Source: Natronomonas halophila (lineage in GTDB: Archaea > Halobacteriota > Halobacteria > Halobacteriales > Haloarculaceae). Taken from it: DNA of 64,000 nt. Positions 1 to 64,000 of the stretch are shown here, piece by piece. Within the stretch, counting starts at the first letter, position 1, and each line of letters begins with the position of its first letter. The notes beneath the pieces are model-generated. The model was not told where the DNA came from. It searched no databases and was given only the letters and a program-made list of their open reading frames with translations. The position numbers and the translations under genes were made by a program. The stretch lies in the NCBI RefSeq assembly GCF_013391085.1, contig NZ_CP058334.1, positions 868,001 through 932,000 on the forward strand, written 5' to 3'.

Positions 1-696
1 GTAGTCCTTCCGGTTCTCGGAGTTCATCCGGTCGTAGAACCCTTCCGCGCGGAGCTGTTCGACCACCGTCAGGTCGCTCCACTCCTCGGCATCCTCGAGG
101 CCGGTTTCCAGTTCCTCGGCCGCTTCGAGCAGCGCGTCGATGGTCTCGGCGTCCTCGTCGGGGTCGAGTCCGCCCTCGACGGCCGACCCGCCTTCGACGA
201 TGGTCTCGCCGACGTCCTCAAGCGCCGCCGCGAGGTCCTCCAGTTCGTCGCTGGCAGCCGAGAAGTCGGCATCGAGTTCCTCGCCTGCCGCATCGAGGAA
301 CGTTTCGGCGGCCGTCGCTGCGTCCGGTTCGCCGTCCTCCGTCCAGCGCGTCTCTCGGAGCTTCGTCGCCGCCTCGTCGAGGATGTCCTGTACGTCCTCG
401 GCGTAGGGGCCGCGTGCCTCTTCGAGGGCACCGCGAAGCTCCTCGATGCGCGAGGTCAACTGCTCCTCGCGGGACTCTTCGTCTTCTTCCTCCGGTTCCG
501 GGAGGTCTGCCGCCTCGACGTCGGCCTCGACCGAATCGAGGTCCGCCTCGGCGTCGTCGAGGTCGGCCTCCGTTTCGGCCGCTTCGATGGCGCTTTCGAC
601 GTCATCGAGGCGGGATTCGAGGGTGTCGGCGTCGAGGGCCGTCGTCTCCTCGGACGCGTCGGCGTCCTCGGCGTTCTCGTCGTCCCCGTTGCTCAT
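1..696 (-). CDS. Acidic helical protein, possibly HEAT-repeat family (3' end outside window)
   Basis: The first 232 codons of a leftward gene are visible and the frame is open to the window edge. It starts at ATG 694-696. The first ~100 residues are very acidic and heptad-like (LDDVESAIEAAE, DLDDAEADLDSVEAD), which predicts coiled coil or long helices; then comes a helical segment (RGPYAEDVQDILDEAA). No signal peptide or catalytic motif is visible. The N-terminal layout resembles haloarchaeal proteins annotated as HEAT-repeat proteins from memory, but the repeats would lie beyond the edge, so the family name is tentative. Its upstream region is occupied by a structured intergenic repeat. Confidence 0.6.
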   Translation of the reverse strand, partial: MSNGDDENAEDADASEETTALDADTLESRLDDVESAIEAAETEADLDDAEADLDSVEADVEAADLPEPEEEDEESREEQLTSRIEELRGALEEARGPYAEDVQDILDEAATKLRETRWTEDGEPDAATAAETFLDAAGEELDADFSAASDELEDLAAALEDVGETIVEGGSAVEGGLDPDEDAETIDALLEAAEELETGLEDAEEWSDLTVVEQLRAEGFYDRMNSENRKDY

Positions 697-744
697 ACAC
701 GCCTATCCGGAAGAACGGGGCAAGAGCGTTTCCCTTCGTTCCCA

Positions 745-1063
745 CTTTTTGCACGAGAACGCGGGTCGCACCCGCTCCAGGGTGCGACCCCGGTTGCGTG
801 GCGGCTTCGCCGCCACGTTATAAGGTCGCGGCTCTGCCGCGACCCACTCGGCAAAAACTTGGGGAAAATATGCGCGCCTCCCTCCAGCCGCGGCCCTGCG
901 GGCCGCGTTAGTCGGTCGACGCTACCGGACTGCGGGCGCCTCCGGCGCCATTGTCCGGCGAACCGCCTCGGGGGCGTTCTCAGGAAGACTCGCTTCGCTC
1001 GTCTTCCAACGCTCTCGTTCGCTCCGCTCACGAGACCTTCGAACGCCCCGCTCGGCGGATGCT
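745..1063. repeat. Modular hairpin repeat, copy A
   Basis: This fills most of the 387-bp gap between the acidic-protein start and the pssA stop. The left module is TTTTTGCAC, a stem region, then GGCAAAAAC (745-858). Here the left module contains three inserted hairpins: GGGTCGCACCC with its complement, GTGGCGGC/GCCGCCAC, and GGTCGCGGC/GCCGCGACC. A conserved block GGGGAAAATATGCGCG follows, then a hairpin framed by CTCCAGCC and GTTAGTCGG. The right module runs from GAACCGC (960) to GCGGATGCT (1055-1063) and encloses GGGGCGTTC paired with GAACGCCCC. No convincing ORF is present. It shares its layout with copies at 9651 and 40737. Confidence 0.8.
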
Positions 1064-1083
1064 ATCGCCAGCAAAATCCGGCC

Positions 1084-1767
1084 TCACGCCTCGCGCCAGT
1101 ATATAAACGGCGCGAGGACGAGATACGCGACGGCGAACAGCAGTAGCGACCGGGGGAACACGCGGTTGACGGCGGTGGGGAAGAACACTGTCAGGGCCTG
1201 CAGACCGCCGAGGATGAGCGCGTCGCGGGCGTACAGTTCGGGGTACGTGATGGCCGCGACCATCAGATAACAGAAGACGGCAGTGATGCCGAGCAGGGCC
1301 GCCGGGTTAGTGAGGCCGGCGAGGTAGGCGACGGCGAGGATCGTCGCCGCAAGCGTCGTCTGGACGCCCTCCGTCGTCGGGTCCTCGCGGTCCTGAAGCA
1401 TATAAAAACCGAGTCGGACGACCGCCATCGAGACGAAGAGGGCGGGGATGGCGACCGACGCAGCGCCGAGCGGCGTCCCGAGTACGGGGAGGCCGCCGTC
1501 GGTCGCGACCGCGTAGACGAAGACGGCGGGGGCGACGCCGAAGGAGGCCACGTCGGCCAGCGAATCGAGATAGTCGCCGACGGCGGTGCCACCGCGGGCG
1601 CGGGCGATGACCCCATCGAGGCCGTCGGCGATGGCTGCAAGTAGGATGAGCCGCGCGCTGAGTGCCGGGTCGACGAGGGCGACCGCGGCCGCGACGAATC
1701 CCAGCGCCGCGTTGGCGACCGTGATAGCGTCGGCCAGCCCTAACTGTCCCAGAAAGCGCGGCTGCAT
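1084..1767 (-). CDS. pssA: CDP-alcohol phosphatidyltransferase, probable archaetidylserine synthase
   Basis: A 227-aa integral membrane protein with the complete CDP-alcohol phosphotransferase signature: D48 and D51, G52, A55-R56, G64, D68 and D72. It has several hydrophobic helices (about 12-32, 38-47, and four more towards the C terminus). The family joins CDP-archaeol to an alcohol such as serine, releasing CMP. The haloarchaeal members of this kind act with archaeosortase A in lipid anchoring of surface proteins; that role is known for the family and inferred here. The start at 1767 is chosen because homology begins at MQPRFLGQ; the frame stays open further upstream towards the halocyanin gene. 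Head group specificity cannot be read from sequence. Confidence 0.82.
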   Translation of the reverse strand: MQPRFLGQLGLADAITVANAALGFVAAAVALVDPALSARLILLAAIADGLDGVIARARGGTAVGDYLDSLADVASFGVAPAVFVYAVATDGGLPVLGTPLGAASVAIPALFVSMAVVRLGFYMLQDREDPTTEGVQTTLAATILAVAYLAGLTNPAALLGITAVFCYLMVAAITYPELYARDALILGGLQALTVFFPTAVNRVFPRSLLLFAVAYLVLAPFIYWREA

Positions 1768-1861
1768 GGCTCTTGTCGGGCGGTCGAAGACGGCGGCCTT
1801 AGTACGTTCGCTTCGCGCCGGAACCGGGGCGCCTTTGGCCATCGGGTCCCGAATTGGGCGT

Positions 1862-2287
1862 ATGGACCGACGGGCGTATCTCCGGACCACGGGCGCGGCC
1901 CTCGCCGTCGGCAGCGCCGGCTGTCTCGATGCCTTCGGCGGCGGCCTCGACGACGAGGACTACGACATCGGTATGTCCGCCAACGCCTTTCTCCCCGAGG
2001 AGTACGAGATAGCCACGGGCGAGACGGTCGTCTGGGGCAATAACGGCTCCCGCGGCCACACCGTCACCGCCTACGAATCCTCGCTTCCCGAGGGCGCCGC
2101 CTTCTTCGCCAGCGGCGACCGCGAATCGACCGACGCTGCCCGCGAGGCCTGGCACGACACCGGCGAGGGTGACCTCGCGCCGGGCCAGACGTTCTCCCAT
2201 ACCTTCGAGGTAGCCGGCGAGTACGAGTATTTCTGTGTCCCTCACGAGCAAGGCGGAATGGTCGGCACCATCGTCGTTACCGAATAG
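1862..2287 (+). CDS. Halocyanin-type blue copper lipoprotein
   Basis: A 141-aa secreted electron carrier. The N terminus has a twin-arginine motif (RRAYL) and a lipobox ending at Cys21 (VGSAGC), so it should be exported folded by Tat and lipid anchored. One cupredoxin domain follows, with type-1 copper ligands His66 (GHTVTA), Cys125, His128 and Met133 in the usual order (FCVPHEQGGM). It likely shuttles electrons between membrane complexes on the outer face of the membrane. The start at 1862 is fixed by the twin-arginine signal directly after the ATG. It is divergent from pssA with a short shared promoter region. Confidence 0.93.
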   Translation: MDRRAYLRTTGAALAVGSAGCLDAFGGGLDDEDYDIGMSANAFLPEEYEIATGETVVWGNNGSRGHTVTAYESSLPEGAAFFASGDRESTDAAREAWHDTGEGDLAPGQTFSHTFEVAGEYEYFCVPHEQGGMVGTIVVTE

Positions 2288-2356
2288 CGGCGGAATCGGT
2301 GCGGACGACGGTCGCACGGCTACGCGGCGGAAAATAAAACGGGAATATCGGTCGGA

Positions 2357-2986
2357 TTACTCTTCTTCGGCGTCGACGTCGACGCTGGCCTCTTCTTCGG
2401 CGGCGACCTCTTCGGGTCGTGCCTCGAGGCGCGTCTTCTGGACTTCGACGCGGCGGAGCGGGTAGACCGTCTTCGCGTCGTTGTAGATAGCCGACGAGAG
2501 ACGACCTTCGACGATGCTCTCGAGGAGGCCCTCGAAGGTGCGCTCCTCGGCGGCCTCTTCGACGAGATCGACCATGATCCGTCGGATGGCCTGCTCCTGG
2601 CTGCGGTCCGCAGACTTCGTCGTGTAGGCGACGGGCTGGACCTGCAGTCGGTAGTCGTCGGTCGTCAGGACCGTCACGAAGGCGTCGACCTTCGAGGTGC
2701 CGCGGCGGGTGAGGCTGCGGAGGTAGTCACGGGTGAGTTCGTGCTGGATGAACTCCGTGTAGGCGGCGTCGCTGCCGACGTCCGTGACCTGGAAGGTCAG
2801 CTTCGTGTTGTTCTCGCTTTGGTCGCCCTGAAGGTCGCCGAGCGTGGTCTCGATAGTCCGGTCGTAGACCTGCTCGGGCTCCTCTGCGGGTGTTTCACCG
2901 AGTTCGGCCCGGTCGAACATCTCGGGGGCCATAATGGTGTACCATCGCTTCTCCTGTTTCCGCTTGGATACTGAACGTTCGCTCAT
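2357..2986 (-). CDS. rps3ae: 30S ribosomal protein S3Ae (eS1)
   Basis: A 209-aa archaeal/eukaryal-type small-subunit protein. The N terminus is basic (KRKQEKRWYTIMAPEMF) and the central region has the family's TRRGTSKVDAFVTV and IRRIMVDLVEEAA segments. The C terminus is an acidic haloarchaeal tail (EEEASVDVDAEEE). Length fits the family. It is the last gene of a leftward run with rps15, a recJ-like gene and pcc1; its ATG overlaps the pcc1 stop by 4 bp, suggesting translational coupling. Confidence 0.96.
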   Translation of the reverse strand: MSERSVSKRKQEKRWYTIMAPEMFDRAELGETPAEEPEQVYDRTIETTLGDLQGDQSENNTKLTFQVTDVGSDAAYTEFIQHELTRDYLRSLTRRGTSKVDAFVTVLTTDDYRLQVQPVAYTTKSADRSQEQAIRRIMVDLVEEAAEERTFEGLLESIVEGRLSSAIYNDAKTVYPLRRVEVQKTRLEARPEEVAAEEEASVDVDAEEE

Positions 2987-3213
2987 GATTGGGTTGTCGT
3001 ATCGGTTATCGTCTGTGCTACGGTGAGGTTCGTCACGTAATCGTCCGCCGTCGTCCGGAGGCCGCCGGTCGAATCGCGTTCGATGGTCGTCACGATAGAC
3101 GACCCCTCGACGCGCGTGTCCATCTCCGCGGTGTTGTCCGGAATCAGCGCCGCTGCCACGACATCGGTTTCGTCGTGTTCCGTCCGAATCGTCACCTCAT
3201 GGCTCGCGGTCAT
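2983..3213 (-). CDS. pcc1: KEOPS complex subunit Pcc1
   Basis: A 76-aa protein matching the small Pcc1 subunit in size and fold pattern: a strand (HEVTIRTEH), a helix, then VEGSSIVTTIERDS and a C-terminal helix with DDYVTNLTVAQTI. KEOPS makes the t6A modification of ANN-decoding tRNAs, and Pcc1 is the dimerising subunit that contacts Kae1 and tRNA. The gene overlaps both neighbours by 4 bp, which makes an operon with ribosomal protein genes very likely. The catalytic Kae1/Bud32 gene is not in this window. Confidence 0.9.
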   Translation of the reverse strand: MTASHEVTIRTEHDETDVVAAALIPDNTAEMDTRVEGSSIVTTIERDSTGGLRTTADDYVTNLTVAQTITDTTTQS

Positions 3214-4283
3214 AGCGCCTCCCGGAAGGCCGCGATGTAGTCGGTTGCCGTCCCGTCGAACGTCGCCCGTCCGTGGGTGCCGCGCGCCGTCGCGCGTCCG
3301 TCGAGACTCGTCGCCGCCTCGCGGGCCGCTCCCTCGATGTCGCCGTCACCGGCGACTGCCGCACCGCCGTCGGTCGCGACGAGTGCGACCGGTTCGGGGG
3401 CGCGATAGGCGAGCAGGAGGCGAGCAACGGTGCCAAGCGGCGCGTCGGGGGCGACCCGGGCCGCGTAGACGCCGTTGTATCGGCTCGTGTCGGCCTCGCG
3501 GACCGCGTCGTGGGCCCGCTGGCCGTGTGCGCGCCAGGCCTCCAGCGCCGTCTCGTCGACGTCGTTGCCGAGCGCGAGGGCGAGGCCAGTTCCGGGCTGT
3601 TCCCGGGCGACCGCATCGAGCACGTCGGCGTAGCCGCCGAGCGTCTCGAACCGGTCGGTCTCGTAGGGATACAGCGCGCGTTCGACGGCCTCGGAGGCAC
3701 GCGGTGGCGCGTCCTCGACGGCCGAAAGTGCGACGTACGAGGCGAGTTCGCGACCGGCGTCGACCGCCGAAACCGCGTCTTCTGCTGCCTCCGTATCACC
3801 CGAGAAGTCGGCGTGAACGAGCGTCGACCCGGCGAGGCCGTCGGTACGGTCCTCGGTCGGGACGGCGACGCCGGGGCCTCGATCGAGGTCAGCCCGTTCG
3901 AGGTAGGTCCCCGACGGTTCGGCGCCGGCACAGACCGCGCCGGCAAGCGCGAGCGTCGGGTCGACCGCCTCGCTTGCGAGGTCAGCAGCGATATCGGCGG
4001 CCGCGAGAGCAATCGGCTCCTCGCGGAGCGGGACGTCCGCGTAACTGTCGGCGTGGCCGACAGCGACGGTGTAGTCGGCGTCGGTCGCCGGGGCATCGGG
4101 GACGGCCGCGAGGCTGGCCTGATAGGGCACCTCGGCGGCATCGAGTGCGCGGGCAAGCAGGCCCGTCGCGGCGAGCGCGTCGCCGTTGGCGGTCGCGACG
4201 AGCCGAACGAAGTCGGCATCGCGCAGACCGGCGGCTACGCGGTCGGGGGTGCGGTCGTCCTCCGAGCGGCCGGCGGCGGACAT
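3210..4283 (-). CDS. RecJ-like DHH-superfamily protein with degenerate metal site
   Basis: A 357-aa acidic protein in the position usually held by a RecJ-like gene between rps15 and pcc1 in haloarchaea. Around residues 29-46 the segment VATANGDALAATGLLARAL resembles RecJ motif I followed by its helix. However, the HxDxDG metal-binding residues are replaced (ATANGD), and I see no DHH motif further on. A C-terminal DHHA1-like region is plausible (GDGDIEGAAREAATSLDG; final FREAL). In active relatives this fold is a 5' exonuclease or nucleotide phosphoesterase. Here a structural or nucleic-acid-binding role is at least as likely. Confidence 0.75.
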   Translation of the reverse strand: MSAAGRSEDDRTPDRVAAGLRDADFVRLVATANGDALAATGLLARALDAAEVPYQASLAAVPDAPATDADYTVAVGHADSYADVPLREEPIALAAADIAADLASEAVDPTLALAGAVCAGAEPSGTYLERADLDRGPGVAVPTEDRTDGLAGSTLVHADFSGDTEAAEDAVSAVDAGRELASYVALSAVEDAPPRASEAVERALYPYETDRFETLGGYADVLDAVAREQPGTGLALALGNDVDETALEAWRAHGQRAHDAVREADTSRYNGVYAARVAPDAPLGTVARLLLAYRAPEPVALVATDGGAAVAGDGDIEGAAREAATSLDGRATARGTHGRATFDGTATDYIAAFREAL

Positions 4284-4289
4284 CGTGAC

Positions 4290-4754
4290 TTACTCCAGTA
4301 GCTCTTTGGCTTCGTCGTATTCGTAGGTGAACTCGGCGTCGAGTTTGTCGCCGCGGTAGTAGTCGACCAGCCGGCGAATCTTCGACTCCGTGTTCTGGAG
4401 CGCCCGCTTGTTCTGGGCGTCGCCGGGGTGTTCTTCCATGTGGTCGCGGAGGCGGACGGCCCGCTCCATGAGGTTCCGGAGGTCCTCCGGGAAGTCGGGG
4501 GTAACCTCGTTCTCCTCGAGGATTTCGGTGACCTTCTTGCCGGTCGCCAGCTTGACGTCCGGCACCGGGGTCCCCTGAACACCCTCGTCGCGCAGCTTGA
4601 GGCCGATCTGGCTGGGGTCGTACCCCTCTTCGGCCAGCTCGACGACGCGCTCTTCGATTGCGTCTTCGTCTACGTCACTCCACTCCGGCGGTTCGTCGGC
4701 CGCAGGTCGGTCCGAACCGGACGACCCACGGCGGCGGGAATGCATTCGTGCCAT
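4290..4754 (-). CDS. rps15: 30S ribosomal protein S15
   Basis: A 154-aa archaeal S15. The start at 4754 gives MARMHSRRRG, the standard basic N terminus; an upstream in-frame extension lacks homology. The N-terminal archaeal extension (YDPSQIGLKLRDEGVQGTP) and the core 16S rRNA-binding helices (LRNLMERAVRLRDHMEEH, NTESKIRRLVDYY) are both present. It heads the leftward run rps15, recJ-like, pcc1, rps3ae, with only 6 bp to the next gene. The 226-bp region upstream holds no gene. Confidence 0.95.
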   Translation of the reverse strand: MARMHSRRRGSSGSDRPAADEPPEWSDVDEDAIEERVVELAEEGYDPSQIGLKLRDEGVQGTPVPDVKLATGKKVTEILEENEVTPDFPEDLRNLMERAVRLRDHMEEHPGDAQNKRALQNTESKIRRLVDYYRGDKLDAEFTYEYDEAKELLE

Positions 4755-4980
4755 TGTTCTAAATTGGAACTGCACGGACCGCTGTAGTCGATTGGCGCGG
4801 TTGCGAAACTGGTCGGCGGATGGCCGCCAGCGTGGCGTTACGCCAGCACTACCGCAATCCCAAGCCAGCCAATCGGCCGGCGAGTCGGATTTGCGGTCGT
4901 GCGGTTCCCATGTGCGAGTCGTGGCTTCGCGCACAAAACGGTTTCTACTCGTCGGAACCCAAATCGCGAAAAAAGCGCCC

Positions 4981-5538
4981 TCAGCCGAGGACGTACCGGA
5001 GTCGCGGGAACCGCTCGATAAGCGGCATGCCGCCGACTTCGACCTGTTCGAGGTAGCGGTCGACGCCGAGGATGCGGCCCGCGGCGAAGGCCCCGATGGC
5101 GAGGAAGACGACCATGTAGACCAGCGTCGAGTCGAACAGCGCCAGCCAGTCGCCGGCCCAGCCGCCGAGGTAGAACGCCGTCATCTGCATGGCGCCACCG
5201 AGGGCCGCGAGTCGGACGAACGCGCCGACGATGAGCGCCGTACCGATGAGGAGTTGCGTCATCGGGATGATGACGTTGACCGCCTCCATAACCGCCGGGG
5301 TAGCGGCCATCGAAGCGTAGAGCCCGCTAACCGGGCTCGCGGCGTCGACCCCGTGGACGAGGTAGCCGCTCGCGTCGAACGGCCACTCACTGACCTTGCC
5401 GAGGCCCGCGAAGAGGATCATACCGCCCATTACCAGCCGCAGAGCGACGACGAACCACGCGCTGAGGGCGTGGGGGTCGCCGGTGAGGGTCAGCCCACCG
5501 TAGCGGCTTTCGAGCCGGTTTCGGGTTGTAGTTGACAT
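4981..5538 (-). CDS. DoxX/DoxD-family membrane protein
   Basis: A 185-aa protein with four predicted membrane helices, including FVVALRLVMGGMILFAGLGK, MTQLLIGTALIVGAFVRL and LVYMVVFLAIGAFAAGRIL. The RxxxGxxxxxxGxGK pattern in the first helix and the short periplasmic loop fit the DoxX family, whose best studied members are quinone-linked thiosulfate oxidoreductase subunits. Haloarchaeal members have no proven substrate. The start MSTTTRNRLES at 5538 is preferred over an upstream extension. It is a single gene, divergent from the RNase P subunit gene. Confidence 0.8.
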   Translation of the reverse strand: MSTTTRNRLESRYGGLTLTGDPHALSAWFVVALRLVMGGMILFAGLGKVSEWPFDASGYLVHGVDAASPVSGLYASMAATPAVMEAVNVIIPMTQLLIGTALIVGAFVRLAALGGAMQMTAFYLGGWAGDWLALFDSTLVYMVVFLAIGAFAAGRILGVDRYLEQVEVGGMPLIERFPRLRYVLG

Positions 5539-5669
5539 CTGTTTCACCTTACAGTTGAATATGGGAGTGCAACGACCATATATACCGAACCGGCGTCCCA
5601 CCCGGTGGGATTCAGCAGACATCGACCCGTGACGGAACGCCTAAACGCGGCCGCCGAGAACGACGGCCC

Positions 5670-5942
5670 GTGAGCGTCGCCGAGGAACGCATCGAGCGGT
5701 TACACGAGTTGGCACGCGAGGCCGCCCGCGAGGGTAACGACGACCTCGCGCGCCGCTACGTGCGCCGGGCCCAGCGGGTCGCCGAGCGGAACCGCCTGTC
5801 GCTGCCGAAGCGGTTCAAGCGGTTTACCTGCGATGGGTGTGACGCCTACCTGATTCCGGGGCGAAACGCACGGGTGCGAACGCAGGACGGCCACGTCGTC
5901 GTCACCTGTGATTGCGGCGAGCAGGCGCGATTCCCCTACTAG
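5670..5942 (+). CDS. rnp4: RNase P protein component 4 (Rpp21/Rpr2)
   Basis: A 90-aa protein with GTG start. Two N-terminal helices (ERIERLHELAREAA, DLARRYVRRAQRVAERN) precede a zinc ribbon with ligands Cys54, Cys57, Cys80 and Cys82. This is the standard architecture of archaeal Rpp21, which pairs with Rpp29 and binds the specificity side of RNase P RNA to help mature tRNA 5' ends. Only 48 bp separate it from the YhbY gene, also an RNA-binding protein. Confidence 0.92.
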   Translation: MSVAEERIERLHELAREAAREGNDDLARRYVRRAQRVAERNRLSLPKRFKRFTCDGCDAYLIPGRNARVRTQDGHVVVTCDCGEQARFPY

Positions 5943-5960
5943 ACGGCCGTGTCTGCTACT

Positions 5961-5970
5961 CTTTTAAGAG
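5961..5970 (+). promoter_or_regulatory. TATA element of the YhbY gene
   Basis: CTTTTAAGAG is an AT-rich stretch 21-30 bp upstream of ATG 5991, which is the spacing of a leaderless haloarchaeal promoter. It lies just after the rnp4 stop, so the YhbY/MscS pair may have its own transcript. Confidence 0.6.
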
Positions 5971-5990
5971 AGGAAACCGAACGGCGGTAT

Positions 5991-6239
5991 ATGTCGGACA
6001 ACGACCTGCGACAGCGGGCCCACGACCTGGACGTGACCGTCTGGGTGGGCAAATCCGGTCTCGACCCGGTCGTCGATGAATTAGCAGATCAACTGGAAGA
6101 CCGAGAGCTCGTCAAAGTGAAATTCCTCCGGGCCGCCCGCGGCGGCACGAACACCGAGGAGTTAGCCGAGGAACTGGCAAACCGCGTCAACGCTGAGGTG
6201 TTCGACACCCGTGGCCACACGGCGGTGATTCGTCGATGA
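5991..6239 (+). CDS. YhbY/CRM-domain RNA-binding protein
   Basis: An 82-aa single CRM domain. It has the GKxG loop (VWVGKSGLDP), the acidic helix DELADQLEDRELVKVKF, and the second glycine loop ARGGTNTEELAEEL. In bacteria YhbY associates with pre-50S ribosomes; a ribosome-related role is likely here. The start at 5991 is supported by the TATA element about 25 bp upstream and by the end of homology. Its stop overlaps the MscS start. Confidence 0.88.
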   Translation: MSDNDLRQRAHDLDVTVWVGKSGLDPVVDELADQLEDRELVKVKFLRAARGGTNTEELAEELANRVNAEVFDTRGHTAVIRR

Positions 6240-7138
6240 TGCCGCTGCAGGCAGCCCCCGAGGCCGCCACCAGTTTCGTCGGGCAGTTCCTCAACGACTA
6301 CTTCGGGCTTGATCCGACCATCGCCGACCCCATCGGCTACGCCGTGCAGGGCATCATCGCCTTCGTCATCCTGTATATCATCGGGAGGGGCTTCATCATG
6401 CCCGTCGTCGACCGAGCGCTAGACCGGCGGGGACTCGACAGACACGCCAAGAAGCCGATTACCAAGGTCTCCTTCTTCATCGTCGTCTTCATCGCCATCG
6501 CCATCGCCTTCAGTGCGGCCGGGCGGGGCAACATCCTGACCTCGCTTGCGACCATCGCCGCCGCCGCGACGCTGGCGGTCGGGTTCGCGATGCAGGACGT
6601 CCTCAAGAACTTCGTCGCCGGCATTTTCATCTTCACCGAGAAGCCGTTCCGTATCGGCGACTGGATCGAGTTCGAGGACCAGTCGGGCGTCGTCGAGGAT
6701 ATCAGCCTCCGCGTGACGCGCCTGCGCACGTTCGACAACGAACTGCTGACCGTTCCCAACTCCAAACTGACCGAAAACGTCGTCAAAAACCCCGTCGACG
6801 CCGACAAACTCCGCCTGAAGTTCGTCTTCGGCATCGGCTACGACGACGACATCGAGAAGGCGACGGACATCATCCTCGAAGAGGCCCAAGAACACGACGG
6901 CATCATGGACGACCCCGAGCCGTCGGTTCGGCTGACCGAACTCGGCGACTCCTCGGTCGGCCTGCAGTCACGCATCTGGATTTCGAACCCCTCGCGGGCC
7001 GACTTCGTGAAGATCCGCGCCGAGTACGTCCGGAACGTCAAACAGCGGTTCGACGAGGAAGGCATCGACATCCCCTACCCGCACCGCACCCTCACCGGCG
7101 GCATCGAGTTCGCCGACGGCCCGGTTGCCGAATCCTAA
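6236..7138 (+). CDS. Small-conductance mechanosensitive channel (MscS family)
   Basis: A 300-aa protein with an N-terminal membrane segment (AVQGIIAFVILYIIGRGF), a second (ISFFIVVFIAIAIAF-like) and the Gly/Ala-rich pore helix ending in the conserved FAMQDVLKNFVAG. A soluble beta domain follows (GDWIEFEDQSGVVEDISL, LLTVPNSKL) and then a C-terminal alpha/beta vestibule. It should open under membrane tension and relieve osmotic downshock. The start is ATG 6236 or the adjacent ATG 6239; both overlap the YhbY stop. A second MscS lies at 61229. Confidence 0.92.
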   Translation: MMPLQAAPEAATSFVGQFLNDYFGLDPTIADPIGYAVQGIIAFVILYIIGRGFIMPVVDRALDRRGLDRHAKKPITKVSFFIVVFIAIAIAFSAAGRGNILTSLATIAAAATLAVGFAMQDVLKNFVAGIFIFTEKPFRIGDWIEFEDQSGVVEDISLRVTRLRTFDNELLTVPNSKLTENVVKNPVDADKLRLKFVFGIGYDDDIEKATDIILEEAQEHDGIMDDPEPSVRLTELGDSSVGLQSRIWISNPSRADFVKIRAEYVRNVKQRFDEEGIDIPYPHRTLTGGIEFADGPVAES

Positions 7139-7168
7139 CGGCGGACTGCACCCTTTTCGCGTTTCTTC

Positions 7169-7909
7169 TTATTCACCGGTAACGAGCGGCGTGTCGCTCC
7201 GGTAGACGTACTGCATCGGCAGGCCCTCCTCGTCGGTCGGCGGGTCCGCCGGCAGCGACCGGAGGTCGCCAGCCCCCGGTCGCATCGTCAGACCGAGCGC
7301 GACCGCGTCGAGAACGGCCGGAATCGGAACCTCGCGTCCCTCGGTCGCCTCGGCGACCGACTGGACCGTCGGCGGGGCGTCGCGGTCGAACCCCGCAAGC
7401 ACGCGCATCCGCTCGGCGTAGCCGGCGGCGACATCGGGAGAATGAGAGAGCGGGTCGCCGGCAAAGGCACGATAACAGAGTTCGGGCAGCGCCTCGACGA
7501 ACATCGGCCGGGCCTCGTCGATGGTCGTCATGAACTCGTCCATGCCGGTGGTCACGCGGGCACGCTCGAAGGCGTCCCGCGAGAGACTGCGTCCCGTCTT
7601 GCGCTCGTGGACGCGGGCCGCGGCCCGGTAGCGCTGCTTGCGCGCGGCCTCGCGGACGGGCGCCGGCACGAGCGCCTGGCGTCGCTCGCCGAGCAGTTCG
7701 GCGGCCGCGGCCTCGTTCGGCCGCGGCGCCTCGGTGGATTCGAGGCCGATGGGAACGTCGACGGCCACGCGTTCGGCGGTCTCCTCGTAGCGCGTCCACA
7801 GTTCGCCGACGCCATCGAGGACGGCCGCGTGGTCGTAGCCGTCGTTCGTGTAGGCGACCGCGAGCCAGACGCCGCTTCGGGCGACCGCCCCGACGTAGTA
7901 GTCGCTCAC
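7169..7909 (-). CDS. DUF429-domain protein
   Basis: A 246-aa soluble protein of the DUF429 family, which has an RNase H-like nuclease-related fold. Visible family segments are VAVDVPIGLES, the arginine-rich middle (RRQALVPAPVREAARKQRY), and TGMDEFMTTIDEARPMFVEALPELCYRAFAG with the conserved E-x-hydrophobic-P-E-L pattern. The C terminus has DAVALGLTMRPG. Biochemical function is unproven; a nucleic-acid role is a family-level inference. Confidence 0.85.
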   Translation of the reverse strand: MSDYYVGAVARSGVWLAVAYTNDGYDHAAVLDGVGELWTRYEETAERVAVDVPIGLESTEAPRPNEAAAAELLGERRQALVPAPVREAARKQRYRAAARVHERKTGRSLSRDAFERARVTTGMDEFMTTIDEARPMFVEALPELCYRAFAGDPLSHSPDVAAGYAERMRVLAGFDRDAPPTVQSVAEATEGREVPIPAVLDAVALGLTMRPGAGDLRSLPADPPTDEEGLPMQYVYRSDTPLVTGE

Positions 7910-8007
7910 AGGCGTGTGCTACAACTGCGGGAAGGTAGGTGTATCGCCGGCGTCGGACGCGCGTCGTGCGTGCGTCTGCCGGTTCGTCGGCCGGAATCGG
8001 GATTCAT

Positions 8008-8109
8008 CTACGGCCGAAACAGCAGCGGCCGAACGACGAACCAGGCGACGATCGCCAGCACGAGGAGGCCGAAAAAGAGCCACATCGCGACTGGCAGCGT
8101 CGTCTCCAT
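8008..8109 (-). CDS. 33-aa single-helix membrane protein
   Basis: A very short gene: ATG 8107-8109, stop TAG 8008-8010. The product begins METTLPVAMWLFFGLL and continues LVLAIVAWFVVRP, one strong hydrophobic helix with a short positive tail (RPLLFRP). A clear TATA element (8133-8141) lies 24-32 bp upstream, the leaderless promoter spacing. Codon use is GC-rich as in the neighbours. No function can be assigned; such peptides often attach to membrane complexes. Confidence 0.7.
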   Translation of the reverse strand: METTLPVAMWLFFGLLVLAIVAWFVVRPLLFRP

Positions 8110-8132
8110 ATCCAGTCGTACTTGATACAACT

Positions 8133-8141
8133 ATTTAAAAG
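8133..8141 (-). promoter_or_regulatory. TATA element of the 33-aa protein gene
   Basis: On the reverse strand the sequence reads CTTTTAAAT, centred about 28 bp before the ATG at 8109. It is one of the clearest TATA boxes in this GC-rich region and supports the short gene as real. Confidence 0.6.
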
Positions 8142-8211
8142 AGCTAGAAAACCCGAGTATTTGTCGCCCACACTCCGCCATCTTGGCGCGGCGAACGCCG
8201 CTGTCGGCGCC

Positions 8212-9186
8212 TTAGAACAGCGCCTCGCTCTCGTCGAGGACCTGCGCCGGGCCGCCGACGCCCCAGACGTGGGTGTCGATTCCGAGGTCCGCGATGGCTG
8301 CCTCGACGCGGTCGACGAATTGGTCGGTCGTGTTGACGTAGACCGACGCGCCCGTGTCCGTCGAGAAGTAGACTGGAACGTCCTCTTCCTCGCGGAGGGT
8401 CCGGACCGTCTCGAAGACCTTCAGGGATTCCGGTTGCCAGTAGACCCACCCGGAGGGGCCGGTCATCGTCGTCGCCGCCAGCGACAGCGAGTCGTGTTCG
8501 GCGGTCTCGAAGGTCGTCTCGAAGTCCCCCTCCCGCAAGGCGTGTCGGGCCGTCGCGATTTGCTCGTGGATGTGGGCCATCCGCGCCTGGAACATGTGGC
8601 TGTCGGCGGCCTCCTTGTGGGCCTCCTCGGTTTCCTTGTAGGCCGGCACCTCCGCGGCGACGACGCGTAGGTCGTCCTCGAGGTCCGTCTCGATGCGCTC
8701 CGAGCGGCAGTCGATGTCGTCCTTCCCGGTACGGAGATGGGAGAACGCGCCGGTGACGGCCCGCGCCGCCGAGGCGGACCCGCGGCGAGCAATCGTCGAC
8801 ATCTCCGGATGTGAGAGGTCGAGGTCGGCGGCGGCACACAGCGCGACAGCGGCGGCCGCAAAGCCGGATGCCGAGGAGCCAAAGCCGATGTTCGTCGGGA
8901 AGTCGTTGACCGACTCGAAGCGCACGCGCTCGTCGATGCCCGCGAGTTCGCGGACCCGGTCGACGACGCCACGGATGCGGTCGGCGCCGTGGCCCTCGAG
9001 CACCTCGCCGTCGACCACGTACCGGTCGGCATCCAGAGCCGAATCGAACTCGACGGTGGTCTTGGAGTGACTCGGCGCGGTACAGACGGAAATCGAGTCG
9101 TGGTAGGGAAGCCGCAACTCGTGGTCGAACATCCCGTGGTACTTGACGATGCCCTGAATCGGGTGGGCCTTGGCGGTCGCTTTCAT
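8212..9186 (-). CDS. mvaD: Phosphomevalonate decarboxylase (GHMP family)
   Basis: A 324-aa enzyme. It begins MKATAKAHPIQGIVKYHG, the family's substrate loop, and has the GHMP ATP-binding motif NIGFGSSASGFAAAA around residues 98-112. Haloarchaea make isopentenyl phosphate from mevalonate 5-phosphate with an enzyme of this group, feeding archaeal lipid and carotenoid synthesis. Length and the HVWGVGGPAQVL C-terminal segment fit. The start at 9186 is where homology begins; upstream in-frame sequence runs toward the SRP RNA promoter and looks non-coding. Confidence 0.9.
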   Translation of the reverse strand: MKATAKAHPIQGIVKYHGMFDHELRLPYHDSISVCTAPSHSKTTVEFDSALDADRYVVDGEVLEGHGADRIRGVVDRVRELAGIDERVRFESVNDFPTNIGFGSSASGFAAAAVALCAAADLDLSHPEMSTIARRGSASAARAVTGAFSHLRTGKDDIDCRSERIETDLEDDLRVVAAEVPAYKETEEAHKEAADSHMFQARMAHIHEQIATARHALREGDFETTFETAEHDSLSLAATTMTGPSGWVYWQPESLKVFETVRTLREEEDVPVYFSTDTGASVYVNTTDQFVDRVEAAIADLGIDTHVWGVGGPAQVLDESEALF

Positions 9187-9297
9187 ACCCGCAGGTCCGG
9201 CGGAGGCGCCTTGGCAGTTTCGTTGTCCGCTCTCTCGTCGGCACGCCCGTGTATTTCGGAAAACCGCCAGACAGCAGTCGTATCCATTGACGAAAGA

Positions 9298-9305
9298 CAC
9301 TTAAG
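9298..9305 (+). promoter_or_regulatory. TATA element of the SRP RNA gene
   Basis: CACTTAAG lies about 25 bp before the inferred 5' end of the 7S RNA at 9325, the expected spacing for an archaeal promoter. Confidence 0.55.
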
Positions 9306-9324
9306 TCGGTGTCGTCTACGATAG

Positions 9325-9638
9325 GGTGGACTCAGGTCGGGCGGTTAGGCCCCGCTCGCTACCCGCGCTATGGTCTTTAGCGGGGACCGAATCCGGGGTT
9401 CGTCTGGCCCGACCAGTACGGGCCCCGCAAGCCAACGTCGAAGCCTCGTCCTACGAGGGCAGCGGTCCGGGTGCTGGCGTCTGCAAGGACGTTCAGGCCA
9501 GGTTAACCGTGGGTAATCCGTCAGGCACGGAAGTGAGCAGCGGGCCCACGGACAGCTGTCGCCCGTAGGGTCGCGGGGCTGAGGAGGCAAGCGGGACTCC
9601 CCGTATTGGAACGGCCAGGCAACCCCCGGCGTCCAACC
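9325..9638 (+). ncRNA. ffs: Signal recognition particle (7S) RNA
   Basis: About 314 nt with archaeal SRP RNA hallmarks. The ends can pair (GGTGGAC at 9325-9331 with GTCCAACC at 9631-9638, one bulged A) to form helix 1. The conserved helix 8 core, GTCAGG on one side and GGAAGTGAGCAGC on the other, lies at about 9520-9541 and is the SRP54 binding site. Length matches haloarchaeal 7S RNA. It works with SRP19 and SRP54 to target membrane proteins. Exact ends are inferred from pairing. Confidence 0.93.
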
Positions 9639-9650
9639 ATTCATCTCGAA

Positions 9651-9799
9651 CTTTTTGCACGGCGAGCCTTCGGCTCGCCGGCAAAAACTTCGATGAAAAA
9701 GACACTGCGGCCCTCCCTACGGTCGGGCCTTGGTCCCGCGCCTCACTTCGTTCGGCGCGGCGGAACCGCGAGCACGCCTTCGGCGTGCTCGCGGATGCT
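9651..9799. repeat. Modular hairpin repeat, copy B
   Basis: This begins 12 bp after the SRP RNA. The left module is CTTTTTGCAC, stem GGCGAGC/GCTCGCC, then GGCAAAAAC (9651-9687). A G+C-rich middle follows with CGCGCC paired to GGCGCG. The right module runs GAACCGC (9773) through stem GAGCACGCC/GGCGTGCTC to GCGGATGCT (9791-9799). It lacks the long middle block shared by copies A and C. It sits between the SRP RNA and a convergent gene. Confidence 0.8.
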
Positions 9800-9838
9800 T
9801 AACCACGTATTCTGCTGCGGTTAGCTACGAAGAGTCAT

Positions 9839-10282
9839 TTAAATTAGCCGCAGCGCTCGCGCATACCAGCCGCCAGCGACGGGGACCAGCACCGACACCG
9901 CGGCGAGCGCCCAGCGGTGATATTCGAGGACGACACCGGTCGTCAACGGGCCGGCGAGTGGGTCATCGGTCGCCAACTGGAGCGGTACCTCGGCGGGCAC
10001 GGTGACGGCCCACAGAAGCGAGATGAGGAAGACGACGAAACCGAGACCGACGCCCGCGCCTGCGGCCGTTTCGGGGTCGGTTCGGTCCTTGAGGCCCGCG
10101 GCAAAGATGATGATGCCAGCCAACGCCATCAGGCCGGCCGCCCACGGGGTCGGGGTGCCGGCGCCGTAGTAACTCGAAATCGCGGCGCTGTCGGCGACGA
10201 TGAGATACGGGACGACGAGGAGAACGACCACGAGCAACGACGCGACGATGCCGAGTTGCGGTGCGGCGCGACGGCTATCCAT
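9839..10282 (-). CDS. Conserved haloarchaeal membrane protein, four helices
   Basis: A 147-aa integral membrane protein. Predicted helices are about 10-29 (LGIVASLLVVVLLVVPYLI), 47-63, 76-93 (GVGLGFVVFLISLLWAV) and 125-142. A short charged loop (LKDRTDPET) lies between helices 2 and 3. No catalytic motif is visible and I do not recognise the function. It is a single leftward gene, divergent from the coiled-coil protein at 10370. Confidence 0.75.
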   Translation of the reverse strand: MDSRRAAPQLGIVASLLVVVLLVVPYLIVADSAAISSYYGAGTPTPWAAGLMALAGIIIFAAGLKDRTDPETAAGAGVGLGFVVFLISLLWAVTVPAEVPLQLATDDPLAGPLTTGVVLEYHRWALAAVSVLVPVAGGWYARALRLI

Positions 10283-10369
10283 ATCGGGAATCCGTCGCCG
10301 GGCGCCTTAACGCCCGTGGATACGCTGCGACACCGCAAGGCACACCACCACGGCCGCCGATATACGGGT

Positions 10370-10690
10370 ATGGGACTCGGAGGCGCGACCAAGAAACTCC
10401 AGAAAGTCGCCGACATGGGCGACGAACTGTACAGCAAGATCAACGAACTCCGCGAGCAAATCATCGAGATGCGCGAGACGGTTCAGGACACGAACCAGCG
10501 GGTCGACACCCTCGAGAACAAACTCGACCAGCAGGGCGCCATCCTCGAAGCCCTCGCAGAAAAGGAGGGTCTCAACGTCGACGAACTCCTCACCGAAGTC
10601 GCCATCGAGGAGGCCGAACCCGCGGTGACGAAAGCCGAGGACGGCGTCGACGACGCCGAATCAGGTACCGGCACCGGCAGCGGCGAGTAA
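10370..10690 (+). CDS. Small coiled-coil protein (haloarchaeal DUF5798-like)
   Basis: A 106-aa protein. After MGLGGATKKLQKVADMGDELY, residues 20-70 form a clear heptad coiled coil (INELREQIIEMRETVQDTN, VDTLENKLDQQGAILEALA), followed by an acidic tail with a Gly/Thr end. The start at 10370 is the first ATG after a non-homologous upstream extension. The family is confined to haloarchaea as far as I recall, with no known role. The stop directly abuts the convergent CoA-binding protein gene. Confidence 0.75.
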   Translation: MGLGGATKKLQKVADMGDELYSKINELREQIIEMRETVQDTNQRVDTLENKLDQQGAILEALAEKEGLNVDELLTEVAIEEAEPAVTKAEDGVDDAESGTGTGSGE

Positions 10691-11098
10691 CTACTTCAGG
10701 CGGTTATACTCTACTTTCAGACACTTGTCTTCGACGTATTTCCGGCCGGATTCCTCGACGCGCTCGCCGGCCTCGGAGTCACGGATTCCGAGTTGCGTCC
10801 AGACGACCTCGACGTCGTCACGCTCCAGCACCTCGTCGACGATGTCGCTGACTTCCTCGCTCGGCCGGAAGATATCGACCATGTCGATTTCTTCCTCGAC
10901 CTCCACGAGGGAGTCGTATGCCTCCTTGCCGAAGATTTCGTCGGCGTAGGGATTGATGGGAATGATTTCGTAGCCCCGCTCCAGCATGAACTTCGGAATC
11001 GCGTGGGCGTCCTTCTGGGGCGTCGTCGAACACCCGACGACGGCGATGGTATCGACATCGAGTGCGTCTCGGAGTTCGTCGTCGCTCTCGACAGGCAT
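10691..11098 (-). CDS. CoA-binding domain protein (YccU-like)
   Basis: A 135-aa Rossmann-fold protein. It has the CoA_binding_2 signatures IAVVGCSTTPQKDAHAIPKFM near residue 18, YEIIPINPYADEIFG near 43, and VDIFRPSEEVSDIVDEVL. Such proteins bind CoA or CoA thioesters through the Rossmann glycine loop; catalytic activity is not established. It ends exactly where the convergent coiled-coil gene ends. The prenyltransferase gene lies 30 bp upstream in the same direction, so co-transcription is possible. Confidence 0.88.
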   Translation of the reverse strand: MPVESDDELRDALDVDTIAVVGCSTTPQKDAHAIPKFMLERGYEIIPINPYADEIFGKEAYDSLVEVEEEIDMVDIFRPSEEVSDIVDEVLERDDVEVVWTQLGIRDSEAGERVEESGRKYVEDKCLKVEYNRLK

Positions 11099-11128
11099 AC
11101 CAGAGGGGAGGGTCGGCGCAGCAAAAAC

Positions 11129-11962
11129 CTACACGACGACGGCAAGCCGTCCGACGACGAACGCGACTGCCGCAGCGAACATCGACGCCTTGAGCCACTT
11201 TTGCCCCGTCGTCGGGTCCTCGAAGGACCGGTAGGTCGCGACGGCCATCGCGACGACTGACGGCACCAGCGCGACGAGATACACCGGCCCGAAGATATCG
11301 AGCACGTACGGCGCTGGACTGGCGAGAATCGCCGCCGCGACGAAGGCCGCCGCCACGTACAGCGCTCGCCGTTCGCCGATGGCGATTGGCAGCGTGTTCA
11401 GTCCCTCCTCGCGGTCCCCCTCGACGTCCTCGACGTCCTTGACGATTTCACGCGCCATCGTCGCACCCGCGGCGAGCGCGAACAGCACGAGCACCGCGAC
11501 CAGACTCCCGCCAACGGCGGCGCCGCCGTAGAGGAACGTACTCCCCGTCAGCGCCGCCACCAACGCGTTGCCGACGCCCGGCATACCCTTGAAAACCTCC
11601 GTGTAGGCGACCAAGCCGACGAGGTTGATAACCGCGATAGCGATTGCCAATGGTGGCAACAGCAGCGTCAGTGCGACTGCGCCGCCGAAAAGGGCGACAC
11701 TGAATGCCAAGGCGCCACGTGGGGAGACCGCACCCCGAGGGATGGGACGGTCCGGCTGGTTGATGGCGTCGATTTCCCGGTCGAAGTAGTCGTTGATGGC
11801 GTTACCGCCGCCGGTCGCGAGTACCGTCGCCACCACGGCGAACGCCGTCGGCAGGGGCGCGTTCAAGCCGCCGGCTACGAACGCGCCGATAAAGGTCAAC
11901 CCGCCCGCGGCGATAGAATTTCCGGGGCGCGTCAACTCCACTAACCCACGCACCTGCACCAT
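11129..11962 (-). CDS. ubiA: Geranylgeranylglycerol-phosphate geranylgeranyltransferase (DGGGP synthase)
   Basis: A 277-aa UbiA-family prenyltransferase adding the second geranylgeranyl chain to form digeranylgeranylglyceryl phosphate, the archaeal lipid backbone. Both aspartate-rich Mg-diphosphate motifs are present: NDYFDREID around residue 57 and the DVEDVEGDREEG segment around 175. Seven to eight hydrophobic helices surround them. The start at 11962 gives MVQVRGLVELTRPGN, typical of the family; the longer frame would run into the tRNA-Arg region. Confidence 0.9.
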   Translation of the reverse strand: MVQVRGLVELTRPGNSIAAGGLTFIGAFVAGGLNAPLPTAFAVVATVLATGGGNAINDYFDREIDAINQPDRPIPRGAVSPRGALAFSVALFGGAVALTLLLPPLAIAIAVINLVGLVAYTEVFKGMPGVGNALVAALTGSTFLYGGAAVGGSLVAVLVLFALAAGATMAREIVKDVEDVEGDREEGLNTLPIAIGERRALYVAAAFVAAAILASPAPYVLDIFGPVYLVALVPSVVAMAVATYRSFEDPTTGQKWLKASMFAAAVAFVVGRLAVVV

Positions 11963-12053
11963 ATTTCGGGGTCCGACGCCGACCGCTTGAAGCCACCGGA
12001 ACTTCGCCCGAATGAACAGGGTTAAGAGCACGACTCCAGTTAGGTACGGGTGC

Positions 12054-12128
12054 GGGCGCTTAGCTCAGCTTGGACAGAGCACTTGGCTTCGGACCAAGAT
12101 GCCGCGGGTTCAAATCCTGCAGCGCCCA
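12054..12128 (+). tRNA. tRNA-Arg (TCG anticodon)
   Basis: A 75-nt cloverleaf. The acceptor stem GGGCGCT pairs with AGCGCCC, the anticodon stem CTTGG/CCAAG encloses the loop CTTCGGA, and the T arm has GGGTTCAAATC. The discriminator is A at 12128 and no CCA is encoded. No intron is seen. Confidence 0.95.
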
Positions 12129-12207
12129 TTCTTTTGCCACACGTTTCGACGCTAATCCCGAATGATGGAGAAACCGACTTGTATCTCCTTCGCCAAGAGG
12201 AGTCGAG

Positions 12208-12822
12208 ATGAGTAGACGGGAAGGCGGGACCGATTCGCAGGACACCCGCGAGGTTATCATGGAAGCGACCTTCCGGGCGCTGAGCAAGCACGGGTACAAG
12301 GACCTGCGAGTCCGCGATATCGGCGAGGAGATGGACGTCTCCCGACAGCTGATTCACTACCACTTCGACGGGAAGTACGACCTGCTGTCGTCGTTTCTGG
12401 AGTACGTCATCGACCAGTACGAGGGCAGCGTCGAAGTCGACGAACAGACGGGCCCTCGTGCGGAACTCGATGCCCGAATCGACCGGTGTCTGTTCGGCCC
12501 GGAGTTCGACGAGTTCTCCCACTGGGACCGGATGAAGGTCTACCACGAACTCTACGCCTACGCCCGGAACGACGAGGACCATCGGGAACTCTTCGACGAG
12601 CATTACGACAGGCTCCGCGGAAGCATCGTCTCGGTCATCGAGGTCGGCATCGAGCAGGGTGAGTTCCGCGAGGTGAACGCCAAGCGGATGGGGCAACTCA
12701 TCACCGACGTGATTCATGCGGCCAGAGAGCGACGCATCGCGCTGGGCCACGACGACGCCCCGGAAGAGGCCCGGCAGGCCATCGACGAGTTCATCCTCGA
12801 TTCGCTGTATCCGCCCCAGTAG
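12208..12822 (+). CDS. TetR/AcrR-family transcriptional regulator
   Basis: A 204-aa protein. The N-terminal helix-turn-helix (residues ~14-60) reads VIMEATFRALSKHGYKDLRVRDIGEEMDVSRQLIHYHFDGKYDLL, shown here in two parts as REVIMEATFRALSKHG and VSRQLIHYHFDGKYDLL. The C-terminal helical domain (80-200) would bind ligand and dimerise. A short inverted repeat CTCCT-N8-AGGAG lies just before the ATG and could be a self-operator. No obvious target operon is adjacent, since downstream genes point the other way. Confidence 0.88.
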   Translation: MSRREGGTDSQDTREVIMEATFRALSKHGYKDLRVRDIGEEMDVSRQLIHYHFDGKYDLLSSFLEYVIDQYEGSVEVDEQTGPRAELDARIDRCLFGPEFDEFSHWDRMKVYHELYAYARNDEDHRELFDEHYDRLRGSIVSVIEVGIEQGEFREVNAKRMGQLITDVIHAARERRIALGHDDAPEEARQAIDEFILDSLYPPQ

Positions 12823-12946
12823 CGACTCACAGCGGAGACCCCTCTGAAAGGCGGAATATCACGTTGTACGACAGAGAACGAACGGCCGGTAGAATACCCA
12901 AATTGCGTGATGCCACTCGCTAGAGCTTACTGCGGGGCCGTCCGAT

Positions 12947-13507
12947 TCAGAGTTCCAGGACGTCCGAGGGCATATCGAAGTCGTGGTAGTATTCGCCCTT
13001 CTCCTTCGAGAGGATGTCGAGGACGGCAGCGGAGCCGTCGCCGGCGGCGATGGCGGCCTGCCACTTCTCGGCGCGGCCCATCGCGCCGGTCGCGTAGACG
13101 TTTTCGACGGACGTCTCCATGTCGAGGTTCACGTCGACGACCTCCTCGTCGGTGAACGCACAGCCGAGTGCTTCGGCGAGGCTACGGTCGCCACCGGTCG
13201 CGAGAACGACGTACGTCGCGGTGTATTCCTCGTCGTCAGTCGTCACGACGAACCCGTCGTCGGTCTGCTCGACGTCGGTGACCTCCGCGTCGTGGAGCGT
13301 CGCGCCGCGGTCGCGGGCCTGCCCGCGCGCGATGGTGAGGAACTCGTCGCCGCTGATGCTCCGAATGCCCGGGTAGTTGAACAGGTGGGCCTTGTGCATC
13401 CACGACTCGTCGGTGTCGAAGAGGACGGTCTCGAGGTCGTTTTTCGCCGCGAACTGTGCTGCACTCAGGCCGGCGGGACCCCCGCCGACGACTGCTACGT
13501 CTACCAT
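12947..13507 (-). CDS. Short FAD-dependent thioredoxin-reductase-like oxidoreductase
   Basis: A 186-aa flavoprotein. It has the N-terminal FAD motif VAVVGGGPAGLSAAQFA, a middle part with LATGGDRSLAEALG, and the second FAD segment ENVYATGAMGRAEKWQAAIAAGDG near 150. It is far shorter than thioredoxin reductase (about 320 aa): the NAD(P)H domain and the redox CxxC are absent. The electron donor and substrate are therefore unknown. The start at 13507 is the ATG immediately before the glycine-rich loop. A perfect dyad lies 32-47 bp upstream. Confidence 0.82.
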   Translation of the reverse strand: MVDVAVVGGGPAGLSAAQFAAKNDLETVLFDTDESWMHKAHLFNYPGIRSISGDEFLTIARGQARDRGATLHDAEVTDVEQTDDGFVVTTDDEEYTATYVVLATGGDRSLAEALGCAFTDEEVVDVNLDMETSVENVYATGAMGRAEKWQAAIAAGDGSAAVLDILSKEKGEYYHDFDMPSDVLEL

Positions 13508-13538
13508 ACAATCTGTTATTGCTCGCTCGGGGAAGTAG

Positions 13539-13554
13539 TTTACCATCTGGTAAA
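13539..13554. promoter_or_regulatory. Palindrome TTTACC-N4-GGTAAA upstream of the flavoprotein gene
   Basis: TTTACC atct GGTAAA is a perfect 6+6 dyad. It lies 32-47 bp before the flavoprotein ATG at 13507, next to where the TATA/BRE should be, so it is a candidate operator. Confidence 0.5.
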
Positions 13555-13642
13555 GAGCGAGTCACATGCGGTTTCCGACGAGGAGGAAGAAGAGGCCCGA
13601 ACCCGCGGATAATGATTCGTCGTCGTTCCCGGCAACAGGGGC

Positions 13643-13834
13643 CTACGCGACGGTGTAGGCGTCGTCGCGCCGTTCGACGAAGGCGGCCGCTTCGAGGTCC
13701 GAGAGAATCGGCAACAGCGTCAGCAGACGGAGGTCCAGCGCCTCGCGCAGTTCGTCGGCGGTCGCCGCCCCGTATTCGCGGAGGTACAGGTACACCAGTT
13801 TCTTCCGTTCGGTCGGGAGTTCGTCGAGGGTCAT
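13643..13834 (-). CDS. Small winged-helix DNA-binding protein
   Basis: A 63-aa protein with a compact HTH pattern: KLVYLYLREYGAATADELREAL, then LRLLTLLPILSDLEAAAFVE and a short wing RRDDAYTVA. This resembles small archaeal wHTH regulators of the MarR/ArsR type. The start at 13834 is preferred because a TATA-like element (13859-13867) sits about 28 bp upstream; an upstream extension has no homology and would overlap the GNAT gene end. Confidence 0.7.
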   Translation of the reverse strand: MTLDELPTERKKLVYLYLREYGAATADELREALDLRLLTLLPILSDLEAAAFVERRDDAYTVA

Positions 13835-13858
13835 ATCCGGGCCAAGGAATCGACTATT

Positions 13859-13867
13859 CCTAAACCT
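13859..13867 (-). promoter_or_regulatory. TATA element of the 63-aa wHTH gene
   Basis: The reverse strand reads AGGTTTAGG, 25-33 bp before ATG 13834, matching leaderless promoter spacing. Confidence 0.5.
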
Positions 13868-13905
13868 TTCTACGACAGTTGTCGAACCTCGCGAGTGAGG
13901 CGCAC

Positions 13906-14439
13906 TCACAGCGACAGCGCCATCACGACGGCGTGGTCCTCGTCGTCCGTGACGGTAAACCCGACGTCGTCGTACAGCTGCCGCGCGGGCTCGTTTTCAT
14001 GTTCGACCAGCAGCCAGACGTTGTCGACGCCCTGGTCTTTACCGTAGGCAAGCAGCGCCTCGACGAGGTGCGTGCCGATGCCGGCGTGGTGGTAGTCCTG
14101 ATGGATGAACACGGCGAGTTCGTGGTTGGTGTGTTCGTCTTCGACGAGGACCGCCTGTCCGATGGCTCGCTCGTCGTCCCACGCGAGGACGCAATAGCCG
14201 TCGAGAATCCGGCCCTGCCACGTTCGAATCCGGGACTCCCGTATCGGTGGAACCCCGAGGGACCGCTCCGCGGGGTCGAAAGCAAGATACATATCAACGA
14301 GTGCTTCCCGTTCGTCATCGACGGGATCGTTACCGAACGTACGGAGTGCAATCGCACGGCCCTCGTCGTCCTCGAAGTCGACCGGCGGCGCGTGCCGCGA
14401 CCGCCCGAGAGTCAGTCGCGGAAAACGGCCCGTATACAT
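13906..14439 (-). CDS. GNAT-family N-acetyltransferase
   Basis: A 177-aa protein. The acetyl-CoA binding strand and loop are visible as LAVFIHQDYHHAGIGTHLVEALLAYG around residues 107-132 (Q/R-x-x-G-x-G/A variant: HHAGIG). The following VWLLVEHENEPARQLYDDVGFTV is the characteristic helix with N, A and Y plus the GF strand. The N-terminal ~40 residues carry a DFEDDEGRAIALRTF strand. Substrate is unknown. Confidence 0.87.
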   Translation of the reverse strand: MYTGRFPRLTLGRSRHAPPVDFEDDEGRAIALRTFGNDPVDDEREALVDMYLAFDPAERSLGVPPIRESRIRTWQGRILDGYCVLAWDDERAIGQAVLVEDEHTNHELAVFIHQDYHHAGIGTHLVEALLAYGKDQGVDNVWLLVEHENEPARQLYDDVGFTVTDDEDHAVVMALSL

Positions 14440-14496
14440 GGAGACGAGGTTCGATGGGCGCGTCCGTAAACGCTCCCCCGCTCGGAAACGTCGCGG

Positions 14497-14805
14497 TCAC
14501 CCCCGGTCGTCCATCGGCCGTCCACAGCGCTCGCACTCACAGAACGGCCCCGTGGCACACTCAACCGCGTGCCCGACGGTGTGGCAGACGAGGACGACGC
14601 CACCGGCGAAGACGGCTCCCGTCGTTCCGAGCGCGGCGAGAGCCACCGCGATGGAGACGCCAAGCACGGCCTGCAACACCACGAACACGACAACTCCGAC
14701 GAGAACCGCAAGGGCACCGAGTACCCGACGCTGGGTAGTCACCGACCCGCCGTCGCCCAGTATCGGCGGGAAGCGGCCCTCATCGTCCGGTTCGCTGTGC
14801 GCCAT
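14497..14805 (-). CDS. Small membrane protein with C-terminal cysteine cluster
   Basis: A 102-aa protein. Two adjacent hydrophobic helices (about 29-47 and 51-71) are followed by a tail with CATGPFCECERCGRPMDDRG, whose cysteine spacing suggests a small metal knuckle, probably zinc. The start at 14805 (MAHSEPDDEGRF) is chosen because upstream codons overlap the promoter of the divergent ribbon-helix-helix gene. Function unknown. Confidence 0.68.
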   Translation of the reverse strand: MAHSEPDDEGRFPPILGDGGSVTTQRRVLGALAVLVGVVVFVVLQAVLGVSIAVALAALGTTGAVFAGGVVLVCHTVGHAVECATGPFCECERCGRPMDDRG

Positions 14806-14880
14806 GTCACGCCAACACACGCCCGCGTCGGACAAGTACGTTTCCCCGCAACCGGCAGGGGCGGGCGAGGGAACCAAGGG

Positions 14881-14886
14881 TTTAGG
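14881..14886 (+). promoter_or_regulatory. TATA-like element setting the start of the RHH gene
   Basis: TTTAGG centred near 14883 is 28 bp before ATG 14911 but only 7-9 bp before the alternative ATG 14890, so it favours the downstream start. Confidence 0.45.
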
Positions 14887-14910
14887 CCCATGAGCCCCGA
14901 AACGGCTGAT

Positions 14911-15150
14911 ATGCCCGACGTAGAAGTGTCGTTGCCGGACCGCATCGACAGCGAGATCGACCGACTCATCGAACAAGGCGAGTTCCTCAACCGCGAGCAG
15001 GCGGTCGAAGAACTGCTCTCGATGGGCGTCTCCGCGTACGCACCGACCGAGGAAGAGGACGATGAGGAGAAGCTCTTCACCCAGATGACCGACGACCAGC
15101 AGGACCCCGCCGCCCGACAGGACGACGAAGGCGACGAGTACACGCTCTAA
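14911..15150 (+). CDS. Ribbon-helix-helix (CopG-like) protein
   Basis: A 79-aa protein. MPDVEVSLPDRIDSEIDRL is a typical RHH strand and first helix, followed by GEFLNREQAVEELLSMGV as the second helix. The C terminus is an acidic tail (EEEDDEEKLF, DDEGDEYTL). RHH dimers usually insert the strand pair into the DNA major groove. ATG 14911 is preferred over ATG 14890 from family N termini and TATA position. No obvious partner toxin is adjacent. Confidence 0.8.
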   Translation: MPDVEVSLPDRIDSEIDRLIEQGEFLNREQAVEELLSMGVSAYAPTEEEDDEEKLFTQMTDDQQDPAARQDDEGDEYTL

Positions 15151-15254
15151 CCCCGCCGGCCCAGTTTATGTCCGTCGGCGTCGACTGTCGAAGCGGATTT
15201 TGAAATCGCGGACTCGCTCGAATCCAACAGTCACGGCTTCGACCCTCGGCACCC

Positions 15255-16877
15255 TTATTCTCCGTCCGCCTCCGTCTCGCGGGGCACGAACCGAACCACG
15301 ATATCCCGGTCCGGCTGGAGATTGATGGCCGAATCGACGCCGACCTCCGGCGCCGCGTGTGGGTCCTCGACGTCGGGGCCGGCGAACTCGATGCGGTGGG
15401 TCGCGAGCATCGTCGCCAGCACCGTCGTTGCCTCCGTCGTGGCGATGGCCTCGCCGAGACAGGCGTGGCGGCCGCCCGAGAAGGGGAAGTAAGCGAACGG
15501 CGGCCGGCCGTTGTCGCCCTCGAACCGAGAGGGGTCGAACGTCTCGGGGTCGTCCCACCAGCGTTCGTCGCGGTGGACGACGTAGGGACTCGTCAGCACG
15601 TGGCTGCCGGCCTCGATATCGATGCCGTCGAATTCGACCGACTCGTCGACGGTGCGGCCGAAGACCGGCAGCGAGGGGTAGAGTCGGAGCGTCTCCTTCC
15701 AGACCCGCTTGGTGTAGGGGACCGACTCCAGAAACGCCGCTCCCTCGACGGGGTGGCAGGCGTCGGCGCGTTCGGGGCCCTCCTCGCCGATGGCCTCGGG
15801 ACCGGACAGCAGCGTCGTCGCCCGGGCCTCCTCGTGGATGCGCTCCTGTGCTTCGGGGCGGGCCGCAAGCAGGTAACAGGCCCATGTCAGGCCGGCACTC
15901 ATCGTTGCGTGGCCGGCGATGAGCAGGCCCATCACCTCCTGTCGGAGCGCTGCCGGCGGGATGCGCTCGCCGGTGACCGGGTCGCGGCGCCGGAGCCACT
16001 CGCCGAGGGCGTCGTCGAAGACCAGCGGCGTCCGCTCCCGGCGGGCGACGACGTCGCTGGCGGCCGCCTGAAGGGTTTCGACGGCCTCGGTCGTCCGGCG
16101 CTCGTGGCGGCCGGTCAGCCGGATGTGCGGATTGACACCGAGCGGCCGGTGGACCCACCCCGGCAGCGGCACCCGGTCCGGTAACTGCCGGGTCACGTAA
16201 CTGGTGACGAGATGGAGTTGGCGGCGCTTGAACAGCGACCGTAGCGTGTGAACCGCCTGAATCACCTCGGCCTCGTGGGCGCGCATATCCCGGCCGAAAA
16301 GCGAGACGCCGAGCAACCGGAGCGTCAGTCGACGCATGGCGGGCAACAGCCGGACGCCGTCGCTTTCGGGCGTCCAGACGCGAGCGCCGTCGGGCACCGA
16401 TGAGGGGTCGCCCGCGCTCACCTGCCCCGGCAGGCCGTCGGCGAACTCCCCGAGGGTGGCCAGCGTCGTCTCGGCCAGTTCCGGGACGTGTTCCTGGGCC
16501 GCCTCCTCGCCGAACTCGGTGCCGACCAGACGGAGTCGCTGCGTCCACGACCCCTCCTCGCTGTCCGAATGGAGGCTGACGATGCTGTTGCGGACGACGC
16601 GACTGAAATCCCGCGACCCGGGTACGTCGAGGGCTCGAAACGACGATGGGTGCGACTGGAGGACGTACTGGATGTCCTCGGGGTTCGACAGGAGGTAGAC
16701 ATCCGAATCCAGCGCCGGGTGGAGCGGCGGCACCGCGACGACGTCGCCGTAGCGCTCCCGAAGCCTCTCGGCGACGACCACCGGGTCGTCGTTGACGAGC
16801 ATCGGCACGAACTCGACGAGTTCCGTCAGCGTCGGCCCCGGTTCGCCGCCGTCGCCGCCCGGATTCAGAATGCTCAT
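15255..16877 (-). CDS. Cytochrome P450
   Basis: A 540-aa P450, long for a prokaryotic member (about 400-460). The heme-binding loop is FSGGRHACLG, with the thiolate cysteine in the FxxGxxxCxG pattern near residue 482. The ExxR of the K helix is ETLR (KETLRLYPSLPVFGRT). The I-helix segment reads LLIAGHATMSAGLTW: the acid-threonine pair normally used in oxygen activation is replaced by Ala, then Thr-Met. The N terminus has no membrane anchor. No ferredoxin or reductase gene adjoins, so the electron source is unknown. A dyad and TATA-like stretch precede the ATG. Confidence 0.92.
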   Translation of the reverse strand: MSILNPGGDGGEPGPTLTELVEFVPMLVNDDPVVVAERLRERYGDVVAVPPLHPALDSDVYLLSNPEDIQYVLQSHPSSFRALDVPGSRDFSRVVRNSIVSLHSDSEEGSWTQRLRLVGTEFGEEAAQEHVPELAETTLATLGEFADGLPGQVSAGDPSSVPDGARVWTPESDGVRLLPAMRRLTLRLLGVSLFGRDMRAHEAEVIQAVHTLRSLFKRRQLHLVTSYVTRQLPDRVPLPGWVHRPLGVNPHIRLTGRHERRTTEAVETLQAAASDVVARRERTPLVFDDALGEWLRRRDPVTGERIPPAALRQEVMGLLIAGHATMSAGLTWACYLLAARPEAQERIHEEARATTLLSGPEAIGEEGPERADACHPVEGAAFLESVPYTKRVWKETLRLYPSLPVFGRTVDESVEFDGIDIEAGSHVLTSPYVVHRDERWWDDPETFDPSRFEGDNGRPPFAYFPFSGGRHACLGEAIATTEATTVLATMLATHRIEFAGPDVEDPHAAPEVGVDSAINLQPDRDIVVRFVPRETEADGE

Positions 16878-16881
16878 AGTT

Positions 16882-16900
16882 GTGTGTTAGCAATACACAC
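16882..16900. promoter_or_regulatory. Inverted repeat GTGTGT-N7-ACACAC before the P450 gene
   Basis: A 6+6 dyad lies 5-23 bp before the P450 ATG at 16877. It is just inside an AT-rich TATA-like stretch (about 16902-16908), which is operator-like placement. Confidence 0.5.
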
Positions 16901-16966
16901 GTTTTAATTCGTTGGCCGGCCCCCGATTCGCGAGAAACCGTCGGAAAAGGAAACGTCGCTACCGCG

Positions 16967-18229
16967 TTACGGCCACGAACCGGCTTCCTCGTAGGCCGAG
17001 AGGACGCGCTTGAGGGCGACGACGTAGGCGGCGGTTCGGAAGTTCGGCAGGTCGTACTCCTCGTAGGCGTCGACGAGGCCGTCGAAGGCCTCGACGATGT
17101 GGCGTTCGAGTTCGTCGTTGACCTTCTCCTCGGTCCAGTAGAAGCGCTGGCGGTTCTGGACCCACTCGAAGTAGGAAACGGTAACGCCGCCCGCGTTGGC
17201 GAGGATGTCGGGGAAGACGTAGACGTCGCGGTCGGTCAACACGTCGTCGGCGTCCGGCGTCAGCGGCCCATTGGCCGCCTCGACGATGACGTCGGCCTCC
17301 ACGTCCTCGGCGAGGTCCGCGTCGATGGCGTTTTCCAGCGCGGCGGGTACCAGCAGGTCGACGTCGAGGGTCAGCAGTTCCTCGTTGGTCAACTCCCTGG
17401 CGGAGTCGCTCTCGAAGTCGGTGACGGCGCCCGTCTCGTTTTTCTTTGCTTTGACCTCGTGGGCGTCGAGGCCGGCCGGGTCGTGGACCGCACCGGAGGA
17501 ATCGGAGACCGCGACGATATTCGCGCCGAGTTCGTCCTGCAGGAGTTTCGCGGCGATGCTGCCGGCGTTGCCGTAGCCCTGCACCGCGACGGAGGCGCCG
17601 GTCATGTCCTTGCCGAGCAGGTCGAAGGCCTCCCGGGCGGTGAGCATCGTCGACCGACCCGTCGCCTCGACGCGGCCACGGGAGCCACCCGATTCGATTG
17701 CTTTCCCGGTGACGACGCCGGGTTCGGTCGTGTTCTCCAGCGTCTCGTAGGTGTCTTTGATCCAGTTCATCTCCCGCTGGCCGGTGTTGACGTCCGGGGC
17801 GGGGATGTCCCGGTCCTCGCCGATGAGGGGCCGCAGTTCCTCGGCGAAGGCGCGGGTGATACGTTCGAGTTCGGTCTCGGAGTACTGATGAGGGTCGATG
17901 ACGATGCCACCCTTCCCGCCGCCGTAGGGGATATCGACGACCGCGCATTTATAAACCATCCAGCCGGAGAGCGCCTTTACCTCGTCGCGGGAGACGCCCG
18001 GATGATAGCGGATACCGCCCTTATAAGGGCCTCGGTCACCGTTGAACTGGGAGCGGTACGCACGGAACACGCCGATGTCCCCATCGTCTAGTTCGACCGA
18101 GAGGTTCGTCTCCAGTACACGTTCGGGGTTTTTCAGGCGTTCGAGCGTGTCCGCACCGATATCAAGATAGGCGGCGGCGTCGTCTATCTGTTCCTGCAGA
18201 CTCTCGAAGGGATTGACATCCTCGGCCAT
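16967..18229 (-). CDS. gdhB: Glutamate dehydrogenase
   Basis: A 420-aa Glu/Leu/Phe/Val dehydrogenase. N-terminal substrate domain: [17 protein letters not shown] and the catalytic lysine region [12 protein letters not shown], then [10 protein letters not shown]. The NAD(P) Rossmann segment [17 protein letters not shown] starts near residue 212. It reversibly deaminates glutamate to 2-oxoglutarate and ammonia; cofactor preference is not read from sequence. The C terminus (AYEEAGSWP) and length match haloarchaeal enzymes. A TATA-like CGCTTAAGC at 18252-18260 is 23-31 bp upstream. The lyase gene upstream has the same orientation. Confidence 0.95.
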
Positions 18230-18251
18230 ACCTGCACGGTCGTTCAGTCAG

Positions 18252-18260
18252 CGCTTAAGC
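18252..18260 (-). promoter_or_regulatory. TATA-like element of gdhB
   Basis: A near-palindromic GCTTAAGC lies 23-31 bp before the gdhB ATG. It is followed upstream by an unusually AT-rich stretch (18269-18292) that may be a second promoter or the lyase gene's terminator. Confidence 0.45.
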
Positions 18261-18327
18261 GTGGCGACTCAATATAAATAAATATTGATAACGTTCCTGA
18301 GATTTATGCCGAACCGGGCGGGGCCGG

Positions 18328-19176
18328 TCACTCCTCGGCGGCGCGATACCGTTCCATGATGCGTTCGGCGCGGGCGATAAGCGGGGCGTCGATCATCTCG
18401 CCGTCGACGCGAAACACCCCTCGCTCCTCGTCGTCGGCCTCCTCCCGGGCGTCGAGGACGCGCTCGGCCCATTCGACATCCCCCTCGTCGGGCGTAAACG
18501 CCTCGTTGATGACCGGCACCTGCCCGGGATGGATAGCCATCTTGCCGCCGTAGCCCAGTTGGGCCGCGAAGGCCGTCTCCTCGGCCAGTCGGTCGGTGTC
18601 CTCGATATCGGTAAAGACCGTATCGATAGCGTCGATATCGGCCGCGCCTGCTGCGAGGACGACGTGCTGGCGGGCATACGAGACCTCCTCGCCGGATTCC
18701 GTGCGAGTCGCCCCGATGTCCGCCGAGAGGTCCTCGGCACCGAACGCGACCGCATCGACCGCGGGCGTGGCTGCTATCTCCTGTGCGTTGAGCACGCCGG
18801 CGGCCGACTCACACAGCGCGAACACCGGCAGGTCGTAGCCGTGTTCGCGGACCAACTCGTCCATCTCGCGGACGCCCGCCGCCGACTCGGCTTTCGGTAC
18901 CATCACCGCGTCGAGACGGGGGTCGCCGGCCAGCGCGGTTTCGAGGTCCGCATCGGCCGTCGCGGGGTCGGCGTTGACGCGGAGACACACCTCACAATCG
19001 GGGTCGAATCCCGGGTCCGTCAGGACGTCGTTGACCGCCTCGCGGGCCTGGGCCTTCCGGCCGGGGGCGACGGCGTCTTCGAGGTCGAAGACGACCGTAT
19101 CCGCGCCCGCGTTCGGGGCCTTGTGCATCAACGCCGGCTGGTCGGCAGGCGAGAAAAGTACGCTTCTGCGGGCCAT
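18328..19176 (-). CDS. HpcH/HpaI (CitE-like) CoA-ester lyase
   Basis: A 282-aa TIM-barrel protein. The start MARRSVLFSPADQPALMHKAP is the CitE family N terminus with the CoA-binding arginine. DTVVFDLEDAVAPGRK holds the metal-binding acid, and VPKAESAAGV and FGAEDLSADIG are family motifs. Near the C terminus, GKMAIHPGQVPVINEAF is diagnostic. Members cleave malyl-CoA, beta-methylmalyl-CoA or citramalyl-CoA. In haloarchaea a related enzyme serves the methylaspartate cycle. The nearby glutamate dehydrogenase and MaoC hydratase make that attractive, but mutase and ammonia-lyase genes are not present here. Confidence 0.88.
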   Translation of the reverse strand: MARRSVLFSPADQPALMHKAPNAGADTVVFDLEDAVAPGRKAQAREAVNDVLTDPGFDPDCEVCLRVNADPATADADLETALAGDPRLDAVMVPKAESAAGVREMDELVREHGYDLPVFALCESAAGVLNAQEIAATPAVDAVAFGAEDLSADIGATRTESGEEVSYARQHVVLAAGAADIDAIDTVFTDIEDTDRLAEETAFAAQLGYGGKMAIHPGQVPVINEAFTPDEGDVEWAERVLDAREEADDEERGVFRVDGEMIDAPLIARAERIMERYRAAEE

Positions 19177-19235
19177 GTCCGGAGCAACGAACGGCCGCCT
19201 TGTAAAGAATCAGGCCGAAAAGAGGGGGGTTGCGG

Positions 19236-20588
19236 TTACAGCCGCCGGCTGGCGAGCAGCGCCACCGCCAACAGCGCGAGAGCCGTTAGGACGGCGAAGG
19301 CGATGCCACCCTCACCAGCGGAGCCGTCGGGTTCGGTGGTGGCGGTGTTCTCGCTGGCGTCGGAGGCCGCGGCTTCATCCGCGCTCGCGTCATACACCTC
19401 GTAGACCGAGTACGGACTCGTCATCGAATCGTTCGCGTTGGGCGCCTCGTCGCCCAGCCGTTCCTGGCCGGAGACGGCGATGTAGTGTCTGAGGTCCTCG
19501 GTCAGTTCCGCGTTGCCGGGGCCGAGCTGGACGAGCCACACCGCATCGACCGTGAAGCTCGTCCGGTTGTCGTCGACGTCGAACGTCACGCGCACCGTCG
19601 TGTTGCCGTCGTTCTGGTTGACGTTCTGGTCGACGAGCGTGGCGTTGTGCACCTCGCTGTCGTTGACCCGGACGTTCAGGCTATCGAGGTCGAAGTCGGC
19701 CGCCTCGAGACTCGTGACGTTGATGTAGATGTCAACCTCGTCCTGCCCGGGGTCGGTGTTACTGACCTCCAGGTCGTAGATTGGCTGCTCGGTGCTCTCG
19801 ACCGTGATGTGGCCCGCGTCGGCGTCGGTGATTTCGGGGGTGTCGGGCGTTGGTGTCGGCGTCGGGGTGGGAGTCGGCGTCGCCGTGTCAGTATCGCTTC
19901 CACCGCCGCTGTCACCACCACCGCCGGAGTCGCTCTCGGTCGGCGTCGGGGTGGGTGTCGGCGTCGCCGTCGACGTAGACGACGTCTCCGTCGGCGTGGA
20001 TGTGGACGTTTCCGTCGGCGTCGACGTGGACGTTTCCGTCGGCGTCGGCGTGGATGTCGCAGTCGGCGTCGGTGTGCTCTCGGAAATCGAAAGCGTTCCA
20101 CTCGACGTATCGGATGCCGACTGCGGGTTCACGATGAACTCGATTTGGTAGTCGCCCGCGTCCGGGTTCTGGACGTCGGCGTACTCGGCGATGACGTGGT
20201 CGCCATCGGTGAGGTCGTAGGACCCACCAAGGTTGATTTCGAGCGTTTCACCGTTGTTCGACGAACTGACACCCTGTACGTCGTTGCTGACGTCGGTTTC
20301 GATGCTCCCGTCGTCGTCGGTGTCGATACCGATACGCTGGATGTCGTTCTCGCCGACGTTGCTGACGTCACCGTTCTGACCGGTGGCCTGATAATCGACG
20401 TTGAGCCCGTTCAACGACGAGCCGCCGGCGTCCGACCCGACGGACGCCACGACGGTGTGGGTCGAGGTGTCGCCAGGGGTGTCCGGTTCGGCCGTAATAG
20501 AGGCACTCGATGCGCTACCGACGAACGCGAACGTGCTCGCCACGACAAGCACGGCGAGCAGTACGCTGAGTGTTGTTTTCCGGTTCAT
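19236..20588 (-). CDS. Secreted Thr/Pro-rich surface glycoprotein with C-terminal membrane tail
   Basis: A 450-aa protein. Signal peptide about 1-29 (LSVLLAVLVVASTFAFVG). A beta-rich domain follows (~30-165), then a Thr/Pro/Ser linker (~170-255) built of repeats such as TPTETSTS and TPTPTPTP, interrupted by SDSGGGGDSGGGSD. A second beta domain (~260-390) has N-glycosylation sequons NVT, NAT, NTT and NRT. The C terminus is a tripartite anchor-like tail: acidic linker, hydrophobic helix (IAFAVLTALALLAVALLA) and SRRL. The tail looks like PGF-CTERM but lacks PGF (GEGG instead). It is likely S-layer associated or lipid anchored. Confidence 0.85.
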   Translation of the reverse strand: MNRKTTLSVLLAVLVVASTFAFVGSASSASITAEPDTPGDTSTHTVVASVGSDAGGSSLNGLNVDYQATGQNGDVSNVGENDIQRIGIDTDDDGSIETDVSNDVQGVSSSNNGETLEINLGGSYDLTDGDHVIAEYADVQNPDAGDYQIEFIVNPQSASDTSSGTLSISESTPTPTATSTPTPTETSTSTPTETSTSTPTETSSTSTATPTPTPTPTESDSGGGGDSGGGSDTDTATPTPTPTPTPTPDTPEITDADAGHITVESTEQPIYDLEVSNTDPGQDEVDIYINVTSLEAADFDLDSLNVRVNDSEVHNATLVDQNVNQNDGNTTVRVTFDVDDNRTSFTVDAVWLVQLGPGNAELTEDLRHYIAVSGQERLGDEAPNANDSMTSPYSVYEVYDASADEAAASDASENTATTEPDGSAGEGGIAFAVLTALALLAVALLASRRL

Positions 20589-20745
20589 GAATGGAAATCA
20601 CAGGGTTGGCTCCCTGAAATGTTCAACCGCACGTTATGATTGAAAAGAGACAACAGTATACGGATTAGGCCAAACAAATTAGGTATATCTTCGCTGCCCC
20701 GGCACCTCCGATATCGTTTTGCGTCTGCCCGCCGTCGGCCGGTCC

Positions 20746-21207
20746 ATGCCCGGACTGTACTACGAGGAGTTCGAGGTCGGCGAGACCATCGAACACGACA
20801 AGCGACGCACGATAAGCGAGGCCGACAATCAGCAGTTCTGCGACATGACGATGAACCAGCAACCGCTCCATCTGGACGCGGATTTCGCCGCCGACACCCA
20901 GTTCGGCGACCGGCTCGTCAACGGCCTCTACACGATGAGTCTCGCCGTCGGCCTCTCGATTCCCGATACGACGGACGGCACCATCGTCGCCAACCTCTCC
21001 TACGACAACGTCGAGCACCCCAACCCCGTCTTCCACGGCGATACCGTCTACGCACGGACCACCGTCACCGACAAGCACGAGACCTCCGACGGCGAGCGCG
21101 GCATCGTCGAGATGCACGTCGAGGCCTATAAAGCCGAATCCGACGGCGAGGATACCCTCGTCTGTGAGTTCGACCGGACCGCGCTGTCGCTGAAGAAGCC
21201 GGAGTAA
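20746..21207 (+). CDS. MaoC-family (hot-dog) acyl-CoA dehydratase
   Basis: A 153-aa single hot-dog domain. It has the R-specific hydratase 2 active-site pattern in the form DNQQFCDMTMNQQPLHLD, continuing to FGDRLVNGLYTMSLAVG, with the usual Asp/His replaced in part. Short MaoC proteins hydrate enoyl-CoA thioesters. It is divergent from the surface glycoprotein; the CitE-like lyase is close by. The full two-domain mesaconyl-CoA hydratase of the methylaspartate cycle is about twice as long, so that specific role is uncertain. The start at 20746 gives the standard PGLYYEEF N terminus. Confidence 0.85.
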   Translation: MPGLYYEEFEVGETIEHDKRRTISEADNQQFCDMTMNQQPLHLDADFAADTQFGDRLVNGLYTMSLAVGLSIPDTTDGTIVANLSYDNVEHPNPVFHGDTVYARTTVTDKHETSDGERGIVEMHVEAYKAESDGEDTLVCEFDRTALSLKKPE

Positions 21208-21257
21208 TCGCGGAATCGCCGCGGGTATTTATAATGGACGGCCGATAACGGCGGCGT

Positions 21258-21776
21258 ATGGCCGATCCCTCCACCGGTTCGCCGTCGCTCGATTGGTTGA
21301 CGCTGGACGACGACGAGGAACTCCTGTGGTCGAGCCGTCCTCACCGGAGTAGCGTCGTCCCCGCACTCGTCGTCGGGATTCCGCTTTCCTTCGTCCTCAT
21401 CGGCATCCCCATCGTCCTCGGGGCGTATCTCACCTATCAGAACACCCACTACGTCGTCACCGACGCCGGCCTCTACAAGAAGACCGGCATCCTCTCTCGG
21501 GACGTACAGAAGATCGGCTTCGACAAGGTCCAGAACACCTCCTACAGCCAGTCGGCCGTCGGCGGCTACTTCGGCTACGGCAACGTCGACGTCTCGACGG
21601 CCGGCGGCAGCGGCGTCGAGATGCGCTTCCGGTCGGTCCCGAACCCCGCGGACGTCCAGCAGCGCATCAACAAGCGCGTCAAATCGAAGGAACCGGCGAC
21701 CGACGACAAAAGCGAGGTCCTCGAAGACGTGCTGACGGAACTCCGGGCCATCCGCGCCGAACTCGAAGAGCGATGA
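21258..21776 (+). CDS. bPH2 (PH-like) domain membrane protein 1
   Basis: A 172-aa protein. After an acidic lead with LLWSSRPHRSSV, there is a single hydrophobic hairpin (VVPALVVGIPLSFVLIGIPIVLG). The bPH2 domain follows (~68-140): NTHYVVTDAGLYKKTGIL, DKVQNTSYSQSAVGGYFGYG, and DVSTAGGSGVEMRF. The end is helical and charged (DVLTELRAIRAELEER). It is the first of a tandem pair with a 4-bp overlap and similar layout, resembling bacterial YdbS/YdbT pairs. Function unproven. Confidence 0.87.
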   Translation: MADPSTGSPSLDWLTLDDDEELLWSSRPHRSSVVPALVVGIPLSFVLIGIPIVLGAYLTYQNTHYVVTDAGLYKKTGILSRDVQKIGFDKVQNTSYSQSAVGGYFGYGNVDVSTAGGSGVEMRFRSVPNPADVQQRINKRVKSKEPATDDKSEVLEDVLTELRAIRAELEER

Positions 21777-22312
21777 CCGACGCGTGGCTGACGCCCGAAC
21801 CCGGCGAAACCGTCGAGTGGGAGGCCAGTCCACGGCTGATGCGCGCCCTCCCGGCATTCCTTATCAGCCTCGCGCTCGTCGTCGGGGCCGTCGGCGGTGC
21901 CGTCGTGGTCGACCGTCTCGCGGTCGCCGGTCTGTTCGTGGCACCGCTTCCCGGAGCGTACGCCTACCTCCGGGTCGTCAACACCCGGTTCGTGCTCACG
22001 AACCGCGCTCTGTATCGGAAGACCGGCATTCTCGGGGTCGACGTACGGACCGTCGAACTCGACCGCGTCCAGAACAGCAAATCCTCACAGGGCATTCTCG
22101 GAACCGCCTTCGGCTACGGGAGCGTCACCGTCGACGTCGCCGGCGGTTCCGACCTCCGGTATTTCGACATCTACGACCCCGACGAGGTCCGTGCGGATAT
22201 CGAACGCCTCGCTGGCGGCAGCAACGAGATCCCGGGCACCATCGAGCAGTGGCGCGAGGTCCGCGAGGAACTGCGGGCGATTCGCCGCCTGATCGATGGT
22301 CAGCCGAAATAG
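21773..22312 (+). CDS. bPH2 (PH-like) domain membrane protein 2
   Basis: A 179-aa paralogue of the preceding protein. WEASPRLMRALPAFLISLAL leads into two hydrophobic segments, then NTRFVLTNRALYRKTGILG and DRVQNSKSSQGILGTAFGYG, and the C-terminal ELRAIRRLIDGQ. The pair shares the RVQN-x-S and FGYG-x-V signatures and probably forms a hetero-oligomer. The start overlaps the upstream stop by 4 bp. Its 3' end overlaps the convergent peroxiredoxin-like gene by 13 bp. Confidence 0.86.
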   Translation: MTDAWLTPEPGETVEWEASPRLMRALPAFLISLALVVGAVGGAVVVDRLAVAGLFVAPLPGAYAYLRVVNTRFVLTNRALYRKTGILGVDVRTVELDRVQNSKSSQGILGTAFGYGSVTVDVAGGSDLRYFDIYDPDEVRADIERLAGGSNEIPGTIEQWREVREELRAIRRLIDGQPK

Positions 22313-22830
22313 GCGTCGTAGTCGACGGACACGTCCGTCTCGATGTTCGGAAACATCTCGTCGAGTACGGACGCGACGTCCGCGACCGGCGAGGGGTCCG
22401 ACCGCGCGAACGCGTCGTCGGTCGCCCACGCGAAGGCGACGTCCCAGTCCGAACCGACGAGGAAGACCGCCCGTTTCGGCGGCCCGTAGTGGCCTTCCCA
22501 CTCCTCGTGGCGGACGCCGTAGTAGTCGGCCGCGCTCCCGCCGTCGCCGAGCAGGGCCATCGGCAGGTCGTACTGGTCGGCGTAGGACGACGCCGCGTAG
22601 ATGCTATCCATCGAGATACCCCACACCCGGAGGCCGTCGGCGTCGTGCCACCCGGCGTCCCGAATCGCCGCCAGTTCCGCGGTCGCCGTCGGCAGAAACG
22701 TCGCCGGGAAGAACCACAGCAGCACGGCGTCGCCGGCCTCGATAGCCCGAAAGAGTTCGTAGACGTCCGGTTCACCCCGCTCGATGCCCGGGAGCGCGAA
22801 ATCCGGGGCTTTCTGACCCTGCTGAATCAT
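22300..22830 (-). CDS. Peroxiredoxin-like (AhpC/TSA fold) protein without cysteine
   Basis: A 176-aa thioredoxin-fold protein. The N terminus, MIQQGQKAPDFALPGIERGE, is classic Prx. The catalytic loop reads LWFFPATFLPTATAEL, whereas peroxidatic loops have P-x-x-x-T/S-x-x-C. Here the cysteine position is Ala, and the whole protein contains no cysteine. YGVRHEEWEGHYGPPKRAVFLVG corresponds to the F-x-R/K-x-VFLI strand region. It therefore cannot use thiol peroxidase chemistry; a binding or structural role is more likely. The 3' end overlaps the convergent PH gene. Confidence 0.85.
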   Translation of the reverse strand: MIQQGQKAPDFALPGIERGEPDVYELFRAIEAGDAVLLWFFPATFLPTATAELAAIRDAGWHDADGLRVWGISMDSIYAASSYADQYDLPMALLGDGGSAADYYGVRHEEWEGHYGPPKRAVFLVGSDWDVAFAWATDDAFARSDPSPVADVASVLDEMFPNIETDVSVDYDAYFG

Positions 22831-22925
22831 ACGCGAAGGTCGTCCGGGACGGCCTTGGCGCTGCCGGTCGTGGCGTCGTGAGGTGTGGTATCATGAAAGC
22901 AAGAAGACGTAAATACGGCGGCCGA

Positions 22926-22940
22926 CTCCCTACGAGGGAG
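22926..22940. promoter_or_regulatory. Inverted repeat CTCCCT-N3-AGGGAG directly before the DedA-like start
   Basis: A perfect 6+6 dyad ends one base before ATG 22942. A TATA-like GTAAATAC (about 22911-22918) sits just upstream. The dyad lies between TATA and start codon, typical for a repressor site. Confidence 0.5.
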
Positions 22941-22941
22941 T

Positions 22942-23445
22942 ATGTACACCACCGTCATCGACGCTGGGGCGTCGCTCGTCGCCCAGTACGGGGTTTTCGC
23001 CCTGCTGGTCGTCTTCGCCCTGGAGGGTGCGCTCGTGGGGAAGGTCATTCCCACGCGCACGCTGTTCGTCGCCGCGGTGCTGGCTATCGGCACCACGACG
23101 GCCGGGATGCTGTCGGTGGCTGCCGCCGCCGTCGCCGGCGCGACGGCCGGACAGGTAGTCCTCTTCGCGCTCGTCCGCCACACCGACGTGGCATCCGACC
23201 GGTTCGCAGGCGAGGCCACGGACGAGTCGAGTCGCGTCGCCCGCTGGTTCGACCGCTGGGGACTGTCGGCTGTCGCCCTATCGAACACCCTGCCGGTCGC
23301 TCGCGGGACGCTTACCGTTCCGGCGGCGATGACCGACGAGAACGCAGTCCGGTTTTCGGCCTCCTCGATGGTCGGCTCGTCGATCTACGCCTGTGGCCTG
23401 CTGGCGGTCGGTGGCGGTATCGAACTGCTGTTGACCATCGCGTAG
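22942..23445 (+). CDS. DedA/VTT-like membrane protein
   Basis: A 167-aa integral membrane protein with helices near 10-32, 36-60, 62-77 and a C-terminal pair. Family-type features are the re-entrant region FALEGALVGKVIPTRTLF, an internal FDRWGLSAVALSNTLPVARG (usually F/G-R-x-x-P-x-x-R in DedA) and a small-residue last helix. DedA proteins are lipid scramblases or flippases or affect proton gradients; substrate here is unknown. The gene stands alone between convergent partners. Confidence 0.75.
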   Translation: MYTTVIDAGASLVAQYGVFALLVVFALEGALVGKVIPTRTLFVAAVLAIGTTTAGMLSVAAAAVAGATAGQVVLFALVRHTDVASDRFAGEATDESSRVARWFDRWGLSAVALSNTLPVARGTLTVPAAMTDENAVRFSASSMVGSSIYACGLLAVGGGIELLLTIA

Positions 23446-23466
23446 CCATCGACCGCTCCCTGCGGT

Positions 23467-24228
23467 TCACTGAACGTTATTTATAAACCAGACGTGGGCG
23501 CCGTTGCCGATGTTGCTCACGCGGAGTTGCTGTTTGATTCGGGTACCGTCGGCACGCACGGCGGTCGCCTCGCCGCTCCAAGACGTCTGGTGGTCCAGTT
23601 GCGGCAGAACCTCCTCCTCGAAGCGCCTGATTTCGCCCTTCGGGTAGAGGCGGTGCCAGGATTTGCCGATGAGGTCCTCCGGCTGGAGGCCGTAGGTCGC
23701 CGCATAGGAGGGGTTGACGAACATGTATCGACCGTCGGTGTCGATGATTCCCACCGACTGTTTGCCGTTGTAGAGCGCCGTAAATGCCTGCATGAGGCGG
23801 CTCTCGGCCCGATAGCCTTCGACCGCGTTGATGATGCGGTTGAGCAGCACCCGGTACTGGTCGCTCCCGCGTTTCTTCTGGAGGTAATCGGTCACGTCGT
23901 GGGAGATGGCTTCGCTGGCGACTTCCTCGCTCCCCTTGCCGGTAAAGAGGATGAAGGGCACCCGCGGGTCCGCTCGCCGGACGCGTTTCAGGAACTCGAT
24001 GCCGTTCATCTCGGGCATATCGTAGTCACTGACGATACAGTCGACGTCCTCGTCATCGAAGACCTCCAGTCCCTCGGCCGCGGATCCGGCGGAGATGACG
24101 GACACACGGTCGTCCTCGGATTCGAGGAACTCGGCCGCCAGTGCGCCGAAATCCGGGTCGTCCTCGACGTGGAGCAGCCGGATGGTATCCGGAACGAGGG
24201 ACGGAAGCAGGTCCTGAACGGCACCCAT
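23467..24228 (-). CDS. Response regulator receiver-PAS protein
   Basis: A 253-aa two-domain signalling protein. The receiver (residues 14-135) has the acidic pair EDD, phospho-acceptor Asp in VDCIVSDYDMPEMNG and conserved LFTGKG with the Thr/Lys switch. The PAS domain (~150-250) has QSVGIIDTDGRYMFVNPSY and the GKSWHRLY segment. No kinase or DNA-binding domain is present. It likely acts as a phospho-relay node or sensor adaptor. Its receiver resembles the one at 42601. The carboxylase gene lies 72 bp upstream on the same strand. Confidence 0.9.
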   Translation of the reverse strand: MGAVQDLLPSLVPDTIRLLHVEDDPDFGALAAEFLESEDDRVSVISAGSAAEGLEVFDDEDVDCIVSDYDMPEMNGIEFLKRVRRADPRVPFILFTGKGSEEVASEAISHDVTDYLQKKRGSDQYRVLLNRIINAVEGYRAESRLMQAFTALYNGKQSVGIIDTDGRYMFVNPSYAATYGLQPEDLIGKSWHRLYPKGEIRRFEEEVLPQLDHQTSWSGEATAVRADGTRIKQQLRVSNIGNGAHVWFINNVQ

Positions 24229-24300
24229 CTCAGGTGTTTCGTCCTGACCTCACAGCAAGAAACTATCGCCTAATTCACTCGGCGAACCGCGGTCGGCCGG

Positions 24301-26001
24301 TCAGAGAACGGTGCCGTGTTTCTTCGAGGGCCGGTCCTTCTCGACGTCCTCGTAGAAGCGGAACCGCGTGGCCAACTCCTCTCGCAGGCTGGACGGCGGG
24401 ATGATTTCGTCGATGACGACTTCGCTGGCCATCCGCCGGACGTCGATGTCCTCGCGGTACTCCTCGCGGAGTTCTCGTTCCTTCTCCTTGCGCTCTTCCT
24501 CGTCGTCGATTTCGGCGAGTTTGCGGGCATAAACGGCGTTGATGGCCGCCTCGGGGCCCATAATCCCGATTTCGCCGGAGGGGAGCGCGATGGTCGATTC
24601 GGGGTCGTAGGCCGGCCCGGACATGGCGTAGATACCGGCGCCGTAGGCCTTCCGGACGACGACGCTCTGTTTCGGCACCGTCGCCTCGCTGGTGGCGTAA
24701 ATCATCTTTTTGCCCTTTTCGAGGATGCCCTCCTTTTCGACCTGTGAGCCGGCCATGAAACCGGGCGTGTCACAGAGATACAGCAGCGGGATATTGTAGG
24801 CGTCACACTTCCAGACGAACTGGGCGGCCTTCTCGGCGGCATCGGGGAAGATGGCACCCGCGCGTTCGGCCGGCTGGTTGGCGACGATGCCGACCGGACT
24901 GCCGTCGAGATGGGCAAAGCCCGTCAGGATTTCGGGGCCGTAGTCGGGCTGGAGTTCGAAGAAGGAATCCCGGTCGACGACGCGGTCGATGACGTCGTGC
25001 ATGTCGTAGCCCTTGTTCGGTTCCTGCGGGATGACCGAGTCGATGCCGTTGGGCTGGTATTTCGGCGGCTTCGAGGCGACCTCGGGTGGGTCCTCGTCGC
25101 TGTTGTTCGGGAGGTACTGAACGAGTTGGGCGACCAACTCGCGGGCGTGTTCCTCGTCGCGAGCGATAAGGTCGGCACTGCCGGATTCGGTGGTGTGGAC
25201 CTTCGGACCGCCCAGCGTATCGAGGTCGATGTCCTCGCCGGTGACCATCTTCACCATCCGCGGCGAGGCGATGGCCATCGAGGACATCCCCTCGACCATG
25301 ACGGTGAAGTCGGCGAAGACGGGCGTGTAGGCGGCCCCGGCGATACACGGCCCATAGAGGACACAGATCTGCGGGACGCGACCCGAAAGCCGCGAGTGGT
25401 TGTAGTAGTACTTCCCGATGCCCTCGCGGTTGGCGAAGAAGCCGGTCTGCTGGTCGATGCGGCCGCCCGAGGAGTCCATCAGATACAGCACCGGCTTGCC
25501 CGTCTTGAGGGCGCGCTGCTGCATCCGGAGGAACTTCTCGACGCCCTTGGCGGCCATACTGCCGCGTTTGACCGTGTAGTCGTTGGCCATGAAGTGGACG
25601 TCCCGGCCCTCGAACTCCGCGCCGCCGGTGATGAGGCCGTCCGCCGGCAGTTGGTCGTCGGCGTCGAACTCCGCGAACTTGCCGTCCTCGAAGAGGAAGC
25701 CGTCGTTGAACCACAAATCGATGCGGTCCCGGACGAAGCGTTTGCCCTGCTCGGGCAGTTGTTCCTTGTACTTCTCGGGGCCGCCCGCTTCGATTGCCTC
25801 GATCTGCTCGAGGAGTTCCTCCTCGCGTTCGGTCGGGCCGAGGTCGTCCTCGATTGGCGACTGGTCGGCCTCGCTGGTCGCGGCCGGTTCGTCGGCGTCG
25901 CCGATGTAAACCTCCACGTCGGCCTCGGCGTGGGTCGCCATGGCTTGGGCGATGGCCTCGGCCTCCTCGACGCTGGCCTCTCCCGCGATGCGGACTCTCA
26001 T
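24301..26001 (-). CDS. Acyl-CoA carboxylase carboxyltransferase (propionyl/acetyl-CoA, beta subunit)
   Basis: A 566-aa carboxyltransferase with two crotonase-like halves. The N half has YLMDSSGGRIDQQTGFF and YGPCIAGAAYTPVFAD; the C half has PVGIVANQPAERAGAIFPDAAEK, LLYLCDTPGFMAG and MGPEAAINAVYARK. It moves carboxyl from biotin carrier protein to an acyl-CoA. Residues 1-60 form an extra N-terminal acidic region before the domain. Start 26001 is chosen because a TATA element (26024-26031) lies 23-30 bp upstream. The biotin carboxylase and carrier genes are not adjacent. Confidence 0.92.
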   Translation of the reverse strand: MRVRIAGEASVEEAEAIAQAMATHAEADVEVYIGDADEPAATSEADQSPIEDDLGPTEREEELLEQIEAIEAGGPEKYKEQLPEQGKRFVRDRIDLWFNDGFLFEDGKFAEFDADDQLPADGLITGGAEFEGRDVHFMANDYTVKRGSMAAKGVEKFLRMQQRALKTGKPVLYLMDSSGGRIDQQTGFFANREGIGKYYYNHSRLSGRVPQICVLYGPCIAGAAYTPVFADFTVMVEGMSSMAIASPRMVKMVTGEDIDLDTLGGPKVHTTESGSADLIARDEEHARELVAQLVQYLPNNSDEDPPEVASKPPKYQPNGIDSVIPQEPNKGYDMHDVIDRVVDRDSFFELQPDYGPEILTGFAHLDGSPVGIVANQPAERAGAIFPDAAEKAAQFVWKCDAYNIPLLYLCDTPGFMAGSQVEKEGILEKGKKMIYATSEATVPKQSVVVRKAYGAGIYAMSGPAYDPESTIALPSGEIGIMGPEAAINAVYARKLAEIDDEEERKEKERELREEYREDIDVRRMASEVVIDEIIPPSSLREELATRFRFYEDVEKDRPSKKHGTVL

Positions 26002-26023
26002 ACACCTATCGTCCAGCGTCGCC

Positions 26024-26031
26024 ACTAAACC
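26024..26031 (-). promoter_or_regulatory. TATA element of the acyl-CoA carboxylase gene
   Basis: GGTTTAGT on the reverse strand lies 23-30 bp before ATG 26001. It supports that start over an in-frame ATG 14 codons earlier. Confidence 0.5.
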
Positions 26032-26080
26032 GTTTTCCATCACCAGAAACGAACATCGTGTTCTGTGTTTATCAGTTCGT

Positions 26081-26094
26081 TTAGGGCCGCCTAA
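26081..26094. promoter_or_regulatory. Iron-box-like dyad 1 (TTAGG-N4-CCTAA)
   Basis: TTAGG GCCG CCTAA, flanked by GT and AC, lies 45-58 bp before the RGP-like gene ATG at 26139. It matches the 5+5 dyad found three more times in this cluster. It resembles DtxR-family (Idr/SirR) iron-repressor sites known in haloarchaea. Confidence 0.72.
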
Positions 26095-26109
26095 ACATCG
26101 ACAACCTCT

Positions 26110-26123
26110 TTAGGGTAGCCTAA
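26110..26123. promoter_or_regulatory. Iron-box-like dyad 2 (TTAGG-N4-CCTAA)
   Basis: TTAGG GTAG CCTAA lies 16-29 bp before ATG 26139, so it spans the TATA position. Binding of a repressor here would directly block pre-initiation. It is spaced 29 bp centre to centre from dyad 1. Confidence 0.75.
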
Positions 26124-26138
26124 ATCTAACCGGATAGG

Positions 26139-27296
26139 ATGAGTCAGGACATCTGTGTCGTCGTCCCCACGATACGGGAGTACGACTGCATGCGGGCGTA
26201 TTTCGACAACGCTCGGCAACACGATTTCGACCTCTCGCGACTGCACGTCGTCCTCGTCACCGAGGACTTCTGTGAGACCGACGCGATGCGTGAGATGCTC
26301 GACGAGGAAGGCGTCTCCGGCGAGGTTTTCGACGGAACGCGCCGTCAGGAATGGTACGACGAGCAGGGCATCTCGGAGTACAGCCACCTCGTACCGGCCG
26401 CCAGCCACGCCGAGACGAGTTTCGGTCTGCTGTACATGTGGGCCAACCCGCAGTTCGAGTACGGCTTCTTCATCGACGACGACACCCTGCCGCACGACGA
26501 GGACGACTTCTTCGGCCAGCACCTCCGCAACCTCGCCTTCGACGGCGAAATCGAGTCGGTCTCCTCCGACGAGAACTGGGTCAACGTCCTCTACCAGAAC
26601 CACGACGACCACGGCCTCTATCCGCGCGGATATCCCTACTCCGCGATGCACGAGTCCGTCGAAACCGAGACGACCCACGTCGACAGCGTCGTCGCCTCGC
26701 AGGGCCTCTGGACCAACGTCCCGGACCTCGACGCCGTCCGCATCCTCATGGACGGCGACCTGCAGGGGCAGGCCCAGACCCGCACCACGCGCGAGGACTT
26801 CACCAACGACTTCGTCGCCGCCGACGGCGACTACCTCACCGTCTGCTCGATGAACCTCGCCTTCGAGCGGGAGGTCATCCCCGCCTTCTATCAGTTGCCG
26901 ATGGACGACAACCAGTGGGACGTCGGCCGCTTCGACGACATCTGGAGCGGCGTCTTCCTCAAGCGGGCCTGCGACGTTCTCGGCAAGCAGATTTACAACG
27001 GCTTCCCGCTGTGTGAGCACAACAAGGCGCCGCGGTCGACGTTCGACGACCTCCACAACGAGGTCGCCGGCCTCGAACTCAACGAACACGTCTGGGAACT
27101 CATCGACGGCGTCGGCTCCGATTCCGATTCCTACGCCGGCGTCTTCGAGGCGATGGGCCAGCGACTGGCCGACGGCGACTTCGAGGAGTACCAGAACGGC
27201 GCGTTCTTCAACCACGTCGGCGAGTACATGCTCGATTGGCTGGACTGTCTCGACCAACTGGAATCGGCACGCGTCCCCGCCGCGGCGGACGACTGA
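26139..27296 (+). CDS. RGP/alpha-1,4-glucan-protein-synthase-like glycosyltransferase
   Basis: A 385-aa soluble protein. MSQDICVVVPTIREYDCMRAY starts a GT-A nucleotide-sugar fold, and FGYGFFIDDDTLP-type sequence around 110 gives an acidic DDD metal site. VCSMNLAFEREVIPAFYQLPM and WDVGRFDDIWSGVFLKRACD are the family's C-terminal hallmarks. The plant RGP homologues are UDP-arabinopyranose mutases and self-glycosylating proteins. The haloarchaeal role is unknown. Two iron-box-like dyads precede it and the ferric binding-protein gene follows after 40 bp, suggesting an iron-linked role. Confidence 0.85.
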   Translation: MSQDICVVVPTIREYDCMRAYFDNARQHDFDLSRLHVVLVTEDFCETDAMREMLDEEGVSGEVFDGTRRQEWYDEQGISEYSHLVPAASHAETSFGLLYMWANPQFEYGFFIDDDTLPHDEDDFFGQHLRNLAFDGEIESVSSDENWVNVLYQNHDDHGLYPRGYPYSAMHESVETETTHVDSVVASQGLWTNVPDLDAVRILMDGDLQGQAQTRTTREDFTNDFVAADGDYLTVCSMNLAFEREVIPAFYQLPMDDNQWDVGRFDDIWSGVFLKRACDVLGKQIYNGFPLCEHNKAPRSTFDDLHNEVAGLELNEHVWELIDGVGSDSDSYAGVFEAMGQRLADGDFEEYQNGAFFNHVGEYMLDWLDCLDQLESARVPAAADD

Positions 27297-27336
27297 AACG
27301 ACGCTTACAAACACGCCACAATCGACCCACACAACA

Positions 27337-28470
27337 ATGACTGAACGACCATATTTCAACGACGCACAGAGTCGCCGTCGGTTCCTCGTGACCGCCGGGA
27401 CGGCCGGTGCGGTCGGCCTCGCCGGCTGTTCCGACGTCCTCCCCGGCGGCAATGGCAACGGCAACGGTGAGGACCCGCCCGTCGGCCAGATCGGTTCCGG
27501 CCGCGAGGGCCGTTCGCCCGGCGGCGTCTCCATGGAGGAGATGCCCGACCTCGAAGGCGAACTGACCGTCTACTCCGGCCGCGGGGAGTTCCTCGTCGGC
27601 GAGCTCGTCGAGTACATCGAGAGCCTCTACGACGACTTCACGCTCAACATCCGCTACGGCGGCTCGACCGACCTCGTCAACCAGATTATCAACGAGGGCG
27701 AGGGTACGCCCGCCGACGTCTTCTACTCTGTCAACTCCGGGTCCCTCGGCGCACTCGCTTCCGAGGGCCGTACCCAGCCCCTGCCCGACGAGGTGCTGGA
27801 TTTCGTTCGCGAGGAGTTCCACACCGACGAGTGGGTCGGCACCTCCGGTCGCGCGCGGACGGTCCCCTTCAACACGAACGCACTCTCGGAAGGAGACCTC
27901 CCCGACGACATCATGGAATACCCCGACGTCGACGCCGACCTCGGGTGGGCGCCGTCCTACGGCTCCTGTCAGGCGTTCGTGACCGCGATGCGCCTCCTGG
28001 AGGGCGAGGAGGCCACCAAGCAGTGGCTCGAAGGCGTCCTCGATGCGGGCATCACGAGCTACCCCGACGAGTTCGTCGCCTGTCAGGCCATCGCCGACGG
28101 CGAAATCGACGCCGCGTTCACCAACCACTACTACATCCAGCGCGTCCTCGATGGCTCGCCGGACGCGCCCATCGCGACCTCCTTTACCGAGGGCGACGCC
28201 GGCGCGATGTTCAACGTCGCCGGCGCGGCCGTCACCGACGCCGCCTCCGACGCCGACCTCGCCTCGAACTTCGTCCGTCACCTCCTGTCCGGCGAGGCCC
28301 AGGACTACTTCGCCCGCACCACCTTCGAGTACCCGCTCATCCCGGGCGTCGAACCCATCGGCGACCTGCCGACCATCGACGAACTCGACGTGCCGGACCT
28401 CGACCTCACCCAGCTTTCGGACCTCGAACCGACCATCGACCTGATGCGCGAGGCCGGCGTCAACATCTGA
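27337..28470 (+). CDS. Ferric iron ABC transporter substrate-binding lipoprotein
   Basis: A 377-aa protein with Tat motif SRRRFLVTAG and lipobox LAGC (Cys31), then a Gly/Asn linker. The binding domain has LTVYSGRGEFLVGELVEYIE, the ADVFYSVNSG loop, WAPSYGSCQAFVTAMRLLEG, and tyrosines 265-266 in NHYY, which match the iron-coordinating Tyr pair of FbpA/FutA proteins. It should capture Fe3+ or a chelate outside the cell. It is probably co-transcribed with the RGP-like gene upstream and the GT-C gene 4 bp downstream. A matching permease lies at 34448. Confidence 0.88.
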   Translation: MTERPYFNDAQSRRRFLVTAGTAGAVGLAGCSDVLPGGNGNGNGEDPPVGQIGSGREGRSPGGVSMEEMPDLEGELTVYSGRGEFLVGELVEYIESLYDDFTLNIRYGGSTDLVNQIINEGEGTPADVFYSVNSGSLGALASEGRTQPLPDEVLDFVREEFHTDEWVGTSGRARTVPFNTNALSEGDLPDDIMEYPDVDADLGWAPSYGSCQAFVTAMRLLEGEEATKQWLEGVLDAGITSYPDEFVACQAIADGEIDAAFTNHYYIQRVLDGSPDAPIATSFTEGDAGAMFNVAGAAVTDAASDADLASNFVRHLLSGEAQDYFARTTFEYPLIPGVEPIGDLPTIDELDVPDLDLTQLSDLEPTIDLMREAGVNI

Positions 28471-28474
28471 CGTG

Positions 28475-30595
28475 ATGGACGCGGGTCGGGACAGGCTGGA
28501 AACCCTCGTTCGCGGCGCGGGCGCCCGCGAACGACTCCTCGCCGCCGCCATCGCCGTAGCCGCCGGTCTCTTCACGTTCCTCATCGCCGCGACGATTTTC
28601 AAGTATCACTCCATCAACCACGACGAGGGCGTCTACCTCCAGCAGGCCTCGATGATTCTGGCGGGGCAACTCGAACTCCACGCCGGCGAACTCGCCGACG
28701 CTTTCCACCCCTGGTTCTTCATCGAGGACGGGGGCCGTCTCTACCCGAAATATCAGCCCTATCCTGCCGTCCTCTTTGCCGCGGCTATCGGTCTGTTCGG
28801 CGAACCGCGGGTCGCACTGGCAGCCGTCGCGGCCGCCAACGTCGCCCTCGTCTATCTGCTGGCAAGCGAGGCCCTGGACCGACGGGTCGGCGTCGTCGCC
28901 GCCGCCGTCTTCGCCGCCGCGCCGCTTTCGGTCGTCACCACCTCCGTCTTCCTGCCCTACGCCCCGACGACGATGCTCAATCTGACCTTCGCAGTCCTGT
29001 ATTTACGGGGCGTTCGAAGGGGCCACCTCCCGAGCGCTCTCGGCGCCGGCCTCGCTATCGGACTGGCCTTCTTCGGCCGGCCATACACCGCCGTCCTCTT
29101 CGCGACGCCGTTCATCCTCCATGCGCTGGTCGCTGTCGTCGGCTCGCTCCGCGCCGACGGATTGCAGCCGTTTCCCGACGCGCTCCGTCGGAACCTGCTC
29201 ACGGCGGCCGGCGGCCTCTCGGGCGTGGCGCTGACGCTTGCGTATAACGTTCGGATAACGGGCGCTCCCTTCCGGTTTCCCTACGCCGTCTTCGCTCCGG
29301 AGGACGGCCCCGGTTTCGGCCACCGGCAGATTCTCGGCCACTCGCTGGAGTACACCCCCGAACTGGCCGTCGAGACCAACGCCTACGTCCTCTGGTATTT
29401 CGTCACCCGATGGTTCACGCTGGGGTCGGTCGGCACTGTCTGTGCGCTCGCCGGCGTCGCCCTCGTCGCGTACCGACTCCGGAGTGCGGCCGATTCGGTC
29501 GTCCCCGATATCGAATCGCCCGCCGCGTGGACGCTCGGCGGCGTCCTGCTTTCCGTGCCGCTCGGCAACATCGCCTTCTGGGGCAACTACAATATCCTCG
29601 GGGACATGACGGACCCGACGGACGGATTCATCTCGCAGTTCGGGCCGTTCTATCACTTCGATCTGCTCGTCCCGCTCTCGGTTTTCGCGGCCGTCGCCCT
29701 CGTCGCAGGGTATCGCTTCGCGAGACGCCGACTGGCCGCCGGCTACTCGCCCGAGAAGGCCCGCGTCGCCCTCGCTATTGCCCTCGTCCTCACGCTTCCG
29801 GTGGTCGGCGTCGCCAACGCCGGCCTCGTCAACGAACCGCTGGAACGACACGCCGCCTACACCGACAAGTACGAGGCGGCCTACGAACCCTTCGAGAACG
29901 AATCGTTCGACAACGCCCTGGTGTTCGTCCCGACACCGTACGGCGAGTGGCAGAACCACCCCTTCCAGTCGCTCCGCAACGACCCCGGCTTCGACGGCCC
30001 CGTCGTCTACGCGCTGAACCGCGACCCCGGCGAGGACTTCGCGGTGCTGGACGCCTACCCCGACCGGAGCCACTACCGCTACACCTATCGCGGCGAGTGG
30101 ACGCCCAGCACCGAAGGCCACGTCACGCCGAAACTCGAACCGCTCGACGTCCGCGAGGGCGAACGACTGGCCGCGAGTACGACCGTCGGTATCCCCGACC
30201 GCGTCGACCGGGCGCAGGTCCGTCTGACGGTCGATGACCGCTACCAGACCTACACCGTCGAGGACCCCGGCGACAGCCAGACCGTCGACTGGGAACTGGC
30301 CGGCGACGGCGTTCGTCTCCGGGACACCGACCGGGAGCCGTTGGCCGTCGACGGCCCCGAGGAAGTCGCTCTGACGGTCACGCTCGTCGCCCCCGGCGGG
30401 TCGACGTTTACCTACCGCCAGGAGGCGCTGGTGCGGGCCGACGGCGAGCAGGTCGACGTCGTCTGGCCGCCCGACCGGAGCGTCTGTCCGCTGGTCACCG
30501 ACTGCGGTCGCGAAGGGACCTATCTCCCGAACCAACCCGATGAACACAGCGAGTGGGTCGTCTTCGAGACGCGACTGGAGGAAGGGGCGGCCTGA
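28475..30595 (+). CDS. GT-C membrane glycosyltransferase (PMT/ArnT type) with C-terminal beta domain
   Basis: A 706-aa protein. After a first membrane helix (LLAAAIAVAAGLFTFLIAA), the luminal loop has NHDEGVYLQQA, the DE-type catalytic motif of GT39/GT-C enzymes. About ten more helices follow up to ~450. The C-terminal ~250 residues are soluble and beta-rich (YTYRGEWTPSTEGH; VALTVTLVAPGGSTFTY). It likely transfers sugar from a polyprenyl phosphate to an exported acceptor. ATG 28475 is preferred; GTG 28472 is adjacent. The gap to the binding-protein gene is 4 bp, so it belongs to the same operon. Confidence 0.85.
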   Translation: MDAGRDRLETLVRGAGARERLLAAAIAVAAGLFTFLIAATIFKYHSINHDEGVYLQQASMILAGQLELHAGELADAFHPWFFIEDGGRLYPKYQPYPAVLFAAAIGLFGEPRVALAAVAAANVALVYLLASEALDRRVGVVAAAVFAAAPLSVVTTSVFLPYAPTTMLNLTFAVLYLRGVRRGHLPSALGAGLAIGLAFFGRPYTAVLFATPFILHALVAVVGSLRADGLQPFPDALRRNLLTAAGGLSGVALTLAYNVRITGAPFRFPYAVFAPEDGPGFGHRQILGHSLEYTPELAVETNAYVLWYFVTRWFTLGSVGTVCALAGVALVAYRLRSAADSVVPDIESPAAWTLGGVLLSVPLGNIAFWGNYNILGDMTDPTDGFISQFGPFYHFDLLVPLSVFAAVALVAGYRFARRRLAAGYSPEKARVALAIALVLTLPVVGVANAGLVNEPLERHAAYTDKYEAAYEPFENESFDNALVFVPTPYGEWQNHPFQSLRNDPGFDGPVVYALNRDPGEDFAVLDAYPDRSHYRYTYRGEWTPSTEGHVTPKLEPLDVREGERLAASTTVGIPDRVDRAQVRLTVDDRYQTYTVEDPGDSQTVDWELAGDGVRLRDTDREPLAVDGPEEVALTVTLVAPGGSTFTYRQEALVRADGEQVDVVWPPDRSVCPLVTDCGREGTYLPNQPDEHSEWVVFETRLEEGAA

Positions 30596-30604
30596 CGCCG
30601 GGGC

Positions 30605-31360
30605 TTACGGCGGGTTCCAGCGCAGATAGACCATCAGCGCGATGATGGCCAACTGGAAGAACCCCTGGACGCCGCTGAGTTTCGCGTTCCGCATCCCGAG
30701 GCGACTGATGCGCTCCTTGTCAGGGTCCGACGACAGCAATTCCCGATAAACCAGCACCTCGTTCGGCAGGAGGAAGCCGAAGCCCTGCACCGTCAGGATG
30801 AACATCACCGCGAGGATGGCCAGTATTATCGTCGACGTGCTCGGCATCGTCATGCCCGCCGCCGCGAGTTCGCTGGCGAAATAGGCGCCGTTGCCGATTA
30901 CGACGAGCGCGAAGAACGCCTGCCAACGGCGGTCGCCGAAGGCGTCGAAGACCTTGCCCAGAAGCAGCGTCGCGACGCCGAAGGTGACCAGCGTGAACAG
31001 GCCGATCCACGGCCCGGAGTTCGGGAAGACGCCGATTCGGACCGCGAGCGTGATGCCGGCGAAAATCGTCACCATCGCCAGCGTCGGCAGCAGAAACGAC
31101 ATCTTCGGCGTGAACTTCTCGAACCAGTCCGCCCGGGCCGAGAGCCCAAGCGACCCCAATACAGGGCCCATCACCATCGCCATGAACAGGTCGATGCCCG
31201 TCCACAGCACCCCCGCCATCACGTGGACGTAGATGTGTGTCTCCACCGAACCGACCGTCGCCGCCAGCAGGAAGGCCGCGAGCGGAATCCCGACCGCCCC
31301 CGCGGCGAAGGCCGGGTTGGCTCGCTCCGCCATCCCCCGAATCGTGTTTCGAACCGTCAT
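30605..31360 (-). CDS. Conserved multi-helix membrane protein
   Basis: A 251-aa integral protein with about six helices. IYVHVMAGVLWTGIDLFMAMV in helix 2 has an H-x-x-x-G-x-x-W-x-G pattern reminiscent of DUF2269/CopD-type proteins that may bind heme. Other helices include MSFLLPTLAMVTIFAGITLA, WIGLFTLVTFGVATLLLG and IILAILAVMFILTVQGF. A TATA-like TTATAAG near 31390 is about 30 bp upstream. Its 3' end is convergent with the GT-C gene (9 bp apart). Function unknown. Confidence 0.75.
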   Translation of the reverse strand: MTVRNTIRGMAERANPAFAAGAVGIPLAAFLLAATVGSVETHIYVHVMAGVLWTGIDLFMAMVMGPVLGSLGLSARADWFEKFTPKMSFLLPTLAMVTIFAGITLAVRIGVFPNSGPWIGLFTLVTFGVATLLLGKVFDAFGDRRWQAFFALVVIGNGAYFASELAAAGMTMPSTSTIILAILAVMFILTVQGFGFLLPNEVLVYRELLSSDPDKERISRLGMRNAKLSGVQGFFQLAIIALMVYLRWNPP

Positions 31361-31455
31361 ACGGGTTCGTCGTCTGGCGGTTGGAACTTATAATGTCGTG
31401 TGGGCCCGTGTTTTGCGGCGAGCCCTCCTCGGAAAAGGGGCCGTGACGAACGCCG

Positions 31456-32208
31456 TTACCGGAACCGCTCTTCGAGGCCGACCTTGATGATGGATTTCGC
31501 GATTTCGGCGCCGCCCTGCAGCGGGTCGAGTTTGGTCTCACCGAGGCGCTCGGCGTACTCGATGGGGTGCTCGCGCACGTCGTAGCCGCGAGCGAGCGGG
31601 CGCATCAGCAGTTCGGCCGACAGCCCCGTGTTCTCGGTCCACTCGATGTCCTGAACGACCTCGCGCCGGTAGGCACGCATCCCGGTCGTCGTGTCGTGGA
31701 CGCGCTCGCCGAGCAGGACGCTCGCGATGGCGGCGAAGGCGTGGTTGCCGAAGCGGTTGAACGCGGGCATCGCGTCGGCGCCGTGGTAGAGTCGGTCGCC
31801 GCTGACGACGTCGTAGCCCTCGTTGATGTACTCGAGGAACTCCGGCAGTTGCTCCATCGGGTAGGTGTCGTCGCAGTCGGTGGTGACGACGATGGAGCGG
31901 TCCGGCGTCAGAACCGCCTCCCGGACGGCGACGCCGTAGCCCTGCGGTTCCTGTCGGATGACCGTCGCGCCGTGTTCCTCGGCGATTTCGGGCGTCCGGT
32001 CCGACGAGCCGTCGACACAGACGACTTCGGCCTTGCCGTCGGTGACCTCGTCGATGTCGTTCAGGACCGTCTCGATGGCCTCCTCCTCGTTGTAGGTGCC
32101 CATGACGACCGCGAGATCGTCGAAGGTGAATTCGTCGCTATCGGCGTCAGCGTCGGCGTCGGTTCCGGTGCCGTTTTTCGTCGCGTCTCCGCTCTGGGTC
32201 TGACTCAT
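31456..32208 (-). CDS. GT2 polyprenyl-phosphate sugar transferase (Dpm-like)
   Basis: A 250-aa GT-A enzyme. An acidic lead (DADADADSDE) precedes the catalytic core: LAVVMGTYNEEEAIETVLNDI, VVCVDGSSDRTPEIAEEHGA, and VVTTDCDDTYPMEQLPEFLEY with a DCDD metal site. The TTGMRAYRREVV motif is typical of DPM/GtrB transferases. It has no C-terminal membrane helices. It could supply the lipid-linked sugar used by the GT-C enzyme. The start at 32208 is preceded by iron-box-like dyad 3 at 35-48 bp upstream. Confidence 0.88.
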   Translation of the reverse strand: MSQTQSGDATKNGTGTDADADADSDEFTFDDLAVVMGTYNEEEAIETVLNDIDEVTDGKAEVVCVDGSSDRTPEIAEEHGATVIRQEPQGYGVAVREAVLTPDRSIVVTTDCDDTYPMEQLPEFLEYINEGYDVVSGDRLYHGADAMPAFNRFGNHAFAAIASVLLGERVHDTTTGMRAYRREVVQDIEWTENTGLSAELLMRPLARGYDVREHPIEYAERLGETKLDPLQGGAEIAKSIIKVGLEERFR

Positions 32209-32242
32209 TGATTCGTCTTTTCTACCACATACACTTGAGTTT

Positions 32243-32256
32243 TTAGGTTCGCCTAA
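32243..32256. promoter_or_regulatory. Iron-box-like dyad 3 (TTAGG-N4-CCTAA)
   Basis: TTAGG TTCG CCTAA sits between the GT2 start (32208) and the GMC stop (32265). Only the leftward GT2 gene is downstream of it. It overlaps the AT-rich CCTAAAAA stretch that could serve as TATA. Confidence 0.72.
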
Positions 32257-32264
32257 ACCAGCAG

Positions 32265-33848
32265 TCAGAGCGACGCTTCGATGCTGTCGGCGGCTTTCAG
32301 CGCGAGCGCGGCGATGGTCAGCGTCGGGTTCATCGCGCCGCCGGTCGGGAAGACTGACGAGGATGCAATCCAGCAGTTCTCGAGGTCGTGGGTCCGGAGG
32401 GTCGAGTCGACGACGCCCTCGGAGGGGTCCGCACTCATTCGGGTCGTTCCCATGTGGTGGTAGGCCGGGCCGGTGCTTTCGGGGCCGGCGGTCCACTGGA
32501 TATCGGCGCCGAGAGTCTCCAGAATCTCGTGTTGGATGTCGTTGACGCGCTCGATGGTCCGAAGGGCGCGGTCGCCGACGTTCCAGTGGACGTCCGGCAC
32601 CGGATTGCCGAGGTCGTCGGTGCGCTCGGGGTCGAGACCGACGTAACTGTCCTCGCGGGGGAGTTGTTCGACCAGGCCGCCGAGGGCGACGTGGTTGCCG
32701 TAACTCCCCTTGAGCCGGTCGAGTTGCTCGTCGCCCCAGTCGTCACCGGACAGCGCCATCTCGACCGGCGAAGGGCCGGCGTAGTTGAAGAACTCCAGTT
32801 TGAACGGCGCGAACTCCGCGTCGGCGTCGTCGTAGAACTGGTGGCTCTCGCTGGTCAGGAAGCCGACGTGGTTCTGTCGGGTCTGCTCGTCGAGGACGCC
32901 GCCGGCGCCCGCAAAGAGGTGGTCCATGAAGTACCGGCCGACGAGGCCACTGGAGTTGGCGAGGCCGTCGGGGTAGTGTTCGGACTCCGAGAGAAGGAGC
33001 AGGCGCGGAATCTCGACGCCACCTGCGGCGAGAACGAAGGCATCGGCTTCCTGTCGGTGTTCGGTGCCGTCCGGCGTGACGTAGACCGCCGATTCGATGC
33101 GGTCGGGGCCGTGTTCCAGTTCAGTCACGCGCGCCCGGTCAATGACCGCCGCGCCCTTCTCCTCGGCTGATTCGGCGTGGACCGTCCCGTCGTACTTCGC
33201 GCCGGAGGGACAGACCGGCTGGCAGGTCCCGTAGCCGACGCATTCGCTGCGGCCGTCGTAGGACTCGGAGTTGCGGGCGTTCGGTACCGGATGCATCGCG
33301 ATGCCGAGTTCGTCGCAGGCCTCGGCGAACAGCGAGTCGCTGTAGGAGGGCGGAAACGCGCCCATCGGATGCGGTTCCTCCCGTGGCGGCCCGAAGGGGA
33401 TATCCGCGCCCGAGACGCCGAGTTCGTCCTCGGCGTCCGCATAGTACGGCCGCAAGTCCGCGTAGTCGATGGGCCAGTCGGGACCGACACCCCGCTCGCT
33501 GCCGGAGTTGAAATCAGCCTCGTGAAGCCGCATAACCATCCCCTGCCAGTGGAGCGTCGACCCGCCGATTCCCTTCACGCGTGCGTGGTTGAGGGGGTAG
33601 AACCACTCGCCGGTGGCCGAATAGGCGTCGCGTTCGGGGTCGCCGTCCCAGACATCGGGGCGGCCGTAGTACGGTCGAATCGCACGCTCCTGCCGGCGGC
33701 GGCGGTCTTCGGGGTCGAACCGCGGGCCGGCATCGAGAACGACGACCCGATAGCCGGCACCCGCGAGCCGGTCCGCGACAAGCGACCCCGCGGGGCCGCC
33801 GCCGACGATGCAGACGTCCGCGTCCGAAACGGGTGTGCGGTCGTTCAT
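32265..33848 (-). CDS. GMC-family flavin oxidoreductase
   Basis: A 527-aa enzyme. The N-terminal FAD motif is CIVGGGPAGSLVADRLAGAG; GIGGSTLHWQGMVMRL is the second GMC signature. A cysteine cluster YGTCQPVCPSGAKYDG (near 215) is typical of membrane-bound sugar/gluconate dehydrogenase catalytic subunits. The catalytic region contains YHHMGTTRMS and the C-terminal FPTGGAMNPTLTIAALALKA. It likely oxidises a sugar or polyol, passing electrons to the membrane. The 4-bp overlap with the small subunit gene at 33845 supports one complex. Substrate unknown. Confidence 0.92.
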   Translation of the reverse strand: MNDRTPVSDADVCIVGGGPAGSLVADRLAGAGYRVVVLDAGPRFDPEDRRRRQERAIRPYYGRPDVWDGDPERDAYSATGEWFYPLNHARVKGIGGSTLHWQGMVMRLHEADFNSGSERGVGPDWPIDYADLRPYYADAEDELGVSGADIPFGPPREEPHPMGAFPPSYSDSLFAEACDELGIAMHPVPNARNSESYDGRSECVGYGTCQPVCPSGAKYDGTVHAESAEEKGAAVIDRARVTELEHGPDRIESAVYVTPDGTEHRQEADAFVLAAGGVEIPRLLLLSESEHYPDGLANSSGLVGRYFMDHLFAGAGGVLDEQTRQNHVGFLTSESHQFYDDADAEFAPFKLEFFNYAGPSPVEMALSGDDWGDEQLDRLKGSYGNHVALGGLVEQLPREDSYVGLDPERTDDLGNPVPDVHWNVGDRALRTIERVNDIQHEILETLGADIQWTAGPESTGPAYHHMGTTRMSADPSEGVVDSTLRTHDLENCWIASSSVFPTGGAMNPTLTIAALALKAADSIEASL

Positions 33849-34375
33849 CGCTGCGGCCCCCGCTGGTAACTGTCGGTGCCGCCGGGGTGGCCCTGCGGGT
33901 TCTCGATGCCGACCAGTTTCCCGCCTTTCGGCGACGAATACAGCGCCAACAGGAGTTCGTTGACGACGTAATACCGCACCCGTTCGGCGGTCGTCCCGTC
34001 GGGGACCTCCTCGGCGGTGTCGGCACCGATTTCTCTGAGCAGGCTATCGCGCGTCTCGGCCGACAGGGAAACGAAGCGGTCGTCGTACCACGAGCGGGCG
34101 TGGTCGTCCAGTTCCGTGACGGCGGTTCGCACGCCCTCCGCGTGCTCGGAGTCGTCGAGACGGCCGTCCAGAAACCGCCGGACGAACGGTTCGATGCCGT
34201 CGACCTCCGAGGGATAGACGACTTCGGCCGCCGCGACGAGCGTCGCGCGGACGTCCTCGTCGTCGGAAGCGTCGTCTTCGCTGTCTCCCTGAGAGAGGTG
34301 GTAACCGCCGGCCGCAGCGCCGCCAGCACCGAGTGCCGCAAGCGCCGCGACCGCGTCCCGCCGGGTCAGCTCCAT
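33845..34375 (-). CDS. Gluconate 2-dehydrogenase subunit 3-like Tat-signal protein
   Basis: A 176-aa protein. The N terminus has twin arginine and a hydrophobic stretch (TRRDAVAALAALGAGGAAAGG). The rest (~45-176) matches the small gamma subunit: ATLVAAAEVVYPSEVDGIEPFV, RFLDGRLDD and a C-terminal YYVVNELLLALYSSPKGG. In bacteria this subunit carries the flavoprotein across the membrane via Tat and stabilises it. No cytochrome subunit gene is present here. The start lies 8 bp from iron-box-like dyad 4. Confidence 0.85.
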   Translation of the reverse strand: MELTRRDAVAALAALGAGGAAAGGYHLSQGDSEDDASDDEDVRATLVAAAEVVYPSEVDGIEPFVRRFLDGRLDDSEHAEGVRTAVTELDDHARSWYDDRFVSLSAETRDSLLREIGADTAEEVPDGTTAERVRYYVVNELLLALYSSPKGGKLVGIENPQGHPGGTDSYQRGPQR

Positions 34376-34382
34376 ATCGTTC

Positions 34383-34396
34383 TTAGGTAAACCTAA
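34383..34396. promoter_or_regulatory. Iron-box-like dyad 4 (TTAGG-N4-CCTAA)
   Basis: TTAGG TAAA CCTAA lies in the 72-bp divergent gap between the GMC small subunit (start 34375) and the iron permease (start 34448). One bound repressor could control both directions. Confidence 0.75.
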
Positions 34397-34447
34397 AACC
34401 TTATACTCGGCGGACTGCGATTCACGGGATAACGATGGTGAGTAGCC

Positions 34448-36040
34448 GTGAGTAACCCACTTTCGAGACGAGTCAGCGGCGGTGAGATATCGTTCGGCCT
34501 CGCGGTCCTCGCCGGTGCCGTAGCCGCGTGTGTCGTCCTCCCGCTGACGTGGCTGTTCCTCGAGGCCGCGACCATCGACCCCGAACGCGCGTGGTCGTTG
34601 CTCTTCCGGCAGGCAACCCTCGATATCGTCCTCAACAGCCTGCTTTTGATGGGACTCGTCACCGGCTTTTCCATCCTGCTGGGCGTTCCACTGGCCTATC
34701 TCACCACTCGGACCGACCTCCCGTTCCGGCGGTTCTGGTCGGTCGCCGTCGCCCTGCCGCTCGTCGTGCCGAGCTATCTGGGCGCCTTCGCCTTCGTGTC
34801 GGCGTTCGGCCCCCGGGGGGAGTTTCACGACCTGCTCGCGCCGCTCGGAATTCAGCGACTCCCCGAAATCTACGGCTTCCCGGGCGCGACGCTCGTCATC
34901 ACGCTGTATACGTTCCCCTACGTCTACCTGACGACCCGCGGGGCACTGCTGTCGTTCGACACTCGACTGGTCGACGCCGCGCGCACGCTCAACCACGACC
35001 GCTGGCGGGCGTTCAAACGGGTGACTCTGCCGCATCTCCGGCCCGCTATCGCTGCGGGCGGCCTGCTGTCGGCGCTGTATGCGGTCTCTGATTTCGGGAC
35101 GCCGGCAATCATGCGCCTGCCGGTCTTCACCCGGCAGATATACGTCGAGTACAGGTCCTTCGGTCAGGGGTACGCGGCGCTGCTTTCCCTGCAACTGCTC
35201 GTTATCGTCCTTGCGGTGCTCGCCCTCGAACGATGGGTTCGGCCCGGCGAGGACGTCCACGGCTCAGGCACCAGCCGCGCCGAGGAACCGCCGGTCCGAC
35301 TCGGCAAATGGCGCTGGCCCGCGATGGCGCTGCCCGCCAGCATCGTCTTTCTCGCACTCGTCGTTCCGCTGTGGATTTTCGGCCGGTGGCTCGTCACAGC
35401 AGGTCGGAGCCACCCCTCGATGGGGTTCCAGTGGAGCTACGCGTTCAACTCCGTCGGCATCGCCGCCGCCGCAGCGTTCGTGGCCGTACTGGCGTCCCTC
35501 CCTGTCGCCTACTACGCCGCACGGAGCGATTCTCTACTATCGACCCTGTTCGAGCGCGCCACCTACGTCGGCTTCGCGGTGCCCGGCATCGTCCTCGCAC
35601 TCACGCTGGTCTACTTCGGCACCAGATTGGTGCCGTGGTTCTACCAGACGCTCCCGCTGCTCGTGTTTGCCTACGTTATTCGGTTCATGCCGCAGTCGGT
35701 CGGTTCCATCCGCACCTCGACCCTCCAGACGGACCCCACGCTCTTCGAGGCCGCACAGACGCTCGGGGAATCCTCGTTCGGGGCCTTCCGCCGCGTCACG
35801 CTGCCCCTTATCGCACCCGGAATCGTCGCCGGCGCCGCGCTCGTTTTCCTGACGACCATGAAGGAACTGCCCATTACCATCATGCTCCGACCAGGCGGCT
35901 TCGAGACACTCGTTACCCAAATCTGGCAAGCGCGGAATAGCGTCAACCTCGAGTACGTCGCCGTCCCTGCACTCATACTCATCGTCGTCTCGGGGCTGTC
36001 GCTGGTCGTCTTGCTCTCTCAGGAAGGCAACGAATACTGA
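34448..36040 (+). CDS. Ferric iron ABC transporter permease (two fused membrane domains)
   Basis: A 530-aa integral protein with GTG start. It has two homologous halves of about six helices, each with an EAA loop: DAARTLNHDRWRAFKRVTLP near 180 and EAAQTLGESSFGAFRRVTLP near 445. This is the FbpB/FutB architecture for Fe3+ import. The partner binding protein is probably the gene at 27337. No ATPase gene (FbpC type) is found here; it may lie elsewhere. GTG 34448 is used because an ATG a few bases upstream is out of frame. Confidence 0.92.
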   Translation: MSNPLSRRVSGGEISFGLAVLAGAVAACVVLPLTWLFLEAATIDPERAWSLLFRQATLDIVLNSLLLMGLVTGFSILLGVPLAYLTTRTDLPFRRFWSVAVALPLVVPSYLGAFAFVSAFGPRGEFHDLLAPLGIQRLPEIYGFPGATLVITLYTFPYVYLTTRGALLSFDTRLVDAARTLNHDRWRAFKRVTLPHLRPAIAAGGLLSALYAVSDFGTPAIMRLPVFTRQIYVEYRSFGQGYAALLSLQLLVIVLAVLALERWVRPGEDVHGSGTSRAEEPPVRLGKWRWPAMALPASIVFLALVVPLWIFGRWLVTAGRSHPSMGFQWSYAFNSVGIAAAAAFVAVLASLPVAYYAARSDSLLSTLFERATYVGFAVPGIVLALTLVYFGTRLVPWFYQTLPLLVFAYVIRFMPQSVGSIRTSTLQTDPTLFEAAQTLGESSFGAFRRVTLPLIAPGIVAGAALVFLTTMKELPITIMLRPGGFETLVTQIWQARNSVNLEYVAVPALILIVVSGLSLVVLLSQEGNEY

Positions 36041-36061
36041 AACCGGCGACCGACGCCCCGA

Positions 36062-36952
36062 CTACAGCGCGTCTTCCAGCCGGTCGATGTACTCGTCGTT
36101 GCCGACGAAAAGCGGCGTCCGCTCGTGAAGCCGTTCGGGGTCACAGTCCAGCAGCGACCGGTCGCCGTTCGAGGAGGCCCCACCGGCCGACTCGACGACG
36201 TAGGCGATGGGATGGCCTTCGAAGAGAAGTCGGAGCTTCCCTTCGGAGCGGTCCTGCAGGCCGGGATAGCCGAAAATCCCGCCGTAGGTGAGCACCTGAT
36301 TCACGTCGCCAATCATTGCCCCGCCGTATCGGAGTTTGAGTTCCTGTTCGACCGACTCGACGTAGGCCGCGAAGTCGTCGGTCCAGTTCGGCACGCGGCC
36401 GCCGAAGCCGTAGACCGTCGGGTCGTCGGGCAGCGTCAGGTCCTCGGTAACGACCTCTCGCTCGCCGTCGTCGGTGATGACCTCCTCGGTCACCTCGCCG
36501 TCGCGCGCGACGACCATCGTCGTAATCGGGCCGTACAGCACGAACCCGGAGGCGACGAGGTTCCGACCCGCGGTTGGCAGAGGTTCGTCGTAGACGCCGA
36601 AGAGCGTCCCCATCGTGTTGTTCGATTTCAGGTTCGAGGAGCCATCGAGGGGGTCAGCGGCGACGTGGAGGTCACCCTCGCCTCGCGGCTGTTCGCCGCT
36701 CGTCGATTCCGAGGCGCGTTGCGCCTCGCTCTCCGCGACATCGTCGCGTTCCTCGCTGGCGTAGCTACCGACCGCATCGAGGTCGAGCAGGCGCTCTTCG
36801 AGCAGTTCGTCGGCGTAGACGTCCGCCGCGAGTTGCTGCTCGCCGGAGGGGTTCTCGCCGCTCTCGTAGACGCGTCGGCCCGCCAGCCCACCGCGGACGT
36901 CCGGCGCGGTCGAGGCGACGACGTCCAGTATCGCGTCGATGGCGTCCGACAT
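36062..36952 (-). CDS. fbp: Class I fructose-1,6-bisphosphatase
   Basis: A 296-aa enzyme of gluconeogenesis that hydrolyses fructose-1,6-bisphosphate. The metal site DPLDGSSN near residue 101, the acidic SEERDDVAESE region, and GDVNQVLTYGGIFGYPGL are visible. Haloarchaeal length and the acidic insertion (ESEAQRASESTSGEQ) fit. The aldolase gene ends exactly one base before this gene's ATG, so the two consecutive steps are encoded in one operon. Confidence 0.94.
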   Translation of the reverse strand: MSDAIDAILDVVASTAPDVRGGLAGRRVYESGENPSGEQQLAADVYADELLEERLLDLDAVGSYASEERDDVAESEAQRASESTSGEQPRGEGDLHVAADPLDGSSNLKSNNTMGTLFGVYDEPLPTAGRNLVASGFVLYGPITTMVVARDGEVTEEVITDDGEREVVTEDLTLPDDPTVYGFGGRVPNWTDDFAAYVESVEQELKLRYGGAMIGDVNQVLTYGGIFGYPGLQDRSEGKLRLLFEGHPIAYVVESAGGASSNGDRSLLDCDPERLHERTPLFVGNDEYIDRLEDAL

Positions 36953-37747
36953 CTATTCGGCCGCTTCCAGTGCTTCGTCGACGCTGGTCTCCTCGAAGAT
37001 GACCTTCTCGAGGGCATCGAGGATGCGCGTCGGGTCCTCGCGCTGCCAGACGTTCCGGCCGACCGCGAGGCCCTTCCCACCGGCGTCGATGGTCTGTTTG
37101 ACCGATTCGAGGAACTCGCGGTCGGTCGTCTTCGAGCCGCCGGACATGACGACCTTCGTCTTACCGGCCATCCGGACGGCGTCCTCCATCGCTTCGCGGG
37201 AGCCGGGATGCTTGACCTTCGCCACGTCGGCGCCGAGTTCGAGGGCGAGGCGCGCGGCGTAGGAGATGGTCGAGGGCTTGGTGTCGTTCTTGAGACCCTG
37301 CCCGCGCGGGTAGGACCACATGACCGTCGGCAGGCCGTGGTCGCGCGCGGCCTCCTGTACGTCGCGGAACTCCTCGGCCATCTCGACCTCGTTGTTCGAC
37401 CCGCCGTAGAGGGTGAAGCCGACCGACGAGGCGCCGACGTCCGCGGCGTAGTCGACGGTGCAGTTGACCGCCGAATCCGGCTCGCCCATCCAGAGGTTCG
37501 ACGTGCCGTTGAGTTTCATCAGCAGGTCGACGTCGTCCTCGTAGCTCGGATAGTAGGCCTCAGCGATGCCCTTCTGGACCGCGATGGAGGTGACGGCGTC
37601 GTGGGTCGCCGCCTCGAAGGTCCGTTCGGGGTCGGCACTCTCCGGGACGCCTCGGAAGTCGACCGGGCCGTGTTCGAGCCCGTGGTCGTAGGCAAGGATG
37701 AGTATCTTGCCGTCGCGACAGAGCGGCGTATCGTCGATGGGAATCAT
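36953..37747 (-). CDS. fba: Class I (archaeal-type) fructose-1,6-bisphosphate aldolase
   Basis: A 264-aa TIM-barrel aldolase of the archaeal class I (DhnA) family. LILAYDHGLEHGPVDFRG is the family start. The Schiff-base lysine is probably Lys177 in DVAKVKHPG; MSGGSKTTDREFL and GGKGLAVGRNVWQREDP bind phosphate. It joins triose phosphates or cleaves FBP. Aldol homologues also act in aromatic-precursor synthesis, but pairing with fbp argues for FBP. Start 37747 follows the family N terminus MIPIDDTPLC; upstream codons run into a hairpin-rich tract. Confidence 0.9.
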   Translation of the reverse strand: MIPIDDTPLCRDGKILILAYDHGLEHGPVDFRGVPESADPERTFEAATHDAVTSIAVQKGIAEAYYPSYEDDVDLLMKLNGTSNLWMGEPDSAVNCTVDYAADVGASSVGFTLYGGSNNEVEMAEEFRDVQEAARDHGLPTVMWSYPRGQGLKNDTKPSTISYAARLALELGADVAKVKHPGSREAMEDAVRMAGKTKVVMSGGSKTTDREFLESVKQTIDAGGKGLAVGRNVWQREDPTRILDALEKVIFEETSVDEALEAAE

Positions 37748-37791
37748 ACGGGCGAATCTCCGGTGAGATGGACAAAGAAGATTCTGGTATG

Positions 37792-37920
37792 GGGGACTCA
37801 CCGTAGGGAGAGTCCCCGGATAAGTGAGCGGCGAACGAAGTGAGCCGCGAACAGGGTGGTCCGAGCGAAGCGAGGACCACCGAATAAGCGAACGGCGAGG
37901 AGCGGAGCGACGAGCACAAC
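37792..37920. repeat. Hairpin-rich intergenic tract with ~60-bp direct repeat
   Basis: This lies in the 259-bp gap between fba and the hydroxyacyl-CoA dehydrogenase gene. It has stems GGGGACTC/GAGTCCCC (37792-37817), GCGGC/GCCGC and GGTGGTCC/GGACCACC (37855-37881). The units CGGATAAGTGAGCGGCGA and CGAATAAGCGAACGGCGA recur about 60 bp apart. GAGCGAAGCGAG and GAACGAAGTGAG are related words. It differs from the three-copy family at 745, 9651 and 40737. Confidence 0.65.
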
Positions 37921-38006
37921 GAACCGTGAACAGCCAGCCGTACCGATCATCCATCGAATGCTCCATCTCGGCAATCTTTACCATTCAGCCACGCACAGGC
38001 CGAGAT

Positions 38007-38867
38007 ATGTACGACCTCGAAGATATCGAAACGGTCGGCGTCGTCGGTGCGGGCACCATGGGCAGCGGCATCGCACAGGTGGCCGCCACCGCAGGCTACG
38101 ACGTCGTGATACGCGATATCGAGGCCGAATTCGTCGAGGAGGGCCTCGACACTGTCGACTCAAGCCTCTCGAAGTTCGTCGACAAGGACGAACTGACCGC
38201 CGAGGAGGCAGAGGCGGCCCGCGGGCGTATCGAGGGCACTACGGACCTCGTGGACCTCTCCGACTGTGACCTCGTCGTCGAGGCGGCCGTCGAGAAGATG
38301 GATATCAAGCAGGACATCTTCGCGGACCTCGATGAGGTGACCGACGGCGACGCAGTGTTGGCGACTAACACCTCGACGCTGTCGATTACGACCATCGCCG
38401 CGGCGACCGAGCGGCCCGAAGCCGTGGTCGGCATCCACTTCATGAATCCCGTCCAGTTGATGGAAGGCGTCGAAATCGTCGTCGGCGAGAAGACCACCGA
38501 CGAAGTCGTCGAGTTGGCTCACGGCTTCTCTGAGGCGCTCGGCAAGACGACCTGGGAATCCGACGACAAACCCGGCTTCGTCTCGAATCGGATTCTGATG
38601 CCGTGGATAAACGAGGGCGTTCGCGCCTTCGACGAGGGCGTTGCGACGAAGGAGGACATCGACCGCGGGATGAAACTCGGGACGAACGTGCCGATGGGGC
38701 CGCTGGAGTTGGCCGACCACATCGGCCTCGATATCTGTCTGGACGCAACCCAGACGCTCCACGAGGAGTTGGGCGACCGCTACAAGCCGGCGTACCTGCT
38801 CAAGCGGAAGGTCGAAGCCGGCGACCTCGGGAAAAAGACGGGCGAAGGCTTCTACGAATACGACTAA
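38007..38867 (+). CDS. 3-hydroxyacyl-CoA dehydrogenase
   Basis: A 286-aa single-function enzyme. The NAD loop is VGVVGAGTMGSGIAQVAA. VVEAAVEKMDIKQDIFADLD and NTSTLSITTIAAAT follow, then the catalytic His in VGIHFMNPVQLMEGVE and the C-terminal dimer domain KPGFVSNRILMPWINEG, PMGPLELADHIGLD. It oxidises 3-hydroxyacyl-CoA to 3-ketoacyl-CoA in beta-oxidation or a related route. It is followed by acyl-CoA dehydrogenase in the same direction. The start is ATG 38007; the frame is open upstream only across a non-coding hairpin tract. Confidence 0.95.
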   Translation: MYDLEDIETVGVVGAGTMGSGIAQVAATAGYDVVIRDIEAEFVEEGLDTVDSSLSKFVDKDELTAEEAEAARGRIEGTTDLVDLSDCDLVVEAAVEKMDIKQDIFADLDEVTDGDAVLATNTSTLSITTIAAATERPEAVVGIHFMNPVQLMEGVEIVVGEKTTDEVVELAHGFSEALGKTTWESDDKPGFVSNRILMPWINEGVRAFDEGVATKEDIDRGMKLGTNVPMGPLELADHIGLDICLDATQTLHEELGDRYKPAYLLKRKVEAGDLGKKTGEGFYEYD

Positions 38868-38967
38868 CTCGACTGGATTTCCGACGGTATGGCCCGCTGG
38901 TTCGTGAGAAACGGGTCGTACCCGCAGAGAAAGGAAACGTAAAGTGCGGAGCGTCGAACGCACAGGT

Positions 38968-40110
38968 ATGGACTTCAGCCTCACGGCCGAACAGAAGCAA
39001 ATCAAGGAGATGGTCGCCGACTTCGTCGACGAGGAAGTCGTCCCCGTCGCCGACGACATCGACAAGGACGACGAGTTCCCGTGGGACCTCGTCGAGGAAC
39101 TGGCCGACCTCGATCTGATGGGCATGCCGTTCCCCGAGGAGTACGGCGGTGCCGGCCTCGATTATCACGCCTATCCCGCCGCCCTCGAAGAAATCGCTCG
39201 CGGTTCCGGCGGCCTCGGGACCATCGTCGCCGCCCACATCTCGCTGGCCGGCAACATGGTCTACGAGTTCGGCAACGAAGAACAGAAGCAGGAATACCTC
39301 ACCCCGCTCGCACAGGGCGAGGACATCGGCGCCTTCGCACTCTCGGAACCCGGCGCCGGCAGCGACGTGCCTGCCATGGAGACGACCGCCGAGAAGGAGG
39401 GCGACGAGTACGTCATCAACGGCGGCAAACTCTGGATTTCCAACGGTTCGGTCGCCGACACCGTCACGGTGTTCGCCAAGACCGACCCCGACGCCGGCAA
39501 CAAGGGTATCTCCTCCTTTATCGTCCGTCCCGAGGAGGACGACGGCTTCATCGTCGAGGGCACCGAGGACAAACTCGGCGACAAGGGCTGTCCGACCGCC
39601 GAACTCCGCTTCGATAACCTCACCATCTCAGAATCCCGCCGTCTCGGCGAGGAGGGCCGCGGCTTCGTCCACGCGCTGAAGACGCTCAACGGCGGTCGAA
39701 TTACCATCGCCGCCCGCTCCATCGGTATCGCACAGGCCTCACTCGATGCCGCCCTCGAGTACAGCCAGGACCGCGAACAGTTCGACCAGCCGATTTCGGA
39801 CTTCCAGGCCATCCAGCACAAACTCGCCGACATGGACACCAAGACGCGTGCGGCCCGCCTGCTCATGCACTCCGCTGCTGACAAGAAAATCGCCGGCGAC
39901 TACTTCGCCAAGGAGGCCGCACAGGCCAAACTCTACGCCTCGGAGGTCTCCCGTGAAGTCGCCAACGAGGGCATCCAGATTCACGGCGGCTACGGCTACA
40001 CCAAGGACTTCCCGGCCGAACGGTTCTACCGCGACGCCAAACTCAACGAGATTTACGAGGGTACGAGCGAAGTCCTCCGGAACACCATCGCCAACGAATT
40101 ATTGAATTAG
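38968..40110 (+). CDS. Acyl-CoA dehydrogenase
   Basis: A 380-aa FAD enzyme. The N-terminal helical domain starts [20 protein letters not shown]. The middle signature is [20 protein letters not shown]. The C-terminal [21 protein letters not shown] and [18 protein letters not shown] carry the usual active-site glutamate (YEGT). It makes a 2-enoyl-CoA, feeding the neighbouring dehydrogenase. The 3' end overlaps the convergent PadR-like gene by 4 bp. A paralogue is at 59979. Chain-length preference is not clear. Confidence 0.95.
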
Positions 40111-40376
40111 TCGATTCGCTCTTCCATCCATTCGAACTGCGCCTCGACCGATTCGGCGCCCGCGTCGGTCAGCGAATAGACGTCTTCCAGCCCCTCGACG
40201 TGTTTTTCGACGTAGCCGTTCTTTTCCAGCGAATCCAGCGCGCCGTAGAACCGGTCGGGCTTGACCCGCCGGTCGTAGCGCGCTTCGAGGTCCGATTTCA
40301 GCGACTGGGCGCGACGCTCCTCGCCGTACAGCAGCACGCAGATATCGCGGCGCAGGCCGCTCGTGAGCCACTCCAT
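40107..40376 (-). CDS. PadR-like winged-helix regulator
   Basis: An 89-aa protein. [20 protein letters not shown] opens the HTH, with [34 protein letters not shown] forming helices 2-3 and the wing, here split as [17 protein letters not shown]. The final helix is [21 protein letters not shown]. The size and pattern fit short archaeal PadR-type repressors. Target unknown. Confidence 0.82.
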
Positions 40377-40461
40377 ACCCCCGATTCGGTGGCGGCCTCA
40401 AAAAGCCCATCCGTCGGCCGCGACCGGTAGTTTCGCATACGCCGCCGTCCTATTCGCGGGT

Positions 40462-40731
40462 ATGTCAACCGCCGAGGCCGACGGAATCTCCGCACGCTAT
40501 CGGGAGACCGACGAGGAACGCCTGCTCGAATTCGAGGCCGACGGCCGCACCGCCGCCATCGCACAGAACATCGAAGGCTACGCCATGCTCAAAGTGCGGC
40601 CCAGCGCCGACGGCGACGAACTCAAACGCTACTACGGCTTCGACATGGCGCTGGACCACGCCGCAGAACTGCTGGCGGTGCCCGTTCACGACCTGCCGAT
40701 TCCCGACGAGGCCGAAGATATGGGGATGTAA
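40462..40731 (+). CDS. Small conserved haloarchaeal protein
   Basis: An 89-aa soluble acidic protein. It starts MSTAEADGISARYRETDEER and continues LEFEADGRTAAIAQNIEGYA, a beta-rich pattern, then HAAELLAVPVHDLPIPDEAEDMGM. No known motif is visible. The frame is open further upstream across the divergent regulator's promoter, but similarity to haloarchaeal relatives, as I recall them, starts here. It ends just before repeat copy C. Function unknown. Confidence 0.72.
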   Translation: MSTAEADGISARYRETDEERLLEFEADGRTAAIAQNIEGYAMLKVRPSADGDELKRYYGFDMALDHAAELLAVPVHDLPIPDEAEDMGM

Positions 40732-40736
40732 ACCCA

Positions 40737-40916
40737 CTTTTTGCACGGCGGGCCTGCGGCCCGCCGGCAAAAACATGGGGAAAATATGCGCGAGAGCCTC
40801 CAGCCGCGCCCTTCGGGCGCGTTAGTCGGCTCTCGCTACGGCGACTCGGCCCTTCGGGTCTCGTCGCCGCGAACCGCCTCGGGGGCCTTCTTCGAAGGCC
40901 CCGCTCGGCGGATGCT
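40737..40916. repeat. Modular hairpin repeat, copy C
   Basis: 180 bp between the small conserved gene and the thiolase. Left module: CTTTTTGCAC, stem GGCGGGC/GCCCGCC, GGCAAAAAC (40737-40774). The block GGGGAAAATATGCGCG matches copy A, then CGAGAGCC...GGCTCTCG encloses the CGCGCCC stem framed by CTCCAGCC and GTTAGTCGG. The right module, GAACCGC (40871) to GCGGATGCT (40908-40916), encloses GGGGCCTTC/GAAGGCCCC. Compared with copy A, the stem bases change in pairs. Confidence 0.8.
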
Positions 40917-40998
40917 TGGTGACAGGTATCGATATCCGATTTATAAGACCGCTTGCCGCGTTCGGTACTCGGTTAAGTCCGACTGACAGAATGAGAGT

Positions 40999-42174
40999 AT
41001 GGCAACCGTACGTATCGCAGGGACGGGGCTGACCCCGTTCGGCGAACACTCGGGGCGAACCGGCCGGGACCTCTTCGCCGAGGCCGGCCTCACGGCGCTC
41101 AACGACGCCGACGTCGACCCCGATGCCGTCGAACACCTGTTCTACGGGAACTTCATGGGCGAGTTGGCAGAACACCAGGGCCATCAGGGGCCGCTGATGG
41201 CCGAAGCCGTCGGCGTACAGGCACCGGCGACACGGCTGGAAGCGGCGTGTGCCTCCAGCGGCGTCGCGGTCCGCGAGGGCGTCAAAACCATCCGCAGTGG
41301 CGAGGCCGACGTCGTACTGGTCGGCGGCGCCGAACGGATGACCGACATGGGGACCTCAGGAGCGACCGACGGACTCTCGATTGCCGCCGACGACCTCTTC
41401 GAAATCAAGGCCGGGATGACCTTCCCCGGCGCCTACGCGCTGATGGCCTCGGCGTACATGCGCGACAACGACGCCGACGCCGATGACCTCGGCCACATCG
41501 CGGTCAAGAACCACGACAACGCCCTCGAAAACGACAAGGCCCACTTCCAGTCGGCGATTACGCTGGAGGACGCTATCGAGGCCCCGCGCGTGGCGACCCC
41601 GCTCGGCCTCTACGACGCCTGTCCCATCTCCGATGGCGCGGCGGCCGTCGTGCTGACCAGCGAGAAATTCGCCGCCGAACACGACCTCGACGCCCCGGTA
41701 TCGGTGACCGGGTCGGGACAGGGTGGCGACAACCTCGCACTGCAGGAACGGGACACCCTCTGGAAGACACCGGCCGCCGAGGTGGCCGCCGAGGAGGCCT
41801 ACGCCGAGGCCGGCATCGACGCCGACGACGTCGACTGCGCCGAGGTCCACGACTGCTTTACCATCGCCGAGGTGCTCGCGACCGAATCCCTCGGCTTCTT
41901 CGAGCCCGGCGAAGGACTCGAAGCCGCCAAAAACGGCGAAACGACTCGCGACGGTTCGCTGCCGGTCAACCTCTCGGGCGGCCTGAAGGCCAAGGGCCAT
42001 CCCGTCGGCGCGACGGGCGCCGCACAAATCGCGGAACTCACCGAACTGCTGGCGGGCCATCACGCCCGGTCGGATTCGGTTCCCGGCGCGAGCGTTGGCG
42101 TTGCGCACAACGCCGGTGGAACGGTCGCGACGGCGACGGTACACGTCCTCGAACACGAGGAGGTCGAATCATGA
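40999..42174 (+). CDS. SCP2-type thiolase (acetyl-CoA acetyltransferase family)
   Basis: A 391-aa thiolase. The nucleophile lies in LEAACASSGVAVREG (Cys about residue 85). The other active-site motifs are CAEVHDCFTIAEVL (the HDCF variant of archaeal/SCP2 thiolases) and GGLKAKGHPVGATGAAQ. It either condenses acyl-CoAs or cleaves 3-ketoacyl-CoA. It overlaps the DUF35 gene by 4 bp, the pairing known from archaeal acetoacetyl-CoA thiolase assemblies in mevalonate synthesis. The dehydrogenases just upstream make a beta-oxidation role possible too. Confidence 0.9.
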   Translation: MATVRIAGTGLTPFGEHSGRTGRDLFAEAGLTALNDADVDPDAVEHLFYGNFMGELAEHQGHQGPLMAEAVGVQAPATRLEAACASSGVAVREGVKTIRSGEADVVLVGGAERMTDMGTSGATDGLSIAADDLFEIKAGMTFPGAYALMASAYMRDNDADADDLGHIAVKNHDNALENDKAHFQSAITLEDAIEAPRVATPLGLYDACPISDGAAAVVLTSEKFAAEHDLDAPVSVTGSGQGGDNLALQERDTLWKTPAAEVAAEEAYAEAGIDADDVDCAEVHDCFTIAEVLATESLGFFEPGEGLEAAKNGETTRDGSLPVNLSGGLKAKGHPVGATGAAQIAELTELLAGHHARSDSVPGASVGVAHNAGGTVATATVHVLEHEEVES

Positions 42175-42554
42175 CGATCGAGATGCGCCACGACGGCTAC
42201 GACGACCTGCTGGACGCCATCAAGGAGGGTGACGGCTACTATCTGGCCTGCCCGAACGGCCACGGCACCGTGCCACCGCGGCGAATCTGCCCGGACTGCG
42301 GGAGTCGCGAACTGACCGAAGCGTCGCTGCCGGAAACGGGCGACATCGTCGCCGCGACGACCATCTCCGTCTCCGGGCCGCAGTTCGAGGAGGACACCCC
42401 GTACGTGACGGCCATCGCCGAGTTCGACGAGGTGCGCCTGACGGGACTCGTCCGCGGAGCGGACGCCGAACCGACGCCCGGAGCGACTGTACGTGTCACC
42501 GTCGGTGAAACGGCGACCGAAAACGACAGAGCGCTCGTCTTCCGACTCGACTGA
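42171..42554 (+). CDS. DUF35 zinc-ribbon/OB-fold CoA-binding partner of thiolase
   Basis: A 127-aa protein. The rubredoxin-like zinc ribbon contains LACPNGHGTVPPRRICPDCGS near residues 26-46, with CxxxH and CxxC half-sites. The OB fold follows (GDIVAATTISVS, VTAIAEFDEVRLTGLVRG, GATVRVTVG). DUF35 proteins bind CoA and bridge thiolase and HMG-CoA synthase in archaea. The 4-bp overlap supports a complex with the thiolase. Confidence 0.88.
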   Translation: MTIEMRHDGYDDLLDAIKEGDGYYLACPNGHGTVPPRRICPDCGSRELTEASLPETGDIVAATTISVSGPQFEEDTPYVTAIAEFDEVRLTGLVRGADAEPTPGATVRVTVGETATENDRALVFRLD

Positions 42555-42600
42555 CCGATTCGGTCGGAACCATTATCCCAATCTACCACGGGTTTATATC

Positions 42601-43629
42601 ATGGCGCGCCCCACCCGCGTTCTCATCGTCGATGACGACCCCTCCCTCGCCGATTTGATGGCGAGTCAGTTGCGGGACCTTCGCGATGAGTTCTCCATCC
42701 GGGTCGAAACCGACCCCAACGACGCGCTCGACGCCGTCGACGAGGAGGACATCGACTGCGTGCTGAGCGACTACCACATGCCCGAGATGAACGGCCTGGA
42801 GTTGCTCCGATACGTCCGGCAGATGGACCCGAACATCCCGTTTATTCTCTTTACCGCCCGTGGCAGCGAGGAAATCGCCAGCAACGCTGTTTCGGAGGGC
42901 GTCACCGACTACTTCCGGAAACGCCGGGGCGAAGAACAGTGGCGCGTCCTCGCCAACCGCATCGAGAACGTCGCCGCCCGCTACCGCGCCGAAAAGGCCG
43001 CCCACCGCCGCGAGAACGCGCTTCGAGAACTCACCCGAACGGTCATCGACAGCGTCTCGACGCCCGTCGACGAACTGCTCGAACTCGGCCGGGAGACGCT
43101 CGAACTCGAATACGCTGCCTTCCTCCGCATCGACGACGGCGAAAGCGAACTCCTCGTCGAGAGCGTCGCCGACGGGACCGACATCGCGACCGGTCACGGT
43201 GTCCCGCTCTCCGAGGCCCTCGCCGACGTCGACTTCGATGACGGCGGCGTAACCGCAGTTACCGCGGAGGAATCCGCAGAGACGGACGCCCCCAATGGAT
43301 TCCGAACCTACGTCGGCGCCCCGGTCTACGTCGGGGACCGCCGCTACGGCACGATGTGTTTCTGTGACCGCGAGTCGCCCATCGAGTTCACCGCCTGGGA
43401 GCGCGCCTTCGTCGAGTTGCTCGCCAACCTGCTCGGCCACGAACTCACGGACGAGTGGGCCCGCGACCAGAGCGAGGCGGTCCGCTCGGCCAAGAGTCGC
43501 CTCGACCACGCCCGCGAGGCGCTCGACGAGGGCGACGAAGCGACGGCCCGCGCCGAACTGGACGCCATCGAGGAACTGCTCGAACGCGACCCGCCGGCGT
43601 CGATTCCCGTCTCCGTCGAACTCTCCTAG
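42601..43629 (+). CDS. Response regulator receiver-GAF protein
   Basis: A 342-aa signalling protein. The receiver domain (5-125): VLIVDDDPSLADLM, phospho-Asp in IDCVLSDYHMPEMNG and ILFTARGSEEIASNA. A linker coiled coil (RAEKAAHRRENALREL) leads to a GAF domain (~155-285) with AAFLRIDDGESELLVES and YVGAPVYVGDRRYGTMCF, ending in a helical tail. No histidine kinase core or DNA-binding domain is present. Its receiver is closely related to that of the protein at 23467. Start ATG 42601 is the conserved start. Confidence 0.9.
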   Translation: MARPTRVLIVDDDPSLADLMASQLRDLRDEFSIRVETDPNDALDAVDEEDIDCVLSDYHMPEMNGLELLRYVRQMDPNIPFILFTARGSEEIASNAVSEGVTDYFRKRRGEEQWRVLANRIENVAARYRAEKAAHRRENALRELTRTVIDSVSTPVDELLELGRETLELEYAAFLRIDDGESELLVESVADGTDIATGHGVPLSEALADVDFDDGGVTAVTAEESAETDAPNGFRTYVGAPVYVGDRRYGTMCFCDRESPIEFTAWERAFVELLANLLGHELTDEWARDQSEAVRSAKSRLDHAREALDEGDEATARAELDAIEELLERDPPASIPVSVELS

Positions 43630-44531
43630 AACAGTTCGTCGACGAACGCCTCGGGGTGTTCTGCGTGCGGCAACAGGTCCGCGTTATCGAAGACGACTAG
43701 CCGCGCGTCGGCTTCCTTCGCGAGTTCTCGACCCTCCGACAGCGGCGGGAGGTCGGCCTCGCGACCCCAGACGATGGTCGTCGGAACGTCGGCCTCCCGA
43801 AGCGCCGCCGCGACGTCGACGTCGGAATCGAGGAAACCACTGATGAACGAGGCCGGCGCAAAGCGGGCGCCATGCTGATGGGCGGTCAGCCAGTCGTATT
43901 CGACCCATTCCTCGGATACCCGCCCGTCGAAGGCGTGGTCGGCGAGGAAATACCGAATCGCCGGCTTGGAGACGAGGAGGTTGTAGAGCCCCTCGCCGGC
44001 GACCGGTAGTCGGAACAGCGAGCGGAGCCACGCCCGGCGACCGGGAATGGTCGACGCCGTCGGGCAGACGAAGACGAACGACTCGACGTCAAGGTCATCG
44101 GCCGCATCCGCGACGTAGGCTGCCGTAAGTGACGAGGCCACCACCGTCGGTTCGTAGGTCAGTTCGTCGGTGAAATCCCGGATAAACGTGGCATAGAGAC
44201 CGTCCGAATACAGCAAGGGCGGTCGGTCGGAGTGGCCGAATCCGGGTAGGTCAGGTGCCAGCACGTGATACTCCTCGGCCAGCGCGTCGACGATGTATCG
44301 GAACTCGTGGCTCGATGCCGCCGCATTGATGCCGTGCAGGAGAAGCAGGTCGGGGTCCGTCGGGTCGCCCGCCTCCGTGTACGCGATGTCGAAGCCCCGC
44401 CAGCGATAGGTCGACAGGTCATGGCCGAGCGGCGGCGGCAGGTCGCTCTCGTCGCGACTCAGGAGTCGATTGCCGGCGACAGTCGCGCCGATGCCGACAG
44501 CGGTCCCACCCAGCAGTCGCTTCAGGTTCAT
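43626..44531 (-). CDS. Alpha/beta-hydrolase, probably exported or anchored
   Basis: A 301-aa protein. A short N-terminal hydrophobic part (LLGGTAVGIGATVAGNRLL) may be a signal or anchor. The oxyanion HG motif is LLLLHGINAAASSHEF; LAPDLPGFGHSDRP follows. The nucleophile elbow reads VVASSLTAAYVAD, a loose version of G-x-S-x-G with Ser about residue 134. The acid lies in VWGREADLPP and the His in LLPHAEHPEAF. Probable esterase or lipase with unknown substrate. The 3' end overlaps the receiver-GAF gene by 4 bp. Confidence 0.83.
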   Translation of the reverse strand: MNLKRLLGGTAVGIGATVAGNRLLSRDESDLPPPLGHDLSTYRWRGFDIAYTEAGDPTDPDLLLLHGINAAASSHEFRYIVDALAEEYHVLAPDLPGFGHSDRPPLLYSDGLYATFIRDFTDELTYEPTVVASSLTAAYVADAADDLDVESFVFVCPTASTIPGRRAWLRSLFRLPVAGEGLYNLLVSKPAIRYFLADHAFDGRVSEEWVEYDWLTAHQHGARFAPASFISGFLDSDVDVAAALREADVPTTIVWGREADLPPLSEGRELAKEADARLVVFDNADLLPHAEHPEAFVDELF

Positions 44532-44574
44532 ATCGGCACAAGGGAGAGCGCGCGCTTAGAAATACCGCTCGCGG

Positions 44575-45618
44575 CTATTCGTCGCGGCGTTCCCGAACGC
44601 ACTCCTCAAGCGGGTCGATGAGGTCGTCGGCAACCGAATAGGGGTCCGTCTCTCGGGCGACGACCTGGTCGACGTACTGGTCGAGGCCGCCCTGAGTGTC
44701 GATTTCTTCGGCCAACAGCGAGGCGCTATCCTCCCGGAGCAGCGTCCGGATTTCCGCGGCGTAGCGCTGGCGTTCCTGCGTTTCGAGTTCGCCCGTCTCG
44801 ACGAGCCAGTCGGCGTGGTCCGCCAGCGTCGCCAGGAACTCGTCGACGCCCTCGCCGGTCTTGGCGACCGTCTCGACGATAGCCGGTTCCCAGCCGTCGT
44901 CCTCCTCGTCTTCGTCGTCGCCCTCGTCGGGATTGATGGTCCCGGCGCCGTGGTGGCCCGCCATCGGCGATGCATCACGCATGTGGACCATCTCGCGCAG
45001 TTCCTTGACAGTCCGGTCGGCGCCGTCCATATCAGCCTTGTTGACGACGAAGACATCGGCGATTTCGAGGATGCCCGCCTTCAGCATCTGGACGTCGTCG
45101 CCCGACCCCGGCGGCACCAGCACCGCGACGGTGTCGGCCGTCTTGACGATTTCAATCTCGTTTTGACCGGCACCCACGGTCTCGACGATGATTTTGTCCT
45201 TGCCGAAGGCGTCCAGTGCCTTCACCGCGTCCGTCGTCGCCGTCGAGAGGCCACCGAGCGAGCCGCGGGCGGACATGGACCGAAAGAAGACGTCCATGTC
45301 GCCGCGGTTGGAGGCCATCCGAATCCGGTCGCCGAGGACGGCCCCGCCGGTAAACGGCGAGGAGGGGTCGATGGCGATGACGCCGACCGTCTCCCCGCGG
45401 TCGCGGTACTCGGCGGCCATCTTGTCCACGAGCGTCGATTTGCCGGCGCCGGGCGAGCCTGTGATACCGATGACTTCGGCATCGCCCGTATCCTCGTGGA
45501 GTTGCGACACCAGGTCGCGATAGCCCGGCGAGCGGTTTTCGATTTTCGTGATGACGCGTGCGAGCGCGCGATGCTTGCCCGCCAGCAACTCGTCGACGAG
45601 CGTCTCGTTGTCGCTCAT
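44575..45618 (-). CDS. meaB: MeaB/ArgK-type GTPase chaperone of methylmalonyl-CoA mutase
   Basis: A 347-aa G3E GTPase. Walker A is VIGITGSPGAGKSTLVDKMA near residue 50. The Mg motif region has VGVIAIDPSSPFTGGAVLGDR, followed by IVETVGAGQNEIEIV and VVNKADMDGADR. An acidic insertion (about 233-246, DEGDDEDEEDDGWE) is haloarchaeal. MeaB loads and protects adenosylcobalamin in mutases. The stop-to-start junction with the B12-binding subunit gene upstream has no gap, indicating one operon. Confidence 0.93.
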   Translation of the reverse strand: MSDNETLVDELLAGKHRALARVITKIENRSPGYRDLVSQLHEDTGDAEVIGITGSPGAGKSTLVDKMAAEYRDRGETVGVIAIDPSSPFTGGAVLGDRIRMASNRGDMDVFFRSMSARGSLGGLSTATTDAVKALDAFGKDKIIVETVGAGQNEIEIVKTADTVAVLVPPGSGDDVQMLKAGILEIADVFVVNKADMDGADRTVKELREMVHMRDASPMAGHHGAGTINPDEGDDEDEEDDGWEPAIVETVAKTGEGVDEFLATLADHADWLVETGELETQERQRYAAEIRTLLREDSASLLAEEIDTQGGLDQYVDQVVARETDPYSVADDLIDPLEECVRERRDE

Positions 45619-46047
45619 TTATCGCTCAGGGACGTTCTCGCGCACGAAGTCGATGGTTTCCTGCATCGACGCGCCGGGGCCGAATATCTCGGCGACGCCC
45701 AACTCGTAGAGTTCCTCGCGGTCCTCGTCGGGGACGATACCGCCGACAAGAATGAGGGTGTCCTCGAAGGCGTCGTATTCTTTGAGGCCGTCGATAATCT
45801 TCGGCACCAGCGTGTCGTGCGCACCGGAGAGAATCGAAATCCCGAGGACGTCGACGTCCTCCTGAACGGCCGCCTGCACGATTTCGTCCGGGGACTTGTG
45901 AAGGCCCGAATAGATGACTTCGAAGCCGGCATCGCGGAACGCCCGAGCGATGACGTGTGCGCCGCGGTCGTGCCCATCGAGACCTACTTTGGCCACGAGA
46001 CACCGAATCGTTCGCCCGTCGCCGTGCTCCTCCTGCTCTGTGCTCAT
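45619..46047 (-). CDS. mcmA2: Methylmalonyl-CoA mutase B12-binding subunit
   Basis: A 142-aa separate cobalamin domain. The DxHxxG motif is GLDGHDRGAHVIARAF near residue 24. FEVIYSGLHKSPDEIVQAA, LGISILSGAHDTLVPKII and LVGGIVPDEDREELYELGV continue the fold, with GPGASMQETIDFV at the end. It pairs with a large catalytic subunit, absent from this window, to interconvert methylmalonyl-CoA and succinyl-CoA. The start at 46047 follows the family; upstream codons are not conserved. Confidence 0.92.
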   Translation of the reverse strand: MSTEQEEHGDGRTIRCLVAKVGLDGHDRGAHVIARAFRDAGFEVIYSGLHKSPDEIVQAAVQEDVDVLGISILSGAHDTLVPKIIDGLKEYDAFEDTLILVGGIVPDEDREELYELGVAEIFGPGASMQETIDFVRENVPER

Positions 46048-46234
46048 ACCACACACATTCGCTGGCAGGTGTTTGACTCTAACGGAGTTTCGCATCTCAT
46101 TCGGCGAGTTTGTGCTACTTCAAGCGTGCTTGTGGACACGCGTAGAATGCCTCGTACCGTGTTGGAATCACCCACAGATGCCGTCGCTTCGATGGGTTTA
46201 TGAGTCGGACCCCGATACAATCGAATGCGTTCGA

Positions 46235-46306
46235 GGGCTCGTAGATCAGTGGTAGATCATCCCCCTGGCACGGGGAAGGCCCCGGGTTCAAATCCCGGCG
46301 AGTCCA
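46235..46306 (+). tRNA. tRNA-Ala (GGC anticodon)
   Basis: A 72-nt cloverleaf. The acceptor stem GGGCTCG pairs with CGAGTCC (one G-T pair). Anticodon stem TCCCC/GGGGA encloses CTGGCAC, so the anticodon is GGC. The T arm is CCGGGTTCAAATCCCGG. The discriminator is A46306 and no CCA is encoded. The last 13 nt before the discriminator recur 85 bp downstream. Confidence 0.95.
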
Positions 46307-46338
46307 TTTCCTTCCGTCGCTTCGCTCCGTCAGTCATT

Positions 46339-46390
46339 GGACTCGCCGACCCTCGCGAAGCCTTCGGCTTCGCTCAGTCCCGGCGAGTCC
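46339..46390. repeat. Nested hairpin ending in a copy of the tRNA-Ala 3' end
   Basis: GGACTCGCCG (46339-46348) pairs with CGGCGAGTCC (46381-46390). Inside is GCGAAGCC/GGCTTCGC. The last 13 bases, TCCCGGCGAGTCC (46378-46390), are identical to 46293-46305 in the tRNA. Confidence 0.7.
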
Positions 46391-46485
46391 GAGCTAGTAT
46401 TTGTTCTCGTCTTCGTCACGACCGTGGAATCCGTTCCTGCCGTCGATACAAGGTCCTTGCGAGGCCAGCCAAAGGCACTTCCCAA

Positions 46486-46926
46486 CTATTCGCCGTGACG
46501 CTCGACGCTTCCCTGAATCTTCTCGCCGAGTTCGTCCCTGCTGATTTCGCCGTCGAGATGCTGTTGGACCCACTCGCTTTCCATCCGCCAGGTGGCGACG
46601 AGGCTGTCGTCGACGAACGCGGCGGCCTCCATGCGCTCGACGTCCCAGCCACCGTAGATGCGGTCGTAGTAGGCGCGAGCAATCTTTCGGACGCTTTCCT
46701 CGACGCTTTCCTCGGTGGCTTCGGCGGGTACGTATTCGAGGTCGAGAACGCCCTCGCTGACCGCGAAGGTCCGAATCGTGATGTCCGCCTCGGTGAGCGC
46801 GTTTCGGAACGCGTTGCGGTAGGCCTCGTTTGGGTCCCCCTCGGCGGCGGGCTGGCTGCCCGTACACCCGACGAGCGTGAGGCCGAGGCCGGTTACGAGG
46901 CCGGCGAGATAGCGACGGCGATGCAT
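46486..46926 (-). CDS. Small Tat-type lipoprotein
   Basis: A 146-aa predicted lipoprotein. The N terminus HRRRYLAGLVTGLGLTLVGC has an arginine-rich motif, a hydrophobic stretch and a lipobox ending at Cys21. The mature part is acidic and mixed alpha/beta (ADITIRTFAVSEGVLDLEYV, RKIARAYYDRIYGGWDVERM). This pattern is common in haloarchaeal lipoproteins of unknown function. It is single and divergent from the 63-aa membrane protein gene. Confidence 0.8.
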   Translation of the reverse strand: MHRRRYLAGLVTGLGLTLVGCTGSQPAAEGDPNEAYRNAFRNALTEADITIRTFAVSEGVLDLEYVPAEATEESVEESVRKIARAYYDRIYGGWDVERMEAAAFVDDSLVATWRMESEWVQQHLDGEISRDELGEKIQGSVERHGE

Positions 46927-46990
46927 GAAACGGCCGTTGGTGAGACGCTACCTAAGCCTTCGGCCACGTATGTGAGGCATCAGAAGAACG

Positions 46991-47022
46991 GTGGACGCCA
47001 CGCCGAAGCGGCGGGCGTCCAC
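46991..47022. other. Strong hairpin in the divergent gap
   Basis: GTGGACGCC (46991-46999) pairs perfectly with GGCGTCCAC (47014-47022) across a 14-nt loop that can itself pair in part. It lies between the divergent starts 46926 and 47151. Confidence 0.55.
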
Positions 47023-47150
47023 ATCTCTCGTCCGGTTTCCACAACGAGGGGGACAGGGACGTCGCCCCGCTGGGAACCCGGATGGAACTCCATCGATGCC
47101 GCGTATAAGCGTTTGGGTACACTCTTCCGTGCCGGGCGGCAACGACGGCT

Positions 47151-47342
47151 ATGTTCGAGCAGGGTCGGTCGATACTTCGGCGTTCGCTCCCGCTTTTGGG
47201 GACGCTGTATCTCGTCTATCTCGCCCTCCAGCCGCCGCCGGTTCGCTACGTCGGTATCGCCTGTCTGGCCGTCCTGACGCCGTTCCTGCTGGGGTGGGTC
47301 GCCGGCAACGTCTTCGGGGTCGGCCCGTGGGCCGGGGACTGA
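47151..47342 (+). CDS. Small two-helix membrane protein
   Basis: A 63-aa protein: MFEQGRSILRRSLPLLGTLY leads to one helix (about 12-27), then PPPVRYVGIACLAVLTPFLLGWVAGNV provides a second (shown as VGIACLAVLTPFLLGW). The loop is Pro-rich. No function is recognised. It is convergent with the 77-aa zinc-type protein gene, whose end is 18 bp away. Confidence 0.62.
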   Translation: MFEQGRSILRRSLPLLGTLYLVYLALQPPPVRYVGIACLAVLTPFLLGWVAGNVFGVGPWAGD

Positions 47343-47360
47343 GGCGGTCGGACGACTGCC

Positions 47361-47594
47361 TCACTCGGGTTTGTGGGTGAAGATGAACGCCTGGTCGTCC
47401 TCGACGCCGACACAGAGGTCCAGCTGTTTCGAGAGGTTGAGACTGGTCGGGTTCTGCTTGCAGACGACGAGGTCGTCGAACGGTTCCTCGCAGGCCGGGC
47501 AGGCGACGGCGACGGTGTTCTGATAGGACTTGATAGCCTGGTTTTCCTCACGCGGCGTCAGCGACGCCAGCAGTTCGTCGGTATCGATGTCCAT
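47361..47594 (-). CDS. Small cysteine-cluster (zinc-type) protein
   Basis: A 77-aa acidic protein. MDIDTDELLASLTPREENQA is a helical start. VACPACEEPFDDLVVCKQNP, then LDLCVGVEDDQ, gives CxxC plus two further cysteines, likely one zinc site. The C terminus, FIFTHKPE, is a strand. Similar haloarchaeal proteins are found near motility genes and some are annotated that way, but function is unknown. Confidence 0.75.
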   Translation of the reverse strand: MDIDTDELLASLTPREENQAIKSYQNTVAVACPACEEPFDDLVVCKQNPTSLNLSKQLDLCVGVEDDQAFIFTHKPE

Positions 47595-47684
47595 AGCGGA
47601 CAGTACGCGGCGTCCCTATTGAATCTCGTGGACGGGGCGAAGCCAACGGCTAACGGCGGTGAGTGGCCGAAAAAGACGTCGACG

Positions 47685-47783
47685 TTACTCCGAGCGGTCG
47701 GCGCCGCGGTCCCAGACGTTGGAGACGGATTCGCCGGTCGGCGGTGTGTGGTCCATGTCCTTCAGGGTCTCTTTTTGACTCAT
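47685..47783 (-). CDS. 32-aa acidic peptide
   Basis: A very short gene: ATG 47781-47783, stop TAA 47685-47687. The product is soluble and begins MSQKETLKDMDHTPPTGES, continuing VSNVWDRGADRSE. A TATA-like ACTTAAGGG (47811-47819) lies 28-36 bp upstream, slightly long for a leaderless promoter. The sequence has a plausible composition for a structured or binding peptide, with no known motif. Confidence 0.55.
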   Translation of the reverse strand: MSQKETLKDMDHTPPTGESVSNVWDRGADRSE

Positions 47784-48038
47784 CGTGGCAAAGCGTATCA
47801 CATCCAGCGTACTTAAGGGTTTCTCGGGAGTGCCTATAACACATTATAACATATATATTATTTAGAATCCGTATCTTATTCCTCTTTTTAAACGCTATCC
47901 ACCCAATAACAGCCGTGAAACGTCGTCTTTTATCGCCAACCATCCACACAAGATTGGCGGGCGCTCAAGCCGGGGGCCCGCTCATCGAACGCCGAATCGG
48001 CCCCTCCGCTTATAGTTCTCCGACGCCCCAGAGACAGT
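47784..48038. other. AT-rich divergent intergenic region
   Basis: This 255-bp gap holds no gene. About 47836-47900 is strikingly AT-rich for this genome (CATTATAACATATATATTAT and TTTTTAAACG). It probably contains promoters for the 32-aa gene (leftward) and the pilin-like protein gene (rightward). Confidence 0.6.
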
Positions 48039-49511
48039 ATGCAGCCTTCGGGGAGCCAACACGACCGAGCACAGACGTCGCCGCTCAGCGTGTTACTCAT
48101 CCTCTCGATTACGCTCACCGCGGCGGCCGTCATCGTCGTCTTCGGCGGGTCCGCCCTCGAAGGAGTCCAGCAGGAATCCCAGGTCGGCCAGGCCGAACAG
48201 GCCATGACCCAGTTCGACTCCCGAGCGGCACAGGTCGCGTTGGGCGACTCCTCATCCCAGAACGTCAACATCGGCCAGCAGAACGGGAACTATCGGGTCG
48301 ACGAGGACGCCGGCGCCATCCGTATATATCACGGGAATTATAATAATTCGCAGACCGAATACATCTACGGCAGCGAAACCGACTGGGTCTCGCTCGGGGC
48401 CGTCGTCTATCAGGGCCAGAACACCCAGATAGCCTATCAGGGCGGCGGCGTCTGGCGACAGGACGCCGGCGGTAACGCCATGATGGTCTCCCCACCGGAG
48501 TTCCACTACCGGTATGCGACCCTGACCTTCCCCCTGATTCGCGTCAACGGCACCGACTCCGCGGGCGGCCGAACCAATGCCCGCATTACCCGCGTCGAAA
48601 CCGCGTCGAGCATCTATCCCGTTCCCGGCAAACACTATAACGGCGACTCGAACAACCGCGAGTACCTCAATCCGGTACAGGACGGGAACATGACTATCGA
48701 AGTCAGAAGCGAGTACTGTGAGGGCTGGCGAACCTATCTGGCCGAGCGGACCGAAGGCGAGGTCACCGAGTGTGACAGCAACAACACCGTCACGGCACAG
48801 CTAATCACCCTCGGGACACAGGGCGAGTTCAGCGTCATGAGAGGTTCAACGCTCCGAATCCGAGGACAGGAAGGCGACGAACCGCTTAACAATTTCAACC
48901 TGACCTTCGAGAGCGATTCAAATTCCGGCTTCAACAACTTCGAGTGGAAGATGGCAAATGACGATGGCGCCGACAAGCAGTTCGAAATCTACATCGAATC
49001 CGAGGGGGATGGAACCGGCACGCCGGTGCATATGCATCTCTACTACAGCGAGGACGGGGGTGAACCCTACCGAAGTTGGACGCTCAACAGTTCGAGTTCC
49101 GACGCTTTCAAAGTCGAGGGGAGTGGCGAGGACGCGACGCTCACGGTGGACCTACTCAACGGGAGTCGACAGATGGTCTACGAGGACTTCGGCACCTACG
49201 ATTTGGCGCAGGGCAACAGCGATGGTGCAGGACCGATCTTCCGAAGTGGGGACGGAGAATTCAATAGTAGCGAGACGATTACCGTCAATGGAACCGACTA
49301 CAACCCCGGTGATACCGCACCCCTCGACACGGTCATACAGCACTACTTCGCCAAGGTCGGCGACCTCGATTTGACCATCGACGAGCGCCAACAGGGGAAC
49401 GCCGGTCTCGACCCCGATGGGTCGTCCGGCACCATCATGTATGACGGCGGCGGCCGCGTCGTTACGTATCTCCACATCACCGAAAACCGAATTCGCATCG
49501 AACTGAACTGA
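48039..49511 (+). CDS. Large pilin-like secreted protein with class III-type N terminus
   Basis: A 490-aa protein. The N terminus DRAQTSPLSVLLILSITLTA has a short charged leader then a hydrophobic helix, the type IV pilin plan in haloarchaea. A long beta-rich ectodomain (~60-490) follows, with sequons NGT, NMT, NLT and NSS and two cysteines (EYCEGW, TECDS). It is convergent with the pilus operon, 3 bp from its last gene. It may be a tip or minor pilin-like subunit. Function is inferred from context. Confidence 0.82.
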   Translation: MQPSGSQHDRAQTSPLSVLLILSITLTAAAVIVVFGGSALEGVQQESQVGQAEQAMTQFDSRAAQVALGDSSSQNVNIGQQNGNYRVDEDAGAIRIYHGNYNNSQTEYIYGSETDWVSLGAVVYQGQNTQIAYQGGGVWRQDAGGNAMMVSPPEFHYRYATLTFPLIRVNGTDSAGGRTNARITRVETASSIYPVPGKHYNGDSNNREYLNPVQDGNMTIEVRSEYCEGWRTYLAERTEGEVTECDSNNTVTAQLITLGTQGEFSVMRGSTLRIRGQEGDEPLNNFNLTFESDSNSGFNNFEWKMANDDGADKQFEIYIESEGDGTGTPVHMHLYYSEDGGEPYRSWTLNSSSSDAFKVEGSGEDATLTVDLLNGSRQMVYEDFGTYDLAQGNSDGAGPIFRSGDGEFNSSETITVNGTDYNPGDTAPLDTVIQHYFAKVGDLDLTIDERQQGNAGLDPDGSSGTIMYDGGGRVVTYLHITENRIRIELN

Positions 49512-49514
49512 GAT

Positions 49515-50276
49515 TCAAGTCGATATCTGAACGTCGACGAGCACCCGTGAGACGTAGAGTTCGTTGGTATCGACGCTACAGGTAATCGTCACGAGCGTCT
49601 CTCCTTCCGCATCGCTCGGTGACATAGTACACCCATTGAGACTCTCCTGCGTGTCGAAATATCGCATCCAGGCCGGCGCGCGCGCCGCCGTCGTTTCGAG
49701 GTCGAATTCGACGTCCACCCCCGAGACGTTCTGTCCGTAAACCAGGAACGGACTGGTTCGCTGGCCGCGAACCAGTGCCGTCGTCGTTCCGCCGACGCTT
49801 TGCTCGCCGCCGCGCGGTTCGATGTACCTGACGACGGTCCGCTGGGAACCGAACAGGTAATCCGGCGTCCGCAGCATCCGAGCGCCGCCACCGACGTCGT
49901 TGCGGATAACCGCGCCCTGCTCGTAGACGATGCGGACACCCGTCCCCCCGTCGAAGACGATGGGCCGTGGCGCCGCCTCGGAGACGTTATTCTCGTTGAC
50001 CCGAAACCGCGACCGGTACCGTTCTTCCATCATCAATTGGGAGTCGGCCAGACGGATTTCGGTCGCCCGGTTCGGGGCCTCACCGCGGCCGAGTTCCTGA
50101 AAGTTGTTCGCCAGCACGTCGAAGGCGCGCTCGGCGTTCTGGAGCCGTTCGGCGTCCCGCGTATCGTGGAGACCCTGAAGACCGGCGATGTAGACCACGC
50201 TCACCGTACCCAACACCAGCGAGAACACCAACACGAAGCCGATAAGCTCGCTGACGGCCCGCTCGTCGTCACGCAT
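49515..50276 (-). CDS. Pilin-like protein 4 of the pilus operon
   Basis: A 253-aa protein. The N terminus MRDDERAVSELIGFVLVFSLVLGTVS is a short leader RAV|S followed by the hydrophobic helix, like haloarchaeal pilins. An acidic and beta-rich ectodomain follows with a sequon NVS and two Cys near the end (NGCTMS, TCSVD) that may form a disulfide. It is the last gene of the operon and overlaps the previous gene by 8 bp. Confidence 0.83.
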   Translation of the reverse strand: MRDDERAVSELIGFVLVFSLVLGTVSVVYIAGLQGLHDTRDAERLQNAERAFDVLANNFQELGRGEAPNRATEIRLADSQLMMEERYRSRFRVNENNVSEAAPRPIVFDGGTGVRIVYEQGAVIRNDVGGGARMLRTPDYLFGSQRTVVRYIEPRGGEQSVGGTTTALVRGQRTSPFLVYGQNVSGVDVEFDLETTAARAPAWMRYFDTQESLNGCTMSPSDAEGETLVTITCSVDTNELYVSRVLVDVQIST

Positions 50277-50739
50277 CGCGAATCACCAAGTCCCCGCCGT
50301 CTACTTCGACCATGACTTGGCCGCCTCCGGTACTGCTTTCGGCGACAGTCGTCGACGGTGCCACCGCAAGGCCGACCGTTACCGTCACCTCGGGGTCGGT
50401 TACCCGCAATTCGAGATACGGGTCGGTCGGCCCGTTTCCGCCGGTTCGGAGGTAGATTCGATAGGACGAGCCGACGATGCGTTGAGGAACCGTCCGCGTT
50501 ATCGATAGCTCGGAGGTGTCGACGCCGTTCGTCCGACTGAGTCGGTCGGCCGCCGCGATGTCCGCCGCGACCTGATGGCCGATGACCTCCAGTTCGTTTT
50601 CCGACGTCAGCTCGCGCTGGTTGTCGACGAACCCGCCGGCAGCGACCAGCAGTCCGGTGATAAGCAGCGTCGAGATGCTCAAGGTAAGGGCGTACCCGAA
50701 GACCGGCGAAACGGCCCGGTCGTCGCCTACATCCGCCAT
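50269..50739 (-). CDS. Pilin-like protein 3 of the pilus operon
   Basis: A 156-aa protein. MADVGDDRAVSPVFGYALTL is the leader (RAV|S) plus hydrophobic helix (FGYALTLSISTLLITGLLVA). The ectodomain is beta-rich (YRIYLRTGGNG, VTVTVGLAVAPST, VMVEVDGGDLVIRDA). The RAVSP start is the common haloarchaeal pilin cleavage context. It overlaps the upstream gene by 13 bp, so coupling is likely. Confidence 0.84.
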   Translation of the reverse strand: MADVGDDRAVSPVFGYALTLSISTLLITGLLVAAGGFVDNQRELTSENELEVIGHQVAADIAAADRLSRTNGVDTSELSITRTVPQRIVGSSYRIYLRTGGNGPTDPYLELRVTDPEVTVTVGLAVAPSTTVAESSTGGGQVMVEVDGGDLVIRDA

Positions 50740-51323
50740 ACGGTCACCTCCACCCGGACCACGTTGTAGACGTCGCTGTTCGTCCGTTCGGGGACGGCCC
50801 GGCCGTAGCTGCTGGCCGACGAGAGGTTCGTATTCTCGTGGCCCGGCGCCGTCAGCGTGTCCTCGTCGTACAGCGTTATCATCCGACTCGCGGTGACGGC
50901 GTTGTCGCTCGGTTCGCCGCGATACACCATCGGCTGTGGGGAGGATTGGCCGGGGGTATGCAGTTCGACGTTGACCGCGAGCCCTCGGCCCACGAACGCG
51001 CGGTCGAGGATGCGCCCGAACTCGTTGTCGGGATGTTCGTTGGTGTAGTAGTTGAACAGGGATGTGTTGTAGAACCGCTGTGCCGTGTCGTTCCAGTAGA
51101 GGACGGCCTCTTTCAGCGCGCCGGATTCCTGGGCGGCCGTCAACACGCCGTTGGCCGACGCACGCTGCTGGTTTTCGATGTGCTGGTTCGACGTGCTCGC
51201 CGACAGGGGCGTAACCGCCGTCACCTGCAGCGCGAAGGTGAGACTCGACACGATGAGCAGCGCCGCGATAATCGCCTCCAGCGTGTACGCCTGCCCTCGC
51301 GTTCCGTCGCTGTCGTCCCACAT
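50727..51323 (-). CDS. Pilin-like protein 2 of the pilus operon
   Basis: A 198-aa protein. MWDDSDGTRGQAYTLEAIIA gives a leader ending RGQ followed by hydrophobic AIIAALLIVSSLTFALQV. The ectodomain is mixed (QHIENQQRASANGVL, FGRILDRAFVGRGLAV). It has few cysteines and a C-terminal strand (VVRVEVTVWRM). The start at 51323 lies one base after the upstream stop. An upstream in-frame extension would lose the leader geometry. Confidence 0.83.
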   Translation of the reverse strand: MWDDSDGTRGQAYTLEAIIAALLIVSSLTFALQVTAVTPLSASTSNQHIENQQRASANGVLTAAQESGALKEAVLYWNDTAQRFYNTSLFNYYTNEHPDNEFGRILDRAFVGRGLAVNVELHTPGQSSPQPMVYRGEPSDNAVTASRMITLYDEDTLTAPGHENTNLSSASSYGRAVPERTNSDVYNVVRVEVTVWRM

Positions 51324-51324
51324 C

Positions 51325-51903
51325 TCAGTACACCTCCACCAGCAGGGTCGCGTCACAGGCGTCGGCCCCTTCGAAGTCACACGGTTCGACCGTGACGATG
51401 CGTCGGGCGACCGTTACCGAACTCGACGTGGTCGGCTCCGTGCCGATCTCGTAGCGAACGTCGCAGGCCCGGGTGCTATCCTCCTCGTGGATGACCGTCG
51501 TGCCGTTGTTGCAGGCCGTCCGATACCGGTCCGCATCGGAAGCGCTGGCATCGACGTGAACGAGACGGATGTGGTAGCCGACGTCGTCGCTGAGTCCGAG
51601 CCGTTTGCGGGGCTGGTCGCTACCGTGGTCACCGAACCCATCACACTCGGTGGGCACGCTGTTGTTCCCGAAGAAGGCCGTTGCACACGGCTCCTCGACG
51701 ATGAGCGGCCGGTTGGGGTCGCCCAGCGCCCCCTCCGCGAGATGGCTCGCGGTGCGGTCGGCTACCACGCTGCGTTCCTGATTGCTATCGACGAACGGCG
51801 ACGTCAGCGATGGGATGAACGTAAAGACGAACGCCACCGCCAAGAGGAAGATCCCCATCGCGATGGCGAAATCCAGCGTCGTCTGTGCGCGCGTTCCCGA
51901 CAT
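51325..51903 (-). CDS. Pilin-like protein 1 of the pilus operon
   Basis: A 192-aa protein. MSGTRAQTTLDFAIAMGIFL is a short leader (RAQ|T) with Asp five residues into the hydrophobic helix; LLAVAFVFTFIP completes it. The ectodomain has six cysteines, so disulfides are probable outside the cell, including the pair in EPCDFEGADACDA. It lies one base after the PilC stop. Confidence 0.84.
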   Translation of the reverse strand: MSGTRAQTTLDFAIAMGIFLLAVAFVFTFIPSLTSPFVDSNQERSVVADRTASHLAEGALGDPNRPLIVEEPCATAFFGNNSVPTECDGFGDHGSDQPRKRLGLSDDVGYHIRLVHVDASASDADRYRTACNNGTTVIHEEDSTRACDVRYEIGTEPTTSSSVTVARRIVTVEPCDFEGADACDATLLVEVY

Positions 51904-51904
51904 A

Positions 51905-53926
51905 CTACACCATCATGAACACGAGGAGTGCGAGCGTGGGCAGGACGACCACGAACTTCAGGCCGGCCATGATGCTCACGTCGCGGATATAGCCCGCGAT
52001 CAGTCCGGAGATGATACCCTGCAGCGTGACGGCGTGGAAGAACAACATCGTCAGCTTATCGATGTCGAGTCCGCCACCGAACTCGCCGGCACCGCCTCCA
52101 CCACCGCCCCCACCGCCGCCGGAGGCCTGCTCGGTCAAGCCGGCCATCGTGTCGAGGAACTCGACTTTCAGCAGGGCCATCACGCCGAGCAGCGTGATGT
52201 AGGTCATGATGATGATGACCATCTGCATCCGCGTGCGGGACTTCCGGTCCATCTCGATGTCGTCCTGGTTCTCGGAGGCCTGTGCGGCGGTCGATAGGAC
52301 CTGCGTAATCTGACTGGAGGCCTCCTGAGCCTTCGAGATGAGTTTCATCGTCCGGGCCAAGCGTGGGATGTGGTATTTGTTGTTGAACTCCCGGAGAGCC
52401 GTCTTGAGGCTCGTCCCGTAGTTGACCTTCGCGTACATGACGCGGAACTCCTCGGAGAGTTTCCCCGAGGAGGTGTCGGCGACGACCTTCAGCGACTCCA
52501 AGAGCGTCATCCCGGTGTCGTTCGCGCTGGAGAGTTTCCGGAGGTTATCGGAGAGTTTGTTCGTGATGGCGTTCCGCGAGTGGACGTTCCACTCGTGGAA
52601 GATCGTCAGCGGCAGCAGGTTGAGATAGAGCGGCACGAAGACCCAGAAGAAGGTTCCCTGAATCGGTTCGCTCATCATCCCATCGACGTTCGTCGGCGCG
52701 AACCCGGCCATCACCGAAAACACCATCGCGACGATGGTCGCCGGGACCGTAATCGCCAACACCGCAAGCGGGTAGTCCCGGAAGAACAGATGCGGGTCCT
52801 TCAGGACGTTCATCGTGATGTAGGTCCCCTCGCGGGACTTGATGCGGTCGAAAATCCCGTAGCGGCCGGCGTAATCCTCCGCGAGGCCGAGGTCGAACAT
52901 CGACTCGGATTCGTCGACGAACCCTTCGCCCTCATCGGGGCGGAGGTAGCCGTCGCCGACCTCGTCCTGAACGACCGTCGAGACCATGACGAGGAAACCG
53001 ACCCCGATGAGCGGAATCAGGCCGTAGACGGTGCCGTACAGCAGCATGTCCTTCGACGGCCCGAGCATCGACATGATGACGAGGATGATGATAAGCAGAA
53101 GCGGGAACAGCGACAGCGTCATGTACATCTCCCCGAACAGCTCCAGGGTCTCGAGGACGAGTTCCTGTTCCTGCTTGGAGGTCCGCATGTGTTTTTCCTT
53201 CTGGTCTTCGAGGAACTTCTCCATGTCACCACCGGAGTTGATAATCGAGAGCATGTCCGTCAGGAACTGCCCGAGTTCGTCCGACGGCGTCTGCATCGCC
53301 TGATTCCTGACGGCCGTCCGGTAGTCCGTATCGAAATACTGCGTCTCCAGCACGATGGACTGGAACTCCTTTGCCACCTCGCCGTAGGTGTCGTCGGCCT
53401 TCGCCATCGCCTCGAGGATCTCCAGTTGGTTCAGTCCCCCCACCGACAGCGCGTACATGAAGGAGACCGAGTCCGACAGCAGGACGTTGATTTCGCGTTT
53501 ACGGGCGCCCGAGTCGAGATACGGCTTGGCGACCATCCCGCCGAAGCCGGACCCGAACCCGATGGAGCCGAACACCAGCCCGGAAATCACGATGATGAAG
53601 GGTATCTTCAGCGAGTTGACGACGGAGAGATACGGCTCGGGCATCGGCAACCCGAATATCGTCGGCGGTTCGGTGATGATGAACGTGACGATGGCCCATC
53701 CCAGAAGCGTCCCCAGCAGCCACAGCCCGATGCCGGCGATGGCGCCGATAGCCAGGGATTTCGACAGGTAGATTTCGACCGTCTGGGGAATGCGGGCCTC
53801 GGCGAGTTTGGTCTCGACGTTGGCGACGAAGTCGCTGTCGTCGTCGAAGAGGCGGTTGTACAGCGGGTAAAACAGGTCGGCGAGCGTGCTGGTACTGCTC
53901 GAAGAACCTGCCGTCCCGAGGCTCAT
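51905..53926 (-). CDS. pilC: Type IV pilus membrane platform protein (PilC/TadC-like)
   Basis: A 673-aa integral protein with two GspF/T2SSF domains and about nine membrane helices. The first domain region has VGGLNQLEILEAMAKADDTYGEVAKEFQ-type sequence (SVSFMYALSVGGLNQLEILE); the second has NDTGMTLLESLKVVADTSSGK and FNNKYHIPRLARTMKLI. Between late helices is a loop of ten consecutive glycines (about 620-630). It anchors the PilB motor and subunit assembly. It overlaps pilB by 4 bp. Confidence 0.92.
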   Translation of the reverse strand: MSLGTAGSSSSTSTLADLFYPLYNRLFDDDSDFVANVETKLAEARIPQTVEIYLSKSLAIGAIAGIGLWLLGTLLGWAIVTFIITEPPTIFGLPMPEPYLSVVNSLKIPFIIVISGLVFGSIGFGSGFGGMVAKPYLDSGARKREINVLLSDSVSFMYALSVGGLNQLEILEAMAKADDTYGEVAKEFQSIVLETQYFDTDYRTAVRNQAMQTPSDELGQFLTDMLSIINSGGDMEKFLEDQKEKHMRTSKQEQELVLETLELFGEMYMTLSLFPLLLIIILVIMSMLGPSKDMLLYGTVYGLIPLIGVGFLVMVSTVVQDEVGDGYLRPDEGEGFVDESESMFDLGLAEDYAGRYGIFDRIKSREGTYITMNVLKDPHLFFRDYPLAVLAITVPATIVAMVFSVMAGFAPTNVDGMMSEPIQGTFFWVFVPLYLNLLPLTIFHEWNVHSRNAITNKLSDNLRKLSSANDTGMTLLESLKVVADTSSGKLSEEFRVMYAKVNYGTSLKTALREFNNKYHIPRLARTMKLISKAQEASSQITQVLSTAAQASENQDDIEMDRKSRTRMQMVIIIMTYITLLGVMALLKVEFLDTMAGLTEQASGGGGGGGGGGAGEFGGGLDIDKLTMLFFHAVTLQGIISGLIAGYIRDVSIMAGLKFVVVLPTLALLVFMMV

Positions 53927-56442
53927 ATATCGTCCTCGTCGAAGGTGTCGAACCCGTCCTCATCGTCGTCGAACAGGTCACGGTCGGCGTCCGCCGCCGG
54001 GTCCGACTCGTCGGATCGGTCGGGCTCATCGGGCAGTTCGTCGTCGAGGTCGGCCGGTTCGCCGCCGTCGGTGGTCGCCTCGCCGTCCCCGGGCGTTTCG
54101 TCGCCGCCGCCGCCGGCTTCGAAGGAGAAGCCGCCGTAATCGAAGTCGCCGTCACCGTCCCCTTCGCCGACGTCGATGTCCTCTTCCTCGTCGATTTCGA
54201 GGATGTCGGCCACTCCCTCGTCGGGCATCTCGCCGCTGTACTCTTCGAGCATCGCCGACGCATCGTCGAGGACCCGACCCGTCTCCTCGAGCATCGTCTC
54301 GTCGGCGGAGGGTCGCGGCACCATCGCCTCCTTGTCGGGGTCGATGTCGATTTTGACCGACTCCATCTCACGGAGGTCTTCGAGGGACCGTTCCAGTTCG
54401 TCGTTGGCGATGAGCGTCAGGATGGTCTCGGGGTCGTTGATAAAGGCCTGCAGCGTCGCCGCCACCTGCGTGTAGGTGTTGAGGCCGTTCTCGATGAGGT
54501 AGGCCAGAACGATCTGGCGTTTGAACATCTCGTCGTCCAGTTGCTGGCGGGTCCACCCGCGGTCGAACTGAATCTCGTCGAGGGTGTTGGACTCACCCAT
54601 CTGCAGGAACTCGTCGGTTTCGGCCTGCCACTGGTAGACGTCCTGAACGTTGATCTCGTCGTTTTCGGGGTCGTAGTGGTTGATTTCGGTCAGCGACTTG
54701 TTCCGGCGGACCTTGTTGCCCTGCACCCGCGTCGAGGTCTGAATCGAGACGAGGTCCAGCGCCGTGAACATCGTCTTCGAGACGTTGATGGGGTCGGTCG
54801 TAAAGCGCTTGATGACCTCGCCGACGGAGTCGGCGTGGAACGTCGTCAGCGTGGTGTGCCCCGTCGACATGACCTGGAAGAGGGTCCGACCCTCCTCGCC
54901 ACGAATCTCACCCATGACGATGTATTCCGGCCGTTGTCGGAGCGCGGCCTCCAGCAGGTCGAACTCGTCGACGTCACCCTTGTCACCCTCGCTGAAGGAG
55001 GGCCGGGTGACGCTTGCAATCCAGTTTCGCTGCGGGAGTTCGACCTCGCGGGTGTCCTCGATGGAGACGATTTTCGCCTTCGAGGGGATAAACAGCGAGA
55101 CGGCGTTCAGCGAGGTGGTCTTCCCGGATGCCGTACCGCCGGCGAAGATCAGGCTCTTGTGGTTCTCGATACAGAGCCACAGGAACGCCATCTCGTCCAG
55201 CGAGAAGGTGTTCCAGTTGATGAGGTCGATTGGCGTGAACGGGACGTCCTTGAACTGCCGGATGGTGTAGTTCGTCCCGTGGTCGGAGACCTCGCGGCCG
55301 AGCGTGAGCTGTGACCGCGAGCCGTCCGGTAGCGTCGCGTCGACCTGTGGGTTCCGTTTGGAGATACCTTTCCCGGACCGCTGGGCCATCTTGACGACGA
55401 AGTCGTCGAGTTCTTCCTCGCCGTGGTAGACGTTCGAGATGATCTGCTCGTAGTCGCCGTGGTAGACGAAGACCGGCGAGTTGTAGCCGTCACAGGAGAT
55501 GTCCTCGATGTTGATGTCGTGTTTGATGCCGTCGATGCGCTCGAAGCCGATGAAGTCCCGCTTGAGCAGGTAGAGGAGTTTCTCGATCTGGTACTCCGAG
55601 AGCGTCTCGGAGTCCTCCTCCAGAAGGGCGGGTTCGGGGCGTGCCTTGACGCCATGTAGCCCGACGTGCTCTTCCGCTTCCGTCTCTTCCGTGAGACCGA
55701 CGAGTCCCTTGACGCTGTCGACGAAGCCACCGTTGGCGGGGCGGGCGCCCTCCTCGTAGAGGTCGTAGCGTTCGAGCAGGTTGTGGGTCTCCCGTTCGAT
55801 GACGCCGGCACGGGCGTCGTCGTCACCCTGGATGACCACCTCGTCGCTCGAATACTTGATGGCGGTTCTGAGTTTGCCGGAGATGAACTCCCGGAGGTCC
55901 GATTCGATGGGGGTGAGATGCGGTTCGATGAGGTAGTACTTCTTCTCGTTTTCCTTCTCGGAGTGGAAGATGATGACGAAGGCGTAGGGTTTGTTGACCC
56001 AGTAGCGTTCGACCTCGCGGAAGTGGCCCTTCTTTTCCTGCGGGACGGCCTTTTCGAGGTCGTAGCGATTGACGACGGTCGTGACGCCGTTCTCGTCGCT
56101 GAAAAACGCGTCCTCGTCGAGTTCGGGATTGACGCGGACGGTCCGCTCGTTGGCGACTTCGGTCAGCTGGGTCGCGCCGAAGCCGGCCCCGCCGAACACC
56201 GAATCGAGTTCCTCGGGGTCGTAGCCGAGATACTCCTCGGGGTCGAACTCCTCGCCTTCCGGCGGGTTTCCGTCCTCGTCGTAGTAGTATTCCGCCTTGA
56301 AGTCCTCCCAGTCGTATTCACCGACGGCCGCCGGCGGGTCCTCCGGTTCCGCCTCGGCGTCCACGTCGGAGTTCGTTTCTGCGTCGGCGTCGGGCGCTGG
56401 CCCTCCAACAGCACCCTCACCGTCCGCATCATCGATAGCCAT
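53923..56442 (-). CDS. pilB: Type IV pilus assembly ATPase (PilB-like)
   Basis: An 839-aa secretion ATPase. Walker A is FAGGTASGKTTSLNAVSLF around residue 430. IVSIEDTREVELPQ is the Asp box, YIVMGEIRGEEGRTLFQ the Walker B region, and TGHTTLTTFHADSVGEVI the His box. Residues 1-70 and about 700-839 are long, very acidic tails (DEEEDIDVGEGDGDGD; DDDEDGFDTFDED). It powers pilus extension or secretion. The start at 56442 is favoured over a slightly longer frame. The window has only one PilB/PilC pair. Confidence 0.94.
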   Translation of the reverse strand: MAIDDADGEGAVGGPAPDADAETNSDVDAEAEPEDPPAAVGEYDWEDFKAEYYYDEDGNPPEGEEFDPEEYLGYDPEELDSVFGGAGFGATQLTEVANERTVRVNPELDEDAFFSDENGVTTVVNRYDLEKAVPQEKKGHFREVERYWVNKPYAFVIIFHSEKENEKKYYLIEPHLTPIESDLREFISGKLRTAIKYSSDEVVIQGDDDARAGVIERETHNLLERYDLYEEGARPANGGFVDSVKGLVGLTEETEAEEHVGLHGVKARPEPALLEEDSETLSEYQIEKLLYLLKRDFIGFERIDGIKHDINIEDISCDGYNSPVFVYHGDYEQIISNVYHGEEELDDFVVKMAQRSGKGISKRNPQVDATLPDGSRSQLTLGREVSDHGTNYTIRQFKDVPFTPIDLINWNTFSLDEMAFLWLCIENHKSLIFAGGTASGKTTSLNAVSLFIPSKAKIVSIEDTREVELPQRNWIASVTRPSFSEGDKGDVDEFDLLEAALRQRPEYIVMGEIRGEEGRTLFQVMSTGHTTLTTFHADSVGEVIKRFTTDPINVSKTMFTALDLVSIQTSTRVQGNKVRRNKSLTEINHYDPENDEINVQDVYQWQAETDEFLQMGESNTLDEIQFDRGWTRQQLDDEMFKRQIVLAYLIENGLNTYTQVAATLQAFINDPETILTLIANDELERSLEDLREMESVKIDIDPDKEAMVPRPSADETMLEETGRVLDDASAMLEEYSGEMPDEGVADILEIDEEEDIDVGEGDGDGDFDYGGFSFEAGGGGDETPGDGEATTDGGEPADLDDELPDEPDRSDESDPAADADRDLFDDDEDGFDTFDEDDI

Positions 56443-56591
56443 TAGCAAACGATTGAACACATCAGCGAAAAAGGTTTGCGGCCCTATCGATACGTGATTC
56501 GCACGGGCGAGCGCCCGAGCCCCGAAATTCGAGGCGAATAGCGAATACGGGGAATCGCCGGGATTCTACCCGCTAAGGGGGAAGAGGCGTG

Positions 56592-57734
56592 TCAATCGAT
56601 AAACCGTTCGAGGCGGTTCATCGCTTCCTTCAGTTCCGAGAGGCCCGTCGCATACGAGGCGCGCAGATGGCCCTCGGCGCCGGCGCCGAAAGCGGTGCCG
56701 GGCACCATCGCCACCTGCTCGGCTTCCAGCAGGTCCTCGGCGAACTGTTCGGCGTCGTCGCCGGGACACTCCGGGAAGACGTAGAAGGCGCCGGTCGCTT
56801 CGAAGCAGTCGATGCCCATCTCCTCGAACCGCGAGAGGACGAAGTTCCGTCGGCGGTCGTACTGGGCGCGCATCTCTTCGACTTCCTCGCGGCAGTTCTG
56901 GAGGGCCTCGATGGCCGCGTACTGGGCAGTCGTCGGCGCCGACAGCATCGTGTACTGGTGGACCCGGTTCATCGCCGTGATGACCTCGCTGGGGCCCATC
57001 GCGTAGCCGAGACGCAGGCCCGTCATCGCGTAGGCCTTCGAGAAGCCGTTGAAGACGACGGTCCGCTCGCGCATCCCGTCGAGTTCGGCGATAGAGACGT
57101 GGTCGCCCTCGTAGGTGAGGTCCGCATAAATCTCGTCGGAGAGGACGTCGACGTCGTGCTCGCGGCAGAACTGCGCGACTTCGGCGAGTTCCTCGCGATT
57201 CATGGTCGCGCCGGTGGGGTTGTTCGGATAACAGTAGACCAGCAGGTCGGCGTCCTCGGCGCCCGCTTCGGAGAGCACCTCGGGGGTGAGTTTGAACTCG
57301 TCTTCGACGCGGGTCGGGACGTCGAGCACCTCGCCGCCGGCGAAGGTGACGCCCGGCGAATAGGAGACGTAGCAGGGCTGGGCGACTGCGACGGTGTCGC
57401 CAGGGTTGACGAGCGCACGGAAGGCGACGTCGAGGGCCTCGCTGGCGCCCGCAGTGACGAGGATTTCCTCGTCGGGGTCGTAGTCGAGGTTCCAGCGCTT
57501 GGCGTCCTTGGCGATTTCCTCGCGGAGTTCGCGCATGCCGCGGTTGGCGGTGTAGGATGTCTGGCCGCGTTCCAGCGAGGTGATGGCGGCCTCGCGGGCG
57601 GCCCACGGCGCCGAGAAGTCGGGTTCGCCGACGCCGAGCGAGATGACGTCGTCCATCTCCTCGGCCAACTCGAAGAACCGGCGGATACCGGAGGGCGGTA
57701 CCTCCGCGACGCGGTCGGAGGGCTCGAACGTCAT
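56592..57734 (-). CDS. Class I/II pyridoxal-phosphate aminotransferase
   Basis: A 380-aa enzyme of fold type I. ISLGVGEPDFSAPWAAREA, then LVTAGASEALDVAFRALV, YCYPNNPTGATMNREELAE and DEIYADLTYEG match the family. The PLP lysine is in VVFNGFSKAYAMTGLRLGY (about residue 232). The arginine near the end (HLRASYATG) binds substrate carboxyl. Amino acid specificity cannot be told; aspartate or aromatic are possible. The Lrp-type regulator immediately upstream overlaps by 4 bp, which suggests amino acid control. Confidence 0.93.
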   Translation of the reverse strand: MTFEPSDRVAEVPPSGIRRFFELAEEMDDVISLGVGEPDFSAPWAAREAAITSLERGQTSYTANRGMRELREEIAKDAKRWNLDYDPDEEILVTAGASEALDVAFRALVNPGDTVAVAQPCYVSYSPGVTFAGGEVLDVPTRVEDEFKLTPEVLSEAGAEDADLLVYCYPNNPTGATMNREELAEVAQFCREHDVDVLSDEIYADLTYEGDHVSIAELDGMRERTVVFNGFSKAYAMTGLRLGYAMGPSEVITAMNRVHQYTMLSAPTTAQYAAIEALQNCREEVEEMRAQYDRRRNFVLSRFEEMGIDCFEATGAFYVFPECPGDDAEQFAEDLLEAEQVAMVPGTAFGAGAEGHLRASYATGLSELKEAMNRLERFID

Positions 57735-58219
57735 GGCGTGACCGACAGGCGGTCGTCATCCCCGCCGTCGTCGAAGCGATAGCCGCCCTGCTTGTAGGTC
57801 TCCATGATGTAGTGGGTGACCGTCTGGGTAATCTCGGGGAGGGGCGCGACCTTGTCGCTGATAAAGCGGGAGACCTCCCGCATCGAATCGCCCTCGACTT
57901 CGAGCGCGAAGTCGTAATCGCCCGAAACGAGACGGAGCCCCTGTACCTCGGGGAAGCCGGCGAGTCGCTTGGCCACGTCCCGGTAGGTCGTTTCCCGGTC
58001 GAGCGTGACGTTACACTCGACGTGGGCCTGCACGCGGTCGTCGCCGACGGCGTCCCAGTCGACGATGGCGGTGTATCCCTGGATGACTCCCTCGGCTTCC
58101 AGTTCCGCGATCCCCTCCTCGACCGTCTCGGCCGACAGGCCCGTCAGTCGGGCGAGGTCGGCCGTCGAGTAGCGGGCGTTCTCGGAAAGCAACTCGAGGA
58201 GTTCGTCGGCGTGGTCCAT
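57731..58219 (-). CDS. Lrp/AsnC-family transcriptional regulator
   Basis: A 162-aa protein. The N-terminal HTH is LLELLSENARYSTADLARLT with GLSAETVEEGIAELEAEGVI. A linker strand (GYTAIVDWDAVG) leads to the RAM domain (VQAHVECNVTL, RLVSGDYDFALEVEGDS). RAM domains bind amino acids and control oligomer state. It should regulate the aminotransferase gene that follows in the same transcript (4-bp overlap). The start at 58219 is the conserved family start. Confidence 0.9.
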   Translation of the reverse strand: MDHADELLELLSENARYSTADLARLTGLSAETVEEGIAELEAEGVIQGYTAIVDWDAVGDDRVQAHVECNVTLDRETTYRDVAKRLAGFPEVQGLRLVSGDYDFALEVEGDSMREVSRFISDKVAPLPEITQTVTHYIMETYKQGGYRFDDGGDDDRLSVTP

Positions 58220-58289
58220 ATCGGATAGGACAGTAGCGCGGACTAAAGCGTTGCGAGGCACCGTCAGTTCCTGTCACACGACCCACTAT

Positions 58290-58395
58290 CCGACTACCTA
58301 GTATAATGGTCGTTCATGTTCTTCGGCATATAAGGTCATCCCTTGATATATTATCTCTCGATACTATTATAATCCCTTGGTGGGTTGTAGTGGGT
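58290..58395. other. AT-rich promoter region
   Basis: This short region (CATATAAGGTCATC, GATATATTATC, ACTATTATAATCC) lies between the divergent starts of the Lrp regulator and the small HTH gene. It is AT-rich compared with the neighbourhood. It likely carries the promoter of the HTH gene and part of the Lrp promoter. Confidence 0.5.
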
Positions 58396-58578
58396 ATGAA
58401 GCAGCACGCGCTTCGAACGGCGATGACTCTGTACCAGGGCGGCACACTCGAACTGGACGACGCGGCCCGTCAGGCCGGCGTCTCGCCCGACCGCCTTCGC
58501 CGTGCCGTCGACCGCCTCGGCGTCGCCGTCACCCCCGCGACGACCGAGACCGAGCGCACGCCCATCCACGCCGACTAA
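58396..58578 (+). CDS. Small HTH protein
   Basis: A 60-aa protein. MKQHALRTAMTLYQGGTLEL leads into DDAARQAGVSPDRLRRAVDR, a classic helix-turn-helix (A-x-x-x-GVSxxxLRRAV). The C terminus is short and acidic. Haloarchaeal relatives of similar size are known to me as a DUF family with unknown function. The start is ATG 58396; the upstream frame is AT-rich promoter DNA. Confidence 0.78.
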   Translation: MKQHALRTAMTLYQGGTLELDDAARQAGVSPDRLRRAVDRLGVAVTPATTETERTPIHAD

Positions 58579-58678
58579 GCCGTCGGCGTTCCCACGTCAG
58601 CCACGGCGCTGAACGAGCTTTTCTCACCCCCAGTTCTTCCGACAGTCAGCAACCGCTTCGGGGACCGCAAGGTGCTTG

Positions 58679-59953
58679 GTGAACCGGCGAAGATCCTTCA
58701 CCGTGCCGCGTGACGCGCCGCTGGTCGTCGGGTTGGTCTCCGGGTCCCACGTCGTCAACCACGCCTACCTCCTGCTTTTCGCGCCCGCCTTCTCGCTTCT
58801 GAGCGCCGACTTCGGCGTCTCGCTGGCCCAGTTGGGTCTCGCGGTCGGCCTGATCAACGCCGTCGTCACCGTCGGCCAACTTCCGCTGGGCTACATCTCG
58901 GACAGCTACAGCCACGCCGCGGTGCTCGTCGGTTCGCTGGCCGTCGGCACCCTCGGCTGTGGACTGGCCGCGCTCGCGCCCTCCTACGAGTGGCTGCTGG
59001 CTGCCGCCGCCGTCATGGGACTGGGCGTGGCCGGCCACCACCCGGCCCACTACCCGCTCATCTCAGCGGCCGCGCCGGATGCCTACCGTTCGCGGGCCTA
59101 CAGTGCCCACGGCTTCGCCGGCGCCCTCGGCCTTGCGCTGCCCTTCGCCGTCGTCCCCGCCGCCGTCGCGCTCGGCTTCGGCTGGCAGGCCGCCTTCGGC
59201 GCCATCGCCGCCCTCGGGGCAGTCTACACCGTCATCACCGTCCTCGTCGTCCGCCGTCTCCCCCATAGCATCACCCGCGCCGGCGCCGAGGCCCGCGACG
59301 GGGAGGAAAGCGTCGTCGACGCCCTCCGAACCGTCGAGACCACCGCCGACCGACTCCGGCTTCTCGGCGCGCGGGCAGCCGCCTACTTCCGGACCATCGC
59401 CGGCGCGCCGCTCATCCTCCTGCTGACCGCGCTGTGGTTCGTCAACAGCGCGGCCATCTGGGGCGTCCGCGCCTACGCCGCGACGCTGCTCGATGTCGGT
59501 TACGGTCTCGATTCGGGGACCGCCAGCCTCGTCGCCAGCGCGATGCTGGTCGTCGGGGCGGTCATCCTGCTGGGCGGTGGCTACGTCGCCGACCGAATCG
59601 GGCCGACGCCGATGCTCTTCGTCGGCTACGGGTCGCTGGTCGTCTTCGCGGCCGCGCTCTCGACGGCCCTGCTGCCCGCGCTCGCGGCCGTCGGCGTCGT
59701 CCTGCTCCTTGCGGCTACCGTCGACATCTCGCGGCCGGCGCGGGCGACGCTCACCGACCTGGCCTCCGAGCGCCGCGACGTGGGCAAGAACTTCGCGCTG
59801 ATGACCATCGGCATCTCCGCGGGCGGGGCTGTCGCCCCGCCGGCCTTCGGCTATGCTATCGAGGTCGCTGGCGTCTACGCCGCATTCACCGGGGTTGCCG
59901 CGACCGCCGGCATCGCGCTCCTGTTGTCGGTGTCGGTCGCGCGTGCGGCCTGA
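58679..59953 (+). CDS. Major facilitator superfamily transporter
   Basis: A 424-aa protein with about 12 helices. The N-terminal half has LPLGYISDSYSHAAVLVGSL, the MFS A-loop variant (G-x-x-S-D), and GLGVAGHHPAHYPLISAAA in helix 4. The C half has LGGGYVADRIGPTPMLFVGY, the second A-loop. A central charged loop (GAEARDGEESVVDAL) separates the halves. The substrate is unknown. GTG 58679 is taken as the start; TTG 58676 directly before is possible. No ATG fits nearby. Confidence 0.87.
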   Translation: MNRRRSFTVPRDAPLVVGLVSGSHVVNHAYLLLFAPAFSLLSADFGVSLAQLGLAVGLINAVVTVGQLPLGYISDSYSHAAVLVGSLAVGTLGCGLAALAPSYEWLLAAAAVMGLGVAGHHPAHYPLISAAAPDAYRSRAYSAHGFAGALGLALPFAVVPAAVALGFGWQAAFGAIAALGAVYTVITVLVVRRLPHSITRAGAEARDGEESVVDALRTVETTADRLRLLGARAAAYFRTIAGAPLILLLTALWFVNSAAIWGVRAYAATLLDVGYGLDSGTASLVASAMLVVGAVILLGGGYVADRIGPTPMLFVGYGSLVVFAAALSTALLPALAAVGVVLLLAATVDISRPARATLTDLASERRDVGKNFALMTIGISAGGAVAPPAFGYAIEVAGVYAAFTGVAATAGIALLLSVSVARAA

Positions 59954-59978
59954 CGGCACCCCGGAGGCGACCGGAGCC

Positions 59979-61133
59979 TCACCACCCGGCCTGTCCGTAG
60001 ATGAGGTTGCGCTGAATCTCGTTGGCGCCCTCGTAGATGACGGGGACCCGGACGTCACGGTAGATGCGGGAGATGCGGTTCTCGGTGAGGACCGACCGGC
60101 CGCCGTGGAGTTGCATCCCGCGTTCGGCGCAGTCGTTGGCGGTTTCGGTGGACTTGACCTTCGCCATCGCCGCCCAGAAGCCGGCGTTGTCCTTTTCGGC
60201 GACCTTGTCGGCGGCCCGCCAGTTGAGCGCGCGAGCAGCCTGGAACTCGGTCATCATGTCCGCGAGGATGTGCTGGACCTTCTGGAACTCGGTGATGGTC
60301 CGGTCGAAGGCTTTCCGGCCGTGGGCGAACTCGGAAGCCTCCTCGATGGCCGCCGCCGCGAGGCCGAGGCCGTGGCCGCCGACGACGACTCGGCCGTAGT
60401 TGAAGAACTCCGCGAGCATGTAGAAGCCTGCACCCTCGGTTCCGATGATGTTTTCCTCGGGTACCCGCGCGTCGTTCAGTTCGATGCGGGCCTGCTTGGA
60501 GGCGCGGAAGCCCATCTTCTCGGGGATGTGTTCAGCGTCGTAGCCGTCGGTGTCCGTCGGGACGATGAAAAGCGAGTAGTTGCCGTAGCGGTCGTCGGGG
60601 TCATCGCCCGTCTTCACGTACATCGTCACCCAGTCGGCCTCGACGCCGTTGCCGACCCAGTACTTCTCGCCGTTCAGGACGTACTCGTCGCCGTCCTTTT
60701 CGGCGGCCGTCTCCATGCCCGCAAGGTCCGACCCCGTCTCCGGTTCGGAGACCGCCAACCCCGAGATCTGGTCGTTTTCGGCGACCGGCCGGAGATAGTC
60801 CTCCTTCTGTTCCTCGGTGCCGTACTCCTCGGTGATTTTCGACCCGAAACTCGCCAACTGCATCGTCAGCGCGATGCCCGCGTCCGCCCGATACAGTTCC
60901 TCGGTCATCGCGAGGAGTTGGTGGAGGTCGAGGCCTCGACCGCCGTACTCCTCGGAGATGTCCTGTGCGACGAGACCCGCGTCCATTCCCGCCTCCAGTA
61001 CCTCCCAGGGATACTCGCCGGCCTCGTAACACTCCGCGGCGTTCGGTTCGATGTGTTCCTCGGCGAACGCCCGCGCTTCGGCCTTGATATCGTGGGCGTG
61101 CTCCGGAACGATGGTTTCGTCTAGCAGGTCCAT
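59979..61133 (-). CDS. Acyl-CoA dehydrogenase (second copy)
   Basis: A 384-aa FAD enzyme. GLAVSEPETGSDLAGMETAA is the flavin signature. The C terminus has GMQLHGGRSVLTENRISRIYRDVRV, here shown as GMQLHGGRSVLTENRIS, and VIYEGANEIQRNLIYGQAGW with the usual glutamate. It is about as distant from the copy at 38968 as paralogues with different chain length or branched substrates are. It is a single leftward gene with its 3' end convergent with the MFS gene. Start 61133. Confidence 0.95.
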   Translation of the reverse strand: MDLLDETIVPEHAHDIKAEARAFAEEHIEPNAAECYEAGEYPWEVLEAGMDAGLVAQDISEEYGGRGLDLHQLLAMTEELYRADAGIALTMQLASFGSKITEEYGTEEQKEDYLRPVAENDQISGLAVSEPETGSDLAGMETAAEKDGDEYVLNGEKYWVGNGVEADWVTMYVKTGDDPDDRYGNYSLFIVPTDTDGYDAEHIPEKMGFRASKQARIELNDARVPEENIIGTEGAGFYMLAEFFNYGRVVVGGHGLGLAAAAIEEASEFAHGRKAFDRTITEFQKVQHILADMMTEFQAARALNWRAADKVAEKDNAGFWAAMAKVKSTETANDCAERGMQLHGGRSVLTENRISRIYRDVRVPVIYEGANEIQRNLIYGQAGW

Positions 61134-61200
61134 ACCGGACGAAAGTAGGGGCGCGAAACGGATATACCGCGGGATGCCAGCAAGCAACAGGCTGCCACCT

Positions 61201-61208
61201 TTTTATTA
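61201..61208 (+). promoter_or_regulatory. TATA element of the second MscS gene
   Basis: TTTTATTA is centred about 25 bp before GTG 61229, the leaderless spacing. It supports GTG as the true start. Confidence 0.6.
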
Positions 61209-61228
61209 CCGGCCGTCCACGTTCGAGC

Positions 61229-62188
61229 GTGAAACGCCGCCTCGGCTATCTCTCGCTCCTCGCCGCCGTTCTCTGTGCGGCCGCCGCCAGCGCCGTCAGC
61301 CGGACGCCGGTCGGCGTCCCGGACTGGGAACTCGGCGGTGTCGCTATCGCGCCGCTGGTCGTCCAGGCGCTACTCGTCGGGGCCGTGGTCCTCGCGACCA
61401 TGGGCGCCTACGCCATCCTCCTGCGGTTCCTCGTCGACCACACCGAGAGCAAGCGCCGGAAACACGACGCCCGCAACCTGCTGCGCTTCGTCTTCATCAT
61501 CCTCGCCATCGTCGGCATCTTCGCCGTCCTCACGAACCAGTACGTCGGCCTCCTGTTCTCGCTCGGTATCGTCGGCTTCGCCGTCACCTTCGCGCTCCAG
61601 CAGCCACTCTTCTCGCTTATCGGCTGGATGTACATCATGGTCAAAAAGCCCTACAGCGTCGGCGACCGGGTCGCCATCGAGGGCTCGAAGGGCGACGTCG
61701 TCGAAGTCGATTTCCTCGTGACGACGCTGTGGGAGATAAACGGCGAGTTGGTCTCCTCCAATCAGCCCTCCGGGCGGGTCATCACCCTCCCGAACAGCGT
61801 CGTCCTCTCCTCGCACGTCTTCAACTACTCCTACCGGGAGTTCCCCTACGTCTGGAACGAACTCTCGGTTCAGGTGGCCTACGAGACGGACCTCGAATTC
61901 GCCCGCGAGTTGATGGTCGAGGAAGCCGACGACTACCTCGGCGACGAGATGGAGGAGGCCATCGACCGGTACCGCAAGCGCCTCGCCGAAACACCGGTCG
62001 AACTGGAGGTCGGCGACCGGCCGACGGTCAACATCCAGCAGGAACAGTCGTGGGTCGAACTGCGACTCCGCTATCTCGTCCATCCCCGCCAGGGCACGCG
62101 AGTTCGCAACGCCCTCTACGAGCGCATCCTCGACCGGATGAACGACCACCCCGACCGCGTCGCGTTCCCGGTGAGCCGGAGCCGGTAA
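61229..62188 (+). CDS. Mechanosensitive channel of the MscS family (second copy)
   Basis: A 319-aa protein with GTG start. The first helix (YLSLLAAVLCAAAASAVS) is signal-like, then two more helices (VVQALLVGAVVLATMGAYAI, LLRFVFIILAIVGIFAVL). The pore helix ends in FAVTFALQQPLFSLIGWMYI, with VKKPYSVGDRVAIEG starting the beta domain and RVITLPNSVVLSS. It differs from the copy at 6236 in pore residues. It is a likely osmotic release valve. Confidence 0.9.
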   Translation: MKRRLGYLSLLAAVLCAAAASAVSRTPVGVPDWELGGVAIAPLVVQALLVGAVVLATMGAYAILLRFLVDHTESKRRKHDARNLLRFVFIILAIVGIFAVLTNQYVGLLFSLGIVGFAVTFALQQPLFSLIGWMYIMVKKPYSVGDRVAIEGSKGDVVEVDFLVTTLWEINGELVSSNQPSGRVITLPNSVVLSSHVFNYSYREFPYVWNELSVQVAYETDLEFARELMVEEADDYLGDEMEEAIDRYRKRLAETPVELEVGDRPTVNIQQEQSWVELRLRYLVHPRQGTRVRNALYERILDRMNDHPDRVAFPVSRSR

Positions 62189-62238
62189 GCCCCCGCCCTG
62201 ACCCGAGTTCTTTTGCGCCGGCGACGTAACCCACGCCC

Positions 62239-62895
62239 ATGACCGTGCCCGACGACGTCGAAACGTTCGCAGCGGCGGTCGGCCCCGACCCCGACGACGT
62301 GCTCCGCGAGATGGACGACCGCGCCGAGGAGACCGGCTTTCCGACCGTCGGCCCCGCCGTCGGCGGCTGGCTCCAGCAGTTGGCCGGCCTCGTCGACGCC
62401 GACCGCGTCTTCGAGTTCGGCTCGGGCTTCGGCTATTCGGCCTACTGGTTCGCCCGCAGCCTCCCAGAAGATGGTGAAATCGTGCTGACGGAAATCGACG
62501 CCGACGAACTCGACGACGCCCGCGAGAATCTCGCTCGCGGCGGTTACGCTGAGATGTCTCGCTTCGAATTGGGCGATGCCATCGACATCGTCACCGACTA
62601 CGATGGCCCCTTCGACGTCGTCCTCATCGACAACGAGAAGGACCGCTACGTCGAGGCCTTCGAGGCGGTCCGTGAGAAGGTCCCCGTCGGCGGGGTCGTC
62701 GTCGCCGACAACATGACCGCCGGCCCCTTCGACTTCGAGGAGATTCACCGGGTCGTCATGGAGGGCGGCGAGACGGACAACGAGATGGCACGCGGCGTCG
62801 CCGACTACCTCGGCCACGTCCGCAGCGCCGACGACTTCGAGACGACGCTGTTGCCGCTCGGTGAGGGCCTCGCAGTGACCCGTCGGCTGGCGTAA
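62239..62895 (+). CDS. SAM-dependent O-methyltransferase
   Basis: A 218-aa protein of the catechol/caffeoyl-CoA O-methyltransferase class. The SAM loop is VFEFGSGFGYSAYWFARSLP near residue 58. LTEIDADELDDARENL follows, and FDVVLIDNEKDRYVEAFEAV holds the metal-binding aspartate; VVADNMTAGPFDF has the Asp-Asn metal pair. The substrate is unknown. The 4-residue DNM/T variant is typical of the class. It stands alone with its own promoter. Confidence 0.9.
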   Translation: MTVPDDVETFAAAVGPDPDDVLREMDDRAEETGFPTVGPAVGGWLQQLAGLVDADRVFEFGSGFGYSAYWFARSLPEDGEIVLTEIDADELDDARENLARGGYAEMSRFELGDAIDIVTDYDGPFDVVLIDNEKDRYVEAFEAVREKVPVGGVVVADNMTAGPFDFEEIHRVVMEGGETDNEMARGVADYLGHVRSADDFETTLLPLGEGLAVTRRLA

Positions 62896-62975
62896 ACGGT
62901 GGGCCCGTTCCTGTCATCAGTGTCATGGAAAGCCATGGCAAAACCCAAGTCAGGACCATCCGTAGGTGTGGTCCC

Positions 62976-64000
62976 ATGCCGGGAGGCACTGACCAGACAC
63001 TTCGACCGTTCCTGTGGCGTGCGGCGAATCTCTACCCCGATACGGAGATCGTCTCACGGACCCACGAAGGCATCGAGCGATACACTTACGAGGACTACGA
63101 CGAGCGAACGGCGCAACTCGCCAACGCACTCGACGAATACGGCATCGAGGAGGGCGACCGAGTCGCGACGTTCTGCTGGAACCACCATCGGCACTTCGAG
63201 ACCTACTTCGCGGTACCGACCATCGGCGCACAACTCCACACCATCAACCCCCTGCTGCCCGACGAACACATCCAGTATATCGTCGACAACGCCGACGACG
63301 AACTGATTTTCGTCGACGAGTCGCTGGCGCCGAAACTGGCACAGGCGGCCGCCGACGCCCCCGAATTCGAGGGCGTCGACTTCGTGGTAATGTCGTCCAG
63401 TGGGACCGACGCACTCGATGCGACGCCCTACGAGGAGTTCGTCGACGGCCACTCGACCGACTACGACTGGCCCCAACTCGACGAGAAACAGCCCGCCGGG
63501 ATGTGTTATACCTCCGGGACCACGGGCAACCCGAAGGGCGTCGAGTACACCCACCAGATGCTGTGGAGCCACACGATGGCGACCCTGACGCCACAGGGGA
63601 TTCCCATGGCCGACGACGACGTCGTCATGCCCGTCGTGCCGATGTTCCACGTCAACGCCTGGGGCATGCCCTTTACCGCGACCGCCGCGGGGTCGAAGCA
63701 CGTCTATCCCGGCCCCTCGCCGGAACCCGAGGACATCGCCTCCCTCATCGAAAACGAGGGCGTCACCATCACCGCCGGCGTGCCCACGGTCTGGCTCGGC
63801 CTGATGGAGTACATGGAGGACAACGAGGTCGACCTCTCGACGCTGGACACCGTCATCGTCGGCGGGTCGGCCGCGCCCGAATCCATGATTCGCTGGTTCG
63901 ACGACCACGACGTCGAACTGCTCCACGCGTGGGGCATGACCGAAATGTCCCCCATCGGGTCGGTCTCCCAACTCAAATCCAGCCTACAGGACGCCGATTA
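62976..64000 (+). CDS. Long-chain acyl-CoA synthetase (AMP-forming), 3' end outside window
   Basis: The first 341 codons are visible and open to the edge. It starts at ATG 62976 with MPGGTDQTLRPFLWRAANLY. The P-loop is MCYTSGTTGNPKGVEYTHQM near residue 178. PMFHVNAWGMPFTATAAGSK and VTITAGVPTVWLGLMEYME follow, and LLHAWGMTEMSPIGSVSQ is the acyl-binding A5 motif. It activates a fatty acid with ATP and CoA. About 200 C-terminal residues lie beyond. It fits the other acyl-CoA genes of the window. Confidence 0.93.
   Translation, partial: MPGGTDQTLRPFLWRAANLYPDTEIVSRTHEGIERYTYEDYDERTAQLANALDEYGIEEGDRVATFCWNHHRHFETYFAVPTIGAQLHTINPLLPDEHIQYIVDNADDELIFVDESLAPKLAQAAADAPEFEGVDFVVMSSSGTDALDATPYEEFVDGHSTDYDWPQLDEKQPAGMCYTSGTTGNPKGVEYTHQMLWSHTMATLTPQGIPMADDDVVMPVVPMFHVNAWGMPFTATAAGSKHVYPGPSPEPEDIASLIENEGVTITAGVPTVWLGLMEYMEDNEVDLSTLDTVIVGGSAAPESMIRWFDDHDVELLHAWGMTEMSPIGSVSQLKSSLQDAD

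Follow-up and report, generated by a model that had tools for sequence, protein, structure and literature searches.

What leaves a series of short blocks in a fixed order while the stems between them change in sequence and stay paired? The question is raised by three gene-free elements in the window, the whole stretch of 64,000 nucleotides of Natronomonas halophila DNA analysed here, in which a sequence-only reading had seen selection on structure, as in a structured RNA family or a palindromic mobile element. The shared block order is present as that reading described it, with exact blocks and folds far more stable than those of shuffled DNA (z = -6.9 for copies B and C, -9.2 for copy A). The patterns TTTTTGCAC...GGCAAAAAC and GAACCGC...GCGGATGCT are both exact in copies B and C, against a chance expectation of 0.00 in a pattern search of the window, and occur nowhere else in it. 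No Rfam family matched any of the three elements, whose parts and host genes are the following.

741-1063, plus strand: copy A, type 2 element with nested cassettes (blocks exact, fold)
741-864, plus strand: hairpin 1 of copy A, CCCA-C-TTTTTGC ... GCAAAAA-C-TTGGG, whose apex holds a multi-hairpin insert (sequence, fold)
861-876, plus strand: unpaired block of copy A, GGGGAAAATATGCGCG
882-915, plus strand: hairpin 2 of copy A, with a large internal loop, CTCCAGCC / GTTAGTCGG (sequence, fold)
960-1063, plus strand: last hairpin of copy A, GAA-CCGC ... GCGG-ATGCT (sequence, fold)
980-1037, plus strand: nested two-hairpin cassette of copy A, TCAGGAAGAC...GAGACC, just 5' of the last-hairpin loop
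9324-9638, plus strand: SRP (7S) RNA, host gene of copy B (RF01857, 198 bits)
9647-9799, plus strand: copy B, type 1 element, immediately downstream of the SRP RNA (blocks exact, fold)
9647-9692, plus strand: hairpin 1 of copy B, CGAA-C-TTTTTGC-A-[stem]-GCAAAAA-C-TTCG
9693-9705, plus strand: unpaired block of copy B, ATGAAAAAGACAC, the search anchor for 40 type 1 copies
9763-9799, plus strand: last hairpin of copy B, GAACCGC...GCGGATGCT
40363-40731, plus strand: host gene of copy C, 122 aa, stop codon TAA at 40729-40731
40733-40916, plus strand: copy C, type 2 element, 1 nt after its host gene's stop codon (blocks exact, fold)

Copy A is longer than B and C because of the multi-hairpin insert nested in its first hairpin and the two-hairpin insert in its last; the latter cassette also occurs at L004, L005, L012, L033 and L040. 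This copy is gene-free and lies between two minus-strand genes, antisense to both, with its 5' end 44 nt from the divergent gene start. Elsewhere the window holds a minus-strand match to the S15-Halobacteria ribosomal protein leader (4846-4911, RF03143), and tandem 12-24 nt repeats resembling GTCGGCGT (19845-20069) in a predicted minus-strand gene (19236-20588).

The expectation that further copies would exist was borne out well beyond the window. The genome is a single contig of 3,211,682 bases, and exact patterns were scanned in it with reversed patterns as control: the first hairpin gave 42 matches against 0, the last hairpin 61 against 5 and the TGRKGAAAATATGCGCG block 51 against 0. Merging these matches yields 90 elements, 87 of them additional to the three in the window. 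In all, 40 copies are of type 1, to which copy B belongs, and 50 are of type 2, the type of A and C. Type 1 carries the block ATGAAAAAGACAC, usually followed by YGGTCCC, and type 2 the block GAAAATATGCGCG. An element measures about 150-330 nt and comprises four or more hairpins joined by conserved unpaired blocks. Hairpin 1, of the general form NNNN-C-TTTTTGC-A-[stem]-GCAAAAA-C-N'N'N'N', is followed by an A-rich unpaired block, a middle hairpin, a GC-rich hairpin and the last hairpin, which reads GAA-[CCGC..GCGG]-ATGCT or GAA-[ACGC..GCGT]-ATGCT; many hairpins have a TC/TC internal loop. About one third of the copies harbor nested cassettes of about 55-70 nt, usually with two hairpins, at hairpin apices or in linkers. 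In one copy (L027, 1501-1681) the inner part of hairpin 2 is reverse-complemented (GACTAAC...GGCTGGA, not TCCAGCC...GTTAGTC), an inversion within the stem that is also found at L128.

The covariation of the stems was evaluated on 19 distinct type 1 copies, with an SRP RNA alignment as control. In this set 98.4% of the cells pair and 35 cells carry two-sided changes, a result that none of 500 shuffles reached, so that stems differing yet paired are amply confirmed. The outer four bases of hairpin 1 vary as well (CGAA, GAAC and GAAA; CGAC, GAAT and CGCA in relatives) and their partners vary alongside (CGAA/TTCG, GAAC/GTTC, GAAA/TTTC), extending the first hairpin beyond the blocks first recognized. 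Selection on RNA would strongly favor G-U pairs. The variable pairs of the elements contain none in 225 cells, against 169 of 1351 in SRP RNA (p = 1.2e-12, a guide only, the cells being non-independent), and among about 1700 paired positions a separate scan counted 4 G-T and 6 A-C mismatches, with no excess of G-T over A-C.

Two close genomes, G107 and G077, show how the stems change. They share 14 sites, whose flanks are mostly 91-97% identical. At the SRP site (L257/L275), both arms of the hairpin 1 stem are replaced, while the remaining ~110 nt of the element do not differ. At L250/L282 and L260/L266 the middle cassette is of a different type and both ends are shared, and at L261/L273 G077 lacks a two-hairpin cassette of ~60 nt that G107 carries between two AACG repeats. 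Among seven loop changes inside unchanged stems, four are exact reverse complements; one of the three others probably lies outside any element. The stem covariation is thus real, yet unlike that of RNA helices: the absence of G-U, the block replacement and the loop inversion identify it as the outcome of events on DNA palindromes. A structured RNA family, one of the two possibilities named in the sequence-only reading, is not supported by this covariation, in which stems change as whole blocks, loops flip and middle cassettes swap. Striking covariation of stems therefore need not mean selection on RNA structure, of which this family is a clear case, and G-U content, loop inversion and block replacement between close relatives offer a simple test for other families of intergenic hairpins.

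These exchanges also bear on two other accounts of the family. Chance terminator hairpins behind genes could have grown in place by palindrome-forming template switching and cassette exchange, without any movement of the whole; loop inversion and stem replacement are indeed active processes at the level of palindromes. We consider this very improbable because the block order is shared across copies: unpaired blocks of 13-16 nt in the same order in 90 copies demand common descent of the whole. Alternatively, each copy could be a structured 3' UTR RNA or terminator, selected at its host gene and vertically inherited, the likeness between copies arising by gene conversion and not by movement. The very stable folds and the conserved unpaired blocks speak for such an RNA, which we nevertheless hold to be somewhat unlikely, given stems without G-U wobble, loops that flip as DNA and middle parts that swap to unrelated types.

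The position of the copies, missed by the sequence-only reading, is an unexpected feature of the family. A codon-usage finder trained on the window served to call the neighboring genes, and in 52 copies the 5' end falls within -2 to +4 nt of a same-strand stop codon; six further copies begin 14-19 nt behind the stop, mostly after an apparent remnant of another element start. Of the single copies with a same-strand upstream gene, 40 of 48 lie in the -2 to +4 interval, against 6.0 expected under random placement in the free space (P = 4e-36). The 3' end is unconstrained, at distances from -1 to more than 1000 nt, and close pairs are always tail to tail with their 5' ends outward (11 of 11). At L003, L035, L036, L037 and L041, the paired elements enclose a spacer of ~75-120 nt with the loose repeats GAGGTAGCC and ACGAGAACT. 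For several antisense copies the distance to the start of a divergent gene is 37-46 nt, which barely clears the room needed by a haloarchaeal promoter. Host genes use TAA or TAG more often than the genes of the window do (45:7 vs 33:28, p = 2e-4), and those identified encode AAA ATPases, a KaiC-type ATPase, Orc1/Cdc6, the large subunit of DNA polymerase D, an EF-G-type factor and a sulfite-reductase-type protein; two others we take, from their sequences, to be a thermosome and a NuoI-like protein. Placement at the ends of structural RNAs recurs in several genera: besides the SRP RNA, the element starts on the very next base after RNase P RNA in relatives (L050, L073, L051) and ~5 nt behind a tRNA in another (L171).

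Each element opens with a T5 tract a few nucleotides behind the stop codon, and T5 tracts occur on the other strand too; a terminator role is suggested by this tract. Placement by a pre-existing T-stretch was considered and discarded as a general explanation: directly behind the same stops, relatives without the element lack a T5, so the position is not simply inherited from an older terminator. For an RNA or terminator selected at each gene, the sense orientation and flush position are favorable, as is the occupation of the same gene ends in several genera, namely those of the thermosome, the KaiC-type ATPase, a CDC48-type AAA ATPase and RNase P RNA. Against it, if transcription stops at T5, most of the element would never be transcribed.

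The distribution of the element adds to the case against vertical inheritance. At the 3' site of the SRP RNA it is present in 8 of 19 members of the genus and absent in 11, three of which (G100, G104 and G117) keep the same downstream gene. Outside the genus the site is filled sporadically (G013, G072, G048, G109 and G434), with diverged relatives in G042, G278, G163, G288, G160 and G182, and is empty in most others; matching gene ends in three element-free relatives manage without the element. G160 and G289 (family f8, genus g43) have two and three SRP RNA matches, respectively, one being usual. Between the convergent genes of L018, the interval is 230 nt with the element in the genome studied and 23 nt in G107, and the reverse case was also found between convergent genes (492 vs 71 nt). 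A whole-element empty site with near-identical flanks was not found among the sites compared; L263/L280, a candidate for one, was rejected as a deletion that left hairpin 1. A 120 nt difference separates L034 from L168 (G104) in the region of an AAA ATPase gene near the host gene of an element.

On a wider scale, the type 1 model (R1, used for finding copies only, its outer 4 bp and hairpin 2 being one column off) scores in 17 of 116 genomes of the taxonomic family, and the exact hairpin 1 pattern occurs in 26 of 391 genomes of the class. The hosts that could be named are Natronomonas, Halorarius and Halosegnis; other haloarchaeal genera also contain relatives, and those in other families are more diverged. 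At some host genes, such as those of the thermosome and the KaiC-type ATPase, an element recurs across at least three genera, a pattern that long retention would fit as well. Viral contigs, plasmids and phages were searched and yielded no copy.

If the element moves, what moves it? The genome has a sole Y1 transposase gene (2909290-2909649, L043), followed by a tnpB-like gene in the ordinary IS200/IS605 layout; inspection of its flanks revealed no element block beside the Y1 gene and none shared with the IS605-type locus. In the genus, the presence of Y1 does not correlate with that of the element: relatives without the element have Y1 genes, and none was found in the element-bearing G094, G104 and G110, which are incomplete genomes. 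An origin from RAYT or Y1 was rejected on this lack of association, and the search for a transposase or other mobiliser of the family found none. Mobilization by an IS200/IS605-type Y1 transposase, an enzyme that recognizes hairpins in single-stranded DNA, would make the family REP- or PATE-like; we consider this improbable. Such an enzyme would suit the bulged hairpins, the orientation-specific placement, the lack of any whole-element target duplication among the copies seen, and the CTAC that 39 of the 50 type 2 copies carry close to hairpin 2, which reads GTAG on the opposite strand. The type 1 consensus lacks this motif; PATEs are, moreover, known in haloarchaea. Nor do the copies behave as MITEs, since the last hairpin differs in sequence from the first and is no inverted copy of it, and no target duplication was seen. 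The palindromic mobile element of the sequence-only reading is the better fit to the dispersed copies, their presence or absence at the same gene ends and the nested cassettes gained or lost, and is weakened by the missing mobiliser and by the lack of copies in the plasmids, phages and viral contigs searched.

The reading that we favor, with about even confidence, is that of a non-autonomous, recombining palindromic repeat specialized for the 3' ends of genes, to which it would supply a putative terminator. The end that carries hairpin 1 and its T5 lies flush with a stop codon or a structural RNA end, the element points into intergenic space, and its other end is free. The T5 at the start, together with the T5 on the other strand, may end transcription; insertion directly behind a gene would then be harmless, and copies would be tolerated or kept. 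Recombination, template switching at palindromes or an enzyme acting in trans may have spread and homogenized the copies, whose stems, loops, middle cassettes and nested two-hairpin cassettes turn over as DNA blocks. A bolder proposal, which we regard as unlikely, is a new type of mobile palindrome that would be directed, with fixed polarity, to the 3' end of any kind of functional sequence, be it a coding gene, RNase P RNA, SRP RNA or a tRNA. Its targeting would sense transcript ends and not a DNA motif, and its hairpins would be kept perfect by DNA-level copying of arms and exchange of cassettes. The recombining, gene-end repeat that we favor leaves one sharp question: what sets it within a few bases of very different gene ends, always with one polarity?

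Among known systems, the BOX elements of Streptococcus pneumoniae are likewise modular, hairpin-forming and intergenic; in sequence, module logic and host, they are set apart from the present family by their description. A literature search for a named family in Natronomonas or other haloarchaea, which covered few subscription journals, returned only the PATEs and SMRs of Haloquadratum and general papers on REPs. REPs, BIMEs and REPINs with their RAYTs resemble the family as dispersed extragenic palindromes in many copies, and bacterial REPs often lie just behind stop codons (PMC12306157). A REP, however, is a single palindrome of 20-40 bp, whereas the elements described here are archaeal, measure about 150-330 nt and chain together at least four hairpins, with cassettes that can be swapped. 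They have no RAYT, show GTAG in type 2 only, and sit within -2 to +4 nt of stop codons as well as at the ends of structural RNAs. According to the part of the published account drawn on here (PMC3119063), the PATEs of the haloarchaeon Haloquadratum walsbyi, like our elements, have no transposase gene and no terminal inverted repeats and carry hairpins near their ends. PATEs share palindromes with IS605-type ends, a link not seen here at L043, the IS605-type locus of the genome, and that part of the account does not describe gene-end placement for them. The SMR-A elements of Haloquadratum (PMC3119063) are short repeats inserted into the palindromes of other repeats, a habit found here in the nested cassettes only, which are two-hairpin units of ~55-70 nt with, in one case, a 4 nt repeat (AACG). 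The family thus partly works like REPs, PATEs and SMRs; it is not filed as a member of any of them because it departs from what defines them in showing no transposase link, in its size and in having several palindromes. Finally, the T5 directly behind the gene recalls the T-stretch terminators of haloarchaea, among which T5C terminates with 95% efficiency in Haloferax volcanii (PMC7237163); those terminators do not depend on a chain of hairpins and lack a conserved body. Should the elements indeed end transcription, they would constitute a portable family of archaeal terminators, where a T-stretch alone has been thought to be enough.

What the first reader, a model, noticed from the sequence alone, without database searches (positions are those of the whole stretch)
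22300..22830. Peroxiredoxin fold with no cysteine
The N terminus and fold look like AhpC/TSA peroxiredoxins, but the peroxidatic position is Ala (PTATAEL) and there is no cysteine in the whole protein. The rest of the fold is intact, so it is not a decayed pseudogene. It may have become a binding protein, regulator or scaffold.
Basis: seen in the sequence. Interest (0 to 1): 0.5.

Follow-up and report, generated by a model that had tools for sequence, protein, structure and literature searches.

The report
Peroxiredoxin relatives without their catalytic cysteine
A salt-loving archaeon keeps a protein built like a peroxide-destroying enzyme whose essential cysteine is gone, and its relatives show that the active site was dismantled step by step while the rest of the protein was preserved, so it very probably does some other job.

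Summary
Window 22300-22830 (-) encodes a 176-residue AhpC/TSA-fold protein with no cysteine and Ala49 at the peroxidatic (CP) position. It is not a one-strain substitution. In Natronomonas, 17 of 20 genomes carry the orthologue and 17/17 lack CP (A10, V3, T2, G1, P1); 8/17 still keep a cysteine at the PrxQ-type resolving position 54. The gene falls in a well-supported 71-row haloarchaeal clade. In all 71 rows the Thr/Ser of the PxxxT/SxxC motif is V/L/A, against S/H/T in 56/56 other rows. Trp129 is present in 71/71 against 0/56. Resolving Cys is present in 9/71 against 54/56. CP is lost in 32/71 against 0/56, with 5 changes on the tree (4 if two groups share one loss). Pro42 (71/71) and Arg120 (69/71) are kept. 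Pairwise dN/dS (0.35) matches a CP-bearing peroxiredoxin of the same genus (0.34), so it is not a decaying pseudogene. The same genome has two more CP-less AhpC/TSA families; one has a match in 94 of 97 sampled haloarchaeal genomes. Best reading: a non-catalytic peroxiredoxin-fold protein kept for binding (partner, ligand or client). The exact function is untested. New variant of a known kind.

The parts
22300..22830 (-). CP-less peroxiredoxin-like (AhpC/TSA) gene, 176 aa, ATG start at 22830, stop codon included
22684..22686 (-). codon 49 (GCG, Ala): the peroxidatic cysteine position; C in 56 of 56 non-clade rows, lost in 32 of 71 clade rows
22693..22695 (-). codon 46 (Leu): the Thr/Ser position of PxxxT/SxxC; V/L/A in 71 of 71 clade rows
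22669..22671 (-). codon 54 (Ala): PrxQ-type resolving-Cys position (CP+5); Cys in 8 of 17 Natronomonas orthologues
22471..22473 (-). codon 120 (Arg): active-site Arg position, kept in 69 of 71 clade rows
22444..22446 (-). codon 129 (Trp): clade-diagnostic Trp, 71 of 71 in the clade and 0 of 56 outside
24301..26043 (-). acyl-CoA carboxylase carboxyltransferase-type neighbour; part of the conserved block that marks positional orthology
20719..21207 (+). MaoC-like hydratase neighbour; part of the same block

Best explanation
The gene encodes a non-catalytic ('pseudo') peroxiredoxin. SHOWN by sequence: it descends from haloarchaeal two-Cys PrxQ-like peroxiredoxins. Its clade first lost the motif Thr/Ser (position 46) and, almost everywhere, the resolving Cys, and gained an invariant Trp129. 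It then lost the peroxidatic Cys in 4-5 lineages, one being the common ancestor of the sampled Natronomonas genes. The rest of the domain, including Pro42 and Arg120, stayed under purifying selection. INFERRED: without CP no thiol peroxidase cycle is possible, and because the CP residue is freely A/V/T/G/P within one genus, no new nucleophile replaced it. The protein therefore works by binding. The mechanism I commit to is a constitutive, redox-insensitive partner- or client-binding protein (holdase or scaffold), using the surface around Trp129, Trp39/Trp61 and the His114/Arg120 region. Peroxide removal is left to the CP-bearing peroxiredoxins of the same genome. The holdase/scaffold step is the weakest link (I would give holdase itself about 0.3).
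For: Fold and homology. CP lost in 17/17 Natronomonas orthologues with no preferred replacement residue. Clade of 71 rows (100/99 support) with position 46 changed in 71/71, CP lost in 32/71, position-54 Cys in 9/71, P42 in 71/71, R120 in 69/71 and W129 in 71/71, against 0/56 changed at position 46, 0/56 CP lost, 54/56 Cys54 and 0/56 W129 in other rows. Several independent losses: 5 changes on the tree, single clade rejected (AU p 3e-65). Constraint: median dN/dS 0.347 (136 pairs) against 0.34 (105 pairs) for the CP-bearing peroxiredoxin of the same genus, which keeps CP in 15/15 loci. Same chromosomal block in other families, so the CP-bearing members there are positional orthologues. Other CP-bearing peroxiredoxins in the genome. 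Precedent read in passages: the C46S mutant of archaeal 1-Cys TkPrx loses peroxidase (<10% left) and becomes a chaperone-active dodecamer (PMC4416765).
Against: No biochemical evidence exists here. In Deinococcus PrxQ, the closer subfamily, the C60S/C65S double mutant almost lost holdase activity (PMC6590489), which speaks against a simple carry-over of PrxQ holdase. Within the clade, 39 of 71 members keep CP, and in the unnamed genus g20 28 of 34 do; these could still be weak 1-Cys peroxidases, so loss of function may be complete only in some lineages. dN/dS of about 0.35 (simple NG86, strong codon bias) shows constraint but not tight constraint. One near-complete Natronomonas genome (G002, 99%) lacks the gene, so it is dispensable. 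No partner is shown.
Confidence: 0.7

Rival explanations
1. Relaxed constraint: peroxidase function became redundant and the gene is slowly eroding; the repeated CP losses are early decay, not a new function.
For: Several independent CP losses; three of 20 genus genomes lack the gene, one of them 99% complete; dN/dS 0.35 is moderate; the CP position is variable within the genus.
Against: 57 invariant columns across 17 species. dN/dS is equal to that of the CP-bearing peroxiredoxin of the genus, 0.347 against 0.34, and lower in other CP-less groups (0.136 and 0.187). Full-length open frames in all 17. The clade gained and fixed Trp129, 71/71.
Confidence: 0.15
2. It is still an enzyme, with different chemistry in the old pocket (for example using Arg120, His114 or the conserved Trp/Tyr residues).
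For: Pro42, Glu52, Arg120 and His114 are invariant in Natronomonas (17/17) and, Glu52 apart, nearly so in the clade. The gene sits among CoA and central-carbon enzymes.
Against: No nucleophile is conserved at position 49 (A/V/T/G/P). Glu52 is not conserved in the wider clade (32/71). No family match suggests another activity.
Confidence: 0.12
3. Low-activity 1-Cys peroxidase clade in which Cys54 or a partner's thiol took over CP's role in Natronomonas.
For: Cys54 is kept in 8 of 17 Natronomonas proteins, all without CP.
Against: 9 of 17, including the window's own, lack Cys54 and 7 of 17 have no Cys at all. A Cys-free protein cannot run a thiol cycle. The motif Thr is lost in 71/71.
Confidence: 0.03

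Closest known systems
PrxQ/BCP-type peroxiredoxins (AhpC/TSA, PF00578); nearest solved sequence 2cx3/4gqc
   Same: Same domain over residues 2-159; conserved Pro42 and Arg120; APDF-type N-terminus.
   Different: No peroxidatic Cys, no resolving Cys, no Thr/Ser at position 46; new invariant Trp129.
CP-bearing haloarchaeal two-Cys PrxQ-like proteins (e.g. L030, L076, L106)
   Same: Sister rows on the tree; share the (D)EWE.H...R region.
   Different: They keep S46, C49 and C54; not in the same gene block.
P-DUDES peroxiredoxin-like domain (SRPX, CCDC80), passages of PMC3091736
   Same: Peroxiredoxin-like domain in which the classic peroxidatic Cys is not conserved.
   Different: Bacterial and vertebrate family with a different Cys position (CxxxxR); no direct sequence comparison made here.
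1-Cys TkPrx C46S mutant (laboratory mutant), passages of PMC4416765
   Same: An archaeal peroxiredoxin without CP that is stable and chaperone-active.
   Different: Prx6-type, 216 aa, keeps two C-terminal Cys needed for oligomers; an engineered mutant, not a natural lineage.

Membership tests
Peroxiredoxin fold superfamily (AhpC/TSA, PF00578) | Profile match above curated cut-off over the domain | tested here: met
   60.6 bits against cut-off 26, residues 5-131
Peroxiredoxin enzyme | Peroxidatic cysteine | tested here: not met
   Ala49; absent in 17/17 Natronomonas orthologues
Peroxiredoxin enzyme | PxxxT/SxxC motif Thr/Ser (motif recalled, not taken from a call) | tested here: not met
   Leu46; V/L/A in 71/71 of the clade
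Peroxiredoxin enzyme | Active-site Pro and Arg | tested here: met
   Pro42 71/71 and Arg120 69/71 in the clade
PrxQ/BCP subfamily | Resolving Cys five residues after CP (not universal) | tested here: not met
   Ala54 in the window protein; Cys in 9/71 of the clade
PrxQ (NCBIfam NF053650, NF006960) | Score over the curated cut-off | tested here: not met
   33.2 bits against 260 and 32.1 against 140
Pseudoenzyme | Catalytic residue lost across orthologues while the domain is conserved under purifying selection | tested here: met
Pseudoenzyme | Absence of enzymatic activity and a demonstrated other function | not testable with these tools
   needs purified protein

The most novel reading that the evidence does not exclude
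Haloarchaea maintain a set of peroxiredoxin-fold proteins without peroxidatic cysteine as a functional class: this clade, whose active site was dismantled stepwise (motif Thr and resolving Cys first, Trp129 gained, then CP lost 4-5 times), plus a second family with a match in 94 of 97 sampled haloarchaeal genomes and a third in 23 of 97. They would be constitutive, redox-independent binding proteins or chaperones of the high-salt cytoplasm, this one tied to the acyl-CoA/central-carbon block in which it sits.
Probability: 0.3. Interest if true: 0.65.

Novelty: new variant of a known kind. Interest (0 to 1): 0.5.

Why it matters
Peroxiredoxins are defined by one cysteine. A natural series of positional orthologues, from canonical C/C relatives through Thr-less CP-bearing members to members with no cysteine at all, is a ready-made experiment on what the fold does besides peroxide chemistry, and on the order in which an active site is lost. 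It also warns against annotating 'peroxiredoxin' or 'redoxin' from a profile match: three of the nine AhpC/TSA matches in this genome have been shown here to lack CP. The near-universal CP-less haloarchaeal family found on the way is a good deletion target in model haloarchaea.

Tried and rejected
Rejected: selenocysteine or recoding at position 49 (codon GCG); single-strain substitution (17/17 lack CP); pseudogene; a sharp functional link to the adjacent carboxyltransferase. The carboxyltransferase link is weak because the whole block (GDH, CitE-like, MaoC, carboxyltransferase, FBPase, aldolase, HADH, acyl-CoA dehydrogenase) travels together: two or more of its genes lie within the fetched stretch in 12 of 19 clade regions (6 of 6 Natronomonas, 6 of 13 others) and in 0 of 1 canonical-paralogue region. 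Two of these 20 stretches are only about 10 kb (L149, L159) because the contig ends. I first thought of the methylaspartate cycle (paper search); the neighbours' NCBIfam hits do not single it out, so I dropped it.

Led nowhere: AlphaFold2 on the three sequences allowed (mean pLDDT 49.5), so no fold search was run on it; the viral-contig scan found no relative. Paper searches for natural CP-less peroxiredoxins gave nothing directly on point in open-access PMC (listings seen). PMC2757866, PMC7278568, PMC3514251 and PMC6617597 were checked by term only.

Limits of the counts: relatives were taken from the top matches of a profile made of CP-less Natronomonas proteins (292 genomes, E <= 1e-20; the matches listed after about 94 bits were not fetched), so the share of CP-less rows is not an unbiased frequency. 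From 144 extracted proteins I left out 6 duplicates of loci already held and 9 identical rows, giving 129; L004 and L005 did not match the profile. L006 and L007 were kept apart, giving 71 clade rows and 56 others. The careful tree used the 71 plus 8 of 15 listed outgroup rows; the quick tree had 102 rows, after dropping rows under 104 bits (own-genome L002, L003, L006, L007 kept) and six long (about 290 aa) rows. Treating Natronomonas and the Ile-bearing group as one clade is not rejected (AU p 0.18), so the number of CP losses is 4 or 5.

Full report
WHAT IS THERE. Window 22300-22830, minus strand, encodes 176 residues without a single cysteine. The protein is a clear AhpC/TSA homologue: PF00578 at 60.6 bits against a cut-off of 26. 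Its best PDB sequence match is a bacterioferritin comigratory protein/thiol peroxidase at E 1.4e-19 over residues 2-150, and a 30-row profile reaches 8e-34 over residues 2-159. NCBIfam PrxQ models are hit only far below their cut-offs. Ala49 (codon GCG) is at the peroxidatic position and Leu46 at the motif Thr/Ser position. A three-sequence AlphaFold2 model was too poor to use (mean pLDDT 49.5).

NOT A STRAIN QUIRK. Of 20 Natronomonas genomes searched, the window's own included, 17 carry the orthologue at 65-100% identity; G002 (99% complete), G012 and G014 do not. In all 17 the CP residue is not Cys: A10, V3, T2, G1, P1. Position 46 is L16 V1. Pro42, Glu52, His114 and Arg120 are 17/17. The PrxQ-type resolving position 54 is Cys in 8 of 17, and 7 of 17 proteins have no Cys anywhere. 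57 columns are invariant.

A CLADE THAT DISMANTLED ITS ACTIVE SITE. I collected 129 haloarchaeal relatives. A careful ML tree, with columns 46, 49 and 54 masked, puts the window protein in a 71-row clade (100/99) apart from CP-bearing two-Cys relatives. In the clade position 46 is V45 L17 A9; in the 56 other rows it is S34 H19 T3. CP is lost in 32/71 against 0/56. Cys54 is present in 9/71 against 54/56. Pro42 is 71/71 and Arg120 69/71. Trp129 is 71/71 against 0/56. Position 46 changed in every clade row and CP in under half, so the motif Thr/Ser and nearly always the resolving Cys went first (inference from the tree). CP changes state 5 times on the tree: Natronomonas; an Ile-bearing group of six rows; L035+L044; L033; and a six-row Ser/Thr group inside genus g20, where 28 other rows keep Cys. 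Holding all CP-less rows as one clade is rejected (AU p 3e-65); holding Natronomonas with the Ile group is not (p 0.18), so 4 or 5 losses. The relatives were chosen by similarity to a CP-less profile, so these fractions are not population frequencies.

UNDER SELECTION. Pairwise NG86 dN/dS within Natronomonas has a median of 0.347 (136 pairs). A CP-bearing peroxiredoxin of the same genus, which keeps CP in 15 of 15 loci, gives 0.34 (105 pairs). The g2 Ile group gives 0.136 and the g20 Ser/Thr group 0.187; the 28 CP-bearing g20 rows give 0.347. These are simple estimates on codon-biased genes; the point is the equality with the control. The protein is constrained like a working relative.

SURROUNDINGS. 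The gene is monocistronic-looking. It overlaps the stop end of a convergent tandem bPH_2 pair (21258-22312) by 13 bases and is divergent from a VTT-domain gene at 22942. It lies in a block of GDH, CitE-like, MaoC, carboxyltransferase, FBPase, aldolase, HADH and acyl-CoA dehydrogenase genes. Two or more block genes recur within the fetched stretch in 12 of 19 clade regions (6 of 6 Natronomonas, 6 of 13 others) and in 0 of 1 canonical-paralogue region. CP-bearing members in unnamed families f4, f6 and f16 sit in the same block, so they are positional orthologues and CP was lost in place. The two regions read from the Ile group lack the block.

OTHER FAMILIES IN THE SAME GENOME. The genome has nine AhpC/TSA matches. 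Two others lack CP. One family (G000:C1:1249712-1250224) is found in 20/20 Natronomonas and 94/97 sampled genomes of the order; its CP column is A40 S4 T2 in the 46 sequences read, inside a motif MDGxFPATYxW. The other (G000:C1:416564-417037) is found in 16/20 and 23/97; its CP column is A31 T3 S1 D1 in 36 read, with a nearly invariant SAI..NWW region and a conserved Cys17. Both score over the PF00578 cut-off. CP-bearing peroxiredoxins are also present (L001, L002, L003).

HOW IT MOST LIKELY WORKS. Without CP there is no thiol peroxidase cycle (established enzymology). Free variation at position 49 argues against a new nucleophile there. What is kept is the domain, the Pro/Arg shell and a set of Trp residues, one of them new and clade-wide. 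I therefore commit to a binding role that needs no redox switch: partner scaffold or holdase. Precedent for: TkPrx C46S lost peroxidase and gained chaperone activity (passages of PMC4416765). Precedent against: the Cys double mutant of Deinococcus PrxQ nearly lost its holdase activity (passages of PMC6590489). The step from 'non-catalytic and conserved' (loss of CP and constraint shown, loss of activity inferred) to 'binds a partner or client' (inferred) is untested.

NOVELTY. Peroxiredoxin-like domains lacking the classic Cys are on record, for example P-DUDES (passages of PMC3091736). My searches of open-access PMC found no description of a CP-less haloarchaeal peroxiredoxin family; most subscription journals and all preprints lie outside that library. 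I rate it a new variant of a known kind (pseudoenzyme of the peroxiredoxin fold), interest 0.5.

Noticed in passing
L006/L187 (G000:C1:1249712-1250224, outside the window): A second AhpC/TSA family without CP, motif MDGxFPATYxW; 20/20 Natronomonas and 94/97 sampled order genomes have a match; 0 of 46 sequences read have Cys at CP and 39 of 46 have no Cys. A near-core haloarchaeal protein of unknown role.
   Followed up: partly
L007/L207 (G000:C1:416564-417037, outside the window): A third CP-less AhpC/TSA family with an SAI..NWW region and a conserved Cys17; 16/20 Natronomonas, 23/97 order genomes.
   Followed up: partly
L111, L112, L114, L115, L120, L121 and similar: CP-bearing haloarchaeal relatives of about 290 aa, roughly twice the usual length, suggesting an added or duplicated domain.
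   Followed up: no
window 21258-22312 (+): Two tandem bPH_2 proteins whose second stop overlaps the stop end of the peroxiredoxin-like gene by 13 bases; kept next to it in several Natronomonas.
   Followed up: no
window 18328-21207: CitE-like and MaoC-like genes whose best or near-best NCBIfam models include RipC and RipB of itaconate degradation, all below cut-off.
   Followed up: no
G000:C1:932848-933198 (just beyond the window end): A ninth AhpC/TSA match in the genome, not fetched or examined.
   Followed up: no
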